This document shows positions 1 to 64,000 of a stretch of 64,000 nt of DNA, piece by piece. Location: positions 744,001-808,000 of the forward strand of contig NZ_SPQZ01000002.1 in NCBI RefSeq assembly GCF_004570845.1. Direction: 5' to 3'. The notes under the pieces were generated by a model. That model was not told where the DNA came from, did not search any database, and saw only the letters and a program-made list of their open reading frames with translations. This DNA comes from Orlajensenia leifsoniae (GTDB taxonomy: Bacteria > Actinomycetota > Actinomycetes > Actinomycetales > Microbacteriaceae). The position numbers and the translations under genes are program-made. The first letter of the stretch is position 1. Each line of letters opens with the position of its first letter.

Positions 1-552
1 CTGCGCGATCGACCGAGCGGTCTCAGCGTCTGCACCGGCGTAGCCGACGACGACGCCGACCTGCGGGGGCAGGTCCTTCGACGTCTTGTGCAGGTAGATC
101 GCGAAGTTCTCACCGGAGACGAGAGCGACGCGGCGCAGCTCGATCTTCTCGCCGAGGATGGCGGCCTCTCCGTCGATGAGGTCGGCCACGGTGCCACCGG
201 CGGCGGGGGCAGCGAGGCCCTCCTCGACGGATGAGGCACCAGACGCGGCGACAGCGGCGAGGACCTTCTCGGACAGCGCGACGAACTTGTCGCCCTTGGC
301 GACGAAGTCGGTCTCGCAGGCGAGCTCGATCAGCGTGGCGGTTCCGTTGCCGTTCTCGACGGCGGCGACGAGGCCCTCCGAGGTGGAACGGTCGGCACGC
401 TTCGCGTTGCCCTTCGCACCCTTGAGACGGAGGATCTCGGTTGCCTTCTCGACGTCACCCTCGGCCTCGACGAGCGCAGCCTTGGTGTCGGACATTCCGG
501 TACCGAGCTGCTCGCGCAGAGCCTTGAGGTCGGCGATGTTGAAGTTAGCCAT
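1..552 (-). CDS. tsf: Elongation factor Ts (3' end cut off by window)
   Basis: Guanine-nucleotide exchange factor for EF-Tu in cytoplasmic translation. The 184 codons visible begin MANFNIADLKALREQLGTGM, the N-terminal UBA-like domain that contacts EF-Tu, followed by the KATEILRLKG segment and the family motif ETDFVA near residue 80. The ATG at 552-550 is preceded by a purine-rich AAAGAGAAG ribosome binding site. It lies 23 nt downstream of rpsB on the same strand, the usual rpsB-tsf operon. The C-terminal part of the dimerisation domain lies beyond position 1. Confidence 0.97.
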   Translation of the reverse strand, partial: MANFNIADLKALREQLGTGMSDTKAALVEAEGDVEKATEILRLKGAKGNAKRADRSTSEGLVAAVENGNGTATLIELACETDFVAKGDKFVALSEKVLAAVAASGASSVEEGLAAPAAGGTVADLIDGEAAILGEKIELRRVALVSGENFAIYLHKTSKDLPPQVGVVVGYAGADAETARSIAQ

Positions 553-575
553 AGAGCTTCTCTTTCGTATCGTGG

Positions 576-1508
576 TTACTTGGCGTCGGCGGAAGCTGCG
601 GCAGCCTCGACCGGTGCCTCGACGGGAGCCTCGGCCTCGACGACCTCGAGGGGCGTCTCAGCGTCTGCGACCTCGACGGCGACGTCGGCCTCAGCGGCGT
701 CGGCGACCTTCTCGGTCTCGGCCGAAGCCTGCGCCGGGGTGCTCTCGGAACCGGCCTGGAGAAGCTCGGCCTCCCACTCGGCGAGCGGCTCAGCAGGCTC
801 CTGGCCCTCTTCCGGCTTCTGGTGACGCTGGACGAGGCCCTCGGCCGCAGCATCGGCGACGATGCGGGTCAGCAGTGCGACGGAGCGGATGGCGTCATCG
901 TTGCCCGGGATCGGGTACTGGACGTCGTCCGGGTCGCAGTTGGTGTCGAGGATGGCGATGACAGGGATGCCCAGCTTGTGCGCCTCGTCGATCGCGAGGT
1001 GCTCCTTCTTGGTGTCGACGATCCAGATCGCGGACGGCGTCTTCGTGAGGTTGCGGATTCCACCGAGGCTCTTCTGAAGCTTGATGAGCTCGCGCTTCTG
1101 GATGAGCAGTTCCTTCTTGGTGTATCCACGGCTCGTGTCGTCGAAGTCGACCTCCTCGAGCTCCTTCATGCGAGCGAGGCGCTTGGAGACCGTCTGGAAG
1201 TTGGTGAGGAGTCCACCGAGCCAGCGCTGGTTGACGTAGGGCTGGCCGACGCGGAGCGCCTGCTCGGCGATGGATCCCTGAGCCTGCTTCTTCGTTCCGA
1301 CGAAGAGGATGGTGCCGCCGTGAGCGACGGTCTCCTTCACGTAGTCGTAGGTCTTGTCGATGAAGGCAAGCGACTGCTGCAGGTCGATGATGTGGCTACC
1401 CGAGCGCTCGGCGAGGATGAATCGCTTCATCTTCGGGTTCCAACGGCGGGTCTGGTGCCCGAAGTGAACGCCGCTGTCGAGCAGCTGGCGAATGGTGACG
1501 ACGGCCAT
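576..1508 (-). CDS. rpsB: 30S ribosomal protein S2
   Basis: Small-subunit ribosomal protein S2. The protein (310 aa) starts [20 protein letters not shown], a hallmark of S2, and carries [20 protein letters not shown] and the [12 protein letters not shown] region. The S2 fold ends near residue 230. After it comes a roughly 70-residue Ala/Glu/Val-rich acidic tail, seen in many actinobacterial S2 proteins and absent from E. coli S2. The ATG is preceded by AAGGAG at a good distance. First gene of the rpsB-tsf operon. Confidence 0.97.
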
Positions 1509-1537
1509 GGCCGTACTCCTTCTTCTCAGTTATGCCT

Positions 1538-1553
1538 CCGATCGGATGATCGG
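1538..1553 (-). promoter_or_regulatory. Stem-loop in the rpsB 5' leader
   Basis: A perfect 6-bp stem with a 4-nt loop (CCGATC, ATCC, GATCGG on the minus strand) lies about 30 nt upstream of the rpsB start. A second perfect 6-bp stem with a 6-nt loop lies at 1639-1656 (CAGCGC/GCGCTG). Both are in the 269-nt gap between the divergent rpsB and M23 genes, so neither is likely to be a terminator for a neighbour. S2 leaders are autoregulated in other bacteria; a role here is inference only. No clear -10/-35 pair was recognised in the gap. Confidence 0.3.
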
Positions 1554-1777
1554 ACGCCCTGGTGCCCGGCGCACGCCCGCTGCCCCTCGCGAGAGGTGCA
1601 GACTGAGTGGGTGTGTCGGCCGATACGGCACGCGTAGTCAGCGCTCGAAGGCGCTGCTCGGATCAGTCTAGCAGTTCATGGATGCGCAACTCCCCCACAT
1701 CTGCGACCTGCGCCGGCGACTCCCACCGGGTGGCTCGACGTTCGTACCGACGGCTTCGGGGAACGGATGCTGGAGGC

Positions 1778-2308
1778 ATGATTTCCCGTCTCGGCCGCGG
1801 TCTGCGACTGCTCGCGTTGTGCGCCGCCGTGGGCGTTCTCGGGTTCGGCGCCTCGTCCGCTGCCGGCGGCGCCAGCAGCACCGAGGTGGCGCCCGACCCG
1901 GGGTGGCGGTGGCCGCTCGCCCCGCCGGTGAATGTCGCTGCGCCGTTCCTGGCGCCCGCAACGCGCTACAGCGCCGGGCACCGGGGCATCGACCTGGTCG
2001 CGGCATCCGGAACCCCGGTGCTGGCGCCGACCGACGGCGTGGTCTCGTTCGCAGGAACGGTGGTGGATCGCCCGCTCGTGACGATCGACCACGGAGACGG
2101 AGTGCTGGTCAGTCTCGAGCCGGTGCTGGCGACAGCCGCTGAGGGCGAGCCCGTGGCGCGAGGGCAGCCGATCGGTTCGGTCGCTGCCGGCGGGCACTGC
2201 GCCGACGGATGCCTCCACCTCGGGGTGCGGGTGTACGGCGAGTACGTCTCGCCGCTGGTGTTCATCACCGGGCTGCCCCGGGCCGTGCTGCTTCCCCTGG
2301 GGCGATGA
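1778..2308 (+). CDS. Secreted M23-family (peptidoglycan hydrolase-like) protein
   Basis: Short 176-aa exported protein. An N-terminal signal peptide (MISRLGRGLRLLALCAA, then a hydrophobic run to about residue 30) is followed by a compact M23/LytM domain: HRGID supplies the first zinc ligands (His, Asp) and GCLHLGVR the last. In classical M23 enzymes the final motif is HxH; here the first position is Cys, and a second Cys lies six residues before it, suggesting a disulfide and an altered catalytic centre. The ATG at 1778 was chosen because the signal peptide begins there. GGAGG lies only 1 nt upstream, too close to be a normal ribosome binding site, so a leaderless transcript is possible. Divergent from rpsB. 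Confidence 0.8.
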   Translation: MISRLGRGLRLLALCAAVGVLGFGASSAAGGASSTEVAPDPGWRWPLAPPVNVAAPFLAPATRYSAGHRGIDLVAASGTPVLAPTDGVVSFAGTVVDRPLVTIDHGDGVLVSLEPVLATAAEGEPVARGQPIGSVAAGGHCADGCLHLGVRVYGEYVSPLVFITGLPRAVLLPLGR

Positions 2309-2378
2309 CTGGGGCGCATGGGGCGGTGATGCCGGCGGGGCCCGCTCGGGCGCTGGCACGCCGACCCGGGCACGCGGC

Positions 2379-3443
2379 TCAGGCGCGCGGGTGGGCCGTC
2401 TTATAGCTCTCGCGCAGGCGATCGGTCGACACGTGGGTGTAGATCTGCGTGGTGCCGAGACTGGCGTGGCCGAGCATCTCCTGCACGGCTCGAAGGTCGG
2501 CCCCGCCGTCGAGCAGGTGTGTGGCCGCGGTGTGCCGTAGGGCGTGAGGCCCCGATGGTCCGCCGCCTGGCAGATCGACGAGCAGGCCGGCGACGAGCCT
2601 GTACACGCTGCGCGTGCCGACTCGGGCGCCGCGCGCGCCGAGGAAGAGGGCCGCCGCATCCGGCGACGAGCCGCTCGCCCGTGCCAGTAGGGAGGCCCGA
2701 CCGATGCGGAGGTAGTCCACGATCGCGTTCTGTGCGGGCGGGCCGAAGGGCACGACCCGCTGCTTTCCTCCCTTGCCCGTGACCCGCACGGTGAGGCGGT
2801 CGAGATCGACGTCGTCGACGTCGAGTCCGACGACCTCGGAGACGCGGAGGGCCGAGGCGTAGAGCACCTCCACGATCGCGAGGTCGCGGCGTGCGACGGG
2901 GTCTCCCCCGGCCGATGCATCGACGAGGGCGCCGATGAGGGCGTCCATCTGGCCGCGAGTGATCACGCGGGGCAGGCTGCGGAGCGGCTTCGGGGAGCGC
3001 AGGCGCACCCCCGGGTCGTCGGGGATCTCGCCGGTGCGCGCGAGCCAGGCCGTGAAGCCGCGAGCGGATGCGGCGTGGCGGGCGATCGTGGAACGGGCGA
3101 GGTCGCGTTCGGTGCCGGCCCACAGCCAGTCGCGCAGCAGCGGAAGGGTGATGCCGTCGAGGGTGGTGACGCCGTTCACCTCGGCGAAGTCGATGAGCTC
3201 GGCGATGTCGGTGCGATAGGCGCGCACCGTGTGCGGCGAGAATCCCCGTTCGATGCGGAGCTGGCGGGCGTAGTCGTCGAGCGCGCTGTCGAGCTCACTC
3301 GGAACGGCGGACTCGGAGCTGGCTTCAGCAGCGGAGTCCGCGGTGGCGGTGTGTGCGGCTTGGGTGTCACCGCGCTCGATGTCGCCGTGCTCGGTGTCGT
3401 CGAGCTCGGTGTCGTCGAGCTGGGTGTCGGTGGTCTCAGCCAT
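2379..3443 (-). CDS. xerC: Tyrosine recombinase XerC
   Basis: Chromosome-dimer resolution recombinase that acts at dif with XerD. The protein (354 aa) has a SAM-like DNA-binding N-domain at about residues 55-140 and a catalytic domain with the full set of residues: Arg in [12 protein letters not shown], Lys in [21 protein letters not shown] (HxxR), GHASLG and the nucleophile Tyr in TQIYTHV. The first 50 residues are an acidic low-complexity extension made of five pentapeptides of the DDTEx type, which makes it longer than the usual 300 aa. The start overlaps the end of the phosphodiesterase gene by 8 nt. Its place between dprA and rpsB is the standard actinobacterial xerC site, so it is housekeeping and not a phage integrase. 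Confidence 0.93.
3358..3432. repeat. Five tandem 15-bp units in the 5' end of xerC
   Basis: Five imperfect 15-bp units in tandem, the two inner copies almost identical. They encode [25 protein letters not shown] at the N-terminus of XerC. Unit length is a multiple of three, so copy-number change would keep the frame. Confidence 0.85.
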
Positions 3444-4485
3444 CGGTCGGTCGCTGCCGCGAGAAGGCATCGCGACGCCCCTCCGCGTCGAGTTCACGCA
3501 TCCGCGCCGTGAAGTCGGCGCCGAAGCGGGTGACCGTGCGCGCGGTCGTGAGCGGAACGACGGAGTGCACGACACGATCGTCGTAGACGTGCACGAGATT
3601 GAGGGACTGCCCCGCATCGGAGCCGATGAGTTCATCGACGGGTGCGGCGAGATCCATGGTGTAGCAGGTGGCCGCAGCGACGGATACCGGGATTCCGGCG
3701 AACAGGCTGGTGGAGGCGTAGTGCAGATGGCCGCCGAGGATGGCGCGGATGTCGCTGCCGGCGATGACTGCGGCGAGCCGCTCCTGGCGTTCCAGCTCGA
3801 GGATCTGCATGGCCCCGATCGGAGTCGGGATCGGCGGGTGGTGCAGGGCGAGCAGCGAACCGTGCTCCGCAGGTTCGGAGAGCACCTCGGCCACCCACTC
3901 CAGCTGGGCGTCGTCGAGGGCGCCGTGGTGGTAGCCGGGCACGCTGGTGTCGAGGGCGATGACACGGAGGCCGTGCACCATCGTCACGGTGTCGACGGGG
4001 GCAGTGGAATCGACGGTGTTCTCGGCATCAGCGGAATCGGCTCGGCTAGCATCCGCGGACTCGGCTCGGCCAGCATCCGCGGACTCCGCTCGGTCAGCGG
4101 CAACCGTACCGGTCCCCGCGGCCGCGACGCCGTCGACGACGCCGGCGCCCAGTAGTTCTCGACGGAACGGCATCCGCTCGTCGTGATTGCCCATCACCCA
4201 GATGACCTCGGCGCCGATCCGTTCAGCGGCCGGCTCGACCACCGCTCGCACCCGGGCGTACGCGTCGGGCTCGCCGCGATCGGTGATGTCGCCGGTGAAG
4301 ACGAAGGCGTCGAGGTGGATCCCTGAGGCCTCGAGACGATGCAGCGCCGCGGCCAGCCCCGTGTCGGTGTCGACGGTGCCGTAGAGCGGCCCGTCAGCGA
4401 GGAAATGCGTGTCGCTGAGGTGTGCGATCACGTACCGGGGCGCCGGATACTGCCCGAACTGCGGGGGCAGTGCTGCGTCGACCAT
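3436..4485 (-). CDS. Calcineurin-like phosphodiesterase (class III cNMP phosphodiesterase-like)
   Basis: Dinuclear-metal phosphoesterase of the CpdA-like class. All five metal-binding blocks are present in the 349-aa protein: HLSDTHF (residues about 22-28), GDITDRG, GNHDER, LHHPPI and GGHLHY. The probable substrates are cyclic nucleotides or other phosphodiesters; the true substrate cannot be read from sequence. Between the GNHD block and the rest of the fold lies an inserted stretch containing three copies of an 8-residue RAESADAx unit. It overlaps xerC by 8 nt, so the two are probably translated together. No signal peptide. Confidence 0.85.
4025..4096. repeat. Three tandem 24-bp units inside the phosphodiesterase gene
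   Basis: Three consecutive 24-bp units (4025-4048, 4049-4072, 4073-4096) differ at only a few positions. They encode three RAESADAx-type octapeptides in a loop after the metal-binding GNHD motif. This is a coding minisatellite of the same general kind as those in xerC and ppk2. Confidence 0.85.
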
Positions 4486-4572
4486 GAGTGCGCCTTCCGT
4501 GGATCCTGTTCACCACGATAGGGCGCGGCACCGACGCCGCCGGGTTCGGCGCACCGGCGCCTCGACGCTCGC

Positions 4573-5859
4573 TCACCTTCGCCTGATCCACCCGGAGCCC
4601 CTGGGCAGGGCCCGCTCGTCGAGGTCGAGGGTGCCCAGTACTCCGACGACGACGGCCACGGCGAGTCCGGAGCGGCGCGCGATCTCGTCGACGCTTCGGG
4701 AGGTGCGGCTGCTGAGGGCGTCGAGTACCCGCAGTTCGTCGCTGGTCGGTTCGGCGCCGGCTCTTCCGGCGGCTCCGGCGGCTCCGGCGGCAGGGGCACC
4801 TGTGGTGGAACCGCCCGAGGCGGCGGGACCGGATGCCGTCGGGTCGGCATCCGGCAGCAGTTCGAGCATCTCCTCGACGCTCGTGACGCAGACGGCGTCG
4901 TAGTCGCGGATGAGGCGATGGCAGCCGGCGCTCGTGACGCTGGTGATGGGCCCGGGGACGGCTCCGAGCGGGCGGCCGAGCGCGGCGGCGTGACCAGCCG
5001 TGTTGAGCGAGCCCGATCGCCAGCCGGCTTCGAGCACGACCGTGGCCTGGCTCGACGCCGCGATCAACCTGTTGCGCTGCAGGAAACGCCATTTTGTGGG
5101 CTGGGATCCGCAGGGAAGCTCCGAGATCACCGCACCGACCGTGGCGATCCGTGACAGGAGATCGTCGTGCCCTGCCGGGTAGAAGCGGTCGACGCCGCCG
5201 GCCAGGAAGGCGACGGTGAGGCCGCCACTCGCGAGCGCGGACCGGTGGGCCATGCCGTCGATGCCATAGGCCGCGCCCGAGACGATGGTCAGCCCGCGGT
5301 CGGCCAGGCCCGACGCGGTATCGGAGGCGATCTGCTCACCGTAGAGCGAGGCGGCGCGCGCCCCGACCAGCGCGATCGAGCGCTTCAGTCCATGCAGCGC
5401 GTGATCGACCCCCCGCATCCACAACGCGATCGGGGCGTGCACTCCGAGGTCGTCGACACCGTCGGGCCAGTGCGCATCGTCGGGCAGCAGGAGCCGGGTG
5501 CGGCTGGCGGCCGCGGCGACGAGGGCCTGCACGACGTCGCCGGAGCGCAGCCGCGGACGCCAGCGGCTGCATCCGTCGCCGAGCTCCTTGGTCAAGCGGG
5601 TTCGATCGGCCGCACCGGCCGGGTCCAGCCGTCGAGCAAGGGACTCCGGGCTCTCCTCGCGGAGCAGCGACTCGAGGGCGTCATCGGCACCGAGAGCCGT
5701 GATGAGCACGCCCGCCGCTCGGTCTCCGGGCTCGGCCAGCAGGGACCACGCCGCCCGGGCGAAGGCGTGGTCGGCCGCATCCTGGTCGGGTGGCGCGTCG
5801 GGACGCACCGTGCTGACGAGTCGGGCGATCTCGGCATCCGCGATTCCGAAACGGGTCAT
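4573..5859 (-). CDS. dprA: DNA-processing protein DprA
   Basis: Loads RecA on incoming single-stranded DNA during transformation and is widely kept in bacteria. In the 428-aa protein the Rossmann-like core is clear: GARAASLYG, SGAAYGIDGMAHRSAL, AGGVDRFYP and the long RNRLIAASS ... VLEAGWRSGSLNTA block. A Gly/Ala/Pro linker (GAPAAGAAGAAGRAGAEP) then leads to a C-terminal winged helix. The ATG at 5859 was chosen because it overlaps the comM stop as TGATG and because homology begins there; the frame stays open far upstream by chance. Follows comM directly, as in most actinobacteria. Confidence 0.93.
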   Translation of the reverse strand: MTRFGIADAEIARLVSTVRPDAPPDQDAADHAFARAAWSLLAEPGDRAAGVLITALGADDALESLLREESPESLARRLDPAGAADRTRLTKELGDGCSRWRPRLRSGDVVQALVAAAASRTRLLLPDDAHWPDGVDDLGVHAPIALWMRGVDHALHGLKRSIALVGARAASLYGEQIASDTASGLADRGLTIVSGAAYGIDGMAHRSALASGGLTVAFLAGGVDRFYPAGHDDLLSRIATVGAVISELPCGSQPTKWRFLQRNRLIAASSQATVVLEAGWRSGSLNTAGHAAALGRPLGAVPGPITSVTSAGCHRLIRDYDAVCVTSVEEMLELLPDADPTASGPAASGGSTTGAPAAGAAGAAGRAGAEPTSDELRVLDALSSRTSRSVDEIARRSGLAVAVVVGVLGTLDLDERALPRGSGWIRRR

Positions 5860-7397
5860 CAGCTCGATCCCTTCCGCAGGAAGATGGCCTGCCCGAGATG
5901 CTCGGCCGAGGGAGCGGAGGCGCCGTCGAGGTCGGCGATCGACCAGGCGACGCGGAGAATGCGGTCGTAGCCGCGCATCGTGATGACGCCGCGCTCCAGC
6001 GCACGATCGAGCGCGGCGAGGGAGGACGACGATGGACGAACGCCGTCGCTGCGCAGCCATCGCCCCGGCACCTCGGCGTTCATGCGCCACGGTGTGCGGG
6101 CGAGGCGAGCGCGAGCCACGCTGCGCGCCTCGACGATGCGCTCGCGAGCCTGTGCCGTCGTGAGGCGAGGCTTGTCTGGGGCGAGGCGGAGCTGGGCGGC
6201 GCTCACCCTGTCGACACGGAAGTGGATGTCGATGCGGTCGAGCAGGGGGCCCGAGAGCCTCGCCAGGTAACGCCGGCGCAGGTTGGGCGGGCAGGTGCAC
6301 GACTCGCGCGCCACGCCGAACAACCCGCACGGGCAGGGGTTGGCCGCCAGGACCAGCTGGAATCGGGCGGGAAAGGCTGCGACGGCGTTGGCGCGGTGGA
6401 TGGTGATGCGGCCCGACTCGAGAGGCTGGCGGAGCGCATCGAGCACGGCGGCCGGGAACTCGGGAGCCTCGTCGAGGAACAGCACCCCGTGGGCCGCGCG
6501 CACGGCGGCGCCCGGCTTGATGATGCCGCTGCCTCCCCCGACCATGGCGGCGGCCGTGGCCGTGTGATGCGGGGCCTCGATCGGCGGGCGGCGCGACAGT
6601 CCGGCGCCGACCGGCAGCCCACCCCCGAGAGAACGCACTGCGCTCACCTCGAGAGCCGCGTCGTCGTCGAGGTCGGGCAGGATGCCGGCCAATCGGGCGG
6701 CCAGCATCGTCTTTCCGGCGCCGGGCGGTCCGAGCATCAGCAGGTGATGCCCACCGGCCGCGGCGACCTGCAGCGCCATCACGGCCGCATCCTGGCCGAT
6801 GACGTCCGCCAGGTCTCCGGCGTCGTCGTCCTCCCGGACCGGTGCGACCGGCCCCGCGATGGCGTCGACGGGTTCCGGATCGAACTTCCCGCCGTGCCAG
6901 ATCGCCGCATCGCGCAGGCTCGCCACCCCGATCACATGCATACCCGGGACGAGCTCCGCCTCCTCGACGCAGGCGGTGGGCACCATCACCCGGGAGCGGC
7001 CTGCGGCGCGAGCGGCGGCCACGGCGGGAAGCACTCCGGCGATGGGGCGGAGCCTGCCGTCGAGCGCGAGTTCGCCGAGATGCACGACCCGTTCGAGCGA
7101 CTCCTGCTCGATTCCGCCCGCAGCGGCGAGACAGGCCAGCGCCACGGCCAGGTCGAAGCCGCAGCCGTGCTTCGGCAGCGAAGCGGGCGACAGGTTCACG
7201 GTGATGTGATGAGCCGACAACGGCATGCCCGAGTTGCTCGCCGCCGCACGCACGCGATGGCTCGCCTGCGACAGGGCCGTGTCGGGCAGCCCGATGATGA
7301 CGAGCCCGGGAAGCTGGCTGGAGATGTTCGCCTCCACCTCGACGAGGGTTCCGGTCATGCCGAGGAGGGCGACGGAGCTGGTGCGTCCGAGCTTCAT
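5859..7397 (-). CDS. comM: ComM/YifB-family Mg-chelatase-like AAA+ ATPase
   Basis: Hexameric AAA+ helicase implicated in branch migration during natural transformation. The 512-aa protein has an N-terminal Lon-like ChlI domain (MKLGRTSSVALLG, IIGLPDTAL), Walker A GPPGAGKT near residue 220, Walker B LFLDEAPEF, and a cysteine-bearing NPCPCGLFG ... CTCPP segment typical of the family. The ATG at 7397 overlaps the end of the upstream YraN gene by 4 nt (ATGA). It forms a yraN-comM-dprA-phosphodiesterase-xerC minus-strand run. Confidence 0.94.
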   Translation of the reverse strand: MKLGRTSSVALLGMTGTLVEVEANISSQLPGLVIIGLPDTALSQASHRVRAAASNSGMPLSAHHITVNLSPASLPKHGCGFDLAVALACLAAAGGIEQESLERVVHLGELALDGRLRPIAGVLPAVAAARAAGRSRVMVPTACVEEAELVPGMHVIGVASLRDAAIWHGGKFDPEPVDAIAGPVAPVREDDDAGDLADVIGQDAAVMALQVAAAGGHHLLMLGPPGAGKTMLAARLAGILPDLDDDAALEVSAVRSLGGGLPVGAGLSRRPPIEAPHHTATAAAMVGGGSGIIKPGAAVRAAHGVLFLDEAPEFPAAVLDALRQPLESGRITIHRANAVAAFPARFQLVLAANPCPCGLFGVARESCTCPPNLRRRYLARLSGPLLDRIDIHFRVDRVSAAQLRLAPDKPRLTTAQARERIVEARSVARARLARTPWRMNAEVPGRWLRSDGVRPSSSSLAALDRALERGVITMRGYDRILRVAWSIADLDGASAPSAEHLGQAIFLRKGSS

Positions 7398-7753
7398 GAC
7401 AGCCGCTGCAGGTGCTCGATGCTCGGGCTGCCGGTGCGCGGCGCGATGATCGCGATGGCGTCGATGCGGATGCGCCGTCGCGTCCCGGTGCTGCTCGCCT
7501 CGCACCAGGCCGCCGCGAGTCGCCGCATCCGCGCCATCTTGCCGAGGGTGATGGCCTCGAACGGATGCCCGAAGTCGGTGCTCGAACGGGTCTTCACCTC
7601 GACGAAGACGGTCTCGCCGCCGTGCTCGGCGATCACGTCGATCTCACCCTCGCGGCAGCGCCAGTTGCGCCCGATGACGCGGTACCCGCGCGCGGTCAGG
7701 TAGTCGGCGGCGAGTTGCTCGCCGCGTCGTCCGAGTTCGATCCTGTCGCCCAT
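7394..7753 (-). CDS. YraN/UPF0102-family nuclease-like protein
   Basis: Small (119 aa) restriction-endonuclease-fold protein. The family signature is visible: LGRRGEQLAADYL, then GEIDVIAEHGG and VFVEVKTRSS, the D...ExK catalytic triad. The biological role is not settled; it sits beside comM and dprA in many genomes, which suggests DNA processing. The ATG at 7753 has no good Shine-Dalgarno sequence. The 166 nt between it and the zwf stop show GC-rich dyads but no gene. Confidence 0.88.
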   Translation of the reverse strand: MGDRIELGRRGEQLAADYLTARGYRVIGRNWRCREGEIDVIAEHGGETVFVEVKTRSSTDFGHPFEAITLGKMARMRRLAAAWCEASSTGTRRRIRIDAIAIIAPRTGSPSIEHLQRLS

Positions 7754-7919
7754 GGAGACGACTCTGGCGCGCAGGGAACAGGTGCGGATCGAGGCCGATC
7801 GATCAGTGCGAGGGAGCGCTGAAGCGTGCCCGGTGGGGAGGAGGGCGGACCGGGGGCGCGAGCGCTCGGGCGATCGCTGCGCTCGGCCCTCAGCGAGCAG
7901 TGCCCCAGCGACCGGGGAA

Positions 7920-9293
7920 TCAGGCCAGCGGACGACTCCACCCGCGTGGGTTCGCCGACCCGGCCTGGTACGTGTCGAGCTCGACGGCGTCGCGGCGCCA
8001 CGCGGCGAGCACCGGCGCCACGATCCGCCAGCACTGCTCGGCGACATCGCCGCGCACCGAGAGGGTGGGGTCGCCTTCGAGAAGCTCCGCCAGCACCTCT
8101 CCGTATGCGCTCAGCTCACTCCGCTCGAAGTCGGCCGACATGGTGTCCCACACCAGCTCGAACGGATCGGCTCCCCCGTTGACGGCGAGGTCGACGTCGA
8201 GCACCGGCGGGTTGAGTCCGATCCTGATCCGGGCGTCCCGCTTCGGCCCGGTGAAGCCGTTCGGCAGGTGGGGAACGGGCTTCAACGTGATGACGATCTC
8301 CTGACGGGGACTGCCGATGGCCTTGCCCGACCGCAGGATGAACGGGACTCCGGCCCAGCGCCAGTTGTCGATCGCTACGGCCATCTCGCCGAGGGTCTCG
8401 GTGCCGCGTGTGCGGTCCACACCGGGCTCGTGCAGGTACGACGGCAACTCGCGTCCGTCGACGTCTCCGGCGGTGTACCGGGCGCGGCGGCTGGCCGTGC
8501 CGTCGTGCTTCCACGGTCGCACGGCGCGCAACAGCTGCACCATGTCACCGCGGAGCACCTCCGCGCTGAGATCGGACGGCACCTCCATGGCCACGAGCGC
8601 GAGCACCAGGAGCAGGTGGCTCTGCACCATGTCAGTCAGGGCGCCGGCCTTGTCGTAGTAGCCGGCGCGTCCTTCCAGGCCGAGACGCTCCTCGAAAACG
8701 ACCTCGACTCGTTCGATGTGCTCTGCCGACATCAACGGTTCGAACAGGCGGTTCGCGAAGCGCAGCCCGAGCACCCCCAGCACGGTCGACTTGCCGAGGA
8801 AGTGGTCGACCCTGAACACCTGCTCCTCGGGCACGAGCGTCTCGAGCAACCGGTTGAGCGAGCGGGCGCTGGCGAGATCCGTTCCGAACGGCTTCTCCAG
8901 GGCGAGCACGAGACCGGGAGGGAGAGTGACGGATGCGAGCGCGGTGCACGCCGCAGCGGCGATCGCCGGGGGCACGGCGAAGTAGAGCACGATCCGGCCG
9001 TGGGCGGCGTCGATCACCCGTTGCAGGTCATCGGCCGAGGTCGCATCACCCTGCAGATAACGGCTCGTCTCCACGACGGAGGTGCCGATCGACGACGGGG
9101 CGTCGGCGAAGGCGATGCGCACCTTCTTCTGCCAGGCCGCATCCGTCATCGGCTCGCGATCGACGCCGATGAGGGCCATGGGGGCGCCTCGGGACGACGC
9201 CAGGAGCGATGCCAGACCGGGCAGCAGGAGACGAGAGGTCAGGTCACCGCCCGCTCCGAGGATGATCAGGGTCTCACGAGGAGCAGTAGCCAT
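7920..9293 (-). CDS. Glucose-6-phosphate dehydrogenase family protein (divergent)
   Basis: Resembles G6PD (NADP-dependent oxidation of glucose 6-phosphate to the lactone, entry to the pentose phosphate pathway). The 457-aa protein has an N-terminal nucleotide-binding start LIILGAGGDLTSRLLLP and the substrate-binding block RVDHFLGKS, followed by the C-terminal G6PD domain. The classic signature is DHYLGK followed by E or Q; here Tyr is Phe and the last position is Ser, while the catalytic His and Lys are kept. It is not next to tal, tkt, pgl or opcA, so it is likely a second, specialised copy. No gene symbol is given because activity on glucose 6-phosphate is uncertain. Confidence 0.8.
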   Translation of the reverse strand: MATAPRETLIILGAGGDLTSRLLLPGLASLLASSRGAPMALIGVDREPMTDAAWQKKVRIAFADAPSSIGTSVVETSRYLQGDATSADDLQRVIDAAHGRIVLYFAVPPAIAAAACTALASVTLPPGLVLALEKPFGTDLASARSLNRLLETLVPEEQVFRVDHFLGKSTVLGVLGLRFANRLFEPLMSAEHIERVEVVFEERLGLEGRAGYYDKAGALTDMVQSHLLLVLALVAMEVPSDLSAEVLRGDMVQLLRAVRPWKHDGTASRRARYTAGDVDGRELPSYLHEPGVDRTRGTETLGEMAVAIDNWRWAGVPFILRSGKAIGSPRQEIVITLKPVPHLPNGFTGPKRDARIRIGLNPPVLDVDLAVNGGADPFELVWDTMSADFERSELSAYGEVLAELLEGDPTLSVRGDVAEQCWRIVAPVLAAWRRDAVELDTYQAGSANPRGWSRPLA

Positions 9294-9302
9294 AGGCCGA
9301 CC

Positions 9303-9626
9303 CTACTCGTCGAGCGCGAGTTCCTTCGGCAGTTCGAACTCCTTGGCGGCGAGCTCCTCGACGTTGACGTCCTTGAAGGTGAGCACGCGCACGGACTTGA
9401 CGAAGCGGTCGGACCTGTAGACGTCCCAGACCCAGACGTCCTTCATGTTCAGCTCGAAGTAGAAGTCATGCTCGGTGTCACGACGCACCAGATCTACCTC
9501 GTTGGCGAGGTAGAAGCGGCGTTCGGTCTCGACGACGAACTTGAACTGCGTGACGATGTCGCGGTATTCGCGGTAGAGCGCCAGTTCGACCTCGCGGTCG
9601 TAGTCGTCGAATTCATCCTCGTCCAT
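9303..9626 (-). CDS. DUF2469 family protein
   Basis: Conserved 107-aa actinobacterial protein of unknown function, very acidic at both ends (MDEDEFDDYDREVELALYRE). No transmembrane segment or known catalytic motif. It is nearly always found directly after rnhB, as here with a 12-nt gap, and precedes the dehydrogenase gene by 9 nt. Confidence 0.9.
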   Translation of the reverse strand: MDEDEFDDYDREVELALYREYRDIVTQFKFVVETERRFYLANEVDLVRRDTEHDFYFELNMKDVWVWDVYRSDRFVKSVRVLTFKDVNVEELAAKEFELPKELALDE

Positions 9627-9638
9627 GGTGCTCCAATC

Positions 9639-10295
9639 CTACGCCGGGACGGCGGTGCTCTTCAGCCAGCTGAGCCGGTGCAGTGCCGACGGTCCGTGCT
9701 CGTCGATCGCAGCGTAGTGCCCGGCGGATCCGTAGCCCTTGTTCCCCACCCAACCGTAGGCCGGGCTGGTCTCGTGCGCCTCGATCATGAGGCGGTCGCG
9801 ATGCACCTTGGCGATGACGGATGCCGCAGCCACGGAGCCGCAGTCGCGGTCGGCCTTCACCCGCGTGACGACGGGCAGGGGCGTCGAGAGCGCCGGGCTC
9901 AGCCAATCGTGGCTGCCGTCGAGCAGGATGGCCGACTCGAGGATGGCTGCGCCCGAGGCGTGCAGCAGCCCGAGGGCGCGCTTGCCGGCGAGGCCCAGCG
10001 CCGGGATGATGCCGATGGCATCGACCTCCTCGGCCGAGGCGAGACCGACCGCCGAGTGCAGCACCCAGGCCGTGGCGACGGGAGCGAGCACCTCACGCCG
10101 CTTCTCGCTGAGGAGCTTGGAGTCGCGGAGACCCTCGGGAACCAGGATGTGCGTGCGCTCGAGGACCGCCATGCCGACGGCCACCGGACCGGCGATGGCA
10201 CCGCGCCCGACCTCATCGCAGCCGATCACGTATCTGTGGCCGGAGTCGAAGAGCTCGAGTTCGAACTCGAGCGTCGGGTCTGCGACGGGGGTCAT
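9639..10295 (-). CDS. rnhB: Ribonuclease HII
   Basis: Removes ribonucleotides from DNA and RNA from RNA/DNA hybrids. The 218-aa protein has the catalytic opening YVIGCDEVGRGAIAGPV, the DSKLLSEKRRE block and a later Asp in the AASVIAKVHRD region that completes the metal site. Its start overlaps the lepB stop by 4 nt (ATGA), so translation is probably coupled to lepB. Confidence 0.95.
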   Translation of the reverse strand: MTPVADPTLEFELELFDSGHRYVIGCDEVGRGAIAGPVAVGMAVLERTHILVPEGLRDSKLLSEKRREVLAPVATAWVLHSAVGLASAEEVDAIGIIPALGLAGKRALGLLHASGAAILESAILLDGSHDWLSPALSTPLPVVTRVKADRDCGSVAAASVIAKVHRDRLMIEAHETSPAYGWVGNKGYGSAGHYAAIDEHGPSALHRLSWLKSTAVPA

Positions 10296-11068
10296 TCGCC
10301 GCCGTCGGATCGCGCTGAGGCGGGATCGGGCACTCCGCCGAAGACTTCGGGATAGTCACCGAGCCAGGCCCAGTGCTCGACGGGCCAGCTCACCACGAAG
10401 GCGCGGCCCACGACGTTGTCGATCGGCACGTAGCCCTTGCCCGGCGTCGCTCCGTTGTAGCGGGAGTCCTTCGAGTTGTAGCGGTTGTCGCCCATGACCC
10501 ACAGCGATCCGGCCGGCACCGTCGTCTCGAAGTCGTCCTTCGATGCCCGCGTCTCACCCTCGGGGATGACGATGTACGGCTCGTCGAGGGGCACGTCGTT
10601 GACGCTCACCTGGCCGAGGGCGTTGCAGCAGGCGACGTGGTCGCCCGGCAGGCCGATGACCCGTTTGATGAGGTGGTCGTTGCTGTCGGGGGCGGAGAGT
10701 CCGACGAGGGAGAGCAGCCAGTCGACGCCGGCCGCGACGGGGTTCTGTTCGATCGGGGGCGTCGGCATGAGCCATCCGCCCGGATCCTTGAAGACGACGA
10801 CGTCCCCGCGCTCGATCGGGACCAGGTCGGGAACGAGCTCGTTCACGATGATGCGGTCGTGCACCTGGAGGGTCTCGCGCATCGATTCCGACGGGATGAA
10901 GAACGACCTGATGAGGAAGGTCTTGACCAGGAAGGAGATGAGGATGGCTGCCAGGAAGATGATGAGCAGGTCGCGCACGAAGAGCAGCGCTCCGCGATTC
11001 CTGCGACGCGGACGCTGTTCGACTGGCTGGTCTTCCGTGCTCACGAGCACCGTGTCTTCTTCTGTCAT
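10292..11068 (-). CDS. lepB: Signal peptidase I
   Basis: Membrane-bound Ser/Lys protease that removes Sec and Tat signal peptides. In the 258-aa protein a cytoplasmic basic stretch (QRPRRRNRG) precedes one transmembrane helix (FVRDLLIIFLAAILISFLV, about residues 31-49). The catalytic Ser lies in PSESMRETL, the catalytic Lys in KRVIGLPGD, and box E in GDNRYNSKDSR. The ATG at 11068 lies only 8 nt after the large hairpin at 11077-11115 and lacks a clear ribosome binding site, so expression may depend on that structure or on leaderless initiation. Overlaps rnhB by 4 nt. Confidence 0.95.
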   Translation of the reverse strand: MTEEDTVLVSTEDQPVEQRPRRRNRGALLFVRDLLIIFLAAILISFLVKTFLIRSFFIPSESMRETLQVHDRIIVNELVPDLVPIERGDVVVFKDPGGWLMPTPPIEQNPVAAGVDWLLSLVGLSAPDSNDHLIKRVIGLPGDHVACCNALGQVSVNDVPLDEPYIVIPEGETRASKDDFETTVPAGSLWVMGDNRYNSKDSRYNGATPGKGYVPIDNVVGRAFVVSWPVEHWAWLGDYPEVFGGVPDPASARSDGGE

Positions 11069-11076
11069 TTAACTGT

Positions 11077-11115
11077 CTGAGCTCCCCACCCGATTGTACG
11101 GGGCGGGGAGCTCAG
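11077..11115 (-). terminator. Strong hairpin between rplS and lepB
   Basis: An 11-bp perfect outer stem (CTGAGCTCCCC/GGGGAGCTCAG), a small internal loop, then a 4-bp inner stem with a 6-nt loop. It lies 17 nt after the rplS stop and 8 nt before the lepB start on the minus strand. There is no T-run, as is common for actinobacterial terminators. It may end the rplS transcript fully or act as an attenuator for lepB-rnhB. Confidence 0.65.
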
Positions 11116-11132
11116 GGAAGTTCAAGCGGCGA

Positions 11133-11483
11133 CTAGTGGTTGTCGCGCTTCTCCTTGATCTTGGCCTTCTTGCCACGCAGGTCGCGCAGGTAGTAGAGCT
11201 TCGCGCGACGCACGTCACCGCGGGTGACGACCTCGATGTGGTCGATGACCGGCGAGTGCAGCGGGAAGATGCGCTCGACGCCGACCTGGAAGCTGACCTT
11301 GCGGACCGTGAAGGTCTCGCGGATGCCCTCGCCGGAGAGGCGGATGACGACACCCTGGAACACCTGGACACGCGAGCGGCTGCCCTCGATGATGTTGACG
11401 TGCACCTTCACGGTGTCGCCGGCGCGGAACGCGGGGATGTCGGTGCGGAGGTTGGCCGCATCGACGGCGTCGAGGATATGCAT
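11133..11483 (-). CDS. rplS: 50S ribosomal protein L19
   Basis: Large-subunit protein at the subunit interface. In the 116-aa protein the family motifs [25 protein letters not shown] and the C-terminal [20 protein letters not shown] are all present. Usually the last gene of rpsP-rimM-trmD-rplS; here trmD is about 2.6 kb away with map, a membrane protein and a chelatase between, so rplS must have its own promoter (candidate at 11616-11645). Confidence 0.96.
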
Positions 11484-11615
11484 GCTGATTCGCTCTCTGT
11501 GCCCGCCACCGGTCGAACACGGACTAGTTGATTGAAGATGAGAAGTGTGCCGCGATGGCTGCGATTGCAGCGCTGACTCCCCGGAGGCAGAGCCTGTGAT
11601 GCGGCACGATCTCCT

Positions 11616-11645
11616 ATTCTGCCACGGATGCCCCGATCAGGCCAA
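11616..11645 (-). promoter_or_regulatory. Candidate rplS promoter
   Basis: On the minus strand a -35-like TTGGCC (11645-11640) is followed after 18 nt by CAGAAT (11621-11616). A start near 11609 would give a leader of about 125 nt that includes a perfect 5-bp stem-loop at 11558-11571 (GCTGC/GCAGC). It sits in the 212-nt gap upstream of rplS, which no longer adjoins trmD. A leader-based autoregulation by L19 is possible but not shown. Confidence 0.4.
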
Positions 11646-11695
11646 AACGCGCACGGCGGGAGCAGGCGCATCCGGGGGCCGCACTCGGTCGCGAG

Positions 11696-12220
11696 CTAGT
11701 CGCCGTCCCGCTCACGCGACTCGTGGATGATGATCACGTCGTCGTCACTGCCGGCCGGCGCGGACCGCGTGGCCGTGTAGTAGCCACCCTCGACCGGTGA
11801 CGGATGGGCCGCCTGGGCCTCGAAGGTCTCCATGGTCTCGCGCATCACGCGGGCGCCATCGGTGAACAGCTCCCACAGCGCTATCCAGAAGGCGCTGAGC
11901 GCGGCGAGAGCACCCAGCACGGCGAACAGGGAGGTCGTGTCGCCGAAGAACCCGAAGCCGATGATGCAGGCCCAGAGAACGGTGAGCACGCCGACATCGC
12001 GCCACGACAGCGCCTTGTCACGCCGCACGGCGGGGCGTGCTGCGAGCAGGGCCGCGATCACCACGAGGGCGATGAACACGATCGGACAGGCGATCACGAG
12101 GCCGAGGAAGCCCCATCCGCCGTGGCCGTAGATACCCCAGCCGATGAGCATCCAGGCCGGCAGCACGAAGGCGGCCGGGAACAGGGCGTAGAAGAAGGCG
12201 CGACGCAGGATCACGACCAC
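11696..12220 (-). CDS. Uncharacterised four-helix membrane protein
   Basis: I do not recognise a characterised family. The 174-aa protein has about four hydrophobic helices: FFYALFPAAFVLPAWMLIG, FLGLVIACPIVFIALVVIAA, VGVLTVLWACIIGFGFFG and LFAVLGALAALSAFWIALWE. A cytoplasmic-type acidic tail ends DDDVIIIHESRERDGD. There is no transport or enzyme motif. It faces map divergently across 71 nt and ends about 210 nt before rplS. Function unknown. Confidence 0.75.
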   Translation of the reverse strand: MVVILRRAFFYALFPAAFVLPAWMLIGWGIYGHGGWGFLGLVIACPIVFIALVVIAALLAARPAVRRDKALSWRDVGVLTVLWACIIGFGFFGDTTSLFAVLGALAALSAFWIALWELFTDGARVMRETMETFEAQAAHPSPVEGGYYTATRSAPAGSDDDVIIIHESRERDGD

Positions 12221-12291
12221 AGCCTACGGTTCCGAGGCTGGGAAGAGGAGGGCCGTTCGCTTCAGGCTGACCGACAGGGAAGAATGGACCC

Positions 12292-13059
12292 ATGATCGAG
12301 CTGAGGACCCCGACCGAGATCGACGAGATGCGCCCCGCAGGAGCCTTCGTCGCGAGTGTGCTGCAGGCGACGGCCGCCGCAGCGAAGGTGGGAGTGAACC
12401 TGCTCGCCCTCGACAAGCTGGCCCATGACATGATCCGCAGGGCCGGGGCCGAGTCGTGCTACATCGACTACCACCCGTCGTTCGGTGCGAGCCCGTTCGG
12501 AAAGGTGCTCTGCACCTCGGTGAACGACGCCGTACTGCACGGGCTCCCCCGCGACTACGTGCTGCGCGACGGCGACCTGCTGAGCCTCGACTTCGCGGCA
12601 TCCGTCGACGGCTGGGTCACCGACTCGGCCATCTCCGTGGTCGTCGGCACCCCGCGCGACGAGGACCTGCGGCTCATCGACACGACGACCCGGGCTCTGG
12701 ATGCCGGCATCGCGGCCGCCCAGCCAGGCGGACGCCTCGGCGACATCTCGGCCGCCATCGCCGCCGTCGCCCTCGCCGACGGCCTCTCGATCAACACCGA
12801 CTTCGGTGGCCACGGCGTCGGACGCACCATGCACGGCGACCCGCACATCCCCAACAACGGGCGTGCCGGCCGCGGCCTTCCCCTGAAGCCGGGCCTCGTC
12901 ATCGCCATCGAGCCGTGGTTCCTGCACACGACGGACAAGATCTTCACCGACCCCGACGGATGGACACTGCGCAGCGCCGACGGCTCGCGCGGTGCGCACA
13001 TGGAGCACACCGTGGCGATCACCGAGGCCGGACCCGTCGTCCTCACAGCACGCAGCTGA
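12292..13059 (+). CDS. map: Type I methionine aminopeptidase
   Basis: Removes the initiator methionine from nascent proteins using two metal ions. In the 255-aa protein the five ligands can be placed: Asp in LSLDFAA, Asp in WVTDSAIS, His in GGHGVGRTMH, Glu in IAIEPWF and Glu in AHMEHTVAIT. There is no N-terminal zinc-finger extension, as in the E. coli-type enzyme. GGGAAG lies upstream of the ATG at 12292. It is the only plus-strand gene between rplS and nirB. Confidence 0.94.
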   Translation: MIELRTPTEIDEMRPAGAFVASVLQATAAAAKVGVNLLALDKLAHDMIRRAGAESCYIDYHPSFGASPFGKVLCTSVNDAVLHGLPRDYVLRDGDLLSLDFAASVDGWVTDSAISVVVGTPRDEDLRLIDTTTRALDAGIAAAQPGGRLGDISAAIAAVALADGLSINTDFGGHGVGRTMHGDPHIPNNGRAGRGLPLKPGLVIAIEPWFLHTTDKIFTDPDGWTLRSADGSRGAHMEHTVAITEAGPVVLTARS

Positions 13060-13110
13060 CGCTCGACGCCCGGCGGCAGCGCGGGCGGAGGCTCGGCGGC
13101 TCGGCGGGCT

Positions 13111-13129
13111 GCTCGACCCGACGTCGAGC
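13111..13129. terminator. Hairpin between convergent map and cbiX1
   Basis: A perfect 7-bp stem (GCTCGAC/GTCGAGC) with a 5-nt loop lies in the 77-nt gap between two converging genes, 8 nt from the cbiX1 stop. It could end transcription from both sides. No T-run. Confidence 0.45.
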
Positions 13130-13136
13130 CACGGCC

Positions 13137-13892
13137 TCACCTCTCGGTGGCTCCTCTGTAGCGGTCGAGCACCAGGTCGACGAGCTCGGCCGGCGCCCCG
13201 CGCTCGGGCAGCAGCAGCGGCGCGGCCACGACATCGCCGCCGGCGTTGAGGGCGGCGTCGTAGAAGCTGCCCGGCGCCAGCAGGTAGGTGCCGACGACCA
13301 CGCGGGTTCCCGGATGCACGTCGCGCACCATGTCGATGGCATCGTGCAGGCGCGGCATGGCCGCCGCGATGAATCCCACCGTGACGGGACGACCGAGTCG
13401 CACGGCGAGACGGCGTCCCGTCTCGAAGCATTCGCGCACAGCACGCGCGTCGCTGGAGCCTGCCGCGGCGAGCACCACGGAGTCCGCTGCGGTGAGTCCG
13501 GAGTCCTCGATCCGCTCGGCCAGAACCTGCACCAGGCGGTCGTCCGGCCCGAGCTCGTCTGCCAGCTCGGCGCCGATGCGCTCGAGCCTCTCGAGTCCCT
13601 TGGCGATGCCCGTGCGCATATGGAAGCCCGCGGAGAGCACGAGCGGCAGGATGACGGCGTGCTCGCCCGTCACGAAACCGGCGAGTGCCTCGGCGAGGTC
13701 GGTGTGCTGCACGTCGAGGAACGCGATGCTGACGTCGTGTCCCGGGAGTGCCTCGGCGACGGCATCGACGAGCTGCATGATCCCGGCGCGATTGGCCAGC
13801 GATGGGGCTCCGTGTGTGATGGCCAGGAGCACGAGGGTCTCGGCCGTGCCCACGGCGGAATCATCCTCGACTCGCGCCACGGACTCCCCCAC
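13137..13892 (-). CDS. Sirohydrochlorin chelatase-like protein (CbiX family), copy 1
   Basis: CbiX/SirB-type chelatase expected to insert Fe2+ into sirohydrochlorin, the last step of siroheme synthesis for NirB. The 251-aa protein has two CbiX half-domains. The active-site His residues are in LAITHGAP near the N-terminus and SAGFHMRTG; later blocks [11 protein letters not shown] and GTYLLAPGSF match copy 2 (14782-15516). The GTG at 13892 has GGGGTGAG upstream; a second GTG at 13880 is an alternative. The gene has its own copy of the island's operator 54 to 96 nt upstream and is separated from copy 2 by trmD. Confidence 0.85.
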   Translation of the reverse strand: MGESVARVEDDSAVGTAETLVLLAITHGAPSLANRAGIMQLVDAVAEALPGHDVSIAFLDVQHTDLAEALAGFVTGEHAVILPLVLSAGFHMRTGIAKGLERLERIGAELADELGPDDRLVQVLAERIEDSGLTAADSVVLAAAGSSDARAVRECFETGRRLAVRLGRPVTVGFIAAAMPRLHDAIDMVRDVHPGTRVVVGTYLLAPGSFYDAALNAGGDVVAAPLLLPERGAPAELVDLVLDRYRGATER

Positions 13893-13945
13893 GCACTCAC
13901 CCCGAGACTGCCGTGTGCGCGAGAGACGCGCACTTCCTGCTCTCG

Positions 13946-13988
13946 AAACTAGGCAGAGCGTGTTTCGCGGACGGCACCTGTGTGTTTC
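13946..13988 (-). promoter_or_regulatory. Operator-promoter of cbiX1 (GAAAC-n17-GAAAC-n10-TAGTTT)
   Basis: Reading the minus strand, GAAAC at 13988-13984 and GAAAC at 13966-13962 lie 22 bp apart, followed by exactly 10 nt and the -10-like TAGTTT at 13951-13946. The half-sites sit within a visible direct repeat CGCGAAACAC. The predicted leader is about 46 nt. The same layout occurs at the nirD, nirB and narK promoters. No -35 consensus is evident, which points to an activator. Confidence 0.6.
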
Positions 13989-14054
13989 GCGTTGATGAAT
14001 GATGCCGGATGCCGCACCCGACGGCGCGCGAAGCCCCCGATGGCGGGCAGCGCG

Positions 14055-14750
14055 TCAGGCCGGCGGGAGCAGATCGGGGCGCACCCGCTGCGTGCGCTCG
14101 ACGCGCTGCTCGTGGCGCCAGCGCTCGATCGCGCCGTGGTTTCCGCTCAGCAGCACCGGAGGCACGTCGAGGCCGCGCCAGGCCGACGGCTTCGTGTAGC
14201 TCGGGTACTCGAGCAGCGCTCCCTCGTGCGACTCCTCGACGAGGCTCTCCGGATTGCCGACGACGCCGGGGATGAGGCGCCCGACGGCCTCGACCATGGC
14301 CATGACCGCCACCTCGCCTCCGTTCAGCACGTAGTCCCCGAGACTGACGAGCTCGACCCTGATGCGCTCCGAGTAGTGGTCGACGACGCGCTGGTCGATG
14401 CCCTCGTAGCGACCGCAGGCGAAGATGATGTGCTCCTCCTCCGCCAGCTCGCGCGCCGTGGTCTGCACGAAGCGCGTTCCGGCCGGCGACGGCACGATGA
14501 GCAGCGGGTCGGCGGCATCCGTCGACTCCAGGATCGAGTCGATGGCCTCGCCCCACGGTTCCGGCTTCATCACCATGCCGGCCCCGCCGCCGTACGGGGT
14601 GTCGTCGACGGTGCGGTGCCGATCGTGGGTGAAGTCGCGGAGGTCGTGCACGCGCAGGTCGAGCAATCCGGTGCCGCGGGCCTTGCCCAGCAGCGAGATG
14701 TCGAGCACCCCGAAGAAGTCCGGGAAGATCGTGACGATGTCGACGCGCAT
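14055..14750 (-). CDS. trmD: tRNA (guanine-37-N1)-methyltransferase
   Basis: Makes m1G37 in tRNAs and prevents frameshifting; normally essential. The 231-aa SPOUT-fold protein begins [20 protein letters not shown], with [28 protein letters not shown] and [13 protein letters not shown] forming the knotted SAM site. Its usual partners rimM and rplS are 13.5 kb and 2.6 kb away. It lies 31 nt after cbiX2, so it may be read from the nirD promoter, but a leaderless start is also possible (TAGACT 7 nt before the ATG, no ribosome binding site). Confidence 0.97.
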
Positions 14751-14757
14751 GGGATCG

Positions 14758-14763
14758 AGTCTA
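14758..14763 (-). promoter_or_regulatory. Candidate leaderless -10 box of trmD
   Basis: TAGACT on the minus strand is followed by 7 nt and the trmD ATG, the spacing expected if transcription begins at the A of the start codon. There is no ribosome binding site in the 31-nt gap, which fits leaderless translation. No -35 motif was recognised inside the end of cbiX2. Confidence 0.3.
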
Positions 14764-14781
14764 CGAGTCGGTCCCGGTGCC

Positions 14782-15516
14782 TCAGGCCGCGACGACCTCC
14801 TGCGCGAGCGCTGCCCTGCAGGCGGCGTCGTAGCGGTCGACCACGATGTCGACGAGCTCGGTGGGCGGCGCCTCCCCTGCGATGAGCAGCGGGGCGGTCA
14901 CGACATCGGCGCCGGCGTCCCCGACGAGATCGGCGAAGTAGCCGGGGGCCAGCAGGTAGGTGCTCACGACGACGCGTGAGAGCGGATGCACGGCGCGTAC
15001 CATGGCGACGGCATCCGGGAGCCGTGGCGTCGCGGCCGACAGGAAGCCGACGTTGACCGGTCGGCCGAGGGCAGCGGCCAGGCGCCGTCCCATCTCCCGG
15101 CAGTCCGCGACGGCGCGGGCGTCGCTGGAGCCCGCCGCCGCGAGCACGATGCGATCGTTCGGCCGCAGGCCGACCTCGCGCAGTCGCTGTGCGAGCACGG
15201 CCACGAGCCTGTCGTCGGGGCCGAGGGCTGGGGCGAGCACAGTGTCGCGGGACTGATCCGAGGCGATCTCCCGTCTGAGGTCGACGTGCACGTGGTAGCC
15301 GGCCGAGAGCAGCAGCGGAACGACCACGGCCGGAACGCCGTCGGCGAGGGACGACAGCGATACGGGAACGTCGGGTTGCTGAACGTCGACGAACCCGCCG
15401 GCCACGGCCGAACCGGGCAGCGTGTCGCCGACGCCGGCCACCAGGCGCGCGACGGCGTCCTGGCCCTCGGGCGATGACGTGCCGTGAGACACGGCGAGAA
15501 GGGCCGGCGCGCTCAC
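14782..15516 (-). CDS. Sirohydrochlorin chelatase-like protein (CbiX family), copy 2
   Basis: Second CbiX-type chelatase, 244 aa, clearly a paralogue of the 13137-13892 gene: shared blocks include [22 protein letters not shown] in near-identical form and TYLLAPG. Active-site His candidates are in AVSHGTSS and SAGYHVHVD. The GTG at 15516 was chosen because it overlaps the nirD stop (GTGA) and homology begins at once. Probably co-translated with nirD and used to make siroheme for NirB. Confidence 0.88.
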
Positions 15517-15941
15517 AGGGGCAGCTCCACCTCGATCATGCCGCCGACCACCCGCGTGCGGAAGGTCTGCAGGACGAGGGCAGGGTTGGTGAAGCATTCG
15601 CCTGTCGCGAGGTCGTAGACCTCCTTGTGCAGGGGCGACGCCACGGTGGGACGCTCGCCACGCGACCCGACGATGCCGCGGGCCATGACGGGTGCGTCCG
15701 TGTGCGGATCCTGGTGGGAGACGGCGTAGATCTCCTCGCCCGAGACCAGGAAGAGGGCGATCTGGCGGGCCCGCAGCAGGGCGGCCTCACCCCACGACGG
15801 CTCCAGGTCGGCGACGGCGCAGGCGGGCTCCCAGACGCTCGTCATGCTGTCGGTCGAAGAGGGGCCGGTCGTGCTCGCCCCTGGCGCGCCGACATCCGTC
15901 ACGATCGCCTCGTGCTCAGCCAGAGCTGTCGGTGCATTCAT
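15513..15941 (-). CDS. nirD: Nitrite reductase small subunit NirD
   Basis: Small partner of NirB in assimilatory NADH-dependent nitrite reduction to ammonium. About 142 aa. The Rieske-like beta fold is seen from SVWEPACAVADLEPSWGEAA to the C-terminus, with AVSHQDP, MARGIVGSRG and VASPLHKEVYDL. The Cys/His cluster ligands of true Rieske proteins are missing, which is normal for NirD. The start at 15941 (MNAPTALAEH) has GGGG 9 nt upstream; ATGs at 15950 and further downstream (MTSVWEP) are alternatives. Divergent from nirB across a 222-nt region holding two operators, and overlaps cbiX2 by 4 nt. Confidence 0.88.
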   Translation of the reverse strand: MNAPTALAEHEAIVTDVGAPGASTTGPSSTDSMTSVWEPACAVADLEPSWGEAALLRARQIALFLVSGEEIYAVSHQDPHTDAPVMARGIVGSRGERPTVASPLHKEVYDLATGECFTNPALVLQTFRTRVVGGMIEVELPL

Positions 15942-15991
15942 GGTGCGCATCCCCACCGGCGCCACCGCCGTCGAAAAGGTTGGTGCTACTC

Positions 15992-16034
15992 ACGTTAGGC
16001 ACCCTGTGTTTCCCCAGTCTCGTCGCGGTGTTAC
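15992..16034 (-). promoter_or_regulatory. Operator-promoter of nirD-cbiX2 (GTAAC-n17-GAAAC-n10-TAACGT)
   Basis: Minus strand: GTAAC at 16034-16030, GAAAC at 16012-16008 (22 bp apart), 10 nt, then TAACGT at 15997-15992. The predicted leader to the 15941 start is about 44 nt. Beyond the half-sites it matches the nirB and narK copies at further positions: A after GTAAC, C at motif position 8, G at 11, C at 18 or 19, and GG just before AAAC. Confidence 0.65.
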
Positions 16035-16095
16035 CCCTGTGTGAAAGAGACCTCACACCGCGATTCCATCATGGTGCGGGAAACGTTCGTTCGCG

Positions 16096-16138
16096 GTTAC
16101 ATCGTGGTCGTTCCGGGGAAACGGCGGCTTCCTAGGCT
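16096..16138 (+). promoter_or_regulatory. Operator-promoter of nirB-cobA-nnaR (GTTAC-n17-GAAAC-n10-TAGGCT)
   Basis: Plus strand: GTTAC at 16096-16100, GAAAC at 16118-16122 (22 bp apart), 10 nt, then TAGGCT at 16133-16138. A start near 16145 gives a 19-nt leader that contains the GGGGAGG ribosome binding site of nirB. One more GAAAC lies at 16080-16084, outside the shared spacing. Mirror arrangement to the nirD operator 62 bp away. Confidence 0.65.
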
Positions 16139-16163
16139 CTCGGCAGAGGCTGGGGAGGTCCGC

Positions 16164-18749
16164 ATGTCAGAGAACGCAATCGCGCCGCGCGAAGTGGTGA
16201 TCGTCGGGGGTGGACCGGCCGCGCACCGTCTGGCCGACGCCCTGCACTCCCGAGACGACGAGCGCGCGGTGCACGTCACCGTCGTGTCAGAGGAGCCTCA
16301 CCTCCCCTACGACCGCGTGGCGCTGAGCAAGCGGCTCGACGGAACGACCGACCTCACGCTGGAGCCGACGAGCGTCTGGGACGACGACCACGTGTCGCTG
16401 CTTCTCGGCGAGCGTGCCGAGAGCATCGATCTCGAAGCCGGAACCGTCACGACGGCATCCGGCCGCGCCATCGGCTGGGACGACCTCGTCTTCGCCACGG
16501 GCTCCAGCGCACCCGTTCCCGAGATCCCGGGCTCCGAGCTGGCCAAGGTCTACCGCACGATCGACGACGTCGACTGGCTGGTCGCCGAGGTCGACAGGCT
16601 GGCGGTGGCCCTCGGCCGCCCGGCGAGAGTGCTCGTCGCCGGCGGCGGACTGCTCGGACTCGAGGCCGCCGGTGGTCTCGCACGTCGGGGCGCCGATGCC
16701 GCCGTCGTGCACTCGGGATCCTGGCTCATGTCGGCCCAGCTGGACGAGGGCGCCGGGCGCGCCCTCGGACGCATCATCTCGAGCCAGGGCATCGCCCTGC
16801 ACCTGGGTACGCGCCCGCGCGCCATCGAAAGCGACGAGAGCGGCGCGGTCACCCGCGTGGTGTTCTCGAGTGGGCAGTCCGCCGACGTCGACATCATGAT
16901 CTTCGCCATCGGCATCAGTCCCCGCGACGAGCTCGCTGCAGCAGTCGGTCTCGAACTCGGACCCCGCGGTGGCGTGGCCATCGGAACCGACTGCCGCTCG
17001 TCGCATCCGCGGGTCTGGGCCATCGGCGAGGTCGCCTCGTTCGACGGGCGCTGCACGGGCCTGGTCGCACCGGCCAACGCCATGGCCGAGGTCGTCGCCG
17101 ACCGCCTGCTGGGCGGGGCCGCAGAGTTCACCACCGTCGACGACGCCACGAAGCTCAAGCTCTCGGGCGTCGACGTCGCGAGCTTCGGCGACGCTCTCGC
17201 CCGCACCGAGCACGCCCTCGAGATCGTCTACGCCGATCCGGCCCGAGGGCTGTACCAGAAGCTCGTGATGACGGATGACGCCAAGACGCTGCTCGGCGGC
17301 ATCTTCGTCGGAGACGCATCGCCGTACGCGTCGCTGCGCCCCCTGCTCGGCAGCGAGCTGTCGAACGAGCCGGCCGCCTACCTGTCCGCGGCGGGGATGG
17401 AACCGCCGGCCGGCGACGAGCTGCCCGCCGAGGCCCTCGTGTGCGCCTGCAACAACGTCGCAGCCGGGACCGTGCGCGACTGGGTCAACGGCGTGCACGG
17501 CGACGCCTGCACCGACCTGGGTGAGCTCAAGGCCTGCTCGCGGGCCGGCACCCAGTGCGGGTCCTGTGTTCCGCTGGTCAAGAAGATCCTCGAGAGCGAG
17601 CTGTCGAAGTCGGGCATCGCCGTGTCCCGCGCCCTCTGCGAGCATTTCGCACTCTCGCGTCAGGAACTGTTCGAGTCGGTGCGCGTCACCGGGCTCACCT
17701 CCTTCGACGAGATCATCGGCCGCTTCGGAACCGGCCGGGGCTGCGACGTCTGCAAGCCCGTCGTCGGCTCGATCCTGGCCAGCCAGAACGACGGCTACAT
17801 CCTCGACGGCGGACGCGGAACCCTGCAGGACACCAACGACCGTGCGATGGCCAATATGCAGAAGGACGGCACGTACTCGGTCGTCCCCCGCATCCCGGGC
17901 GGCGAGATCACCCCCGAGAAGCTCGGCGTCATCGCAGCTGTTGCCACCGAGTACGGCCTGTACACGAAGATCACCGGCGGCCAGCGCATCGACATGTTCG
18001 GCGCCCGTCTCGACCAGCTGCCCGAGATCTGGCGCAGGCTCGTCGACGCCGGCTTCGAGTCGGGTCAGGCCTACGGCAAGGCCCTGCGCAACGTGAAGAG
18101 CTGCGTCGGATCGACCTGGTGCCGGTACGGGGTGCAGGACGCCGTCGGCATGGCGGTCGAGCTCGAACTGCGCTACCGGGGCCTCCGCGCCCCGCACAAG
18201 TTCAAGTTCGGCGTCTCGGGTTGCGCCCGCGAGTGCGCCGAGGCTCGCGGCAAGGACGTCGGCATCATCGCGACGGAGAAGGGCTGGAACATGTACGTCG
18301 GCGGCAACGGCGGATTCCAGCCCGCTCACGCCCAGCTGCTCGTGAGCGATCTCGACGACGAGACCCTCATCAAGTACATCGACCGCTACATGATGTACTA
18401 CATCCGCACCGCCGATCGCCTGCAGCGCACAGCACGCTGGATGGAGGAGATCGAGGGCGGACTCGAGCACGTCTACGACGTCGTCGTGAACGACTCGCTC
18501 GGCCTGGCCGACGAACTCGAGGCGGCCATGGCCAAGCACATCGACGGCTACGAGGACGAGTGGGCGGCCACCCTGGCCGACCCCGAGAGGCTGCGCCGAT
18601 TCCGCAGCTTCGTGAACGCGCCGAACACCCCCGACCCGAGCGTCGCGCGCGTCATGGAACGTGGTCAGGCGCGCCCCGCCCGGGCAGACGAAGTAGCCTC
18701 GGAACGGGTCGTGCTCAGCGGCCCGCGCATTCCGATCCGAGGAGAGTGA
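16164..18749 (+). CDS. nirB: Assimilatory nitrite reductase large subunit NirB
   Basis: NAD(P)H-dependent siroheme nitrite reductase, 861 aa. Domains in order: FAD/NAD-binding reductase (VVIVGGGPAAHRLAD near residue 10; second dinucleotide site VLVAGGGLLGLEAA), two BFD-like [2Fe-2S] segments (VCACNNV ... AGTQCGSC, then GRGCDVC), a ferredoxin-like nitrite/sulfite reductase half domain, and the 4Fe-4S/siroheme site with Cys in CVGSTWC and SGCARECAEARGKD. The ATG at 16164 follows GGGGAGG by 5 nt; the frame is open farther upstream without a better start. It ends 1 nt before cobA. Confidence 0.96.
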   Translation: MSENAIAPREVVIVGGGPAAHRLADALHSRDDERAVHVTVVSEEPHLPYDRVALSKRLDGTTDLTLEPTSVWDDDHVSLLLGERAESIDLEAGTVTTASGRAIGWDDLVFATGSSAPVPEIPGSELAKVYRTIDDVDWLVAEVDRLAVALGRPARVLVAGGGLLGLEAAGGLARRGADAAVVHSGSWLMSAQLDEGAGRALGRIISSQGIALHLGTRPRAIESDESGAVTRVVFSSGQSADVDIMIFAIGISPRDELAAAVGLELGPRGGVAIGTDCRSSHPRVWAIGEVASFDGRCTGLVAPANAMAEVVADRLLGGAAEFTTVDDATKLKLSGVDVASFGDALARTEHALEIVYADPARGLYQKLVMTDDAKTLLGGIFVGDASPYASLRPLLGSELSNEPAAYLSAAGMEPPAGDELPAEALVCACNNVAAGTVRDWVNGVHGDACTDLGELKACSRAGTQCGSCVPLVKKILESELSKSGIAVSRALCEHFALSRQELFESVRVTGLTSFDEIIGRFGTGRGCDVCKPVVGSILASQNDGYILDGGRGTLQDTNDRAMANMQKDGTYSVVPRIPGGEITPEKLGVIAAVATEYGLYTKITGGQRIDMFGARLDQLPEIWRRLVDAGFESGQAYGKALRNVKSCVGSTWCRYGVQDAVGMAVELELRYRGLRAPHKFKFGVSGCARECAEARGKDVGIIATEKGWNMYVGGNGGFQPAHAQLLVSDLDDETLIKYIDRYMMYYIRTADRLQRTARWMEEIEGGLEHVYDVVVNDSLGLADELEAAMAKHIDGYEDEWAATLADPERLRRFRSFVNAPNTPDPSVARVMERGQARPARADEVASERVVLSGPRIPIRGE

Positions 18750-18750
18750 C

Positions 18751-19542
18751 ATGGCGGATGCCGCAACCGCACCCGGCCGCGTCACCCTCGTGGGCGGCGG
18801 TCCCGGCAGTGAGGAGCTGCTCACCGTCGGCGCCGTCGAGGCCCTGATCACGGCCGACGTCGTGCTCTACGACAGGCTCGCTCCCCACACCCGTCTGGCG
18901 TCTCTGGCGCCCGACGCCGTGCTCATCGACGTCGGCAAGACCCCGGGACATCATCCGGTCTCGCAGACGGGCATCGAGGAGCTCATCGTCGAGCACGCCC
19001 TCGCCGGATCCGACGTCGTGCGCCTCAAGGGCGGCGACGTCTACGTCTTCGGACGCGGAAGCGAGGAGGTGCTCGCGTGTCACCGTGCCGGCATCCCGGT
19101 CACCGTCATCTCGGGCGTGAGCAGCGCCATCGCCGTGCCTGCGGCGGCGGGCATCCCCCTCACGCACCGCGGCGTCAGCCGCATGTTCACGGTCGTCTCC
19201 GGCCACGCACCGCTCTCCGACGACGAACTGCTCCACCTCGCCGGCCTCGGCAGCACCATCGTGGTGCTCATGGGCGTCAACACGCTCCCCCACTTCAGCG
19301 CCGGCCTGCTCCGCCAGGGAATGAGCCCCGAGATGCCGGTGGCCGTCATCGAGCGCGGCTTCAGCCCCGACCAGCGCACCACCATCGCCGACCTCGGTAG
19401 CATCGTCAGCGTGGCCATCCGATCCGGCGTCTCCTCCCCCGCGGTACTCGTGGTGGGAGAGGTCGTGCGACTCGCCCACACCGGTGACCTGACCGCTGCG
19501 GAGATGATGGCTCGCGCCGGCCGACTCTCGGTGCTCGGCTGA
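18751..19542 (+). CDS. cobA: Uroporphyrinogen-III C-methyltransferase
   Basis: SAM-dependent methylation of uroporphyrinogen III to precorrin-2, the branch point to siroheme. The 263-aa protein has the family blocks VTLVGGGPGSEELLTVGAVEAL, VVLYDRL, VRLKGGDVYVFGRG, VISGVSSAIAVPAAAGIPLTHRG and VLMGVNTL. There is no fused CysG/Met8 dehydrogenase domain. It follows nirB by 1 nt with GGAGAG as ribosome binding site and overlaps the next gene by 1 nt (TGATG), so the three are one operon. Confidence 0.95.
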   Translation: MADAATAPGRVTLVGGGPGSEELLTVGAVEALITADVVLYDRLAPHTRLASLAPDAVLIDVGKTPGHHPVSQTGIEELIVEHALAGSDVVRLKGGDVYVFGRGSEEVLACHRAGIPVTVISGVSSAIAVPAAAGIPLTHRGVSRMFTVVSGHAPLSDDELLHLAGLGSTIVVLMGVNTLPHFSAGLLRQGMSPEMPVAVIERGFSPDQRTTIADLGSIVSVAIRSGVSSPAVLVVGEVVRLAHTGDLTAAEMMARAGRLSVLG

Positions 19543-20672
19543 TGCCCGATGCCCCGGATGCCGTTCCCGGGTTCCGCCCGGACCAGCTGACGGGCTTCCG
19601 CATCGGCGTGACCAGCGATCGCCGCTCGGCCGACCTCATCGAGGCGCTCGAGCGCCGCGGCGCCGTCGTCACCCACGCCCCGACGCTCAAGATCACCAAC
19701 GCGCACCTGGACGAGCCCGTCATCGCAGACACCCGCGCCATCATCGCCGCGAAGCCCGACGTGCTGCTGGCGACGACGGCGTACGGCATCCGTCGCTGGT
19801 TCGAGGTGGCCGACACGGCAGGTCTCGGACACGAGCTCACCGAGGCACTCGAGTCGACGGCCATCCTGGTGCGCGGTCCCAAGGCTCGAGGCGGCATCCG
19901 GGCCGCCGGGCTCAACGACGCCGGCATGAGTCCGCAGGAGACGACGGAATCCCTCGTCGGCATGGTGCTCGACGAGTATCCGACCGGTCTCACCATCGCC
20001 GTCCAGATGCACGGATTCCTCGACGCCGCCCAACTCGAGCGCCTGCGCGACGTGCACGCCGAGGTGCTCACCGTCGCCCCCTATCGCTGGACCCCGCCGG
20101 AGCAGAACGACGATCGGGTGCGGAGGCTCATCGAGGCGGTCTGCGCGGCCCAGCTCGACTGCGTCACCTTCACCAGCGCGCCGGCGGTGAACGCCCTGTT
20201 CCACGGGGCGGAGGAGATGGGCGTGCTCGACCAGCTCGTCGACGCCCTGCGCGGCCCCGTCGTGGCCGCTGCCGTCGGCCCCGTGACTGCCGCGCCGCTG
20301 ATCGCGGCCGGGATCGAGCCCATCCAGCCCGACCGATTCAGGATGGGCGCCCTGATCAGGCTGGTGTGCGAGCACCTCGAGCAGAACCGGATCCAGCGCG
20401 TCACCACGCAGCATGGAGTGCTGGAGCTCCGCGGCACCGTCGTCGACCTGCCCGTCGGCCGCATCCCACTGGCGCCGACGGCTCTCGTGCTGCTCAGGGC
20501 CCTGGTCGCCGCGAACGGGTCGGTCGTGACACGCGACCACCTCGCCGGGCTGCTGCCGGGCACTCCCGACGAGCACGCCGTCGAGGTATCCATGAGCCGT
20601 CTGCGTCAGCTGCTGAGGACGCCGGGACTCATCGCGACTGTCGTGAAGCGCGGGTACAGGCTCGACGTCTGA
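19542..20672 (+). CDS. nnaR: Uroporphyrinogen-III synthase-like regulator with OmpR-type DNA-binding domain (NnaR-like)
   Basis: 376-aa fusion of a HemD-like bilobed domain (about residues 17-265: GFRIGVTSDRRSADLIEALERRGA, CVTFTSAPAV, VAAAVGPVTAAPL) to a C-terminal winged helix of the OmpR type (HAVEVSMSRLRQLL ... TVVKRGYRLDV). This is the architecture of NnaR of mycobacteria and streptomycetes, which activates nitrate and nitrite assimilation genes together with GlnR. The HemD half may sense a tetrapyrrole or retain synthase activity; that is open. Last gene of the nirB operon, so it would control its own synthesis if it binds the operator at 16096-16122. Confidence 0.85.
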   Translation: MPDAPDAVPGFRPDQLTGFRIGVTSDRRSADLIEALERRGAVVTHAPTLKITNAHLDEPVIADTRAIIAAKPDVLLATTAYGIRRWFEVADTAGLGHELTEALESTAILVRGPKARGGIRAAGLNDAGMSPQETTESLVGMVLDEYPTGLTIAVQMHGFLDAAQLERLRDVHAEVLTVAPYRWTPPEQNDDRVRRLIEAVCAAQLDCVTFTSAPAVNALFHGAEEMGVLDQLVDALRGPVVAAAVGPVTAAPLIAAGIEPIQPDRFRMGALIRLVCEHLEQNRIQRVTTQHGVLELRGTVVDLPVGRIPLAPTALVLLRALVAANGSVVTRDHLAGLLPGTPDEHAVEVSMSRLRQLLRTPGLIATVVKRGYRLDV

Positions 20673-20760
20673 GTCTGGGCCCTGGCGCTCGGCCCGTGCT
20701 CCCGCCCGATCGAGTTCTCACAGCAGCATCCGTGCGCGGTGAGAAGCCGGTATCGCAGGG

Positions 20761-20803
20761 TTTACACCCGGCACGGCCTGCGGAAACACGCGCTCGTTAG
20801 CGT
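20761..20803 (+). promoter_or_regulatory. Operator-promoter of narK operon (TTTAC-n17-GAAAC-n10-TAGCGT)
   Basis: Plus strand: TTTAC at 20761-20765, GAAAC at 20783-20787 (22 bp apart), 10 nt, then TAGCGT at 20798-20803. A start near 20810 gives a leader of about 45 nt to narK. It lies in the 182-nt gap after nnaR and would let the transport/nitrate reductase operon respond with the nirB operon. Confidence 0.65.
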
Positions 20804-20854
20804 CGAGACACGAGGCCGGGGAGCCTCGTCGCCTTGAGACTTCGGGAGATCACC

Positions 20855-22282
20855 ATGACGAGCACAGTGACAGGCACCGCCCCCACAGGAAGCCCCACCG
20901 GGATCGACTCCGGTACCGCCGCCGGCAACGCGTCGTCGGAGCTCGTCCATCGCCCGGGGCGGTGGATCGACAACTGGAATCCCGAGGACGACGCGCAGTG
21001 GACGGGGCCGGGACGCCCCATCGCGCGCCGCAACCTGCAGTGGTCGATCTTCGCCGAGTTCCTGGGCTTCGTGGTCTGGCAGCTCTGGAGCATCGTCGTC
21101 GTCGCGCTTCCCGCCGCCGGCTTCACCCTGAGCACCGGGGAGATCTTCTGGCTCATCTCGATCCCGAGCCTCGTCGGCGCCACCCTGCGCTTCCCGTACT
21201 CCTTCGTCGTCGCGAAGGTGGGCGGCCGCACCTGGACCATCATCTCGGCCGGTCTCCTGCTGCTGCCGACCATCGCCCTGGCGACGGTCGTCGGCAATCC
21301 CGACACCCCCTTCGCCGTCCTCCTCGGAGTCGCGGCCCTCGCCGGATTCGGCGGAGGCAACTTCGCCAGTTCCATGTCGAACATCACCTACTTCTACCCG
21401 CAACGGGAGAAGGGCTGGGCGCTCGGCCTGAACGCGGCCGGAGGCAACCTGGGAGCATCCGTCGCCCAGTTCGTCGTTCCGATCGTCATCACGATCGGAG
21501 CAGGCGCCGCTCTCAACCTGCCGCTCGCCGGCTGGGTGTGGGTGCCCCTCATCCTGCTCGCGATGTTCGGCGCCTACCGCTACATGGACAACCTGTCGTC
21601 GGCGAAGGCCGACTTCGCGGGTTCGGCCGCGGCCCTCCGCGAACCGCACCTCTGGCTGCTGGCGTTGCTTTACATCGGCACCTTCGGATCGTTCATCGGC
21701 TTCGCCAGCGTCTTCCCGAAGCTCATCGCCGACCAGTTCCCCGAGTTCTCGACCTTCGCCGTGGGCGGGGCGGCCATCTCGCTGGCCTTCCTCGGCGCGC
21801 TCGTCGGCTCGCTCGCCCGGCCCTATGGCGGACGCCTGGCCGACAGGTTCGGCGGCGCGCGCATCACGATGACCGCATTCGCCGTCATGGCCGCCGGCGC
21901 CCTGCTCGTGGTCTGGACGCTGCCCCTCGGCAACTTCTGGATCTTCCTCGGTTGCTTCCTGCTGCTGTTCGTCGCCACCGGCGTCGGAAACGGTGCCACC
22001 TACAGGATGATCCCGACGGTGTTCGCGGCCCGGGCCGGCGCAGCGCACGGCGGTCCCAGCATCACGACGCAGCGCAAGGCTGCGGCGGCCCTGGGCCTGA
22101 TCTCGGCGATCGGCGCCTACGGCGGCTTCCTCGTGCCGCAGATCCTCAACCTGTCGCAGGCGACCTCCGGCGGCTACGCCAACGCCTTCTACGGATTCGT
22201 CGCCGCCTACGTCGTGCTGCTCGCCGTCACGTACACCGTCTACGTGCGCCGCGGTTCCGCGCTCGCCGCCCACCGCATCTGA
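20855..22282 (+). CDS. narK: Nitrate/nitrite transporter NarK (MFS)
   Basis: Twelve-helix major facilitator importing nitrate (or exchanging nitrite), 475 aa. The nitrate-signature region GNFASSMSNITYFYPQREKG and the second glycine-rich helix LGLNAAGGNLGASVAQF mark the NNP subfamily. A cytoplasmic N-terminal extension of about 60 residues (TGTAPTGSPTGIDSG, then HRPGRWIDNWNPEDD) precedes the first helix. The ATG at 20855 follows GGGAG; a TTG at 20834 in frame lacks such a site. First gene of the narK-nitrate reductase-flavoprotein operon. Confidence 0.94.
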   Translation: MTSTVTGTAPTGSPTGIDSGTAAGNASSELVHRPGRWIDNWNPEDDAQWTGPGRPIARRNLQWSIFAEFLGFVVWQLWSIVVVALPAAGFTLSTGEIFWLISIPSLVGATLRFPYSFVVAKVGGRTWTIISAGLLLLPTIALATVVGNPDTPFAVLLGVAALAGFGGGNFASSMSNITYFYPQREKGWALGLNAAGGNLGASVAQFVVPIVITIGAGAALNLPLAGWVWVPLILLAMFGAYRYMDNLSSAKADFAGSAAALREPHLWLLALLYIGTFGSFIGFASVFPKLIADQFPEFSTFAVGGAAISLAFLGALVGSLARPYGGRLADRFGGARITMTAFAVMAAGALLVVWTLPLGNFWIFLGCFLLLFVATGVGNGATYRMIPTVFAARAGAAHGGPSITTQRKAAAALGLISAIGAYGGFLVPQILNLSQATSGGYANAFYGFVAAYVVLLAVTYTVYVRRGSALAAHRI

Positions 22283-22296
22283 CGCCAGAGGACTCC

Positions 22297-24471
22297 ATGC
22301 CTGCACTGCCCGTCGCGGCCACCCCGACGCACTGCCCGTACTGCGCCCTGCAGTGCGCCATGACGCTGACGCCGGCTTCAGCTCCGGCTCTGGGTCCGAC
22401 TACGGTTCCGGCTCCGGATGCCGTTCCCGCCGTTCCCGTCGTCGAAGGCCGCGCGTTCCCGACGAACCGCGGCGGGCTCTGCACGAAGGGCTGGACGTCT
22501 CCGACCCTGCTCGGCTCCCCCGACCGCATCACGGCCCCGCTCATCCGCGGCGCCGACGGCGCGTTCCGGGAGGCCGGGTGGGACGAGGCACTCGACCTCG
22601 TGGCCGACCGGCTGCGCGAGACGCGGCGGCTGCACGGGGCGGATGCGGTCGGCGTCTTCGGCGGCGGCGGGCTCACCAACGAGAAGGCGTACCTCCTCGG
22701 CAAGTTCGCCCGCCTCGCCCTCGGCACCAGCCGCATCGACTACAACGGCCGCTTCTGCATGTCGTCGGCGGCCGCGGCCGGCACCCGCGCGTTCGGCATC
22801 GACCGCGGACTGCCGTTCCCCGTCGAGCACCTCGACGCCGCCGAGACCGTGCTGCTGCTCGGCACCAACGTCGCCGAGACCATGCCGCCCTTCATCGGCC
22901 ACCTCACCGGGGCGCAGGCCGCCGGCGGCCTGATCGTCGTCGACCCGAGGCGCACGGCCACGGTGCGCCTCACCGAGGATGGCCAGGGCATGCACGTGCA
23001 ACCCACGCCGGGATCCGACCTGGTGCTGCTGCTCGGCCTCATCCACATCGTCATCGCCGAGAGGCTGTGGGACGAGGCCTACGTGGCCGAGCGCACCACG
23101 GGGTTCTCCGAGCTGCGTCGGTCGGTGAGCGTCTGGTGGCCGGAGCGCGTCGCCTCCGAGACCGGGGTTCCCGTGCCGCAGTTGCGGGAGGTCGCCCGTC
23201 GCCTCGCCTCGGGGCGGGGAACGTACATCCTCACCGGGCGCGGAGTCGAGCAGCACGTCGACGGAACCGACACCGCCACGGCCGCGATCAACCTGAGCCT
23301 GCTGCTGGGGCTCCCGGGGTCCCGGCACTCCGGCTACGGCACCCTCACCGGGCAGGGCAACGGGCAGGGCGGCCGCGAGCACGGTCAGAAGGCCGACCAA
23401 CTGCCGGGCTACCGAAAGATCGCCGACCCGGAGGCCCGTCGCCATGTCGCCGCCGTCTGGGGCGTCGACCCGGCGATCATCCCCGGGCCCGGCCTGCCGG
23501 CGGTGCAGCTGCTGCAGTCGCTCGGGCAGCCCGACGGCATCCGCGCCTTCCTCGTGCACGGCTCGAACGTGGTCGTCTCGGCACCGAACGCGGCCCGGGT
23601 GGCGGCAGGCCTCGCCGCCCTCGACTTCCTCGTGGTCTGCGACTTCTTCCTCTCCGAGACGGCGGCTCTCGCCGACGTCGTGCTTCCCGTCACGCAGTGG
23701 GCCGAGGAGGAGGGGACCATCACCTCGCTCGAGGGTCGCGTACTGCGCCGTCGCCGAGCCGTCTCCGCCCCGCCCGGCGTGCGCGACGAACTGTGGGTGC
23801 TGCACGAACTTGCCGATCGACTCGACGCCCCGTCGACCTTCCACACCGACCCCGAAGCCGTGTTCGAGGAGCTGCGGCTGGCCTCGGAGGGCGGCATCGC
23901 CGACTACTCGGGCATCGACTACGCCCTGCTCGACGCCGGAGAAGCCGCTTTCTGGCCCTACCCGCGCGGGTCGGTCGGAACACCGCGCCTGTTCGCCCAG
24001 AGCTTCGGCCATCCCGATGGCCTGGCACGCATCGTCGCCGTCGCTCCCACGCCTCCGGCCGAACCGCTGAACGTCGACGGCGGACTGACGCTCATCACAG
24101 GCCGGCTGCTCGAGCACTACCAATCGGGTGCGCAGACCCGACGGGTGCCCGAGCTCGCCGCGGCCCAGCCGCACGCCAGGCTGCAGCTGCACCCGGCGAC
24201 GGCAGCCCGCCTCGGCATCGACGACGACGCCGTCGTCGAGGTGGTGAACGGGCGCGGAATCGTGCGCTGTCGGGCACGACTCAGCGTCGACATCCGCCCC
24301 GACACCGTGTTCCTGCCGTTCCACTTCCCGGCCGACGAATCGGCGAACGTACTCACCCTCGATGCCGTCGACCCGATCTCCGGCATGCCGGAGTTCAAGA
24401 AGAGCGCCGTGCTCGTGCGCCCCGTGCTCGAGACCGTCGACGCCCGTGCCACGCTCGAGGTGGCTCTGTGA
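22297..24471 (+). CDS. narB: Assimilatory nitrate reductase, molybdopterin catalytic subunit
   Basis: Mo-bis-MGD enzyme reducing nitrate to nitrite in the cytoplasm, 724 aa. The N-terminal [4Fe-4S] motif is Cys13, Cys16, Cys20 (CPYCALQC) and Cys62 (GGLCTKGW). The 41-residue spacing before the last Cys is longer than usual because of a Pro/Ala-rich insert (residues 25-48). The Mo-ligand Cys is Cys154 in NGRFCMSSA. The molybdopterin dinucleotide-binding domain closes the protein. No BFD or reductase domain is fused; the next gene supplies these. It starts 14 nt after narK and overlaps the next gene by 4 nt. Confidence 0.94.
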   Translation: MPALPVAATPTHCPYCALQCAMTLTPASAPALGPTTVPAPDAVPAVPVVEGRAFPTNRGGLCTKGWTSPTLLGSPDRITAPLIRGADGAFREAGWDEALDLVADRLRETRRLHGADAVGVFGGGGLTNEKAYLLGKFARLALGTSRIDYNGRFCMSSAAAAGTRAFGIDRGLPFPVEHLDAAETVLLLGTNVAETMPPFIGHLTGAQAAGGLIVVDPRRTATVRLTEDGQGMHVQPTPGSDLVLLLGLIHIVIAERLWDEAYVAERTTGFSELRRSVSVWWPERVASETGVPVPQLREVARRLASGRGTYILTGRGVEQHVDGTDTATAAINLSLLLGLPGSRHSGYGTLTGQGNGQGGREHGQKADQLPGYRKIADPEARRHVAAVWGVDPAIIPGPGLPAVQLLQSLGQPDGIRAFLVHGSNVVVSAPNAARVAAGLAALDFLVVCDFFLSETAALADVVLPVTQWAEEEGTITSLEGRVLRRRRAVSAPPGVRDELWVLHELADRLDAPSTFHTDPEAVFEELRLASEGGIADYSGIDYALLDAGEAAFWPYPRGSVGTPRLFAQSFGHPDGLARIVAVAPTPPAEPLNVDGGLTLITGRLLEHYQSGAQTRRVPELAAAQPHARLQLHPATAARLGIDDDAVVEVVNGRGIVRCRARLSVDIRPDTVFLPFHFPADESANVLTLDAVDPISGMPEFKKSAVLVRPVLETVDARATLEVAL

Positions 24472-26084
24472 GGGTCGTGCTGATCGGCTACGGTCCCGTC
24501 GGGTCGCGCTTCGTCGACGAGATGCTCCCGTCCGTCCGCGACGGCTCGGTCGAGCTGACCGTGATCGGCGCCGAGACGACGGATGCCTACAATCGCGTTC
24601 TCGTGGCAGAGCTCGCCGTCGGTCACACCGACCTGGAGAGCATCATCGTCGCCGACAGGGGCGGGGCTGCGGCATCCGGCGTCAGGGTGCTCACGGGAAC
24701 GACCGCCGTCGCCATCGACACCGCGGCGGCCCAGGTCGTCCTCGACACCGGTGAGCGTGTCGGCTATGACAGGCTCGTGCTGGCCACCGGCGCCCGCGCG
24801 AACATCCCGACGCTCGACGGTGTCGCGAAGCCACAGCGCGACCTGACGCACCTGGAGAAGTACGGGCCGGCACTCGTCGGCCGCGACGACGACCTGCCGA
24901 CGGGCATCACCGTGTTACGCGACCTCGCCGACGCCGAGCGCATCGCGCGCACGGTGCGGGCCGGTGGCCGCATCGTGGTGCTGGGCGCCGGCGTGCTCGG
25001 ACTCGAGCTGGCTCTGGCGGCGACGCAGGCGGGAGCCCAAGCCTGCGTCGTGCACCACGGCGACATCCCGATGCCGCGCAACCTCGACAGGGGTGGCGGG
25101 CGCGTGCTGCAGGCGGCCCTGCGTCGAGCCGGGGTGAGCGTCGTCGAGCACAGCCGGGCCGAGGCCGTGAGCTTCCACGAGCACGAGACCGGCGACCGCA
25201 GCTTCGACGCCCTCATCACGGCCGACGGAAAGCAGATCCGCGGCGACCTGCTCGTGCTCTCCTGCGGGGTCGGAGCACGCACCGAACTGGCCACCCTCGC
25301 CGGTCTCCAAACGGCGGCCGGCATCGTTGTCGACGCGGACCTCCGCAGCTGGAGCGACCCGGCCATCTCGGCGATCGGCGACTGCGCGCACGTCGTGCCG
25401 CGCACGGCAGAAGCCGCGGAGCTCGCCGTGCTGCCGGGCGCGCCGACCGGACTGATCGGTTCGGGCTGGCGTCAGGCCGCCTGGTTGGCGGCGCAGCTGA
25501 GGGCCGAGGCTGCGGGCCTGCTCGCCGACCCGGCCGCGCCGGCTGAACGTGACGCCCTCGTCATGCTCAAGGCCGAGGGCATCGACGTCGTCGCCATCGG
25601 CGACGTCTCGGCCGAACCGTGGGATCCGCAGTACGCCGACGACCTCGACGACCCGCGAGGCCCGCAGCGTGTCGCGCAGTGGGCCGATCCCGAGAACGGC
25701 AGCTACGCGAAGCTCATCACCCGGAGCGGGGTGCTGACGGCCTTCGTCTGCGTGGGCATGCCCCGCACCGCCGCCGAGCTCACGCTGCTCTACGAGCGGG
25801 GAGCGGAGCTTCCGGCCGACCGCTCGGTGCTGCTGCGCTTCGACGGCCCCGACTACACCCCGGCGCTCGACAGCGACGTCTTCGCACCGGGTGCCACCGT
25901 GTGCTGGTGCAACGGCGTCACCGTCGCGCACATCGCCGATTCGGCCGCCTGCGGCAATACGACCGTGGCCTGCATCGGCAAGGACACCCGTGCGGGCACC
26001 GGATGCGGCGGCTGCAAGGGTCGAATCGCCGACCTGCTGGTGCACCTCGAGGCGACAGGCGGCACGACGTCGGCCGCGGTCTGA
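24468..26084 (+). CDS. FAD-dependent reductase subunit with BFD-like [2Fe-2S] domain for nitrate reductase
   Basis: Probable electron-transfer partner of the nitrate reductase. The 538-aa protein starts at GTG 24468 (MRVVLIGYGPVGSRF), overlapping the preceding stop as GTGA. It has an N-terminal FAD-binding Rossmann fold, a second NAD(P)H fold (IVVLGAGVLGLELAL near residue 165), an Asp in ISAIGDCAHV that contacts FAD, and a C-terminal BFD-like cluster with Cys in VCWCNGV and TGCGGCKG. The arrangement resembles the reductase half of NirB and the NasB/NasC proteins. NADH versus NADPH cannot be told. Confidence 0.85.
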   Translation: MRVVLIGYGPVGSRFVDEMLPSVRDGSVELTVIGAETTDAYNRVLVAELAVGHTDLESIIVADRGGAAASGVRVLTGTTAVAIDTAAAQVVLDTGERVGYDRLVLATGARANIPTLDGVAKPQRDLTHLEKYGPALVGRDDDLPTGITVLRDLADAERIARTVRAGGRIVVLGAGVLGLELALAATQAGAQACVVHHGDIPMPRNLDRGGGRVLQAALRRAGVSVVEHSRAEAVSFHEHETGDRSFDALITADGKQIRGDLLVLSCGVGARTELATLAGLQTAAGIVVDADLRSWSDPAISAIGDCAHVVPRTAEAAELAVLPGAPTGLIGSGWRQAAWLAAQLRAEAAGLLADPAAPAERDALVMLKAEGIDVVAIGDVSAEPWDPQYADDLDDPRGPQRVAQWADPENGSYAKLITRSGVLTAFVCVGMPRTAAELTLLYERGAELPADRSVLLRFDGPDYTPALDSDVFAPGATVCWCNGVTVAHIADSAACGNTTVACIGKDTRAGTGCGGCKGRIADLLVHLEATGGTTSAAV

Positions 26085-26104
26085 GCCCACCTGGCGCTGG
26101 GACG

Positions 26105-27322
26105 TCAGCGGCGCGCGGCCAGCGCCCACGGCAGCGGGAGCATCACTGTCGGAGCCGGTGCATCCTGCGGGGCGACGACGGCGAGGCCATCGGCCTCCGA
26201 CAGGCCCCTCAGCATCGCGGAGCCGCGCCACGAGGTAGCGACCGCCCGTCCGTTCTCGCGGTGGAACGGGATGATGCGGGTGTCGTGCTCGATCGGCTCC
26301 ACGTCGAGCTCCAGCAGGGGCTCGAGCTGCGCCAGCGCTCCCCCGGTCATGCCGGCGACGAGCGCGGGCGCGAAGCTCAGCAGGCACACCAGCGCTGCGA
26401 GCGGGTTGCCGGGGAGCGCGAGCAACGGTCGGCCATCGGCCAGGCGCGCCAGGAGCACGGGATGACCCGGCCGCATCCGGACGCCGTCGACGACGATGAC
26501 TCCCCCGGCGTCCTCGACGGCGTGGCGCACCCAGTCGCCCGAGCCGCGTGAGGTGCCCCCGGTCGTGATGACGAGATCGGCTTCGTCGGAGTGCTGCAGC
26601 GCATCGGACACGGCGGCATGGGAGTCCGTCGCATGGTGACCGGAGTCCAGCGACAGCCCCAGCATCGGCAGCAGGCTCGAGAAGACGGGCGTGTAGGCGT
26701 CGCGCACCTCGCCTCGGCGAGGAACGCCGGCGGTGATCACCTCGTCGCCCGTCACGACGAGCCTGGCGCGGGCGAGTCGGCGCACCTCGAGGGTGTCGAG
26801 TCCCGAGACGGCCCCGAAGGCCACGTGAGCCGGGGTGAGGACGGTGCCGGCAGCCCACAACAGTTCGTCCGCAGCGATCTCCTCCCCTGCGCGACGGATA
26901 TGGCGGCCGGCGGGCGGGTCGCCCGCGGCACGACCGGAATCGTTCAGCGATAACGCCTCGGCACCGGCCGCGTCGCGCACGGTGGCTCCGTGCTCGCTGC
27001 GCAGGACGGCGCGCGAGCCCGGCGGCACGACAGCCCCTGTCGTCACGGGTCGGGCGTGGCCGGGTCGGAGCGCGTCGCCGGGTGAGTTCGCGCCCATCCG
27101 CACCGGGTCGCCGACACGCCACGGTCCGTCTCCGGCGATAGCCCACCCGTCCATGGCGCTGATGTCGGCGATCGGGAGCGAGACGACGGCGAGGGCGTCG
27201 GCCGCCGAGGTGAGGCCGACGACGTCGCTGATGGCTGCAGGCAGCGAAGGCAGCATCCGCTCCGCCCCGAGGGATACGGAGCGAGCGCGGGCCTCGTGCC
27301 AGCTCGGCGAGGAGGAGCTCAC
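26105..27322 (-). CDS. moeA: Molybdopterin molybdenumtransferase MoeA
   Basis: Inserts molybdate into adenylylated molybdopterin. In the 405-aa protein the motifs are ISAMDGWAIAG, TGAVVPPGS, LVVTGDEVI, ITTGGTSRGSGDWVR, RMRPGHPVLL and LPGNPLAALV. The GTG at 27322 overlaps the preceding stop by 4 nt. The gene ends 20 nt from the nitrate reductase flavoprotein gene, tail to tail. It supplies cofactor for the adjacent nitrate reductase; the early moa genes are not in the window. Confidence 0.93.
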   Translation of the reverse strand: MSSSSPSWHEARARSVSLGAERMLPSLPAAISDVVGLTSAADALAVVSLPIADISAMDGWAIAGDGPWRVGDPVRMGANSPGDALRPGHARPVTTGAVVPPGSRAVLRSEHGATVRDAAGAEALSLNDSGRAAGDPPAGRHIRRAGEEIAADELLWAAGTVLTPAHVAFGAVSGLDTLEVRRLARARLVVTGDEVITAGVPRRGEVRDAYTPVFSSLLPMLGLSLDSGHHATDSHAAVSDALQHSDEADLVITTGGTSRGSGDWVRHAVEDAGGVIVVDGVRMRPGHPVLLARLADGRPLLALPGNPLAALVCLLSFAPALVAGMTGGALAQLEPLLELDVEPIEHDTRIIPFHRENGRAVATSWRGSAMLRGLSEADGLAVVAPQDAPAPTVMLPLPWALAARR

Positions 27323-27591
27323 TCGGTCTCGCCGGGGCCCGCGAGCTCGGCGAGCAGCGTGGCCAGTCGGCGCACCTCGGCGGCGTCGGCACCGGTCCGG
27401 CCCGCCGCATAACCGAGCAGGAAGGTCGTCACCGGCGCGGCCGGGCGGGCGACGCCGTGGGCGGCATCCCGAGCCAGGTCGAGCAGCACCGGGATCTCCA
27501 CCTCGAGGTCGCCCAAGGACGAACCGTCGGCGTCGAGGCGGGCGGAGACACGGCGCACCCAGTCGTCGAGGCCGTCGGGGGTGTTCGTCAT
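27319..27591 (-). CDS. DUF6457-type small protein between mobA and moeA
   Basis: 90-aa protein beginning MTNTPDGLDDWVRRVSARLD, all-helical in appearance, with no catalytic motif I can identify. It resembles DUF6457 proteins that occur next to molybdenum-cofactor genes in actinobacteria. It overlaps mobA and moeA by 4 nt at each end, so stoichiometric co-translation is likely. A helper role in cofactor assembly is inference. Confidence 0.75.
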   Translation of the reverse strand: MTNTPDGLDDWVRRVSARLDADGSSLGDLEVEIPVLLDLARDAAHGVARPAAPVTTFLLGYAAGRTGADAAEVRRLATLLAELAGPGETE

Positions 27592-28256
27592 GGCGTGTGC
27601 TCCTCGGTCTCGTGCGGCAGGGCGATGCCATGGTACGCGGCATCCTCGGGCGTATCGATGTCGGCCGTGACGCCGTCGGGCAGCGCGATCTCCCGCAGCC
27701 GCAGGTCGCGGATCAGGCGGCGCAGCGACGATCCGTCGATCGGATCGGCGTGAGAGCGCACGGCGCTCTCCAGCGCCTCGGAGCGGTAGGCCGCGAGCAG
27801 GGGTTGGCGGAAGCCGGCGGCATCGACGCCGATCACGCCGTCGCGGCTCCGGGCTGTGCCGTCACCGTCGTCGACGTCGACGTCGGCGTCGGCGACCGCG
27901 ACAGCGCTGAGCAGCGCCGCGACGGCCTCCTCGATGCGGGGAAGGTCGACGGCGATCACCACGATCATCGGGGCGAGCGGATGCGGCAACGCGGCGAGTC
28001 CGGCGGCGAGAGCCGCTGCCGGGCCACCGTAGAGCGGCCGCTCGCGCGTGACGATCACCCGGGGATCGAGCCCGGCGTCGCCGTCGCCCACCCACACGAT
28101 GGCGCGGGCCGAGCCGACGGCGGCGAGGCTGCGGTCACGGAGGCTGCGCCCGTTCCAGAGCAGCGCCGGCTTCGACGCGCCGTGAAGGCGATGGGCGCGC
28201 CCACCCGCGACGATCACGGCGTCGAACGCCGGGACGACCGCGGGAGCGCGACTCAC
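27588..28256 (-). CDS. mobA: MobA-like NTP transferase (molybdenum cofactor guanylyltransferase)
   Basis: Probably attaches GMP to molybdopterin to give the MGD form used by the nitrate reductase. In the 222-aa protein the nucleotide-binding start is FDAVIVAGGRAHRLHGASKPAL, followed by the PLYGGPAAALAAGL block and VVIAVDLPRIEE with the metal-binding Asp. GTG at 28256 is chosen as homology begins at once; it lies 10 nt after the rimM stop. Related NTP transferases (MocA, CofC) are alternatives, but the moeA neighbour favours MobA. Confidence 0.78.
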   Translation of the reverse strand: MSRAPAVVPAFDAVIVAGGRAHRLHGASKPALLWNGRSLRDRSLAAVGSARAIVWVGDGDAGLDPRVIVTRERPLYGGPAAALAAGLAALPHPLAPMIVVIAVDLPRIEEAVAALLSAVAVADADVDVDDGDGTARSRDGVIGVDAAGFRQPLLAAYRSEALESAVRSHADPIDGSSLRRLIRDLRLREIALPDGVTADIDTPEDAAYHGIALPHETEEHTP

Positions 28257-28266
28257 GCGGAAGGGA

Positions 28267-28938
28267 TCAGTTCTCGGAGGGAGCTGCGTCGGGCGAGGCT
28301 GCGTCGGGCGACGCGGTGTCGGATGCGGCCTCGGACTCGGCGGCGTCGGCCACGGCATCCGGAGCGGCGGCGGCATCGGGAGCGTCGTCGTCGGGGATCT
28401 CCTCGAAGAGGCCGAGCGGAGGAGTCACCGTGACGACACCGGTCGTGAGATCGACGGACGGCACGATGGCCGAGACGAAGGGCACCATGACCTCGCCCGT
28501 CGTGGTCTTGACGATGATGAGGTCCTGGGCAGGCAGGTGGTCGATGCGGGCGACGAGGCCCACCTTCACGCCGTCGCGCACGACGTCGAGGCCGACGAGC
28601 TGGTGGTCGTACCAGGCGTCTTCCTCACCAGTCAGTTCAGTGGGATCCTGGTCGACCCAGAGGATGGCCTTGGCGAGAGCCTCTGCTGCGGTGCGATCGG
28701 GCACGTCCTTGAAGAACCCGACGGGGTGCTGGTTGTACCAGCGGAGTTCGATGAGCTCGATCGACTTGCCGTGCCACGGCGTTCCGGGCGGCACCTGCAG
28801 GCTGAACACGGCGCCCGGAACGAAGCGTCGTTCCGGGGCGTCCGTGTAGAGCTCGAGCTTGATCGCGCCCTTGAGTCCGTGCGCCTTCAGCAGGCGACCG
28901 ACTCTCAGTTGCGTGCGCTTCTGCGCGTCGGCGTTCAC
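28267..28938 (-). CDS. rimM: 16S rRNA processing protein RimM
   Basis: 30S maturation factor that binds S19. The 223-aa protein has LRVGRLLKAHGLKGAIKLELYT at the N-terminus and a PRC-barrel C-domain (WYDHQLVGLDV, GEVMVPFVSAIV). A tail of about 45 Ala/Asp/Pro residues follows. It overlaps khpA by 4 nt. The usual next gene, trmD, is replaced here by mobA 10 nt downstream. Confidence 0.95.
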   Translation of the reverse strand: MNADAQKRTQLRVGRLLKAHGLKGAIKLELYTDAPERRFVPGAVFSLQVPPGTPWHGKSIELIELRWYNQHPVGFFKDVPDRTAAEALAKAILWVDQDPTELTGEEDAWYDHQLVGLDVVRDGVKVGLVARIDHLPAQDLIIVKTTTGEVMVPFVSAIVPSVDLTTGVVTVTPPLGLFEEIPDDDAPDAAAAPDAVADAAESEAASDTASPDAASPDAAPSEN

Positions 28939-29177
28939 CGCGCCGAGTCGGTGTCGACGACGTCGACGCGAACCCGCCGACCGTCCGCGAGGGCGGTGAC
29001 GAGGGTACGCACCGCCTTCGCGGTACGACCGGCACGACCGATCACGCGACCGAGGTCCTCGGGGTTCACACGAACCTCGAGGATCTCGCCACGCGGGGTG
29101 TTCTTGGTGAGCACCTGGACGTCATCAGGGTGATCGACGATCCCCTTGACCAGGTGCTCGACGGCGGGAGCGAGCAA
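28935..29177 (-). CDS. khpA: KH-domain RNA-binding protein KhpA
   Basis: 80-aa single KH domain with the RNA-binding GxxG-type loop IGRAGRTAKAVRTLV. It binds RNA, often as a heterodimer with KhpB. The TTG start at 29177 lies 2 nt after rpsP, and the end overlaps rimM by 4 nt; this rpsP-khpA-rimM order is standard. Confidence 0.93.
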   Translation of the reverse strand: MLAPAVEHLVKGIVDHPDDVQVLTKNTPRGEILEVRVNPEDLGRVIGRAGRTAKAVRTLVTALADGRRVRVDVVDTDSAR

Positions 29178-29179
29178 GA

Positions 29180-29599
29180 CTAGGCCTGCTCGTCCGTTGC
29201 AGCCTCGACGGCCTCGTCGGCGGGAGCCTCGGCCTTGGCGGCCGGCTTCTCGGCCTTGGGCTTGAGGACCGGCTTCTTCTTCTCGTCGGCGACGAAGGCA
29301 GCCTTGGGCTCCTTCACCTTGACGGTGCTCTTGGCGTTCTTGTCACCCTTGAAGGTGCCCCAGTCGCCGGTGAGCTTGAGGAGCGCGGCGACCTGCTCGG
29401 TCGGCTGGGCGCCGACGCTGAGCCAGTACTGCGCACGCGCGGAGTCGACCTCGATGAACGAGGGCTCCTCGGTGGGGTGGTACTTGCCGATCTCCTCGAT
29501 CACGCGACCATCGCGCTTGGTGCGCGAGTCGGCGACGACGATGCGGTAGTAGGGTGCGCGGATCTTTCCGAGGCGCTTGAGACGAATCTTGACAGCCAC
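29180..29599 (-). CDS. rpsP: 30S ribosomal protein S16
   Basis: The 139-aa protein starts [20 protein letters not shown], diagnostic of S16, and is extended by a Lys/Ala/Glu-rich tail of about 55 residues. The GTG start at 29599 is preceded by AGGAGAATT. First gene of the ribosomal run that continues through khpA and rimM into the molybdenum-cofactor genes. The 175-nt region upstream should hold the promoter, but I see no convincing -35/-10 pair in it. Confidence 0.97.
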
Positions 29600-29774
29600 A
29601 ATTCTCCTGTGTGTTCTATGAGGTTGGGCGAACTGACAGCCGTGAGCGTGGGGTGCACACTCGGCAAAGGTTCAAGGGGAGTTCCAGAGGCCTGATTAGA
29701 GGGTCGGGCGGAAAAGGAACTCGATTGACCATTCTCGCAGATTCCGGCCGTAACGGGTAATCGGCTCCGGATGC

Positions 29775-30473
29775 TCAGCCGATCGCCAGCCCGAGCTCAC
29801 GTTGCAGGCCCGTGCGACCCGCATCCGTCACCGTGATCGCACGTCCGTCGGCCCGGCGGATCCAATCGCGCTCGAAGAAGACCGCGGCCAGCGCGGCACC
29901 GACTCCCCCGGCCAGGTGCGACCGGCGTTCGGTCCAGTCGAGGCACAGACGCACGACGGGTCGATGGGCGCGACGGATGCCGTCGACGTCGACCCCCAGC
30001 GACGCCAGCCAGACGGCTCCGGACGCCGTCATGGCGATGCCGTCGGCGCGGCTGACGTAGTCGCGCTGGTCGAGGGCGTCGAGCACCCCGACGCCGAGGC
30101 GTCCGGCCAGGTGGTCGTAGCACGTGCGCGCTGCGGCCAGACCTGCCCCTGCCCGTACGGCCGCGTAGGAGTTCCGAGGCGCTGCGGGGCGCGTGCTCGA
30201 GGCCAGCACCTCGACGACGTGAGCAGCATCCGGCCCCGCAAGACGAACGTAGCGGTGGCGCCCCTGCCGTTCCTCCGCCAGCAGTCCGCCACGCACGAGT
30301 CGATCGAGATGCCCGCTCGCCGTCGCCGGGCTCACGCCTGCGAGGCGCGCCAGCTCCCCCGCCGTCCATGCCCGGCCGTCGAGCAGGGCGAGGCAGAACG
30401 CCGCGCGGGTGGGATCGCCGAGCAGCGACGCGACGGCGGCGACATCGGCTGCGGCTACCGCGGCGGTCGTCAT
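29775..30473 (-). CDS. ArsR-type winged-helix transcriptional regulator
   Basis: 232-aa DNA-binding protein. The N-terminal winged helix is clear: LLGDPTRAAFCLALLDGRAW, ELARLAGVSPATASGHLDRLV (recognition helix), LLAEERQGRHRYVRL (wing). The C-terminal 130 residues show no known metal or ligand motif. ATG at 30473 overlaps the exporter stop by 4 nt (ATGA), so it probably regulates, or is regulated with, that exporter. Effector unknown. Confidence 0.85.
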   Translation of the reverse strand: MTTAAVAAADVAAVASLLGDPTRAAFCLALLDGRAWTAGELARLAGVSPATASGHLDRLVRGGLLAEERQGRHRYVRLAGPDAAHVVEVLASSTRPAAPRNSYAAVRAGAGLAAARTCYDHLAGRLGVGVLDALDQRDYVSRADGIAMTASGAVWLASLGVDVDGIRRAHRPVVRLCLDWTERRSHLAGGVGAALAAVFFERDWIRRADGRAITVTDAGRTGLQRELGLAIG

Positions 30474-31384
30474 GCCGGCACCGACCGCCGCCGGGACGGC
30501 ATCCGTGAGAGTGCCACCCCGACCAGGCAGACGACACCGCCGACCACCTGGAGCGGCGCGGGCACCTCGGCGAGGAAGGCCCAGGCGATCACGATCGTGA
30601 GCGGCGGCACCAGGTAGGTCGTCACGCCGAGCCGGCCCGCCGGCATGCGGCTGAGGGCGTACGCCCAGGTGGTGAATGCGAGAGCCGTGGGCACCGCGCC
30701 GAGATAGACCACGCCCCAGACTGAGGTGGCGGGTGCGGCGACGGTCTCCCCCACGAGCTGCGCGAGGAACGGCAGGCACACGACGGCTCCCACCGTGCAC
30801 GCGATCCAGGTGACCTGGAGCGCCGGGAGGCGTCGCAGCACGACCTTCTGCAGGATGACGCCGATGGCGTAGCTCACGGCGGCGAGGAGGCAGAGCGCGA
30901 TGCCCCAGCCGCTTCCGACGGCGACGCCCTGGCTGCCGATCGAGATGAGCACCACACCGACGAGGGACACCACCGCACCACCGATGAGCCAGGGCGGGAT
31001 CCCCTCGCGCAGCACCGTTCCGGCCAGCACGGCGATGAGGATGGGGCCGACGTTCACCAGCATCGCCGTCGTGCCGGCGTCGAGTTCGAGCTCCGCGGCG
31101 TTGAGCGCGATGTTGTACACGGCGAACCAGGAGATCCCGCAGCCGATGAGGAGCAGCCAGTCACGCACTGACGGGCGCACCCAGCCGCGCCGGGCGAGCA
31201 GGACGATGCCGAGCACGATGGATCCGACCAGCAGTCGGCCCAGGGTGAGGGCACCCGGGGAGAAGTGCGCTCCGACGGCTCGGATCACCACGAAGGCGGA
31301 TGCCCATGCCAGCACCGTCACGGCGATCGCCACGAGGGTGAGCGCCGAGACGCGCGTTCCGGAATCGGCGGTGTCAGTGACCAT
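30470..31384 (-). CDS. EamA-family (DMT superfamily) transporter
   Basis: 304-aa ten-helix permease with two EamA repeats. Helices begin with LTLVAIAVTVLAWASAFVVI; the repeat boundary lies near residue 150 (GWGIALCLLAAVSYAIGVIL). Such proteins export metabolites or amino acids; the substrate is not predictable. ATG at 31384 (MVTDTADSG) faces the ybdK gene divergently across 130 nt. It overlaps the regulator gene by 4 nt. Confidence 0.88.
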   Translation of the reverse strand: MVTDTADSGTRVSALTLVAIAVTVLAWASAFVVIRAVGAHFSPGALTLGRLLVGSIVLGIVLLARRGWVRPSVRDWLLLIGCGISWFAVYNIALNAAELELDAGTTAMLVNVGPILIAVLAGTVLREGIPPWLIGGAVVSLVGVVLISIGSQGVAVGSGWGIALCLLAAVSYAIGVILQKVVLRRLPALQVTWIACTVGAVVCLPFLAQLVGETVAAPATSVWGVVYLGAVPTALAFTTWAYALSRMPAGRLGVTTYLVPPLTIVIAWAFLAEVPAPLQVVGGVVCLVGVALSRMPSRRRSVPA

Positions 31385-31514
31385 GTCTCGAGCGTATGCC
31401 TCGCACAGTTCGGCGGCGGCCGAAGTGTCACGGCCCCCGTCCGGGCGACGAACTGAAAGGATGGCCGACAGGCGGCTCGCCACACCGGTGGCCCGAAGAG
31501 AGAACGGCTGACGC

Positions 31515-32660
31515 GTGCACATCAGTTTCGCCCGATCGGAACGCTCGACCGTCGGCATCGAGTGGGAGCTCGCGCTCGTCGACAAGGGCAGCGGTGAACT
31601 CACCGGCGTGGCCCCCCAGGTACTCGAGGCCGTGCGTCCCGCCGACGAGGAGCACCACCCGCACATCACCACGGAGTTGCTGCTCAACACCGTCGAGATC
31701 GTCTCGGGCGTGCACGACACCATCGGAGGGGCCGTCGCGCAGATGGGCGAGCTCGTCGACGAGGTGCGCACTGCAGCCGAGCCGTTCGGTGCGGATCTCA
31801 TGTGCGCCGGGTCGCATCCGTTCAGCCAGTGGTACGACCAGCAGGTCACCGACAAGGAGCGCTACCACCGCCTCATCGACCGCACGCAGTACTGGGGTCG
31901 CAACATGATGATCTGGGGCGTGCACGTTCACGTCGGAATCGAGTCGCGCGACAAGGCCATCCCGATCCTCGGTGCCCTGCTCAGCTACATCCCGCACCTG
32001 CAGGCGCTCTCGGCGTCGAGTCCGTTCTGGGCCGGCGTCGACACGGGCTACGCCTCGAACCGCGCGCTGATGTTCCAGCAACTGCCCACCGCCGGCCTCC
32101 CGTGGCAGTTCGAGGACTGGGCCGCCTACGAGCGGTTCGTCGACGACATGGTCGTCACCGGCGTCATCGACGACGACAGCGAGGTGCGCACCGACATCCG
32201 CCCCTCTCCGAAGTGGGGAACCCTCGAGACGCGCGCCTGCGACGGCGTGCCGACGACGCTGGAGCTCGGCGCCCTCGCGGCGCTCATCCAGTGCCTCGTG
32301 GAGTGGATGAGCGAGCGGCTCGACAACGGCGAGACCCTCGCGTGGCTGCAGCCCTGGTACACCCGCGAGAACAAGTGGCGTGCGGCCCGCTACGGCCTCG
32401 ACGCCGAGATCATCCTCGACGCGTCGGGCCGCGAGCGGCTGGTCACCGACGACCTGCGCGAGCTGGTCGAGGCCCTGATGCCGATCGCCGAGCGGCTCGA
32501 CTGCACCGAGGAACTCGGTCAGGTGATCGAGGTGCTGGATGCGGGCGGTAGCTACCAGCGCCAGCTGGCCGTCGCCGAGGCCTCGGGTGGCGACCTGACG
32601 AAGGTCGTCGAGCACCTCGTGCGCGAGATGCGCGCGGGCCGGCCACTGCCGGTCGGTTGA
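31515..32660 (+). CDS. YbdK-type carboxylate-amine ligase (glutamate-cysteine ligase 2 family)
   Basis: 381-aa ATP-grasp-like ligase of the GCS2 family. Start FARSERSTVGIEWELALVD, then ITTELLLNTVEIVSG, VHVHVGIESRDKAI, and RTDIRPSPKWGTLETRACD all match YbdK. It joins a carboxylate to an amine; E. coli YbdK has weak glutamate-cysteine ligase activity, the physiological product is unknown. The GTG at 31515 has only a weak GAAGAGAG upstream. It converges on ppk2 with 15 nt between stops. Confidence 0.9.
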   Translation: MHISFARSERSTVGIEWELALVDKGSGELTGVAPQVLEAVRPADEEHHPHITTELLLNTVEIVSGVHDTIGGAVAQMGELVDEVRTAAEPFGADLMCAGSHPFSQWYDQQVTDKERYHRLIDRTQYWGRNMMIWGVHVHVGIESRDKAIPILGALLSYIPHLQALSASSPFWAGVDTGYASNRALMFQQLPTAGLPWQFEDWAAYERFVDDMVVTGVIDDDSEVRTDIRPSPKWGTLETRACDGVPTTLELGALAALIQCLVEWMSERLDNGETLAWLQPWYTRENKWRAARYGLDAEIILDASGRERLVTDDLRELVEALMPIAERLDCTEELGQVIEVLDAGGSYQRQLAVAEASGGDLTKVVEHLVREMRAGRPLPVG

Positions 32661-32675
32661 CGACAGGGACGTCCC

Positions 32676-33572
32676 TCAGGCCACCTCGGGCGGCGCGATC
32701 GGGGTCTCGCCCTCGTCGTAGACGACGGACGGGCTGCCGATGACGAGCGGGTCGGGAACTCCGACGATGTCCGCATCCTTGCCCGGGTAGTCGAAGCGCG
32801 AGAGGACCCAGCGCATCGCCTCGATGCGGGCCCGCTTCTTGTCGTTGGACTTGACCACGGTCCACGGTGCGTGCGGTGTATCCGTCGCGGCGAACATGGC
32901 CTCCTTCGCCTCCGAGTAGTCGTCCCACTTGTCGAGGCTCGCGAGGTCCGTCGGCGAGAGCTTCCACTGCTTGACGGCGTCGTCGCTGCGCGAGGCGAAC
33001 CTCACGCGCTGCTCCTCGCGGCCGACGGAGAACCAGAACTTGATGAGGCTCACCTCGCTCAGCACCAGCATCCGTTCGAACTCGGGAGTGGAGCGGATGA
33101 ACTCCGCGTACTCCTGCGGCGAGCAGTAGCCCATCACATGCTCGACGCCGGCCCGGTTGTACCAGGAGCGGTCGAACAGCACGATCTCGCCGCCCGTGGG
33201 CAGGTGCTCGACGTAGCGCTGGAAGTACCACTGCCGCCGCTCACGCTCGGTCGGCACCGCAAGGGCGACGACTCGGGCACCACGGGGGTTGAGGTGCTCG
33301 GTGAAGCGCTTGATCGACCCGCCCTTCCCCGCGGCGTCACGACCCTCGAACAGGATCACGATCTTCTGGTCGGTGTCCTTGACCCAGGCCTGAAGCTTCA
33401 ACAGTTCGATCTGCAGGCGCCGCTTCTGCTTCTCGTACTCCCGGCGCGACATCTTCTCGCTGTAGGGGTACTGGTGCTGCCAGGCGGCATCCTTCGGAAC
33501 GGAGAGGCTCAGGGCTGGATCGCTCGTCTCGGGGTCACTGGTCTCGGGGTCGCTCGTCGTCATTCGGCTCAT
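32676..33572 (-). CDS. ppk2: Polyphosphate kinase 2
   Basis: Phosphotransferase using polyphosphate to phosphorylate a nucleoside diphosphate (probably ADP or GDP). The protein has about 298 aa. Walker A is FEGRDAAGKGGSIKRF, Walker B FDRSWYNRAGVEHVMGY, with a lid region following. The first 20 residues contain three TSDPE/A repeats. The start is MSRM at 33572 or the next ATG at 33563; neither has a strong ribosome binding site. Lies 32 nt after the beta-glucosidase gene. Confidence 0.93.
   Translation of the reverse strand: MSRMTTSDPETSDPETSDPALSLSVPKDAAWQHQYPYSEKMSRREYEKQKRRLQIELLKLQAWVKDTDQKIVILFEGRDAAGKGGSIKRFTEHLNPRGARVVALAVPTERERRQWYFQRYVEHLPTGGEIVLFDRSWYNRAGVEHVMGYCSPQEYAEFIRSTPEFERMLVLSEVSLIKFWFSVGREEQRVRFASRSDDAVKQWKLSPTDLASLDKWDDYSEAKEAMFAATDTPHAPWTVVKSNDKKRARIEAMRWVLSRFDYPGKDADIVGVPDPLVIGSPSVVYDEGETPIAPPEVA
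33514..33558. repeat. Three tandem 15-bp units at the 5' end of ppk2
   Basis: Units at 33514-33528, 33529-33543 and 33544-33558 encode the TSDPE TSDPE TSDPA stretch at the PPK2 N-terminus. In-frame, nearly identical, and of the same unit length as the xerC array. Confidence 0.85.
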
Positions 33573-33604
33573 CGTAGCGAGGCTCGGTGTCCGGTTGCTG
33601 CTGC

Positions 33605-35053
33605 TCAGTACGCCCCCGGGGTCTCGGGCAGTCTGCGGGTCCTGATGAGCTCCGAGTACCACTTCGCCGAGTCCTTCGGCAGGCGCTCGAGGGTGTCGAA
33701 GTCGACCCGCACGATGCCGAAGCGCTTGGAGTAGCCGTAGCCCCACTCGAAGTTGTCCAGGAGCGACCAGACCTGGTAGCCGCGCAGGTCGACCCCGCGC
33801 TGCATGGCACGGTGGGCAGCGGTGAAGTGGCGACGCAGGTAGTCGGTGCGGTCGATGTCGTGCACGGCCGGGCCGTCGGCCTCCTCGGTGACGACGTCGT
33901 CGAACGCCGCGCCGTTCTCGGTGACCATGAGGGGCAGGTCGGGGAACTCGTCGTGCAGCGACACCAGCAGCTCCTCCAGACCCGACGGGTCGATGTTCCA
34001 GCCCATCTCGGTGTACGGCCCCTCCTGCGCCAGGAACTCGACGTCGCGCGAGCCGGGCCAGGGCGAGCCGCCCATGTCCTTGTGGCCGTCGGCGTTCACC
34101 CGCTCGCTCACGCCATCCCACATCTGCACTGTGACGGTGGAGTAGTAGTTGACGCCCAGCACCGAGATCGGCTGGTTGATGATGGCCGTGTCGCCCTCCT
34201 GCACGAAGGACCAGTCCGTGACGTCCTTCGTGTCCTCGATGACGTCGGCGGGGTACTCGCCGTGCAGGAGCGGGCCGAGGAAGACGCGATTGGCGAGGCC
34301 GTCGATGCGGCGGGCCGCCTCGGCGCCGGTCTCCCCGACGGGGCGGATGACGTGCAGGTTGAGCGTGATCGAGAAGCCGGGGTCGTTGGTGACGACGTCC
34401 TGCAGGGCGGTGATCGCGAGGCCGTGGGCGAGGTTCAGGTGGTGGACGGCGGCGAGCGACGACTCGCCGTCCATGATCCCGGGAGCGTGCGCCCCCGATC
34501 CGTAGCCGAGGTAGGCGGAGCACCACGGCTCATTGAGCGTCGTCCACACCTCGATGCGATCCCCGAGGCGCTCCCCCACGATGCGGGCGTAGTCGGCGAA
34601 GGCGTACGCCGTGGCTCGGTTGGTCCAGCCGCCCTCGTCCTCGAGGGACTGCGGCAGGTCCCAGTGGTAGAGAGTCGCGATGGGGCGGATGCCGCGGCTG
34701 ATCAGGCCGTCGACGAGGCGCTCGTAGAACGCCAGGCCGGCCTCGTTGGCCTCGCTCCGACCGGTCGGCTGGATGCGCGGCCACGCGATCGAGAACCTGT
34801 ACGCCTCGAGGCCCAGGCTCTTCATGAGGTCGAGGTCCTCGTCGAGGCGGTGGTAGTGGTCGTCGGCCACGTCACCGGTGTCGCCGTTCCAGACCTTGCC
34901 GGGGGTGTGGCTGAAGGTGTCCCAGATCGACGGGCCACGACCGTCTTCGGTGGCGGCCCCCTCGATCTGGTACGAGGCCGTCGCGGAGCCGAACAGGAAG
35001 TCGGCTGGGAAGTCGAGGCCGGAGTCGCGGTAGTCGGCGTTGCCCGTGGTCAT
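33605..35053 (-). CDS. Beta-glucosidase (glycoside hydrolase family 1)
   Basis: Cytoplasmic retaining beta-glycosidase, 482 aa with no signal peptide. N-terminal [20 protein letters not shown], acid/base Glu in [15 protein letters not shown], nucleophile Glu in [10 protein letters not shown], and [16 protein letters not shown] for the aglycone site. It likely cleaves imported cellobiose or aryl-glucosides. No sugar transporter adjoins it. A 16-bp perfect palindrome lies 60 nt upstream and is the probable operator. Confidence 0.94.
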
Positions 35054-35112
35054 GGGAGGTCACTTTCTTGTCGAACGGCGCACGACGCCGTGGGTGCTGT
35101 CCACTCTAGAGA

Positions 35113-35128
35113 CTTACAGGTCTGTAAG
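35113..35128. promoter_or_regulatory. 16-bp palindrome upstream of the beta-glucosidase gene
   Basis: CTTACAG-GT-CTGTAAG is a perfect inverted repeat apart from the 2-nt centre, 60 nt before the ATG at 35053 in the 133-nt gap to the LLM gene. It is AT-richer than its surroundings. The size and symmetry suit a TetR-type repressor; LacI-type sugar repressors usually bind a CG-centred site. No regulator gene lies next to it. Confidence 0.5.
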
Positions 35129-35186
35129 CGAACGTTGCTCGGTTTTCGATTCATGGGGAGGCGGCACCGGATGCCGCTCGTGGGGA

Positions 35187-35984
35187 TCAGGCGTTCGTGC
35201 GGTCCCGCCAGGCGAGCCACCGGCGCACGGGCTCGAGGTCGTAGTCGGGCCCACTGATACCGAGGGTGAAGAGGCGGGCGCCGAGGCCGTGGAGAGCCTC
35301 GACGTCGGCGTCGCTCTGGCGCCGGAGCTCGATGGAGATCTCGATCTCGTGCGGGTCGCGACCGACCACGACGCAGTGCTCGTCGAGCACGCCGAGTTTG
35401 TGCTCGAGGGTCGCCGGGTCGGAGAAGCTGTGCCAGACGTCGGCGTGCTGGGCGACGATGCGGAGGGTCTTCTTCTCTCCCCCGCCGCCGATCAGGATGG
35501 GGATGTCGCGCACCGGCGCCGGGTTGAGCTTGGTCCAGCGCTCCTCGATGCGAGGGAGTGCCTCTCCGAGCGCCTTGATGCGGGTGCCCGGGGTGCCGAA
35601 CTCGTAGCCGTACTCGTCGTAGTCGCGCTCGAACCAGCCGGCGCCCGTGCCGAAGATGAAGCGACCGTCGCTGATGTTGTCGATGGTGCGGGCCATGTCG
35701 GCCTGCAGGTCGGCGTTGCGGTAGCTGTTGCAGTTGACGAGGGCGCCGATCTCGACGCGGCTGGTCTGCTCGGCCCAGGCGGCGAGCATGGTCCACGATT
35801 CGTAGTGCTCGCCGTCGGCCGCACCGCTCAGCGGGTAGAAGTGATCCCAGTTGAACAGGATGTCGACGCCGAGATCCTCGAGCTCCGACACGGTGTCGCG
35901 GATCTTCGCGTAGTGGGCGTGCTGCGGCTGCACCTGGACACCGATACGGACGGAACGATCTCTGGCATCTGTGGCTGCTGTCAT
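35187..35984 (-). CDS. LLM-class (probably F420-dependent) oxidoreductase
   Basis: 265-aa luciferase-like TIM barrel. Typical blocks are VSELEDLGVDILFNWDHFYPL, IGALVNCNSYRNADLQADMA, TIDNISDGRFIFGTGAGWFE and DIPILIGGGGEKKTLRIVAQ. The GWF(E) and GGGG segments contact the deazaflavin phosphate in F420 enzymes. Substrate unknown. It faces the PAP2 gene divergently. Confidence 0.85.
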   Translation of the reverse strand: MTAATDARDRSVRIGVQVQPQHAHYAKIRDTVSELEDLGVDILFNWDHFYPLSGAADGEHYESWTMLAAWAEQTSRVEIGALVNCNSYRNADLQADMARTIDNISDGRFIFGTGAGWFERDYDEYGYEFGTPGTRIKALGEALPRIEERWTKLNPAPVRDIPILIGGGGEKKTLRIVAQHADVWHSFSDPATLEHKLGVLDEHCVVVGRDPHEIEISIELRRQSDADVEALHGLGARLFTLGISGPDYDLEPVRRWLAWRDRTNA

Positions 35985-36080
35985 CAGACCAGCCTAGGGG
36001 GCGCGTCGGGTCGGCAAGGGGGCTGGCGCAACGCTCGCGGGCGGATACAGTGTGGGATTCAGCACCCGGCAGCAAGGACC

Positions 36081-36128
36081 ATGATGAGCACACAGGACAT
36101 GCGCGAGCCCGACGGCGGACAGCCGTGA
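36081..36128 (+). CDS. Possible 15-residue leader peptide upstream of PAP2
   Basis: ATG ATG AGC reading frame of 15 codons (MMSTQDMREPDGGQP) ending in TGA at 36126-36128, preceded by AAGGA. Its stop overlaps the PAP2 GTG start as GTGA, the standard layout for translational coupling. It could be a real uORF or just reflect that the PAP2 start is misplaced. No composition suggestive of attenuation. Confidence 0.3.
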   Translation: MMSTQDMREPDGGQP

Positions 36129-36889
36129 GCACGCGGGTCGAGAAGCAGCGGAACCGCCTGCGCGACCTGCACGAGAGGTTCATCGTCGAGGTCCGCTACG
36201 TCGAGGCTCGCGACCGCCACGCACTGATGCGCACGGCGCTGCTCCTGGTGATCGTGGGACTGGCCCTGTTCACGATCATCCTGCTCAGCGTGAAACTGCG
36301 CGGCGGAGTCTCCGTGATCGACGAACCGTTCGCCCAGTGGGCCAAGGGTGAGCGCTCGCCGGTCCTGACGCAGGTGATGATCGTGCTCGCCGTCGCTTTC
36401 GGGCCCGTCGCCATGCCCATCATCATCCTGATCACCACTGTCACCTGGGGCATCCTCGCGAAGCATGCCTGGCGCCCCCTGCTGCTCGCCGGGGGCATGT
36501 TGACCGGCGTGATCCTCGCGCTGATCATCGCCCCGCTGGTCGAGCGACCTAGACCGCCGGTCGAGGAGATGCTGTTCGGCCCCGACCACACGTTCTCGTT
36601 CCCATCGGGCCACGTGCTCGGGGCGGCAGACTTCGTGCTGCTGACCACCTATCTGGTGTTCTCGCGTCGGAAAAGCCGCCGGACCACCGAGATCGCCTTC
36701 GTCGTCGCGGCGGCGGTGATCGCCGTGCTGTCCATCAGCCGCATCTACCTCGGGTATCACTGGCCGACGGATGCCCTGGGTTCCATCTCGCTCGCCGTGG
36801 CGATCCTCGGCGGCGTGATCGCCCTCGACACCCACCGCACCGTACGCGTGCGCGAGGACGACGACGCCCCACCAGGCCTTCCGGCCTGA
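36125..36889 (+). CDS. PAP2-family membrane phosphatase
   Basis: Integral membrane lipid or undecaprenyl-type phosphatase, 254 aa. The N-terminal 35 residues are charged and cytoplasmic, then about six helices. Active-site motifs: ERPRPP (motif 1), FSFPSGHVLGAADF (motif 2, catalytic His) and SRIYLGYHWPTDALGS (motif 3). The GTG at 36125 is chosen as it overlaps a small upstream ORF; an in-frame GTG at 36050 is an alternative. The last 9 codons form the left arm and loop of a strong terminator hairpin. Confidence 0.85.
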   Translation: MSTRVEKQRNRLRDLHERFIVEVRYVEARDRHALMRTALLLVIVGLALFTIILLSVKLRGGVSVIDEPFAQWAKGERSPVLTQVMIVLAVAFGPVAMPIIILITTVTWGILAKHAWRPLLLAGGMLTGVILALIIAPLVERPRPPVEEMLFGPDHTFSFPSGHVLGAADFVLLTTYLVFSRRKSRRTTEIAFVVAAAVIAVLSISRIYLGYHWPTDALGSISLAVAILGGVIALDTHRTVRVREDDDAPPGLPA

Positions 36890-36899
36890 TGGGGCGTCG
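36862..36899. terminator. Bidirectional terminator between PAP2 and ffh
   Basis: A 17-position stem with a single C/A mismatch: CGACGCCCCA pairs with TGGGGCGTCG and CAGGCC with GGCCTG around a TTCC loop. The left arm lies inside the PAP2 coding end, the right arm after its stop. ffh converges and ends at 36921. Very stable; no T-run. Confidence 0.75.
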
Positions 36900-36920
36900 G
36901 GAGATCCGCAGCCGGAACGG

Positions 36921-38492
36921 CTAGCGCAGGAACTTGGTGAGCGCCGCCATCTCCTCGGCGGTCGGAGCGGCGGCAGGCGTCTTGCCGCCGCCGAGGCCGA
37001 AGCCCGAGCCTCCGGATGCCGCGGCATCCGTCGCCGACTTGGTCCCCGAGGCGAGCGCAGCGTTCTCTGCGGCCCGCTTGGCCGGGTTGCCCGACTTCGA
37101 GCCCTTCTTCTTGGGCTGCTGCTTGCCGCGGCCGCCCGTGAAGCCGGCGCCGGGGATCGGACCCATGCCGGGAACGTTCGGAACGCCACCCTTGGCCACG
37201 GTCTTCATCATCTTCGCCGCCTGCTCGAAGCGGCTGACGAGCTGGTTGACGTCGGTCACGGTCATGCCGGAGCCCTTGGCGATGCGCAGACGCCGCGAGC
37301 CGTTGAGGAGCTTGGGGTTGACCCGCTCCTTCTTGGTCATCGACTGGATGATCGCCTCGGTGCGCACGATCTCCTTCTCGTCGAAGTTGTCGAGCTGCTG
37401 CTTCATGGCGCCGGCACCCGGCAGCATGCCCATCATCTTCTTGATGGAGCCCATGTTGCGCAGCTGCTGCATCTGGCTGAGGAAGTCGTCGAGCGTGAAG
37501 GTGTCTGTCGCGAACTTCTCGGCGACCTTGCGGGCCTCCTCCTCGTCGAAGGCGCCCTGCGCCTGCTCGATGAGCGTGAGGATGTCACCGAGGTCGAGGA
37601 TTCGGCTCGCCATGCGGTCGGGGTGGAACGGCTCGAAGTCGTCGAGGCCCTCACCCGTGGACGCGAAGATGATGGGTCGTCCTGTGACGGAGGCGACCGA
37701 GAGCGCAGCACCACCGCGCGCGTCACCGTCGAGCTTCGAGAGCACGACGCCGGTGAAGTCGACGCCGTCCTGGAACGCCTTCGCCGTGGCGACGGCGTCC
37801 TGGCCGATCATCGCGTCGATGACGAACAGCACCTCGTCGGGGTCGATCGCCTTGCGGATGTCGCCGGCCTGCTTCATGAGCTCGGCATCGACGCCGAGAC
37901 GACCAGCGGTGTCGACGATGACGGTGTCGTACTGCTTCTGGACGGCGAACTTCACGCCGTCCTTGGCGACCTTGACGGGGTTGCCGACGCCGTTGCCGGG
38001 TTCGGGGGCGAAGACGGGAACGCCGGCCTGCTCACCGACGACCTGGAGCTGCGTGACGGCGTTGGGGCGCTGCAGGTCGCTCGCGACCAGGAGCGGCGTG
38101 TGGCCGTCCTTCACGAGCCACTTGGCGAGCTTGCCCGCGAGCGTGGTCTTACCGGCACCCTGGAGGCCGGCCAGCATGATGACGGTCGGTGGCTTCTTCG
38201 CGAACTCGAGGCGGCGCTGCTGGCCACCGAGGATCTGCACGAGCTCCTCGTTGACAATCTGCACGACCTGCTGGGCCGGGTTCAGCGCCTTGTTGACCTC
38301 GTCGCCGAGGGCCCGCTCGCGCACCTTGCCCGTGAACTCCTTGACGACGTCGAGCGCGACGTCGGCGTCGAGCAGGGCGCGCCGGATCTCGCGCACGGTG
38401 CCGTCGACGTCGGCCGCCGAGAGCTTGCCCTTCGTGCGGAGGTTCTTGAAGGTATCGGCGAGCCGATCAGAGAGGGTTCCGAATGTAGCCAT
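36921..38492 (-). CDS. ffh: Signal recognition particle protein Ffh
   Basis: GTPase that binds 4.5S RNA and nascent membrane proteins. 523 aa: N domain, G domain with GLQGAGKTTLAGKLA (near residue 107), DTAGRLG and TKLDGDARGG-like KLDGDARGGA, then the methionine-rich M domain (MQQLRNMGSIKKMMGMLPG). A Lys/Gly-rich tail of about 80 residues follows. Normally near rpsP; here a 7-kb accessory block lies between. Confidence 0.96.
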   Translation of the reverse strand: MATFGTLSDRLADTFKNLRTKGKLSAADVDGTVREIRRALLDADVALDVVKEFTGKVRERALGDEVNKALNPAQQVVQIVNEELVQILGGQQRRLEFAKKPPTVIMLAGLQGAGKTTLAGKLAKWLVKDGHTPLLVASDLQRPNAVTQLQVVGEQAGVPVFAPEPGNGVGNPVKVAKDGVKFAVQKQYDTVIVDTAGRLGVDAELMKQAGDIRKAIDPDEVLFVIDAMIGQDAVATAKAFQDGVDFTGVVLSKLDGDARGGAALSVASVTGRPIIFASTGEGLDDFEPFHPDRMASRILDLGDILTLIEQAQGAFDEEEARKVAEKFATDTFTLDDFLSQMQQLRNMGSIKKMMGMLPGAGAMKQQLDNFDEKEIVRTEAIIQSMTKKERVNPKLLNGSRRLRIAKGSGMTVTDVNQLVSRFEQAAKMMKTVAKGGVPNVPGMGPIPGAGFTGGRGKQQPKKKGSKSGNPAKRAAENAALASGTKSATDAAASGGSGFGLGGGKTPAAAPTAEEMAALTKFLR

Positions 38493-38530
38493 GGTGCTAC
38501 CAGTTTACCGGTGCGCCGCAGCTCTCCAGG

Positions 38531-39031
38531 TCAGGCGTCGACGTCGGTCGAGACCACATCGCCCCGCATGTCGAACGAGGCGCTGAGGATGCTGTCCGAC
38601 TCGTCGGGAGCGAGGGCGTACTCGAAGACGGCGAACTGCTCCTCGGAGCCCGAGTGGTGTGGGTGGAAGCCAACCCGCAGCAGCTTCAGCGAACGCAGCA
38701 CGTCGATGTCGCGGTCACCCGAGTCGTAGTCGAGCGACTCCGCGAGGATCTCGGGATCGAGCTCGGAGAACTGCGAGGTCAGGTAGAGCATCGCATTGGA
38801 GCCCTCCTGGCCGATCTCGGCGACGAAGGCCTCCCTGGCGCGAGAATCGAGCTGTTCCAGCGAGTTCACCATGGCGGCGGCCACGTCGAGGGCCTCATCC
38901 GTCACCGACTGCTCGCTCGGGGCGCGCAGGTCGACGTCGACGTACTGGTCGCCGGCGTCGACGCCCTCAGACCAGTGCAGCTCGCCGTCGTCGCCGTCGA
39001 GGAGTCCGAAGAAGTCGTGCTCGATCGACAT
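38531..39031 (-). CDS. DUF2004 family protein
   Basis: 166-aa acidic cytoplasmic protein beginning MSIEHDFFGLLDGDDGELHW. It resembles the DUF2004 family of unknown function. No transmembrane segments or catalytic motif. It sits 38 nt upstream of ffh and 64 nt downstream of ftsY on the same strand, so it may be co-transcribed with the SRP genes. Confidence 0.75.
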   Translation of the reverse strand: MSIEHDFFGLLDGDDGELHWSEGVDAGDQYVDVDLRAPSEQSVTDEALDVAAAMVNSLEQLDSRAREAFVAEIGQEGSNAMLYLTSQFSELDPEILAESLDYDSGDRDIDVLRSLKLLRVGFHPHHSGSEEQFAVFEYALAPDESDSILSASFDMRGDVVSTDVDA

Positions 39032-39095
39032 CAGGCGATCCTTTCGTTGTGCGGTGGGAAGGCCGGCCGCGCGGGGGTCCGTGCCGTGCCGTGCC

Positions 39096-39971
39096 TCAGC
39101 CGACGAGCTGCTGCGCGAAGACGTGCGGCGTGAATCCGGTGAGGTCGCCGATGCCCTCGCCCTGGCCGACGAGCTTGATCGGGATGCCGGTCTTGTCCTG
39201 CACGCTGAGCACGAAACCGCCCTTGGCGGAGCCGTCGAGCTTGGTCAGCACGAGTCCGGTGACGCCCGCGTGCTCGACGAAGGCCTCGGCCTGCGCGAGC
39301 CCGTTCTGGCCGGTGGTCGCGTCGAGAACGAGCAGCACCTCGGCGATCGGAGCCTGCTTCTCGATGACGCGACGGATCTTGGTGAGCTCGTCCATGAGCC
39401 CGCCCTTCGTCTGCAACCGCCCCGCGGTGTCGATCAGCACGATCTCGAATCCCTCGAGCTTGGCGCGTTCGATGGTCTGGAAGGCGACGGATGCCGGATC
39501 CTGGCCCTGCTGCTGCGGACGCACGATCGAGGCACCGGCCCGCTCCGCCCAGGTCGCGAGCTGGTCGACGGCCGCGGCACGGAAGGTGTCGGCAGCTCCG
39601 ACGAGCACGCTGCGGCCGTAGTTGCCGAGGAACTTGGCGAACTTGCCGATCGTGGTCGTCTTTCCGACGCCGTTGACGCCGACGACGAGCACGACGGCCG
39701 GCCTGTCGCTGAGCTTCAACGTGGTGTCGAAACGCGCGAGCCTCTCCTCGATGCCCTCGCGGAGCATCCGCTGCAGGTCCTTCGGGTCGGTGGTGTTGTA
39801 GCGGGCGACCTTCGTGCGGAGGTCGGCGACGATCGCCTCGGTGAGGTCGGGACCGAAGTCGGCCGTGATGAGGGCGTCCTCGAGGTCGTCCCAGGTCTCG
39901 TCGTCGATCGTCTTCTTCGCGAACATGCCGCGGAGGGCGCCGGAGAGCGACCAGGAACTGCGTTCTGCCAT
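39096..39971 (-). CDS. ftsY: Signal recognition particle receptor FtsY
   Basis: SRP receptor GTPase, 291 aa. NG domain with GVNGVGKTTTIGKFAKFL, DTFRAAAVDQL, DTAGRLQTKGGLMDEL and TKLDGSAKGG. It has only a short N-terminal part in place of the long acidic A domain of the E. coli protein. ATG at 39971 (MAERSSWSLSGALRG) was selected as the first start adjoining the N domain; a -10-like TACGCT lies 10 nt upstream. Confidence 0.95.
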   Translation of the reverse strand: MAERSSWSLSGALRGMFAKKTIDDETWDDLEDALITADFGPDLTEAIVADLRTKVARYNTTDPKDLQRMLREGIEERLARFDTTLKLSDRPAVVLVVGVNGVGKTTTIGKFAKFLGNYGRSVLVGAADTFRAAAVDQLATWAERAGASIVRPQQQGQDPASVAFQTIERAKLEGFEIVLIDTAGRLQTKGGLMDELTKIRRVIEKQAPIAEVLLVLDATTGQNGLAQAEAFVEHAGVTGLVLTKLDGSAKGGFVLSVQDKTGIPIKLVGQGEGIGDLTGFTPHVFAQQLVG

Positions 39972-40073
39972 GCGTCCAGCGTACTGGCGTGCGGGGTCTT
40001 CCCCGTGTCGGTCGGCGGCGCTATCGTTCGAGGCATCCTCAGATTCCACCCCATCGTCGTCTGGAGTAGCCCT

Positions 40074-41444
40074 GTGTCATCGTCGACCCCGCCCGCCATC
40101 ACCGATCTGCAGCGCACCCTCTCCGGTGCCGTCGTCCTCCCGGCCGACTCCGGCTACGACGCCGCCCGCTCGGCCTGGAACCTCACCGTCGATCAACGCC
40201 CTGTCGCCGTCGTGACGCCGGCCGACGTCGACGAGGTACGTGCCGTGCTCGCTGCGGCCGCGGCATCCGGGCTCGGAGTCACCGTGCAGCCCAACGGACA
40301 CGGGGCCAACGGCTCGCTGGAGGGGGTCGTGCTGATCCGGCCGACGGCCTTCGACGAGATCACCCTCGACCAGGAGACCCGCACGGCACGCGTCGGCGCC
40401 GGGGTGAACTGGGGGCGCGTGCTCACGGCCCTCGACGGCACCGGACTCGTGGCGCTGGCCGGCAGCAATCCCGAGGTCAACACCGTCGGCTACTCGATCG
40501 GCGGTGGGCACTCCATGTTCAGCCGCGCCTACGGGCTCGCCTCGCGGTCGGTGACCGCCGTCGAGCTGGTCGACGCCGGCGGCGAAGCGCGCCGGGTCAC
40601 GGCTTCGAGTGATCCGGAGCTGTTCTGGGCCCTGCGCGGCGGGGGTGGACTGTTCGGCGTGATCACTGCGATCGAGTTCGCCCTCCACCCCGCAGACACT
40701 CTCTTCGGAGGCAGCATCGTCTTCCCGATCACTGTCGGCATCGACGCCATCGTCACCGGTTTCGACCTGGCCGCAGTCGACCCGACGCTCGGCCTCGACA
40801 TCTCCTTGGCCCGGTTCCCCGACATGCCCCAGCTCCCGCCACCCCTCCGCGGCCAGACCATAGCCTCGGTGGCGTTCGTGCACATCGGGGATGCTGCATC
40901 CGCCGCTCCGATCGTGGACAGGCTGCGGTCCATCGGGACTCCCCTGCTCGACGGCCTCACCTCGTTCACGATCGGCGGACTTGCCGCGGTGGCCGCCGAA
41001 CCGACGGACCCGATGCCGACGGTCGACTGGGGCGGAGCCGTCGACGGGTTCGATCGCGCCACGGCCACGGAGTTCGTCGGAGCGTTCCTCGCGGGCGTGG
41101 AGGGCGGGCTCAGCCGTGTGAGCGTGCGACCGCTCGGAGGCGCCATCGCGGCGGATCCCGATGTCGACGACGCCGCGATCGGTGCGCTAGATGCACAGGC
41201 GCTGATCAGTTCGGGAGTGCTCGCCTTCACCCCCGAGATGGCTGCCGGGGCGGATGCCGCCCTCGAACCGCTCCGCCGATTCGCAGCCGCCCACCCCACG
41301 ACCGGCATGGTGCCGACCTTCCTCGGCAGTGGCACGGGGCTGGCCGATGCCTTCGACGCGGGCGCGCTCGATCGGCTGCGTGCCGTGAAGGATCGCGTCG
41401 ACCCGGGCGGCCTCATCCGCAGCAATCGGGCGCTGCCGGAGTAG
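40074..41444 (+). CDS. FAD-binding (VAO/BBE-type) oxidoreductase
   Basis: 456-aa flavoprotein. The PCMH FAD-binding domain spans about residues 35-210: VTVQPNGHGANGSLEG with the His likely to bind FAD covalently, and NTVGYSIGGGHSMFSRAYG. The C-terminal BBE-like segment is LIRSNRALPE. The second covalent Cys of berberine-bridge enzymes is not in its usual place. The GTG at 40074 has GGAG 7 nt upstream. Divergent from ftsY and convergent with smc; substrate unknown, probably a hydroxylated carbohydrate or aromatic. Confidence 0.85.
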   Translation: MSSSTPPAITDLQRTLSGAVVLPADSGYDAARSAWNLTVDQRPVAVVTPADVDEVRAVLAAAAASGLGVTVQPNGHGANGSLEGVVLIRPTAFDEITLDQETRTARVGAGVNWGRVLTALDGTGLVALAGSNPEVNTVGYSIGGGHSMFSRAYGLASRSVTAVELVDAGGEARRVTASSDPELFWALRGGGGLFGVITAIEFALHPADTLFGGSIVFPITVGIDAIVTGFDLAAVDPTLGLDISLARFPDMPQLPPPLRGQTIASVAFVHIGDAASAAPIVDRLRSIGTPLLDGLTSFTIGGLAAVAAEPTDPMPTVDWGGAVDGFDRATATEFVGAFLAGVEGGLSRVSVRPLGGAIAADPDVDDAAIGALDAQALISSGVLAFTPEMAAGADAALEPLRRFAAAHPTTGMVPTFLGSGTGLADAFDAGALDRLRAVKDRVDPGGLIRSNRALPE

Positions 41445-41460
41445 CCCGGATCGGTCAGGG

Positions 41461-44400
41461 CTAGGCGCTCGCGCGCTCCTCAGCCACCCGCTGACCCACG
41501 ACGGCCGAGACGCCGTCCTGGCGCATCGAGACGCCGTAGAGCGCATCCGCGATCTCCATCGTGCGCTTCTGGTGCGTGATCACGATCAACTGGCTCGACT
41601 CGCGCAGGTCCTGGAAGATCGTGAGCAGGCGTCCGAGGTTGGCGTCGTCGAGGGCGGCCTCGACCTCGTCCATGATGTAGAACGGGCTGGGCCGCGCCTT
41701 GAAGATCGCGATCAGCAGCGCGACGGCGGCGAGCGAACGCTCACCGCCCGACAGCAGCGACAGACGCTCGATCTTCTTGCCGGCCGGCTTCACCGCCACC
41801 TCGATGCCGGTGGTGAGCATGTTCTCGGGGTCCGTGAGGGTGATGCTGCCGACTCCGCCCGGGAACAGGATCGGGAACACCTCGCCGAACGCCGCCTGGG
41901 TGTCGTCGAAGGCCGCGGCGAAGATGACCTGCATCTTCTCGTCGATCTCCTCGATGATCGTGATCAGATCCTTGCGGGTGTTCGTGAGGTCGGTGAGCTG
42001 CTCCGTGAGGAACTTATGCCGCTGCTCCAACGCGGCGAACTCCTCGAGGGCGAGCGGGTTCACCCGACCGAGCTGGGCGAAGGTGCGCTCGGCCTTCTCG
42101 AGGCGCTTCTTCTGCTCGGCGCGATCGAAGACCGTCGGCTCTCCACCCTCGACCTCGGCAGGCACCGGCTCCTCTGGGCCGTACTCGGCGACCAGCACGT
42201 CTTCCACGAGCCCCAGCTCGGATCCTGCCCGCTCCAGCAGGCTCGACAGGTGCAGCTTCTTCTCGTAGATCTGCAGCTCGAGCCCGTGCACGTTCTCGGT
42301 GATGGCGTTCAACCGTTCCCGGGTGGCCGCCTCATCGCGGCGAAGCGCGACGAGCTCCTCGTTCTGGCTGGCGCGCTGGGCCTCGGCCGTCGCGAGTTCG
42401 AGCCTGGCCTGGGCGACGGATGCGTCGACCGACGTGAGCACGGCAGGCAGCGCCTCGGTCACGGCCGTGGCGGATTCCACCTGGCGACGCCGGATGACGG
42501 CACGTCGCGCTGCCTCCTCGGCGGCCGCGCGCTCCGACTCGCGCTGGCGCACCAGCGCAGCCGACCTGGCCTGCTCGGCGCGCACCCTCTCACGCGCGGT
42601 CTCGAGCGACAGGCGCGCCTCGACCTCGCGCTCGCGAGCCGACTCGAGCTCGACGAGCAGACTGTCGCGGGCCGAGACGTCGAGGATGGGACGCGGCTTC
42701 GAGGTGGCTGCGTCCAGGGCCGATCGCGCTGCCGTGGCGGTGCTCTCGGCCTCCGCCACACGCTCCGCAGCGAGCTGCAGTGCGGCGTGGAGGCGGGCCT
42801 GCTCGGCGCCGGCCGCCTCGGACTGCACTCTCGCACGGTTCAGCTTCTCGGCCGCTGCTGCCAACTGCGAGTCGAACTCGCGGAGGGCCGCAAGGGCCGA
42901 CGCCGACTGCTCCTTCGACACCTGCAGGATGCCTCGCTGCTCCGCGAGCGTGAACCGCGACCGCTCGATGATCGAGGTCACGTCGTTCAGGCGCTCCGCC
43001 GCGGCGTCACGCTCGGCGACGAGCTCGAGACGCGAACGCTTGGCACCGCTGCCGCCGCGCAGCACGAAGGTGGTGAGAACGTCGCCAGCCCGGGTGATGA
43101 CGGTGACGGGGGTCGCGGCATCCGCGAGGCCGCTGCGCCAGGCCGCACGAGCGGCGGAGAGGTCGTCGACGATCACGGTGTTGGCCAGCAGGCTGAGAAC
43201 GCCGTCGGGGGCGTTGACGACTCCGGATGCCGCGACGTAGCCGTCGCCGGGGGCTGCGGCCGTCACGGCGCGATCTGGTCGGGCAACGACGACCTCCACC
43301 CGGCCGAGCTCCTCGGCGATCGCGTACTCGACGGCGACCGTGGCGGCGTCGAGATCGTCGGCCAGGACGGCGTCGGCGAGGGTTCCGAGGGCTGCGGCGA
43401 TGGCCGCCTCGTAGCCGGGGTGCACCTGCACATGCTCCGCGACGAGTCCGAGGACGCCGGCGAGCCTGGCCGCGACGAGGGCGGCCGAGCCGTCCTTCTG
43501 GTCGAGCGCCGACGACAGGGCGCCGGTCTTGGCGGCGAGGGCGTCGCGTTCGCGTTCGTGGCCGTGCAGTTCGTCGCGGATGCGCTCGATCTCGGCCTCG
43601 GCCTCGAACAGCGCTCCCTGGGCGAGTTCGTAGGCCTCGTCGAGGTCGGTCTCGCCGACATCCGCCGTCGCGGCCTCAGCCTCGAGCAGGGCGAACTCGG
43701 CCCGGACGGCGCTGTGACGTTCGCGCGCGGCCTCGAGCGCGTCCTCCTGGCGCAGCACCTCGCCGCGCACGGCGGCGAGGCGGGAGGCCGCGGCATCCGA
43801 CTGCCCGGTGAGCTTGGTGATCTCGAGATCGTGCCGGGACACGAGAGCACTCTGGGAGGCGATCTCCTCGTCGACGCCGTCGAGCGAGTGACGGGCAGCA
43901 GCCGTGGCGAGCTGGGCGTGTTGCAGCGCGGCCTCGGCGAGCACCACGACCTCCTGCAGGCGCACGATCTCGGCCGCGGCATCGTCGAGCATCTGCGAGC
44001 TGACCGACGGACCGGCATCCGGAGCCTCGGACTCGCCTCCGAGCAGGGCGATGCGCTGGTTGGCGAGGGTGTACAGGCCACGGAGCCGCTCCTGCACCGA
44101 CTCCAGGCCGAAGGCGGTGCGGCGTGCGCCGTCGACCGCGTCGCCGACCTGCTCCTGCTCGATGCGCTGGATGCGCAACTGCTTCTGGTCGAGCTGCGCC
44201 TGCAGCACGATGCGTTCGCTGTGCCGTTCGTGCTCGCTGCGGGTGTAGCCGTCGAGCGCGGTGCGCAGGGTGAGCACCTCGTCGGCGAGCAGCCTGGCGC
44301 GGGCGTCGCGCACGATGGCCGCGATCGACTGCGCCTCGCGGGCGATCTCGGCCTGGCGACCGAGGGGCTTCAGCTGGCGCCGGATCTCGCCGGCGAGGTC

Positions 44401-44976
44401 GGACAGACGGGTGAGGTTGGTCTGCATCGCCTCGAGCTTGCGCACGGTCTTCTCTTTGCGGCGACGGTGCTTGAGGATTCCGGCGGCCTCCTCGATGAAG
44501 CCGCGGCGCTCCTCGGGGCTGGCGCGCAGCACGGCGTCGAGCTGGCCCTGACCGACGATCACGTGCATCTCCCGGCCGAGGCCGGAGTCGCTCAGCAGCT
44601 CCTGCACGTCGAGCAGGCGGCAACCCTGTCCGTTGATCGCGTACTCGCTCGATCCGTTGCGGAACAGCGTGCGGCTGATCGTGACCTCGGTGTACTCGAT
44701 CGGCAGCGCGCCGTCCGAGTTGTCGATGGTGAGTGTGACCTCGGCGCGGCCGAGCGGCCCGCGGGTCGAGGTGCCCGCGAAGATGACGTCCTCCATCTTG
44801 CCGCCGCGGAGGGTCTTGGCGCCCTGTTCGCCCATCACCCAGGCGAGGGCGTCGACGACGTTCGACTTGCCGGAGCCGTTCGGGCCGACCACGCAGGTGA
44901 CGCCGGGTTCGAAGGCGAAGGTGGTCGGCTGCGCGAAGGACTTGAACCCCTTCAGGGTCAGGCTCTTCAGGTACAA
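41461..44976 (-). CDS. smc: Chromosome segregation ATPase Smc
   Basis: 1171-aa SMC ATPase of the condensin-like ScpAB complex. TTG start at 44976 giving MYLKSLTLKGFKSFA, the fixed start of actinobacterial Smc, with AAGAGG 7 nt upstream. Walker A GPNGSGKSNVVDALAW; long coiled coil; hinge about residues 500-660; second coil; signature LLSGGERSLAA and Walker B FYIMDEVEAALDDAN near the C-terminus. Confidence 0.97.
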   Translation of the reverse strand: MYLKSLTLKGFKSFAQPTTFAFEPGVTCVVGPNGSGKSNVVDALAWVMGEQGAKTLRGGKMEDVIFAGTSTRGPLGRAEVTLTIDNSDGALPIEYTEVTISRTLFRNGSSEYAINGQGCRLLDVQELLSDSGLGREMHVIVGQGQLDAVLRASPEERRGFIEEAAGILKHRRRKEKTVRKLEAMQTNLTRLSDLAGEIRRQLKPLGRQAEIAREAQSIAAIVRDARARLLADEVLTLRTALDGYTRSEHERHSERIVLQAQLDQKQLRIQRIEQEQVGDAVDGARRTAFGLESVQERLRGLYTLANQRIALLGGESEAPDAGPSVSSQMLDDAAAEIVRLQEVVVLAEAALQHAQLATAAARHSLDGVDEEIASQSALVSRHDLEITKLTGQSDAAASRLAAVRGEVLRQEDALEAARERHSAVRAEFALLEAEAATADVGETDLDEAYELAQGALFEAEAEIERIRDELHGHERERDALAAKTGALSSALDQKDGSAALVAARLAGVLGLVAEHVQVHPGYEAAIAAALGTLADAVLADDLDAATVAVEYAIAEELGRVEVVVARPDRAVTAAAPGDGYVAASGVVNAPDGVLSLLANTVIVDDLSAARAAWRSGLADAATPVTVITRAGDVLTTFVLRGGSGAKRSRLELVAERDAAAERLNDVTSIIERSRFTLAEQRGILQVSKEQSASALAALREFDSQLAAAAEKLNRARVQSEAAGAEQARLHAALQLAAERVAEAESTATAARSALDAATSKPRPILDVSARDSLLVELESAREREVEARLSLETARERVRAEQARSAALVRQRESERAAAEEAARRAVIRRRQVESATAVTEALPAVLTSVDASVAQARLELATAEAQRASQNEELVALRRDEAATRERLNAITENVHGLELQIYEKKLHLSSLLERAGSELGLVEDVLVAEYGPEEPVPAEVEGGEPTVFDRAEQKKRLEKAERTFAQLGRVNPLALEEFAALEQRHKFLTEQLTDLTNTRKDLITIIEEIDEKMQVIFAAAFDDTQAAFGEVFPILFPGGVGSITLTDPENMLTTGIEVAVKPAGKKIERLSLLSGGERSLAAVALLIAIFKARPSPFYIMDEVEAALDDANLGRLLTIFQDLRESSQLIVITHQKRTMEIADALYGVSMRQDGVSAVVGQRVAEERASA

Positions 44977-45108
44977 CGCGTGCCTCTTTCCACCGGGCGG
45001 ATGCTTGCCACAACGGTACCGGACACATGGCCTTCAGCCCGGCAGGTGGCTAGGCTGGTCGGCTGCCCGTTCTCGACCCGGAAACGCAGCGCGGAAGGAG
45101 GGCATCGC

Positions 45109-46185
45109 ATGCCCACGCGATTCACCATCGAACCGCTCGTGATCCCCGAGGCACCCGGTGCCGCCGGCTGGTCGGACTTCGAGGCCGCCAACGCCGTGCG
45201 CAATGTCTGCGAGGCCGCGGCCTACGGCACCGACGACCTGGCCCTCCGTGCCGAGGAACGGCTCCCGATGTGGATCAACACCGAGTTCGAGCCGCGGCAC
45301 GGCCTCATCGCCCGGATGGACGACGCCGTCGTCGGCCGAGCGGTCGTCGACACCCTCGCCGACCCGGCGTCGAAGCACGCCTGGTTGGAGGTGCTCGTGC
45401 GTCCCGAGGCGCGCGGACTCGGAATCGGCGCTGTCCTCGCCGACGCCATCGAGCAACTCGCCCACGACGACGGCCGCTCGACGTTCATCGTCTACGCGGC
45501 CTCACCCGATGCGCCGGGCCCGCGCCTCGATGCGCCCACGGGATTCGGTTCGGTGCCGCTGGAGAACACCGAGGTGCGCTTCCTCCTCGCCCGCGGCTAC
45601 AGGCTCGAACAGCTGAATCGCGGCAGTCGACTGGCGCTGCCGGCCGACCCCGAAGCGCTCAGTCGTCTCGAGGCGGACACGGCCGCGCATGCGGCATCCG
45701 ACTACGACGCCGTCACCTGGATCGGTTCGACGCCGGCGCAGTTCCGCGCCGACATGGCGCACCTGCACACCCGGATGAGCACCGACGCGCCGACCGCCGG
45801 ACTCGAGGAGCCGGAGGACGTCTGGACCGTGGAGCGCATCGACGCGGAGGACGCGACGCGGGCTTCCGCCGATCTCGTTCCGGTCACCGCCGCTGCCGTG
45901 CACCGGGTGAGCGGAGCCCTCGTGGCGTTCTCGACCACGTTCGTCTCGCCGGACAGCGCACGCGCGATCACTCAGGACGACACGCTCGTGCTGCGCGAGC
46001 ACCGCGGGCACCGGCTGGGGACCCTCGTGAAGCTGGCGAATCTGAGGGCCGTCGAGGTCGCCTTTCCGGGGCGTCCGTCGATCATCACCTTCAACGCCGA
46101 GGAGAACCGGCCCATGCTCGACGTCAACGAGGCGATGGGGTTCGTGCCGATCGGGTATGAGGGCGCCTGGCGCCGAGACGCGTAG
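45109..46185 (+). CDS. Two-domain GNAT acetyltransferase
   Basis: 358-aa protein with two GNAT folds. The first has VRPEARGLGIGAVLADAIE (the R/QxxGxG/A acetyl-CoA loop), the second LREHRGHRLGTLVKLANL and ends in MGFVPIGYEGAW. The ATG at 45109 follows AAGGAGGG by 7 nt. The same frame is open antisense across all of smc, which is not coding. Resembles MshD-like double-GNAT proteins, but mycothiol acetylation is not demonstrated. Confidence 0.85.
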   Translation: MPTRFTIEPLVIPEAPGAAGWSDFEAANAVRNVCEAAAYGTDDLALRAEERLPMWINTEFEPRHGLIARMDDAVVGRAVVDTLADPASKHAWLEVLVRPEARGLGIGAVLADAIEQLAHDDGRSTFIVYAASPDAPGPRLDAPTGFGSVPLENTEVRFLLARGYRLEQLNRGSRLALPADPEALSRLEADTAAHAASDYDAVTWIGSTPAQFRADMAHLHTRMSTDAPTAGLEEPEDVWTVERIDAEDATRASADLVPVTAAAVHRVSGALVAFSTTFVSPDSARAITQDDTLVLREHRGHRLGTLVKLANLRAVEVAFPGRPSIITFNAEENRPMLDVNEAMGFVPIGYEGAWRRDA

Positions 46186-46192
46186 CGTCTCG
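46174..46192. terminator. Hairpin overlapping the acetyltransferase stop
   Basis: Perfect 8-bp stem with 3-nt loop (CGAGACGC-GTA-GCGTCTCG); the TAG stop lies at the loop. mutM converges and ends at 46296, so it may serve the plus-strand gene. No T-run. Confidence 0.5.
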
Positions 46193-46295
46193 ACGCACAG
46201 GCGAAAGGCGGAAGCCCGAACCAAGGAAATCCCGCGAACACGACTGCTATCCCCGGCCACCCTCTCTCAGACGGCCGATGGACCATGAGAACCGG

Positions 46296-47213
46296 CTAGC
46301 CCGCCCCGCGCGGCCTCCGCTGGCACCGCGGGCAGAAGTGCGAGCCGCGGTTCATGAAGGTCTCGCGCACGATCGCTGTTCCGCAGCGCGGGCACGGCTT
46401 GCCCTGCTGACCGTAGGCGTTCAGCGAGTGCGAGAAGTAACCCGACGCGCCGTTCACGTTCACGTACTGCGCGTCGAAGCTCGTGCCGCCCTCGGCCAGG
46501 GCCTTCTCCAGGACGTGCCGCACCTCGCTCAGCAGCAGTCGCGCCTTCACCCGTGACAGGCCGGCCGACGGGGTGTCGTAGTGCACCTTCGCGGCCCAGA
46601 GGGCCTCGTCGGCGTAGATGTTGCCGATGCCGCTCACCAGGTTCTGGTTGAGCAGCGAGCGCTTGATGCCCGTACGTGTTCGGGCGAGCGCCGCAAGGAA
46701 CGCCATGTCGGAGAACGCCGGATCGAGCGGGTCCCGCGCGATGTGCGCGACCTGGCTCGGGATGGATCGGTCCCAGTCTCCGGATGCCGCTCCCCCGTAG
46801 CCTGCGACGGCACCGTCGGCGGTGGGAACCATGGCGTCGACGGCCATCGAGCCGAAGATGCGCTGGTCGACGAAGTTCACCCAGAGCTCGCCGTGGTCCG
46901 GATGATCCAGGTGCAGACGGATCCGCAGGAGCCCGGCCTCCTCGTACCCCGGAGCGCGCAACAGCACCTGACCGCTCATGCCGAGGTGGGTGACGAGAGC
47001 GTCGCCCGAGTCGAGCGGAAGCCACAGGAACTTGCCGCGGCGCACCGCGGCCAGCATCCGTCGTCCCTCGACGAGGTCGACGAAGGGGCCTCTGGTGACG
47101 ACGTGCCGCTTCAGGGAACGGGGCTCGAACACCTCGACGCCTGCGATGACGGCGCCCGTCACAGCGGGTTCGAGGCCGGCCCTGACGACCTCGACCTCGG
47201 GGAGTTCAGGCAC
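46296..47213 (-). CDS. mutM: Formamidopyrimidine-DNA glycosylase
   Basis: Removes 8-oxoguanine and formamidopyrimidines. 305 aa: catalytic N-terminus MPELPEVEVVRAGLE (Pro2 nucleophile, Glu3), Lys in RRGKFLWLPL, H2TH domain (NQNLVSGIGNIYADE) and a C-terminal zinc finger with CPRC and FCPRC. It starts 8 nt after the rnc stop. Confidence 0.95.
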   Translation of the reverse strand: MPELPEVEVVRAGLEPAVTGAVIAGVEVFEPRSLKRHVVTRGPFVDLVEGRRMLAAVRRGKFLWLPLDSGDALVTHLGMSGQVLLRAPGYEEAGLLRIRLHLDHPDHGELWVNFVDQRIFGSMAVDAMVPTADGAVAGYGGAASGDWDRSIPSQVAHIARDPLDPAFSDMAFLAALARTRTGIKRSLLNQNLVSGIGNIYADEALWAAKVHYDTPSAGLSRVKARLLLSEVRHVLEKALAEGGTSFDAQYVNVNGASGYFSHSLNAYGQQGKPCPRCGTAIVRETFMNRGSHFCPRCQRRPRGAG

Positions 47214-47221
47214 GCCGGGCG

Positions 47222-47938
47222 CTACTTCGCCGAAGTGGACGACTTCGCGGCGACACCGTCGAGCAACGCCCAGGCCTCGAGGGCCGCAGCCATCTCGGCG
47301 TGCTTCTTGCTGGTGCCCTCGCCGGTCGCCGTGACGTCGCCGACGGTGACGGTCGCGACGAAGACCTTGGAGTGATCCGGGCCGCTCTCGCTGATGGAGT
47401 ACGCGGGCGCCGACTTGCCGTGGCGGGCGGCGCTCTCCTGCAGGCTCGTCTTCGGATCCATCGACGCACCGAACCGATCGGGGTCGGTGAGCAGTGGATC
47501 GATCATGCGCAGCACGAAGGCCGTCGCGGCGTCGCCGCCGCGATCGAGATACACGGCGCCGATGATGGCCTCGACCGTGTCGGCGAGGATCGACGCCTTG
47601 TCGCGCCCGCCGGTCCGGGTCTCCCCGCGACCGAGCCGCACGTAGCTGCCGATGTCGTTCTGACGCGCGATCTCGGCGAGGGCGGCGCTGCTCACGAGAC
47701 TCGCTCGCCGCTTGGCGAGTTCACCCTCCTCGAGCGTGGGGTACTCGCGGTAGAGCATCACCGTGACGGCCTGCCCGAGGATCGAGTCGCCCAGGAATTC
47801 GAGTCGCTCGTTCGTCGGGATGCCGCCGTGCTCGTAGGCATACGAGCGATGCGTCAGGGCAAGCTCGAAGAGCTCGGCATCGAGTTCGATGCCGAGCTGA
47901 GCGAGCAGGTCCTCTGGAGGGTTGCCCGAGGTACTCAC
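47222..47938 (-). CDS. rnc: Ribonuclease III
   Basis: Double-strand RNA endonuclease, 238 aa. The RNase III signature is NERLEFLGDSILGQAV, and the second metal-binding block ILADTVEAIIGAVYLDRG. The C-terminal dsRNA-binding domain begins near DPKTSLQE and includes GTSKKHAEMAAALEAWALL. The GTG at 47938 is chosen because homology starts there; no clear ribosome binding site. It follows the rpmF terminator. Confidence 0.94.
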   Translation of the reverse strand: MSTSGNPPEDLLAQLGIELDAELFELALTHRSYAYEHGGIPTNERLEFLGDSILGQAVTVMLYREYPTLEEGELAKRRASLVSSAALAEIARQNDIGSYVRLGRGETRTGGRDKASILADTVEAIIGAVYLDRGGDAATAFVLRMIDPLLTDPDRFGASMDPKTSLQESAARHGKSAPAYSISESGPDHSKVFVATVTVGDVTATGEGTSKKHAEMAAALEAWALLDGVAAKSSTSAK

Positions 47939-47970
47939 GAGTGCGATGTCCGCAGTCCGAAACGAAAGGC

Positions 47971-47996
47971 GCGGGCCGACGTTGCCGTCAGCCCGC
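47971..47996 (-). terminator. Rho-independent terminator after rpmF
   Basis: On the minus strand GCGGGC pairs with GCCCGC, then a one-pair mismatch and GACG/CGTC around a 4-nt loop, followed by CCTTTCGTTT. It is one of the few hairpins in the window with a T-rich tail. It ends DUF177-rpmF transcription 17 nt after rpmF and suggests rnc has its own start. Confidence 0.65.
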
Positions 47997-48012
47997 GATC
48001 CTGACGATCGAT

Positions 48013-48216
48013 TCAGACGTCGGCGACCTTGCGGCCCTTGTACTCGAGGAACAGGGCGGTGCCTGCGGAGTCCTCGACGACCTTGGCGCGGTGCGGAAGG
48101 CTGTAGGTGACCTTGCCGTTCTCGACGGTCTTGACGAGCGTGGGGACCTCGGCCTTCCACTGCGAACGACGCGAGTGGGTGTTGCTGCGAGACTTCTTCC
48201 GCTTGGGAACAGCCAT
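48013..48216 (-). CDS. rpmF: 50S ribosomal protein L32
   Basis: 67-aa protein [20 protein letters not shown], unmistakable L32. Cys residues of the zinc-binding form are absent, so this is the C-minus type, while rpmF is placed next to DUF177 as usual with a 3-nt gap. Confidence 0.96.
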
Positions 48217-48219
48217 GAT

Positions 48220-48789
48220 TCAACTCTCTTTCTGCTGTTCAGCGCGCTCCTGAGAGCTGTCGCTGATGTCTGAGGAAGCTCCCAGGCCTGCAAGCGCGGC
48301 CCATCGCGGGTCATGCTGCACTCGTTCACCGAGTTCCGGGTGTTCTTCGATCCGCAGCCCTGTCTCGGGATCGAGACCGGGGCAATCAGGCCGACACACC
48401 GGCTGGAACGGAAGTGCTAGCACCACCGCATCCCTGATGAGTGATTCAAGATCCACGTGGTCGTCTTGAACCTCATACTCGAAAGCTTCTCCAGAAGAAT
48501 ACGCGAAAAGCTCCTGAAACTCGACTTCGACAGGCAGGGAGATGTCTGTGAGGCATCGGCCGCACTCTCCATCGGCCGTCGCGGACACGTCGGCGGAGAC
48601 CAGAACGCCCTCGTGCACCGACTCCAGACGCACGTCGACATCGACGGATTGACCGGCGCGCACCGCCACCAGCCCCTCCCCCATGTTCTCGGTCAGTGGG
48701 ATGGTCAGGTCGTGCTCGCGCATCTCGCCCGGGCGGTGCAGGAGGTCACGGACGTTGACCATGTACGGGGTCTTCTCGAACTTGCTCAC
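48220..48789 (-). CDS. DUF177/YceD family protein
   Basis: 189-aa protein associated with 23S rRNA and L32 in other organisms. A Cys pair GECGRCL near residue 77 and a second pair PVCRPDCPGL near residue 130 could bind zinc. The C-terminal 25 residues are Ser/Gln/Glu-rich. The middle of the gene (about 48420-48540) is slightly AT-richer than its neighbours, but the gene is core and in its normal place. Confidence 0.9.
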   Translation of the reverse strand: MSKFEKTPYMVNVRDLLHRPGEMREHDLTIPLTENMGEGLVAVRAGQSVDVDVRLESVHEGVLVSADVSATADGECGRCLTDISLPVEVEFQELFAYSSGEAFEYEVQDDHVDLESLIRDAVVLALPFQPVCRPDCPGLDPETGLRIEEHPELGERVQHDPRWAALAGLGASSDISDSSQERAEQQKES

Positions 48790-48800
48790 GAGGATCGATT

Positions 48801-51131
48801 CTACGCGGCGGCGGCGCTTCTTCCGCGGCCGGGGCCGAACGCCTCGGGACGCAGCGACCGTGGCAGGAGCGCTGCCCGCAGACGAGCTCGCACGTCGACA
48901 CCGGAGCGCAAGGACGCCAGCACGACATCGAGGTCGTCGACGAGGGCCTCGTTGCGGTGCCGGGCCTCCGCGCCGGGCCGGGCGTACCGCTCGTGTTCGA
49001 CGGCGTCGCGCAGGCGCTCGAGCGCGGCGGCAACGGCATCCGTCAGACCACCGGATGCTGACAGCCGGCTGGCAAGATGCCGCGCGGTCTCGGTATCGGG
49101 CACGCCGAGGCCCAGGTCGACGGCGGAGTCGACGAGTTCGCGCCAGAGCAATGACGGTGACGCCCGGCCGGATGCGACTCGTCGGCGGCGCTGCAGGCGT
49201 CCCACCGTGCGGATGAGGAACGGGAGCAGCAGGATCAGCACCGCACCCAGCACGACGAGCGACACCTGGAGCCAGAGCAGGGACACCTGCGCCGCCGTGG
49301 CGACCCCGCCCGAGTTCTGCTCCCGGTCCTGCAGAGCGGCATCACGGTTCGCCTGGTCGTTCGTCGACGGCGCGAGCGGGGCCGTCGAGGCCTGTCCGAC
49401 GCCACGCGCGTAGTCGGGAATCGACCCGCGACCCGTCGTCGGCTCGAAGGGCACCCACCCCACGCCGGGGAAGTAGAGCTCGGGCCAGGTGTGCAGGTCG
49501 TGGGTCGTCACGTTCCAGCGCGGCAGGCCCTCCATGGTGTCGCGGGTGCTGTCACCGGGAAGGTAGCCGAGGGCGATGCGCGACGGGATGCCGAGGGTGC
49601 GCGCCATGACGGCCATCGCAGAGGCGAAGTGGATGCAATAGCCCTTCTTCACGTCGAGGAAGCGCGCGATGACGTCGAGGCTGCCGCCGTCGTATCCCTC
49701 GTCGACCGGGGCCTCGGTCGAGTAGGCGTAGGCGCTGCTCCGGAAGTAGCGCTGCAGCGCGATCGCGGCGTCATAGGGGTTCGCGACGTTCGCGGTCTCC
49801 TCCGCCGCCAACTCGCCGATGATGGCCGGAGCGTTCTCCGGCAGCTCGAGGTACTGCCTGATGGCTTCGGGGTAATCGGTGCCGCTGGCCCGCAGTTGTT
49901 CGGCCGTCGGCTTCAGCTCGAGGCCGGCGACCTTGTAGCTCTGCCCCTGCGTCGTCGACTTGTCGCTCGACACCGTGAGGGCGCCGTCGTCCCACTGCCA
50001 GTCGCCGTCGAGCCCATCGATGCTCGTCGCCGGGTACGGCACCGGAAGCCACGAGCTGATGACGGTGTCGATCTGCACCGTGGTACTGATCTCGTCGCGC
50101 TCGACGGCATTCGTCAGCCCCTCCGGGTCTCCGAACTCGTCCATCGTGTTCGTGATGTCGGTCGCGCCTCGCCCGGCCACCCACTCGAGGTCCTCCGAGA
50201 ACGAGTCGAGGGTGAGCAGCTTGAAGTAGGGCTGGTCCTCTGCCGTCGTGCCGTAGTGCATCGCCAGGGACGCCTCGGGCCGGCGCAGGTCCTGGCCGAG
50301 GTCGATCAGCGGGCTCACTCCCGACCCGAACAGCACTCCGGTCTGCTTGTTGGAGATGACCGAGGAATCCGACAGGGCCGGGGTGGCGGCCGAGAGCACG
50401 AGCGCCGAGACTATGGCGATGGACCCGACCCCCAGCGAGCCCCAGACCGGCCCGGGGCCGCGTCGTTCCGGACCGCTGCTGCGGGGAGCTGCGCGACCGC
50501 GGTCGCGGGTGGCCGCCTCGCTACGGCGACGGATGCGCACGTCGACGCGCAGCAGGAGCAGGTAGGCGCAGGCCGTGAGGACGAGGGCCGCGAGGTCGGT
50601 TCCCGACTTGGTGATGAGGGCGGGAACCGAGACAGGGATGAGGATGAGGGCACCGGCGATGGCGGGGAACCGCAGCGTGATCGCGACGGTGTCGAGGGCG
50701 ATCGCGAGCAGGCCGGCACCGACGGCGAGCAGGAACAGGATGCCCGGATAGACGACGGCCGGAACGGCCTGTTGCTGGATGGACAGCATGCCCGCCTCGG
50801 CCAGTCCGCCCCACTGCTCGACGGTCCCCGGCGTCGGTACGAGCCAGAGCAGACCCGAGCCGTTGCCGAAGAACAGGGTGAGCGTGACCAGCAGCACCCC
50901 GCCTGCGGCGAGCGGCACGACCGACCGCGCCCAGCCCAGGTGCCTGAAGGCGCCGGCTGAGACGAGGGTGATGGTCGAGACCGCGGCCATGACCCACCAC
51001 CAGCTCGATGCACGCAGAACCGGGCCGAGCGCCATCGACGCGACCAGGAGGAGCACGACGAGGGCGCCGGTGAGAGGCCAGTAGTTGCGGCCACGTTCGG
51101 CGAAGCGGGGCGTGGTCTCAGACCGGCTCAT
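48801..51131 (-). CDS. Transglutaminase-like membrane protein (DUF3488/DUF4129 type)
   Basis: 776-aa integral membrane protein. Six or more helices in the first 250 residues, an extracytoplasmic transglutaminase core with Cys in KKGYCIHFASAMAVMAR and His in THDLHTWPELYFPGVGW, one further helix (LLWLQVSLVVLGAVLILLLPF) and a cytoplasmic DUF4129-like tail. It forms a trio with DUF58 and MoxR, a module linked to envelope functions. MSRSETTPRF at 51131 is chosen; it overlaps the DUF58 gene by 14 nt. Confidence 0.88.
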   Translation of the reverse strand: MSRSETTPRFAERGRNYWPLTGALVVLLLVASMALGPVLRASSWWWVMAAVSTITLVSAGAFRHLGWARSVVPLAAGGVLLVTLTLFFGNGSGLLWLVPTPGTVEQWGGLAEAGMLSIQQQAVPAVVYPGILFLLAVGAGLLAIALDTVAITLRFPAIAGALILIPVSVPALITKSGTDLAALVLTACAYLLLLRVDVRIRRRSEAATRDRGRAAPRSSGPERRGPGPVWGSLGVGSIAIVSALVLSAATPALSDSSVISNKQTGVLFGSGVSPLIDLGQDLRRPEASLAMHYGTTAEDQPYFKLLTLDSFSEDLEWVAGRGATDITNTMDEFGDPEGLTNAVERDEISTTVQIDTVISSWLPVPYPATSIDGLDGDWQWDDGALTVSSDKSTTQGQSYKVAGLELKPTAEQLRASGTDYPEAIRQYLELPENAPAIIGELAAEETANVANPYDAAIALQRYFRSSAYAYSTEAPVDEGYDGGSLDVIARFLDVKKGYCIHFASAMAVMARTLGIPSRIALGYLPGDSTRDTMEGLPRWNVTTHDLHTWPELYFPGVGWVPFEPTTGRGSIPDYARGVGQASTAPLAPSTNDQANRDAALQDREQNSGGVATAAQVSLLWLQVSLVVLGAVLILLLPFLIRTVGRLQRRRRVASGRASPSLLWRELVDSAVDLGLGVPDTETARHLASRLSASGGLTDAVAAALERLRDAVEHERYARPGAEARHRNEALVDDLDVVLASLRSGVDVRARLRAALLPRSLRPEAFGPGRGRSAAAA

Positions 51132-52461
51132 CGACGGGCCTCCGCTCGCGTCCGGTCTGTTCCCAGGCCTGGGCGATACCGCGGGCATTGCGGAGCTGCA
51201 CGCACCGCCAGCCGGCGTCCTCGAGCTGTTCGACGACCACCGGGGCGACGGTGTCGACCACGAAGGCGATGGCGGGCTCGGAGTAGGGCCGGAGCGCCGC
51301 GAGCTCCTGCGCCTCCCTCACGTCGACGTCGATCAGGACGGCGAAGGTCGGCAACCTGTTGCCCGGGTTCCGGATGGCGCTGCCCGGGGAATCGGCGCGG
51401 GTGTCGTGGCCGCCCCCATTGGCAGGCAGCACGAGGTTCGCGAGGCCCTCGAGCAGGTCGCGATCGCCGGCAGGAAGCCGGTACGGCGTCGGGGTGTCCC
51501 CGCGCAGGCCACCGCGCACGCGGTCCGTGGCGGGCGAGAGCTGGCTCGCCCCGGTCTCGATGACGTCGAGCCTGAACCCCGCATCGAGCAGGTGGATGCC
51601 GATGGATGCCGCCATCTCGAGCGAGAGCTCGAAGGCGCCGTCGAGGCGGGGTCGGGTGATGGTGGAGCCGCCGCGCACGCCGACCGAGTGGGTGGTGTCG
51701 ATGATGAGCCGGGCCTCGGGGTTGCTGCGCTGCTCCTCCTGACGCACCATGAGCTCGCCGTGGCGTGCCGTGGCCGGCCAGTTCATGCGGCGCAGCGGGT
51801 CGCCGGGGCGGTACTCGCGGGCGATCAGCTCGTCCGAGTTCGGGTTCGAATGACGCAGCAGTTCGTGCATGCTGCCGTCGCCGTTGGTGAGCGACAGCGC
51901 GTTGCCCGGCAGCGGGCTCACGCGCGGTGTCACGACGAGGTCGTGCGGAACCCCGGCCGTCTGCTCGCCCGACGCGAGCCCGAATGGATCGGCCCGGTCG
52001 AGGATGAGCGGCCCGATGCCGAACACTCCGCGGCGGCGTGGGGTCAGGGTGTACTCCAGGCGAGCGGTGTCGCCCTCGTCGACCCGCCCGTGGCGCCCGA
52101 GGCTCGGCATGAGGGCGCTCGCCGGCACCGAGATGCCGGATTCAGCCTGGTCGCGCCAGCGCGCGCCGTAGCTCGGGCGCACCGAGAGGTTCTGGACGAC
52201 CAGCGAGACGACGGCCTCCGACCCGGCAGGCACGATCACCGGGGAGAAGGAGCGGGTCACGTGCACCCGCATCCGTCGCACGAGCACGTAGCCCATGGCG
52301 ACCAGCGGGATGGCGATCAGGAAGCAGGCGACGAAGAGCGCGTCACGGCGCTCGAGGAAGAGCCCGTACAGGAACATCGCGATGCCCGCCGCAAGGAAGG
52401 CCCAGCCGCGCACGGTCGGGCGTGGCCACCACAGCTTCTGGGAACGGACGTCGTCGGCCAT
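51118..52461 (-). CDS. DUF58 domain protein
   Basis: 447-aa membrane-anchored protein with two N-terminal helices (TVRGWAFLAAGIAMFLYGL and LFVACFLIAIPLVAMGYVLV) and the DUF58 signature REYRPGDPLRRMNWPATARHGELMV near residue 210, followed by a vWA-like domain. Acts with MoxR ATPases in many bacteria; molecular role unknown. Lies 8 nt after moxR. Confidence 0.88.
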   Translation of the reverse strand: MADDVRSQKLWWPRPTVRGWAFLAAGIAMFLYGLFLERRDALFVACFLIAIPLVAMGYVLVRRMRVHVTRSFSPVIVPAGSEAVVSLVVQNLSVRPSYGARWRDQAESGISVPASALMPSLGRHGRVDEGDTARLEYTLTPRRRGVFGIGPLILDRADPFGLASGEQTAGVPHDLVVTPRVSPLPGNALSLTNGDGSMHELLRHSNPNSDELIAREYRPGDPLRRMNWPATARHGELMVRQEEQRSNPEARLIIDTTHSVGVRGGSTITRPRLDGAFELSLEMAASIGIHLLDAGFRLDVIETGASQLSPATDRVRGGLRGDTPTPYRLPAGDRDLLEGLANLVLPANGGGHDTRADSPGSAIRNPGNRLPTFAVLIDVDVREAQELAALRPYSEPAIAFVVDTVAPVVVEQLEDAGWRCVQLRNARGIAQAWEQTGRERRPVDEPV

Positions 52462-52469
52462 CGTGCGGA

Positions 52470-53510
52470 TCAGGACCGCTTCTGGTTTCCGAGGGGCACC
52501 GCGGTCTCGGAGACTATGCGGAGCACGATCTCCTCGATGAGCGCCGAGCTGTCCTGGTGGTGATGTCCGAGGGCACGACTGGTCGGGACGAGCCTGTGTC
52601 CGAGAACGGCGACGGCGAGCTCGTCGATGTCGTCGGGCAGCACGAAGTCGCGGCCCTGGAGGGCGGCATGCGCCTTGGCGGCGCGGATGAGCTGCAGTGT
52701 GGCGCGTGGGCTGCCTCCGAGGCGCAGGTCGCGGTCATCGCGGGTCGCGCGCACGAGGGCCACGGCGTACTCCTTGACGCCGGGAGCGGCGAACACTCCC
52801 CGGGCCGACGACATCATCGCCCGAAGCTGCTCGAGGTCGACGACGGCCCCGATCTGCTCGAGGGGGCTCGTGACGTCGCGGGTGTTGAGCATCTCCACTT
52901 CGTTCTCGGTGTCGGGGTAACCCATCGAGATGCGGGCCATGAACCTGTCGCGCTGGGCCTCGGGAAGGGCGTACGTGCCCTCCATCTCGATCGGGTTCTG
53001 CGTGGCGACGACGGTGAACGGCGTCGAGAGCAGGTAGGTGGTTCCGTCTACGGTGACCTGGCGCTCCTCCATGCACTCGAGCAGTGCCGACTGCGTCTTG
53101 GGAGAGGCGCGGTTGATCTCGTCTCCGATGACGATGTTCGCGAACACGGCGCCGGGCTTGAACTCGAAGCGTCGCTCGGCCTGGTTGTACATCGAAACGC
53201 CGGTGACATCGCTGGGCAGCAGGTCGGGCGTGAACTGGATGCGGCTGACCGTACTGTCGACGGACTTCGCCAGCGCCTTCGCCAGCATCGTCTTGCCGAC
53301 GCCCGGCACGTCCTCGATGAGCAGGTGGCCTTCGGCAAGCAGAACGGTGAGCGCCGTGCGCACGGCGGCGTGCTTGCCCGCGATGACGCTCTCGACGTTC
53401 GCGATGATCGCGTTGGCGTGCCGCAGCACCTCGTCGAGGGGCATCGCGACGGTGTCGTCGGCTGTGGCCACCGAGGAGTCGGTGGGGATTCGGGTGGCTG
53501 AGCTGTTCAT
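52470..53510 (-). CDS. MoxR-family AAA+ ATPase
   Basis: 346-aa chaperone-like ATPase. Walker [18 protein letters not shown] near residue 80, Walker [20 protein letters not shown], sensor 1 [20 protein letters not shown]. It overlaps the coaD stop by 4 nt and precedes DUF58 and the transglutaminase gene. Confidence 0.93.
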
Positions 53511-53995
53511 CGGAGTGACCCCTGGAGGAAATCGGCGACGGCCCGAGGCACGTAGGGGGCCACGTCGCCCCCGAGAGCCGCGACCTGTCGGACGAGGGAA
53601 CTGGACACGTGGGCGTGTGCAGGATCGGGGAGCATGAAGATGGTCTCCACGCCGGCGAGATTGCGATTGACGATCGCCATCGGGGTCTCATAGGCCACAT
53701 CGACCTGGGAGCGGATTCCCTTCACCAGCACGGATGCCCCGACCTCGGTGCAGTAGTCGACGAGCAGGCCGACACTCCACGATGCGACGACGATGTTGCC
53801 GCCGGCACCGGACTCGGCGATGGCCCGTTCGATCAGGCTGACCCGCTGGGCGATGGGGAGCAGGGCGTTCTTGTCGGGATTGTGCACGACGAGCACGTGC
53901 AGCTCGTCGAACAGGCCCGCGGCACGCTCGATCACGTCGAGGTGACCCAACGTGGCTGGGTCGAACGAACCGGGAACGACGGCGATCCTGCGCAT
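53507..53995 (-). CDS. coaD: Phosphopantetheine adenylyltransferase
   Basis: Penultimate step of coenzyme A synthesis. 162 aa with [20 protein letters not shown] at the start (TxGH nucleotide-binding motif) and [16 protein letters not shown] (ISSTxVR-like) near the end. The ATG at 53995 is the family start; a GTG three codons upstream is possible. AGGGTG lies upstream. Confidence 0.96.
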
Positions 53996-54065
53996 GGGTT
54001 TCACCCTAGCCTTTCGGCATCACTCCTCTGCTGGAGAGCGGGTGTGAATCCCCGAACAGGGGTCG

Positions 54066-56291
54066 TCACGCCTTGTTGAGGTATTCGCGCTCGGACTCGT
54101 CGAGTCGGCGGGCGACGGCCTCGCGCAGGTCGGGGTGGTCGGCGAACGCCGGGTCGACGTCGAGGATCTCCTGCACGGCTCGACGCGCGTCGGCGATGAT
54201 GTCGCCGTCCTGGGCGACGCGCAGCAGTCGGAGCGACGAGCGCCCTCCCGACTGCAGTCCACCGAGCACGTCGCCTTCGCGGCGGAGCTCCAGGTCGGCC
54301 TGGGCGAGTTCGAAACCGTCGAGAGTAGCGGCGACGGCATCGACGCGTTGGCGGCCGAGCGACTCCTCGGCGGCGTTCGTCACGAGGAGGCAGAGCCCGG
54401 GAACCGAGCCGCGGCCGACGCGACCGCGCAGCTGGTGCAACTGCGAGACCCCGAACCTCTCGGCGTCGAGCACCACCATGGTCGAGGCGTTCGGCACGTC
54501 GACGCCGACCTCGATGACCGTCGTGGCCACGAGAACGTCGATGGTGCCGGCCGCGAACGCCTGCATGACGGCATCCTTCTCGTCACTCGACATGCGACCG
54601 TGCAGAGCCTCGATCCGGCGGCCGGCGAGATCGGGGTGGCTGCGGAGGGACTCGAGAGTGGCGGTCACCGACGCCAACGGCGCCTTGCTCTCGGCCTCGG
54701 CCTCGTCGAGCACGCCGCCGAGATCCTCGCCCTCCTCGGGCTGCTTGGCGTCGATCGCCGGGCAGACCACGAAGGCCTGCCTGCCGAGGGCCAGCTCCTC
54801 GGCCGTGCGCGTCCAGACCCGATTCCACCACCCCGGTTTCTCGGCCAGGGGCACGACGAAAGACTCGATGCCCGATCGGCCGGCCGGGAGTTCGCGGATG
54901 ACGCTCACGTCGAGGTCGCCGAACACCGTCATGGCCACGGTGCGCGGGATCGGCGTGGCCGTGAGGACGAGCACGTGCGGAGGCGTGGCTCCCTTGAGTC
55001 GCAGCGCCTCGCGCTGGTCGACGCCGAAGCGGTGCTGCTCGTCGATGACCACGAGCCCGAGGTCGTAGAACGACACGGTCTCGCCGAGCAGGGCGTGGGT
55101 GCCGACGACGATGCGCGATTGGCCCGAGACGGCCCGGAGCAGCGCCTTGCGACGCTCAGCGGCGGAGAGCTGCCCGGTGATGAGGGTGGGCATGAGCTCT
55201 GCCGACAGATCAGGGCCGAGGGTGCGAGCGATGGAGCGCAGATGCTGCGCCGCGAGCACCTCCGTGGGGGCGAGCAGGGCCGATTGCCCACCCGACTCCG
55301 CAACGGCCAGCATGGCGCGGAGGGCGACGAGGGTCTTGCCGGAGCCGACCTCGCCCTGCACGAGGCGGTTCATGGGAGCCGTCGCTGCGAGGTCGCCGGC
55401 GATCTCGTCTCCCACCTCCTCCTGGTCGGCCGTGAGGGTGAACGGCAGGATGCCGTCGAAGCGCTCGAGGTAGCCTCCGGCGCGCGGCACCCGGGCCGTC
55501 GTGGCCGAGGCCCGGTGAATGGCGCGCTCCTGCAGCAGCGCGGCCTGCAGCACGAACGCCTCGGCGAAGCGCAGGCTGTCGCGTGCCCGCCTCCAGTCGG
55601 AGTCGGTCTGAGGCCGGTGCACGAGCTCGAGCGCCCTGGCGTGGGCGAGCAGCCCCTGCTCCTCTCGCACGGCCGCGGGAACGGCATCCCCCACACCGCG
55701 CAGGCCGTCGAGAGTGGTCGCGATGGCCTTCGCGATGTTCCAGCTCGACAGGCTTCCCGTCGCCGGGTAGATCGGGATCGGCATCTCCGACCAGCGCTTG
55801 CCGGCATCGGGGTCGTTCACGCCGCTGAGCGCCACCGAGTCGTCGTCGAACAACTCGTAGTCGGGGTGCGCCAACTGCAGGGCGCTGCGGTAGGCGGTGA
55901 CCTTGCCCGCGAAGACTCCCCGCACGCCCGGCCGCAGTTCCTTCTCACGCCAGCCCTGGTTGAAGAAGGTGAGGGTCAGGATGCCGGCGCCATCGGAGAT
56001 GGACACCTCGAGGATGTTCCCCCGACGGTTCTTCATCGAGCGCCCGCGCACCTCGCGCACCTCGGCGACGATGGTCACGTTCTCATCGAGGGGCAGACGA
56101 TCGAGCGCCGTCAGTTCGCCGCGGCGCGCGTAGCGGCGCGGATAGTGGCTGAGCAGGTCTCCGACGGTGCGGATGCCGAAGGCCTTCGCCAGCGGCGTGG
56201 CCGTGCGCGGCGCCAGCACCGTCGCCAACGGTGCGTCGAGCGGACTCGTCGGCGCGCCGACGGAACCTGACGAGGCGTCGGTCGAGGTCAT
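54066..56291 (-). CDS. recG: ATP-dependent DNA helicase RecG
   Basis: Branch-migrating helicase for stalled forks, 741 aa. N-terminal wedge/OB domain (PRRYARRGELTALDRL), Walker A QGEVGSGKTLVALRAM, DEQH in VVIDEQHRFGV, TATPIPRTVAM, and a helicase C domain ending with GRGSVPGLCLLVT and the TRG region. ATG at 56291 overlaps the upstream TPR gene stop by 4 nt; the long open frame beyond is not coding. Confidence 0.95.
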   Translation of the reverse strand: MTSTDASSGSVGAPTSPLDAPLATVLAPRTATPLAKAFGIRTVGDLLSHYPRRYARRGELTALDRLPLDENVTIVAEVREVRGRSMKNRRGNILEVSISDGAGILTLTFFNQGWREKELRPGVRGVFAGKVTAYRSALQLAHPDYELFDDDSVALSGVNDPDAGKRWSEMPIPIYPATGSLSSWNIAKAIATTLDGLRGVGDAVPAAVREEQGLLAHARALELVHRPQTDSDWRRARDSLRFAEAFVLQAALLQERAIHRASATTARVPRAGGYLERFDGILPFTLTADQEEVGDEIAGDLAATAPMNRLVQGEVGSGKTLVALRAMLAVAESGGQSALLAPTEVLAAQHLRSIARTLGPDLSAELMPTLITGQLSAAERRKALLRAVSGQSRIVVGTHALLGETVSFYDLGLVVIDEQHRFGVDQREALRLKGATPPHVLVLTATPIPRTVAMTVFGDLDVSVIRELPAGRSGIESFVVPLAEKPGWWNRVWTRTAEELALGRQAFVVCPAIDAKQPEEGEDLGGVLDEAEAESKAPLASVTATLESLRSHPDLAGRRIEALHGRMSSDEKDAVMQAFAAGTIDVLVATTVIEVGVDVPNASTMVVLDAERFGVSQLHQLRGRVGRGSVPGLCLLVTNAAEESLGRQRVDAVAATLDGFELAQADLELRREGDVLGGLQSGGRSSLRLLRVAQDGDIIADARRAVQEILDVDPAFADHPDLREAVARRLDESEREYLNKA

Positions 56292-57046
56292 TCCTCGATC
56301 GTAGAGCGATCCTCCGTCAGGGCACGGATCTCGGCGGCCACGTACGGGTCGTCCGGCCGCTTCTCGGCGAGGGAGCGCTGCTGCACGAGAGCCTCGTCGG
56401 TACGACCGAGGGTGCGCAGGCATCGTGCGACAGCCCATCGCCCGATGAAGCGCTGGTCGGCCGTTCCCACCTCGCGGGCGTACTCGAGGGCGCGTTCGAA
56501 GTGCGGCAGGGCCTCGGCGGCTCGGCCGCCGTCGTGCAGGTACCAGCCCAGGTTGTTGTGCAGCGCGACGCCCCAGCGGCGGGTGCGCGGCTGGCCCGCG
56601 CGCTCGAGCACGGCGAAGCCGACCTCGGCCCATTCCTCCTCGTGCCCCGCGTCGGCGATGGCGAGCATGTGCAGGGCATCCAGGGTGAGGAACGTCACAC
56701 GACCGGATGCCGCACGCCGGGCGGCCTTCGTGAACAACGGGACAGCCACGACGGGCTCGCTCTGCGCCAGCCGCAGCCTGCCGCGCTCCAGCGCTATGCG
56801 CGCCTCGACGATGGGCGATGACGGCACGATCGAGTCGAGCACGGCCTCGGCGTCGTCGTACTGCTCCATCAGCCCGAGGGCTCGCGCCAGCTGAGTCGCG
56901 ATCTCCTCGCGGGCCTCCTCGCTGTAGGCGAGGTCGTCGGCGGCCGCCTGGAAGCGCTCCGCTGAGGCCGCTGGATCCGAGAAATCCCACAGCGTGTCCA
57001 GGATGGACTGGTCGATGGTCTGGAGCTGATTCGTCGTGTCCCCCAC
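56288..57046 (-). CDS. Tetratricopeptide-repeat protein
   Basis: 252-aa all-helical protein. TPR-like pairs are seen at LMEQYDDAEAVLDSIV, GVALHNNLGWYLHDGGRAAEALPHFERAL and the following helix ALVQQRSLAEKRPDDP. No signal peptide. The GTG at 57046 (MGDTTNQLQTIDQ) faces rsmD divergently across 48 nt. Co-translated with recG; no specific function can be assigned. Confidence 0.8.
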   Translation of the reverse strand: MGDTTNQLQTIDQSILDTLWDFSDPAASAERFQAAADDLAYSEEAREEIATQLARALGLMEQYDDAEAVLDSIVPSSPIVEARIALERGRLRLAQSEPVVAVPLFTKAARRAASGRVTFLTLDALHMLAIADAGHEEEWAEVGFAVLERAGQPRTRRWGVALHNNLGWYLHDGGRAAEALPHFERALEYAREVGTADQRFIGRWAVARCLRTLGRTDEALVQQRSLAEKRPDDPYVAAEIRALTEDRSTIEE

Positions 57047-57094
57047 CCGTCCATCATCACACCCATGTCCGTGCGCGGGTAGGCTCACTTCGTT

Positions 57095-57685
57095 ATGACG
57101 CGCATCGTCTCCGGCTTCGCCGGTTCCCTCACCCTCGCCGTGCCCCGGAGCGGTACCCGCCCCACCAGCGACAGGGTGCGGGAGGCCATCTTCTCGGCGC
57201 TCGACGCCCGCGACGAGATCCGCGGGGCTCACGTGCTCGACCTGTACGCGGGCACGGGGTCGCTCGGTCTCGAGGCCGCCAGCAGGGGTGCGGCATCCGT
57301 GGTGCTCGTCGAACGGAATGCCGCGGCCGCGGCGATCTGCCGCAAGAACACCGAGTCCGTGCTGCGCACGGCCCCGACCGGCGGGAAGCCCCGCGTCAGC
57401 GTCGCCGCTCAGTCGGTGCAGCACTATCTCGAGGGCGTCGTCGGTGACTTCGACCTCGTCTTCCTCGACCCGCCCTACGATCTTCCCGGCGACGAGCTCG
57501 ACCGCGCCGTGGCCCTTCTCGTACACCATCTCTCCCCGGGGGCGACGGTCTTGATCGAGCGCAGCACCCGCTCCGGCCGGCCGACGCTCCCCCACGGCCT
57601 CGAGCTCGACCGCGAGAAGAAGTACGGCGACACCACCCTGTGGTGGGCCACTGCGGCGACGGCGACCCACAGGACCGCCGAATAG
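57095..57685 (+). CDS. rsmD: 16S rRNA (guanine-966-N2)-methyltransferase RsmD
   Basis: 196-aa SAM-dependent methyltransferase. MTRIVSGFAGSLTLAVPRSG, SAM site VLDLYAGTGSLGLEAASRGA, and the catalytic DPPYDLP motif. No ribosome binding site before the ATG; TAGGCT lies 9 nt upstream, which suggests a near-leaderless mRNA. In actinobacteria it normally lies beside coaD and recG, as here. Confidence 0.94.
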   Translation: MTRIVSGFAGSLTLAVPRSGTRPTSDRVREAIFSALDARDEIRGAHVLDLYAGTGSLGLEAASRGAASVVLVERNAAAAAICRKNTESVLRTAPTGGKPRVSVAAQSVQHYLEGVVGDFDLVFLDPPYDLPGDELDRAVALLVHHLSPGATVLIERSTRSGRPTLPHGLELDREKKYGDTTLWWATAATATHRTAE

Positions 57686-57724
57686 CACCGGCTGGCGCCG
57701 ACCGAGCGGCGACCTAGCGCCGAC

Positions 57725-58714
57725 CTAGCCCGCGGCGCCGTCCCACCCGCTGTAGGGATCCCAGCCGACGGCGTCGTGAGGCGTGCCGTCGACGCTCACC
57801 GTGCCCGAGCCCTCGGTCACCCTCCCGATGACGCGGAAGGGAGCCGGAACGACCGAATCATGCGGGAAGGTCGCCAGCAGGCCATGGTCCTCGCCGCCGC
57901 CCAGGGCGCGCTCGATGTCGTCGCCGAGCGTCGCCGAGTCGAAGTCGATGCCGACCCCACTCGACCGGGCGATGCGCGCCGCATCGAGGGACAGGCCGTC
58001 CGAGACGTCGAGCATGGCGGTCGCACCGCCGATCGCGGCGACGGGGCCGGCACCGATCGGCGGAGTCGGGGCGAGCTGGGCGTCGATGGCCGACGGATGC
58101 CGCAGGCGGAGCTCTGCCGCGAGTTCAGCGTCGGGCCGCCCCTGTGCGTCGACCCCGGCACGGAACAGCAGGCCGAGCCCCTCGGCGGCGAGGCCGAGCT
58201 GTCCGGCGAGAGCCACGACGTCGCCGGGGCGGGCTCCCGATCGCAACACCGGGGCGCGGCCCTGCAGGTCGCCGAACGCCGTGACGGCGACGGTGAGGGT
58301 GTCGGATGCCGAGAGGTCGCCGCCCACGACACCGCAGCCGGGCGACAGAGCCCCACAGGCCGCCCGCAGACCGTCGGCGAAGCCCTCGACGACGGAGACG
58401 TCCAGCGACGGAGGCACCGCGAGGGCCACGACCAGGGCTGTCGGCACCGCTCCCATCGCAGCCACATCCGAGAGGTTGGTGGCTGCGGCCTTCCAGCCCA
58501 GATCGAACGGCGTCGACCAGGCCAGCCTGAAGTCGGGTCCGTGCACCATCATGTCGGTCGTGACGACGAAGCGCGCATCCGGAGCCGAGATCACGGCGGC
58601 ATCGTCACCGGGTCCGACGATGGCCGCGTCAGCGTCCGGAAGCCGCGGGAAGATCCGGGCGAGCACGGCCAGCTCACTCAGCTCGCCGACGGTCGTGCTC
58701 GAAGCCTCAGTCAT
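57725..58714 (-). CDS. thiL: Thiamine-monophosphate kinase
   Basis: Phosphorylates TMP to thiamine diphosphate. 329 aa: GPGDDAAVISAPDARFVVTTD (metal-binding Asps), LGWKAAATNLSDVAAMGA, VVGGDLSASDTL and AMLDVSDGLSLDAARIA. Faces the DUF3515 lipoprotein gene across 24 nt and converges with rsmD across 39 nt, which holds imperfect repeats of a GCGCCGACC-type word. Confidence 0.93.
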   Translation of the reverse strand: MTEASSTTVGELSELAVLARIFPRLPDADAAIVGPGDDAAVISAPDARFVVTTDMMVHGPDFRLAWSTPFDLGWKAAATNLSDVAAMGAVPTALVVALAVPPSLDVSVVEGFADGLRAACGALSPGCGVVGGDLSASDTLTVAVTAFGDLQGRAPVLRSGARPGDVVALAGQLGLAAEGLGLLFRAGVDAQGRPDAELAAELRLRHPSAIDAQLAPTPPIGAGPVAAIGGATAMLDVSDGLSLDAARIARSSGVGIDFDSATLGDDIERALGGGEDHGLLATFPHDSVVPAPFRVIGRVTEGSGTVSVDGTPHDAVGWDPYSGWDGAAG

Positions 58715-58738
58715 TCCTCACACGGTAGCCTGAAAGCG

Positions 58739-59248
58739 ATGTCACTCCGTTCTGCGCTGCGTTCCGCGGCGCTCCCCTGCACCCTCGTCCTCGCCGCGGT
58801 CGCCCTCACGGGCTGCGCATCCGCCGTCTCGCTCGAGCCCGCGGCCGATGCGAAGGACACGGCCTGCGCAGACGTCGTCGTGCGCCTTCCTCCCACCGTC
58901 GCAGACCAGGCAGCGCGGGAGACGGGCGCCCAGGGCACTGGCGCATGGGGCGACCCGGCCTCCGTGCTGCTGCGCTGCGGCGTTCCCACGCCGGGCCCGA
59001 CGACGGACGAGTGCGTGAGCGTGAACGGCGTCGACTGGATCCAGGACGACTCCGACGCCCCGACCTATCGCTTCACGACGTTCGGTCGAACTCCGGCGGT
59101 GGAGGTCATCCTCGACTACGACAGAGTGAGCGGAGCGACGACCCTGGCCGACCTCGCCTCGGCGGTCTCCGTCATCGAGCCGACGGCGCAGTGCACCGAC
59201 GTCACCGATGTGCCGGAACCGACCAGCACTGCGACGCCGGCCGGCTGA
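58739..59248 (+). CDS. DUF3515 family lipoprotein
   Basis: 169-aa exported lipoprotein. Signal peptide MSLRSALRSAALPCTLVLAAVALTG with lipobox LTGC (Cys26). The mature part has three or more Cys and a CVSVNGVDWIQDD segment typical of DUF3515. Function unknown. TAGCCT 7 nt before the ATG and no ribosome binding site suggest a leaderless transcript. Confidence 0.88.
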   Translation: MSLRSALRSAALPCTLVLAAVALTGCASAVSLEPAADAKDTACADVVVRLPPTVADQAARETGAQGTGAWGDPASVLLRCGVPTPGPTTDECVSVNGVDWIQDDSDAPTYRFTTFGRTPAVEVILDYDRVSGATTLADLASAVSVIEPTAQCTDVTDVPEPTSTATPAG

Positions 59249-59262
59249 GAACATCCGGCGCG

Positions 59263-59278
59263 CACCGTCGCGACGGTG
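59263..59278. terminator. Palindrome between convergent DUF3515 and ddl
   Basis: Perfect 16-bp palindrome CACCGTCG-CGACGGTG directly abutting the ddl stop codon and 14 nt after the lipoprotein gene. As RNA it would form a 6-bp stem with a 4-nt loop. Likely bidirectional terminator. Confidence 0.5.
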
Positions 59279-60379
59279 TCAGCCGACCCTGACCCCGCGC
59301 GCCACGGCGACGCGGATGAGCTCGTCGATCAGCTCGGGGTAGCTGAGCCCCGAGTTCAACCAGCAGGTCGGGAACATCGAGATGGGCGTGAAGCCGGGCA
59401 TCGTGTTGATCTCGTTGATCACGAAGCCAGCGTCGGTGAGGAAGAAGTCGACCCGGGACAGCCCTTCGGCGCCGATGGCCTCGAACGCCGCGATGGCGAT
59501 CTCGCTCATCTCGGCGAGCTGCTCGTCGCGCAGGTCCGCCGGGCAGGTGAGCTGCACGCCGGGGGCGTCGAGGTACTTCGCCTCGAAGTCGTAGAACTCC
59601 CGCCCCGACATGATGACCTCACCGGCGACGGAGGAACGCGGGCTCTCGCCGTGGGCGCCTCCGAGGATGGCGATCTCGAGCTCGCGGCCGACGACGCCGG
59701 TCTCGACGAGCACCTTGTCGTCTTCGGCGAAGGCGGTCGCGAAGGCCGCGTCGAACTCGTCGGGCTCAGACACCTTGCTCACGCCCACGCTGGAGCCCGC
59801 CCGGGCGGGCTTGACGAACACGGGCAGGCCGAGGCCGGCGACGGACGCGCGCACGGCGGCGGGGTCACGGTCCCACTCCTGGGCCGTGATGGTGCGCCAC
59901 GGGGCCACCTCGATGCCCGCGTGCTGCAGGACCAGCTTGGTGAAGTGCTTGTCCATGCCGAGCGCGCTCGCGAGCACGCCGGATCCCACGTAGGGCAGGC
60001 CGACGAGTTCGAGCATGCCCTGCAGTGTGCCGTCCTCGCCGAAGGGGCCGTGGAGGATGGGGAAGACCAGGTCGACGTCGCCGAGCGAGCGTTCGCCGGC
60101 GGCATCCGTCACCCGCAGTTCGCGGGTGGCAGCACTCTCGGGCCACGTGATGCGTGTGCCGTTGTCGACGACCTCGGGCAGTGCCTGCGGGTCGAGGGCG
60201 AAGCGGTGGGCATCATCGGACTCGAGCACGAAGGCTCCGTCGCGGGTGATGCCGACGGGGATGACGTCGTACTTCTCACGGTCGATCGCCGAGAGAACTC
60301 CCCCCGCCGTTGCGCAGCTGATGGAATGCTCGCTTGACCGACCGCCAAACAGCAGCACCACCCTGAGCTTGTGCGTCAT
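59279..60379 (-). CDS. ddl: D-alanine--D-alanine ligase
   Basis: Makes D-Ala-D-Ala for peptidoglycan. The 366-aa ATP-grasp enzyme has LFGGRSSEHSISCATAGGVL, FPILHGPFGEDGTLQGML, VFVKPARAGSSVGVSKV, and the C-terminal NEINTMPGFTPISMFP. ATG at 60379 with AAAGGAA upstream is well supported. Its first 103 nt lie within the annotated tail of gpsA. Confidence 0.95.
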   Translation of the reverse strand: MTHKLRVVLLFGGRSSEHSISCATAGGVLSAIDREKYDVIPVGITRDGAFVLESDDAHRFALDPQALPEVVDNGTRITWPESAATRELRVTDAAGERSLGDVDLVFPILHGPFGEDGTLQGMLELVGLPYVGSGVLASALGMDKHFTKLVLQHAGIEVAPWRTITAQEWDRDPAAVRASVAGLGLPVFVKPARAGSSVGVSKVSEPDEFDAAFATAFAEDDKVLVETGVVGRELEIAILGGAHGESPRSSVAGEVIMSGREFYDFEAKYLDAPGVQLTCPADLRDEQLAEMSEIAIAAFEAIGAEGLSRVDFFLTDAGFVINEINTMPGFTPISMFPTCWLNSGLSYPELIDELIRVAVARGVRVG

Positions 60380-61424
60380 CGAGATTCCTTTCGCCCTGGG
60401 GCTCGTCCGAGTCTGTCGTGAGGTGGGGTGCGATGTCGGCAGGCTTGAGAGTACCCGCCAGCACCTGTCGCACCTGCTCGACGATGGGCATGTCGACGCC
60501 CTTCGCCTTGGCCAGTTCCAGAACCGGGCCGACGGATGCGAATCCCTCGGTGGTCTGCTTCATCTGCTTCGTGACGTCGGCCATCGAGAGCCCCTGCCCG
60601 AGAAGGCGCCCCGCCGTGTTGTTGCGCGAGAGCGGCGACTGGCAGGTGGCGATGAGGTCGCCGAGTCCGGCGAGGCCGGAGAGCGTCTCCACCTGGGCGC
60701 CGTGCGCGACGGCGAAGTCCGTCATCTCGACGAGACCGCGGGTGATGATCGACGCCTTGGTGTTCTCGCCGTAACCGACGCCGTCGACGATGCCGATCGC
60801 CACGGCGATGAGGTTCTTGAGCACCCCGCCGAACTCGGTGCCGATGACGTCGGTGTTGACGAACGTGCGGAAGTACCCCGTGCTCGCCAGCTTGGCGACG
60901 GCCTGGGCGGTCTCGAGGCTGGTGGAGGAGACGACGGCTGCCGTCGGTTGCTCCTTGGCGATCTCGAGGGCGAGATTGGGTCCGGAGACCACGGCGATCT
61001 GCTCCGCCGGGATCGGCAGGGCCTCGCCGATGACCTCGCTCATGCGGAGGTCGGTGCCCTTCTCGACGCCCTTCATGAGCGACACGACGATCGCGTTCGC
61101 ACCGAGGTGCGGGCGGGCCGCTGCGAGGGTCTCGCGCAGGGACTGGCTGGGAACAGCCAGGAAGACCTGCTCGGCACCCGCGAGGGCGAGGTCGAGGCGT
61201 GAGGTCGCGCGGAGCGAGACGGGCAGGTTGATGCCGGGGAGGTAGTCGCTGTTGCGCTTGGCCTCCTGGATCTCGCGCGCCAGCTCGGGGCGTCGCGCCC
61301 AGATCATGACGTCGGCGCCGCCGTCGGCGAGGATCTTGGCGAAGGTGGTGCCCCAACTGCCGGCTCCGAGGACCGCGACTCTGGTGCCCCGCTTGACGGT
61401 GGAGGGCTTCGGCGGCTTAGCCAT
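60276..61424 (-). CDS. gpsA: Glycerol-3-phosphate dehydrogenase [NAD(P)+]
   Basis: Makes sn-glycerol 3-phosphate for phospholipids. 382 aa: VAVLGAGSWGTTFAKILADGG, VSLMKGVEKGTDLRMSEV, SGPNLALEIA, FGGVLKNLIAVAIGIVDGVG with the catalytic Lys, and GLAGLGDLIATCQS. The normal end is near KPADIAPHLT. The frame then runs about 40 more codons and overlaps ddl by 104 nt, which is odd. ATG at 61424 overlaps plsC by 8 nt. Confidence 0.94.
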   Translation of the reverse strand: MAKPPKPSTVKRGTRVAVLGAGSWGTTFAKILADGGADVMIWARRPELAREIQEAKRNSDYLPGINLPVSLRATSRLDLALAGAEQVFLAVPSQSLRETLAAARPHLGANAIVVSLMKGVEKGTDLRMSEVIGEALPIPAEQIAVVSGPNLALEIAKEQPTAAVVSSTSLETAQAVAKLASTGYFRTFVNTDVIGTEFGGVLKNLIAVAIGIVDGVGYGENTKASIITRGLVEMTDFAVAHGAQVETLSGLAGLGDLIATCQSPLSRNNTAGRLLGQGLSMADVTKQMKQTTEGFASVGPVLELAKAKGVDMPIVEQVRQVLAGTLKPADIAPHLTTDSDEPQGERNLDDAQAQGGAAVWRSVKRAFHQLRNGGGSSLGDRP

Positions 61425-62184
61425 CGAAGCGGCCGGTCTCGGTCTGCTTATGCGTGGCCGGGTCCCAGCGCTCGGCGGGGACGGGCTCGCCGCGGAGCTC
61501 GGCGAGCAGCACCGTGACGGCATCCATGACCCGGTTCGTCGCCTCGGCCAGCAGCGCCGGCTCGAGAGGCCGACCCCGGAAGTCATCGAGGTCGACCGGG
61601 TCTCCGAATGACACGTGGATGGGCTTGCGGCGGAACAGCACGAGCTTCTTGCCGTAGCGCGGCATCAGCGCCTGGGTGCCCCAGTGGGCCACCGGGATGA
61701 CGGGGATGTCCTGCTCGAGGGCGATGCGCACGGCGCCGGTCTTGCCGCGCATCGGCCACAGGTCGGGGTCTCGCGTCAGCGAGCCCTCGGGGTAGACGAC
61801 GACGAGGCGTCCCTTCTCCACGAGGTCCTCGGCGGCGCGCAGGGCCTGGTGGCCGTTGCCGCCGGCCCGCTCCACCGGGATCTGCCCCGACCAGCGCAGC
61901 AGGGCGCCGATGCCGGGCACCGAGAACAGCGAGGCCTTCGCGAGGAAGCGCGGCTGACGCCCCTGCTTGAACACGGCCACGCCGATCACGAGAGGGTCGA
62001 TCTCGCTGTAGTGGTTCGGCGAGAGCACGAGGGCTCCCTCGGCGGGGAGCTTCTCGGCGTTGTGGAACGTGAACTTGATCGAGAGGTTCATCGGAGGGAG
62101 CGCGATGGCCGCCAGCAGCCAGAAGATCCCGGGCTTGCGGGACTCCCGGGGCGCGCGTCTCGTCGGCGAGGTGGTGCTGGGCAT
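61417..62184 (-). CDS. plsC: 1-acyl-sn-glycerol-3-phosphate acyltransferase (PlsC family)
   Basis: 255-aa membrane-associated acyltransferase. One N-terminal hydrophobic helix (GIFWLLAAIALPPM), HxxxxD in SPNHYSEIDP (catalytic His) and VVVYPEGSLTRDPD as the glycerol-3-phosphate motif. Next to gpsA, whose product it uses through lysophosphatidate. Starts 7 nt after murA. Confidence 0.92.
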   Translation of the reverse strand: MPSTTSPTRRAPRESRKPGIFWLLAAIALPPMNLSIKFTFHNAEKLPAEGALVLSPNHYSEIDPLVIGVAVFKQGRQPRFLAKASLFSVPGIGALLRWSGQIPVERAGGNGHQALRAAEDLVEKGRLVVVYPEGSLTRDPDLWPMRGKTGAVRIALEQDIPVIPVAHWGTQALMPRYGKKLVLFRRKPIHVSFGDPVDLDDFRGRPLEPALLAEATNRVMDAVTVLLAELRGEPVPAERWDPATHKQTETGRFDG

Positions 62185-62191
62185 CCCCCTA

Positions 62192-63562
62192 TTATCCTTC
62201 GAGAACGAAGTCGGCTCCGAGCTGCTGCAGCTTTCCGATGAAGTTCTCGTAGCCGCGGGCGATGATGCCCACGTTGGAGACCGTCGAGGGACCCTCGGCG
62301 GAGAGTGCCGCGATGAGGTGGCTGAAGCCGCCGCGCAGGTCGGGAACCTCGATGTCGGCGCCGTGCAGCTTGCGCGGACCCGAGATGATCGCCGAGTGCT
62401 GGAAGTTGCGCTGACCGAAACGGCACGCCTGACCGCCAAGGCAGTCCTTGTGCACCTGGATCTCGGCGCCCATCTCGACGAGGGCGTCGACGAAGCCGAA
62501 GCGCTGCTCGTAGACCGTCTCGTGCACGATCGACACGCCGTGCGCCTGGGTGAGCGCGACGACGAGGGGCTGCTGCCAGTCCGTCATGAAGCCGGGGTGC
62601 ACGTCCGTCTCGATGAAGACGGGGTTGAGCGGGGTTCCGGGATGCCAGAAACGGATGCCGTCATCGTGGATCTCGAACTGCCCGCCGACCTTGCGGAAGA
62701 CGTTGAGGAACGTGAGCATCTCGGACTGGCGGGCCCCGCCGACGAAGATGTCGCCGTCCGTCGCCAGTGCGGCGGAGGCCCAGCTGGCGGCCTCGTTGCG
62801 GTCGAACAGGGCGCGGTGCGTGTAGCCGTCGAGACGCTCGACACCCTCGATGCGGATGACGCGGTCGGTGTCGACCGTGATGATCGCGCCCATCTTCTGC
62901 AGGATATTGATGAGATCCATGATCTCGGGCTCGATGGCGGCGCCCTTGAGCTCGGTGATGCCCTCGGCACGCACCGCGGTCAGCAGCACCTGCTCCGTGG
63001 CTCCGACGCTCGGGTACGGCAGCTCGACCTTGGCGCCCTTGAGGCCGTTGGGGGCCGACATCCGGATGCCGCTCGGAAGCTTCTCCACGATGGCGCCGAA
63101 CTTGCGCAGCACCTCGAGGTGGAAGTCGATGGGGCGGTCGCCGATGCGGCAGCCGCCGAGGTCGGGGATGAAGGCCTCGCCGAGACGGTGCAGGAGCGGG
63201 CCGCAGAAGAGGATCGGAATGCGACTCGAACCGGCGTGGGCGTCGATGTCGGCGAAGTGCGCGCTCTCGACGTTGGAGGGATCGAAGATCAGCTCGCCCT
63301 CTTCGAGGCCTTCGACGACGCGGACGCCGTGCACCTCGAGCAGGCCGCGCACGATGCGCACGTCGCTGATATTCGGAACGTCCTTCAGGACGCTGGGGGT
63401 CTCCCCGAGGACTGCCGCGACCATCGCCTTGGTGACGAGGTTCTTCGCCCCCTTCAGTTCGATCCGACCACGCAGCGGCTTTCCACCGTTGATCGTGATC
63501 TGGTCGACGCTGAGCCCAACGGCAGTGCCGTGGTTGCGTGCATCTTCGCCGAGTGTGTTCAA
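62192..63562 (-). CDS. murA: UDP-N-acetylglucosamine 1-carboxyvinyltransferase MurA
   Basis: First committed step of peptidoglycan synthesis. 456 aa; the catalytic loop is DLGGCRIGDRPIDFHLE, and the Cys that fosfomycin alkylates is present (mycobacteria have Asp there). KGAKNLVTKAMVAAVLG and the LRGGFSHLIAALSAEG block complete the EPSP-synthase-like fold. It starts 17 nt after leuD, in the usual leuCD-murA-plsC-gpsA-ddl run. Confidence 0.96.
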   Translation of the reverse strand: MNTLGEDARNHGTAVGLSVDQITINGGKPLRGRIELKGAKNLVTKAMVAAVLGETPSVLKDVPNISDVRIVRGLLEVHGVRVVEGLEEGELIFDPSNVESAHFADIDAHAGSSRIPILFCGPLLHRLGEAFIPDLGGCRIGDRPIDFHLEVLRKFGAIVEKLPSGIRMSAPNGLKGAKVELPYPSVGATEQVLLTAVRAEGITELKGAAIEPEIMDLINILQKMGAIITVDTDRVIRIEGVERLDGYTHRALFDRNEAASWASAALATDGDIFVGGARQSEMLTFLNVFRKVGGQFEIHDDGIRFWHPGTPLNPVFIETDVHPGFMTDWQQPLVVALTQAHGVSIVHETVYEQRFGFVDALVEMGAEIQVHKDCLGGQACRFGQRNFQHSAIISGPRKLHGADIEVPDLRGGFSHLIAALSAEGPSTVSNVGIIARGYENFIGKLQQLGADFVLEG

Positions 63563-63579
63563 GTAATGCTTCTCCAGCT

Positions 63580-64000
63580 CTATGACTGCTTGACCGGCAG
63601 TGTTCGCGGTCGCCAGCTCTCGCGGGTCTGTTCGAATCGATCGATCCGATCCGCATCTCGCAGGGTCAGTCCGATGTCATCCAGCCCCTCGATGAGCCGC
63701 CACCTAGTGTAATCGTCAATCTCGAACGGGACGCTGAGCGACCCGGCCGTGACCTTTCGCTCAACCAGATCGACGGTCAGCTCTATTCCCGGCTGCGCCT
63801 CGATGATCGCCCAGAGTGCCTCGACGTCGGGCTCGGCCACCTCACCCGCGAGCAGGCCCTGCTTGCCCGAGTTCCCGCGGAAGATGTCGCCGAATCGGGG
63901 GCTCAGCACGACGTCAAAACCGAAGTCGCGCAGGGCCCAGACCGCGTGCTCACGCGACGAGCCGGTGCCGAAATCGGGTCCGGTGATCAGAATGCGGGCA
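63580..64000 (-). CDS. leuD: 3-isopropylmalate dehydratase small subunit (5' end cut off by window)
   Basis: Second leucine-pathway enzyme with LeuC. The visible 140 codons read [20 protein letters not shown] from the window edge, the aconitase swivel-domain motif with GSSREHA, then [21 protein letters not shown] and the C-terminal [19 protein letters not shown]. The N-terminus lies beyond position 64000. Confidence 0.96.

Follow-up and report, generated by a model that had tools for sequence, protein, structure and literature searches.

A candidate composite NnaR-GlnR promoter architecture at the nitrate genes of Orlajensenia leifsoniae

Which proteins would recognize an element that recurs at four promoters of a single nitrate island? 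A sequence-only reading of the window, the whole 64,000-nt stretch of Orlajensenia leifsoniae DNA analyzed here, had described a half-site, a GAAAC half-site 22 bp after it, and a TANNNT box a further 10 nt downstream at cbiX1 (13988 to 13946, minus strand), nirD (16034 to 15992, minus strand), nirB (16096 to 16138, plus strand), and narK (20761 to 20803, plus strand). All four 43-mers were present at these positions and strands, and the 22-bp step and 10-nt gap were identical throughout. The pattern ACA-n16-GAAAC-n10-TANNNT matched four times in the window and not once in 100 dinucleotide shuffles. Across the 3.78-Mb genome there were five matches, four of them the cbiX1, nirD, nirB, and narK sites, and the pattern read backwards had none, so that few matches fell outside nitrogen genes, as the earlier reading had anticipated.

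Half-sites of the four promoters

The fifth genome-wide match lay upstream of glnA, where a full a1-b1-a2-b2 operator (GTAAC-n6-GAAAC-n6-GACAC-n6-GAAAC-n10-TACCCT) precedes the -10 box by the same 10 nt. Published systems are compared here as described in passages of the sources cited; in one review, the GlnR operator a1-b1-a2-b2 is given as gTnAc-n6-GaAAc-n6-GtnAC-n6-GAAAc, with glnA as an example (PMC10704036). Because the fifth match carries this textbook operator, the 22/10 frame is that formed by b1, b2, and the -10 box in a GlnR promoter. Half-sites b1 and b2 were found at all four window promoters, which resemble the canonical operator in having 11-bp half-sites on the coding strand and a GAAAC b-site.

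Each array precedes a gene that it would control. The cbiX1 promoter (13946 to 13999, minus strand; gene at 13137 to 13892, minus strand) reads a1 TTCAT, b1 GAAAC, no a2, b2 GAAAC, and -10 TAGTTT. At nirD, which encodes the Rieske-type small subunit (15513 to 15941, minus strand, with the ATG start chosen in this analysis), a1 TTCAC (16041 to 16045), b1 GTAAC (16030 to 16034), b2 GAAAC (16008 to 16012), and the predicted -10, TAACGT (15992 to 15997), all lie on the minus strand. The plus-strand gene nirB, for the nitrite reductase large subunit (16164 to 18749), is preceded on its own strand by b1 GTTAC (16096 to 16100), b2 GAAAC (16118 to 16122), and a predicted -10, TAGGCT (16133 to 16138); its a1 slot, GTTCG (16085 to 16089), holds no half-site, which is also true of 71 of 75 relatives, and its a2 slot, GTCGT (16107 to 16111), is degenerate here and reads GNNA[C/T] in 72 of 75 relatives. 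Upstream of narK, an MFS transporter gene (20855 to 22282, plus strand), the plus strand carries a weak a1 slot, GTATC (20750 to 20754), b1 TTTAC (20761 to 20765), b2 GAAAC (20783 to 20787), and a predicted -10, TAGCGT (20798 to 20803). Only two of the four GlnR slots are strong at window nirB and narK. The sequence-only reading had overlooked a half-site one 11-bp step before the first GNNAC.

These data bear out the earlier proposal of a real, spacing-constrained, activator-type nitrate-gene promoter that carries GlnR-like half-sites and lacks an evident -35. The missing middle half-site had been taken for an undescribed layout, but published promoters already show that the a2 between b1 and b2 can be dispensable. 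In the Amycolatopsis mediterranei nas operon (PMC10704036) and at Streptomyces coelicolor amtB, where a2 occupies the -35 position (PMC5826061), a2 is not required and b2 is; this dispensability corresponds to the half-site missing from the window promoters. The b1-b2 spacer is given as 16 bp for nas (PMC10704036) and is 17 bp here, and the passages of these two sources on nas and amtB, unlike the window nitrate promoters, mention no NnaR palindrome.

A palindrome on the same grid and its conservation

At nirD, nirB, and narK, a palindrome, CTCAC-n17-GTG[A/C]G, stands 17 nt upstream of the GlnR-type element on the same 11-bp grid; it had escaped the sequence-only reading. The narK copy (CTCAC-n17-GTGAG, 20717 to 20743) has perfect arms. 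The nirD palindrome is the nirB copy read on the other strand (CTCAC-n17-GTGCG, 16052 to 16078, with GTGCG as its imperfect arm), and, judged by its position, this mirror-image site exactly between the two divergent genes appears to serve both. From the near arm, b1 is 22 bp and b2 44 bp away in all three promoters, and a histogram of this distance in relatives peaks at 22 and 44. Upstream of the cbiX1 array the palindrome is absent, its slots reading TTCGC and ATCCG, and cbiX1 as a fourth NnaR target was rejected for the genus Orlajensenia on these slots. The idea of one architecture at four promoters thus holds for a GlnR-type set that includes cbiX1, but not for the palindrome, which nirD, nirB, and narK carry.

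The palindrome alone is no rarer than chance: CTCAC-n17-GTGNG with at most one mismatch matched 29 times in the window against 30.5 expected, and as a predictor by itself it was discarded as useless. The composite, unlike the palindrome alone, exceeds chance. It occurred in exact form in 50 of 398 Microbacteriaceae genomes, with 0 in the control, and the spacing is thus kept in relatives, a check that the sequence-only reading had proposed. NnaR was found in 90 of the 398 genomes, including all 50 with the composite, which none of the 308 genomes without NnaR contained; all 78 composite hits lay within 5.6 kb of nnaR. Forty of the 90 NnaR genomes had no exact composite.

We then scored 80 NnaR loci, many of them from Agromyces or Cryobacterium, so that related loci do not count as independent. 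A lattice score of ≥18 of 21, a threshold that does not fully exclude lattices with a shifted palindrome gap or -10, was reached by 149 sites, and 60 random lattices gave a mean of 0.017 and a maximum of 1. Single-gap shift controls did not discriminate at thresholds of 16 to 17, since a site can lack one element and still pass, and did better at 18 to 20. Among promoters whose gene was found and whose upstream region lay inside the locus, a gene-anchored scan placed the composite at 75 of 77 for nirB, 72 of 76 for nirD, and 39 of 50 for narK, the other 11 narK upstreams scoring <18. Shuffled upstreams (the first 60 of 203, with only base composition preserved) reached a top score of 16, and 1 of 60 random-region controls, which may have included a real site, scored 19. 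One palindrome was common to both genes in 71 of 76 nirD/nirB pairs.

Unlike the canonical GlnR operator, the nitrate promoters of relatives use three of the four half-sites: b1-a2-b2 at nirB, and a1-b1-b2 at nirD and narK, where a1 is NNNAC at 69 of 72 and 36 of 39 promoters, respectively. The step from near arm to b1 was 21 in 41 of 75 nirB promoters. Outside the family and among its distant members, a looser scan, counted by genomes and families with several rows being one site under two gap readings, was positive in 29 of 53 genomes and 13 of 18 families sampled (control, 0), and in these 13 the frame was kept with shifts of 1 to 2 bp. Nothing was found in the remaining 24 genomes, including 0 of 4 in family f24 and 0 of 3 in family f20, and nirB sites outside Microbacteriaceae followed no single scheme.

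The likeness of the promoters could in principle reflect shared descent of duplicated copies with no selection on spacing, as the nonindependence of related loci, many from two genera, would allow. However, across 154 sites in relatives the elements are fixed and the spacers between them mostly near background (KL mostly <0.3 bits), nirB differs from nirD and narK in half-site usage within the same frame, and that frame persists in 13 of 18 families; we consider shared descent scarcely credible as the explanation. The agreement reported at motif positions 8, 11, 18, 20, and 22 is real for the nirD, nirB, and narK copies in the window but is not conserved in relatives, where these positions carry little information (KL of 0.07 to 0.27 bits over the 154 sites, against a 70% G+C background).

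Candidate binding proteins

The genome encodes GlnR (L006; best PDB hit 8hih, E value of 7e-78; 4o1h, named GlnR, E value of 1.8e-23), as do 187 of 199 family genomes tested, among them all 26 that bear the composite. It also encodes NnaR, in which a HEM4 domain is joined to a DNA-binding domain of the OmpR type (19542 to 20672, plus strand; Pfam HEM4, 3.1e-32; Trans_reg_C, 2.1e-10), whose gene adjoins narK. The window palindromes fit the published NnaR motif, CTCAC[A/C]-(13 to 16 nt, depending on the source)-[T/G]GTGAG, with an internal gap one base shorter than in the printed mycobacterial form.

The sequence-only reading had named NnaR as the best candidate binder of the GNNAC/GAAAC array. 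NnaR might indeed bind the whole element alone, with GlnR not directly involved: the composite is confined to genomes with NnaR, and nirD a1 (TTCAC) resembles the palindrome arm CTCAC. Yet in 14 cases this array and its 10-nt gap precede glnA without the palindrome, 11 of them from genomes in which nnaR was not found, which makes GlnR the better candidate binder of the array. The cbiX1 site is likewise kept in the sister species G161, in which no nnaR was found, and the array matches the GlnR boxes given in the review (PMC10704036). We therefore rejected exclusive binding of the array by NnaR and hold an element recognized by NnaR alone to be very improbable.

The main binder of the array, as an activator or as a competing repressor, could instead be a different OmpR-type regulator whose specificity resembles that of GlnR, MtrA or PhoP for example. 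The MtrA and GlnR motifs are described as nearly identical and MtrA binding at nirB is cited (PMC6277429), the GlnR review cites a title on MtrA binding to GlnR boxes (PMC10704036), and this genome has 12 Trans_reg_C matches, 11 of them over the cutoff. Against this, the published activator of nirB, narK, and glnA is GlnR (PMC10704036), GlnR accompanies the composite in every composite-bearing genome tested, and MtrA, if it competed, would supplement GlnR control without taking its place. We judge this improbable, if a little less so than binding by NnaR alone.

We favor, with a probability of roughly 0.85, the reading that all four are GlnR-dependent promoters, those of nirD, nirB, and narK being composite NnaR-GlnR promoters and that of cbiX1 having the GlnR part only. 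GlnR half-site b2 (GAAAC) would stand exactly 10 nt before the -10 box, with b1 22 bp further upstream and, in relatives, one additional half-site, a1 or a2, so that the GlnR array would cover the -35 region. By analogy, the HemD-like regulator NnaR would bind the palindrome 17 nt upstream of the array at nirD, nirB, and narK, the single copy between nirD and nirB serving both; since it lies on the same 11-bp grid, NnaR and GlnR may occupy one DNA face and bind cooperatively. GlnR would report nitrogen limitation and NnaR would gate the nitrate and nitrite genes, with cbiX1 and glnA carrying only the GlnR part. We infer from the named relatives which protein binds which part, as well as cooperativity and activation. 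As both a1 (GTTCG) and a2 (GTCGT) are poor at window nirB and narK a1 is weak, GlnR occupancy there would rest on b1/b2 plus NnaR.

More speculatively, one NnaR dimer on a single palindrome might license two opposite GlnR promoters at once, and the a1/a2 choice of Microbacteriaceae might be a code: nirD and narK (a1-b1-b2, perfect GTGAG arm) would need NnaR to hold GlnR at a1, and nirB (b1-a2-b2, often with an imperfect arm) would be a compact GlnR array with less need of NnaR, and one box would thus tune the two subunit genes in different ways. We regard this extension as rather unlikely to hold.

Known systems and the cbiX promoters

Co-regulation by NnaR and GlnR is described for nirB, narK, and nasA of S. 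coelicolor (Amin 2012, as cited in PMC6277429, PMC11162112, and PMC10704036), for nirB, narK, and trHbN of Mycobacterium smegmatis (Antczak 2018, PMC6277429), and for narK3 and nasN of M. abscessus (PMC11162112). In M. smegmatis, NnaR motifs are reported to accompany GlnR motifs at similar distances, with transcription starting downstream of the latter; by EMSA, NnaR bound 3 of 5 promoters tested and did not bind the motif-holding promoter of msmeg_5360 (PMC6277429). A GlnR ChIP-seq paper on M. tuberculosis states, in the passage concerned, that no obvious pattern links GlnR site, start site, and direction of regulation. The promoters described here resemble the Streptomyces and mycobacterial ones in the palindrome beside a GlnR motif at similar spacing and in overlapping target genes. 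They differ in that one palindrome is common to divergent nirD and nirB, and in arms 22 bp apart as opposed to 23 in the mycobacterial motif as printed; in a separate scan, arms were 23 bp apart in 12 of 17 hits, most from other families.

NnaR-GlnR co-control and the dispensable a2 are thus already published. The shared palindrome, the rigid grid, and the a1/a2 alternation are apparently new; the passages of the NnaR-GlnR literature consulted contain neither the exact grid nor the alternation. A loosely described motif neighborhood becomes a fixed grid, with arms, half-sites, and -10 at multiples of about one helical turn, so that half-turn insertions would directly test a cooperative NnaR-GlnR contact. 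Two promoters with one upstream site in common can be contrasted naturally, owing to the bidirectional NnaR box and to the alternation of a1 and a2. If true, the reading would also account for the continued co-regulation of nirD with nirB, from which it is split in these genomes.

The cbiX1 leader folds no more stably than its shuffles (z = -0.54), and the window contains no known structured RNA at the gathering threshold. In relatives, the cbiX1 and cbiX2 labels are blurred by paralogy, and many sites labeled cbiX1 are a long way upstream of the start and resemble the nirD-cbiX promoter; class counts were therefore taken from the gene-anchored and half-site-usage analyses. Direct cbiX promoters in relatives carry the near arm GTGAG without the far arm in 13 of 14 cases, an unexplained half-box whose 13 carriers are all Agromyces (one a MAG), the exception, L125, being Humibacter.

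A GlnR-type core at the nitrate promoters and glnA

The sequence-only reading had placed 43-base sites with a GAAAC, n10, TANNNT core upstream of cbiX1 (13988-13946, minus), nirD-cbiX2 (16034-15992, minus), nirB (16096-16138, plus) and narK (20761-20803, plus). All positions, strands and spacings were borne out by a sequence check. The pattern ACA-n16-GAAAC-n10-TANNNT matched 4 times in the window and 0 times in 100 dinucleotide shuffles. The expectation of few matches genome-wide held as well, with five in the 3.78-Mb genome and none for the backwards-read pattern. The fifth match (locus L001:1501-1540) lies 53 nt before the ATG (1594) of the glutamine synthetase gene glnA, identified by eye from its translation.

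Extended outward from this match, the glnA operator reads GTAAC-ATGCCT-GAAAC-ATTTGC-GACAC-TGCAGG-GAAAC-GGCCTCCCAA-TACCCT. This is the published GlnR a-b-a-b layout in 11-bp steps (slots a1, b1, a2 and b2), followed at 10 nt by a −10 box. Half-sites were examined at 31 core-pattern loci (L001 and L213-L242; L216 gave no row), and a glnA homologue lay downstream of the core in 14. In these 14, where b2 and the 10-nt gap are set by the selection pattern, a1 was always GTAAC and b1 always GAAAC, and a2 was NNNAC in 13. The two arms of the NnaR-type palindrome described below were found together at none of the 14 loci, and nnaR was not found in 11 of the 14 genomes having them. Since glnA-type loci show the same core, the element of the sequence-only reading is b1, b2 and −10 of a predicted GlnR promoter. 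The missing middle half-site, part of a layout which that reading believed undescribed, is not new: the sections of PMC5826061 and PMC10704036 consulted already present a2 as dispensable.

In the family, taken to be Microbacteriaceae, 116 of 199 genomes contain the core pattern, compared with 18 of 199 for a reversed control. A GlnR match was absent from 12 of the 199; three of these 12 hold core matches, four in total, and at the loci read from two of the three (L221 and L222) both a1 and a2 are absent.

An NnaR-type palindrome on the same 11-bp grid

Upstream of nirD, nirB and narK lies a palindrome, CTCAC-n17-GTG[A/C]G, that the earlier reading overlooked. nirB and nirD share the copy at 16052-16078, which they read on opposite strands and from the same distance, and narK has its own at 20717-20743; each copy lies 17 nt from b1. 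Measured start to start, the near arm (the one closer to b1) is 22 bp from b1 and 44 bp from b2 at all three promoters. The palindrome is close to the published NnaR box, given as c-t-C-A-C-a/c-(16N)-t/g-G-T-G-a-g in Mycobacterium smegmatis (PMC6277429) and with a gap of 13 to 16 bp in a Streptomyces coelicolor/M. tuberculosis version (PMC11162112), as far as the excerpts of these papers go.

The composite of palindrome and GlnR array, CAC-n17-GTG-n22-AC-n17-GAAAC-n10-TANNNT, was present in 50 of 398 family genomes (control, 0). NnaR (E value of 1e-20 or better) was present in 90 of the same 398, and these include all 50 composite genomes; none of the 308 genomes without NnaR carries the composite. 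All 78 composite matches lie within 5,560 bp of nnaR.

Spacing was surveyed by start-to-start distance in the best 80 NnaR loci listed (named genomes, 1.45 Mb), with palindromes counted on both strands. The CTCAC-to-GTGAG distance peaked at 22 (78, versus a median of 2 per distance), GTGAG to GAAAC at 44 and 22 (81 and 67 versus 1), G..AC to GAAAC at 22 and next at 11 (149 and 94 versus 22), and GAAAC to TANNNT at 15 (183 versus 1). In these loci, palindrome arms and half-sites share a single 11-bp grid. Scored over 21 letters, the grid gave 149 sites at ≥18, against a mean of 0.017 and a maximum of 1 for 60 random grids; 78 of the 80 loci have a site at ≥16, the exceptions being L121 and L139.

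Gene-anchored scoring, which tolerates 1-bp shifts, found ≥18/21 upstream of nirB in 75/77, nirD in 72/76 and narK in 39/50 cases among the same 80 loci. The top score in 60 shuffled upstream regions was 16, and of 60 random regions one scored 19 and the others ≤14. Judged by the outcome of this test, the 40 genomes that have NnaR but no exact composite probably differ by letter or 1-bp changes. At nirB, b1 follows the near arm at a step of 22 in 34/75 sites and 21 in 41/75, and the b1-to-b2 step at nirD is one base off in 13/72. The grid is rigid within one base, not absolute, and to that extent the conservation of spacing anticipated for related genomes was confirmed in Microbacteriaceae.

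nirB and nirD are divergent in all 76 of the best 80 NnaR loci that contain both. The same palindrome serves both promoters at ≥18 in 71 of the 76; it also does so in L127 and L157, with one score at 17, and nirD does not use it in L131, L137 and L144. Half-site use was counted at sites scoring ≥18, a selection that ignored a1 and a2. At nirB, a1 is NNNAC in 4/75 and a2 is GNNA[C/T] in 72/75; at nirD, a1 is filled in 69/72 and a2 (GNNA[C/T]) in 1/72 counted from b1 or 2/72 from b2; at narK, a1 is filled in 36/39 and a2 (NNNAC) in 0/39. The Fisher P values (<1e-32) are nominal only, because the loci are related. The palindrome keeps its asymmetry in relatives, with a GTGAG near arm in 65/72 nirD sites versus 17/75 nirB sites. 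The nirB promoter of the window is an exception, with both slots unfilled (a1 GTTCG, a2 GTCGT).

At the level of the class, 228 of 394 genomes have an NnaR match (E value of 1e-25). A non-random sample of 54 loci from 53 NnaR genomes (48 outside the family) spanned 18 families. A looser scan, allowing ≤2 arm mismatches and one in b2, found the palindrome, b2 and a −10 box at 15 from b2 in 29/53 genomes and 13/18 families (reversed controls, 0), including 25 of the 48 genomes outside Microbacteriaceae. It was blank in families f20 (0/3), f24 (0/4), f38 (0/2), f46 (0/1) and f8 (0/1), the last having one match in a stricter scan. Although steps of 14, 15 and 16 from b2 to −10 were all permitted in that stricter scan, its 17 matches all had 15 (control, 0); their arm distance was 23 in 12 and 21 in 5. 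Microbacteriaceae (L078-L157) mostly have an arm distance of 22 bp and the other sampled families (L159-L212) mostly one of 23, hinting at an altered NnaR dimer. Among nirB sites of other families, those in genomes G697, G445 and G742 have a1, b1 and b2 plus NNNAC at a2, G666 has b1-a2-b2, and G423, G510 and G522 have b1 and b2 only. Given these seven mixed sites, the alternation of predicted a1 and a2 by gene is shown for Microbacteriaceae only.

Regulators and a possible joint mechanism

GlnR of the genome that contains the window (L006, 228 aa as cut) has its best PDB match in 8hih (E value of 7e-78), which we take to be the GlnR activation complex. NnaR combines HEM4 and Trans_reg_C domains. 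A separate HEM4 gene in the genome scores higher (182.6 versus 113.3 bits), so the housekeeping role of uroporphyrinogen-III synthase need not fall to NnaR. One family member has a further nnaR-like stretch (G382:C1:3865616-3866583) that matches in two distinct parts, each incomplete; one of them contains an internal TGA.

Elements, spacings, conservation and co-occurrence are matters of observation. We infer that the common 11-bp grid would place NnaR and GlnR on one DNA face, that one NnaR box could activate transcription in both directions, and that NnaR may supply a nitrate/nitrite or tetrapyrrole signal. In the parts of the literature consulted, GlnR binds half-sites in named relatives, the activation complex with polymerase has four GlnR on four half-sites, and binding of NnaR and GlnR at the nirB promoter of S. 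coelicolor is cooperative (reviewed in PMC10704036); at amtB, a2 occupies the −35 position (PMC5826061). In electrophoretic mobility shift assays with M. smegmatis promoters, NnaR bound 3 of the 5 tested and not msmeg_5360, although the motif is present there (PMC6277429). M. tuberculosis ChIP-seq, as excerpted, showed no obvious pattern that ties the direction of regulation to the GlnR site and the start site, which counts against a general rule; its nirB peak stops 2 bp short of the start site listed (PMC4950008).

That NnaR and GlnR act jointly on promoters whose motifs are similarly spaced is already published (PMC6277429 and PMC10704036, in part). The literature surveyed, with the portions consulted of PMC6277429, PMC11162112, PMC10704036, PMC5826061 and PMC4950008, contained no Microbacteriaceae study, divergent nirD/nirB pair with a common box or gene-wise a1/a2 alternation, and did not state the exact grid, which Amin 2012, Wang 2013 or the PMC6277429 supplements may draw. 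The common box, the alternation and the grid may thus be a variant on published co-control, the grid possibly one already drawn.

The cbiX1 promoter

The cbiX1 site has a1 TTCAT, b1 GAAAC and b2 GAAAC, and no palindrome was found near it in the window. The site is retained in two sister species, one of them the same-genus G161, in which nnaR was not found. Of 14 direct cbiX promoters in relatives, 13 have only the GTGAG near arm. The cbiX1 promoter is best read as a predicted GlnR-type promoter only, in this genus.

Agromyces direct cbiX promoters carry the GTGAG arm alone in the correct slot (L078, L080-L084, L087-L090, L092, L107 and L156). In G161 (L243, G161:C1:281000-286500), cbiX1 is 96% identical and the GlnR-type promoter is retained. 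From promoter through leader (13881-14016), 134 of 136 positions are identical in sister G025; longer aligned flanking stretches average 84 to 89%. The cbiX1 leader fold was no more stable than shuffles. A small inverted repeat within that segment, GTGCGCG-TCTCT-CGCGCAC (13915-13933, minus), is present in 3/3 aligned species. At 13137-15516, trmD (tRNA methyltransferase-like, identified by eye from its translation) lies between two cbiX paralogues, cbiX1 with its own promoter and cbiX2 after nirD.
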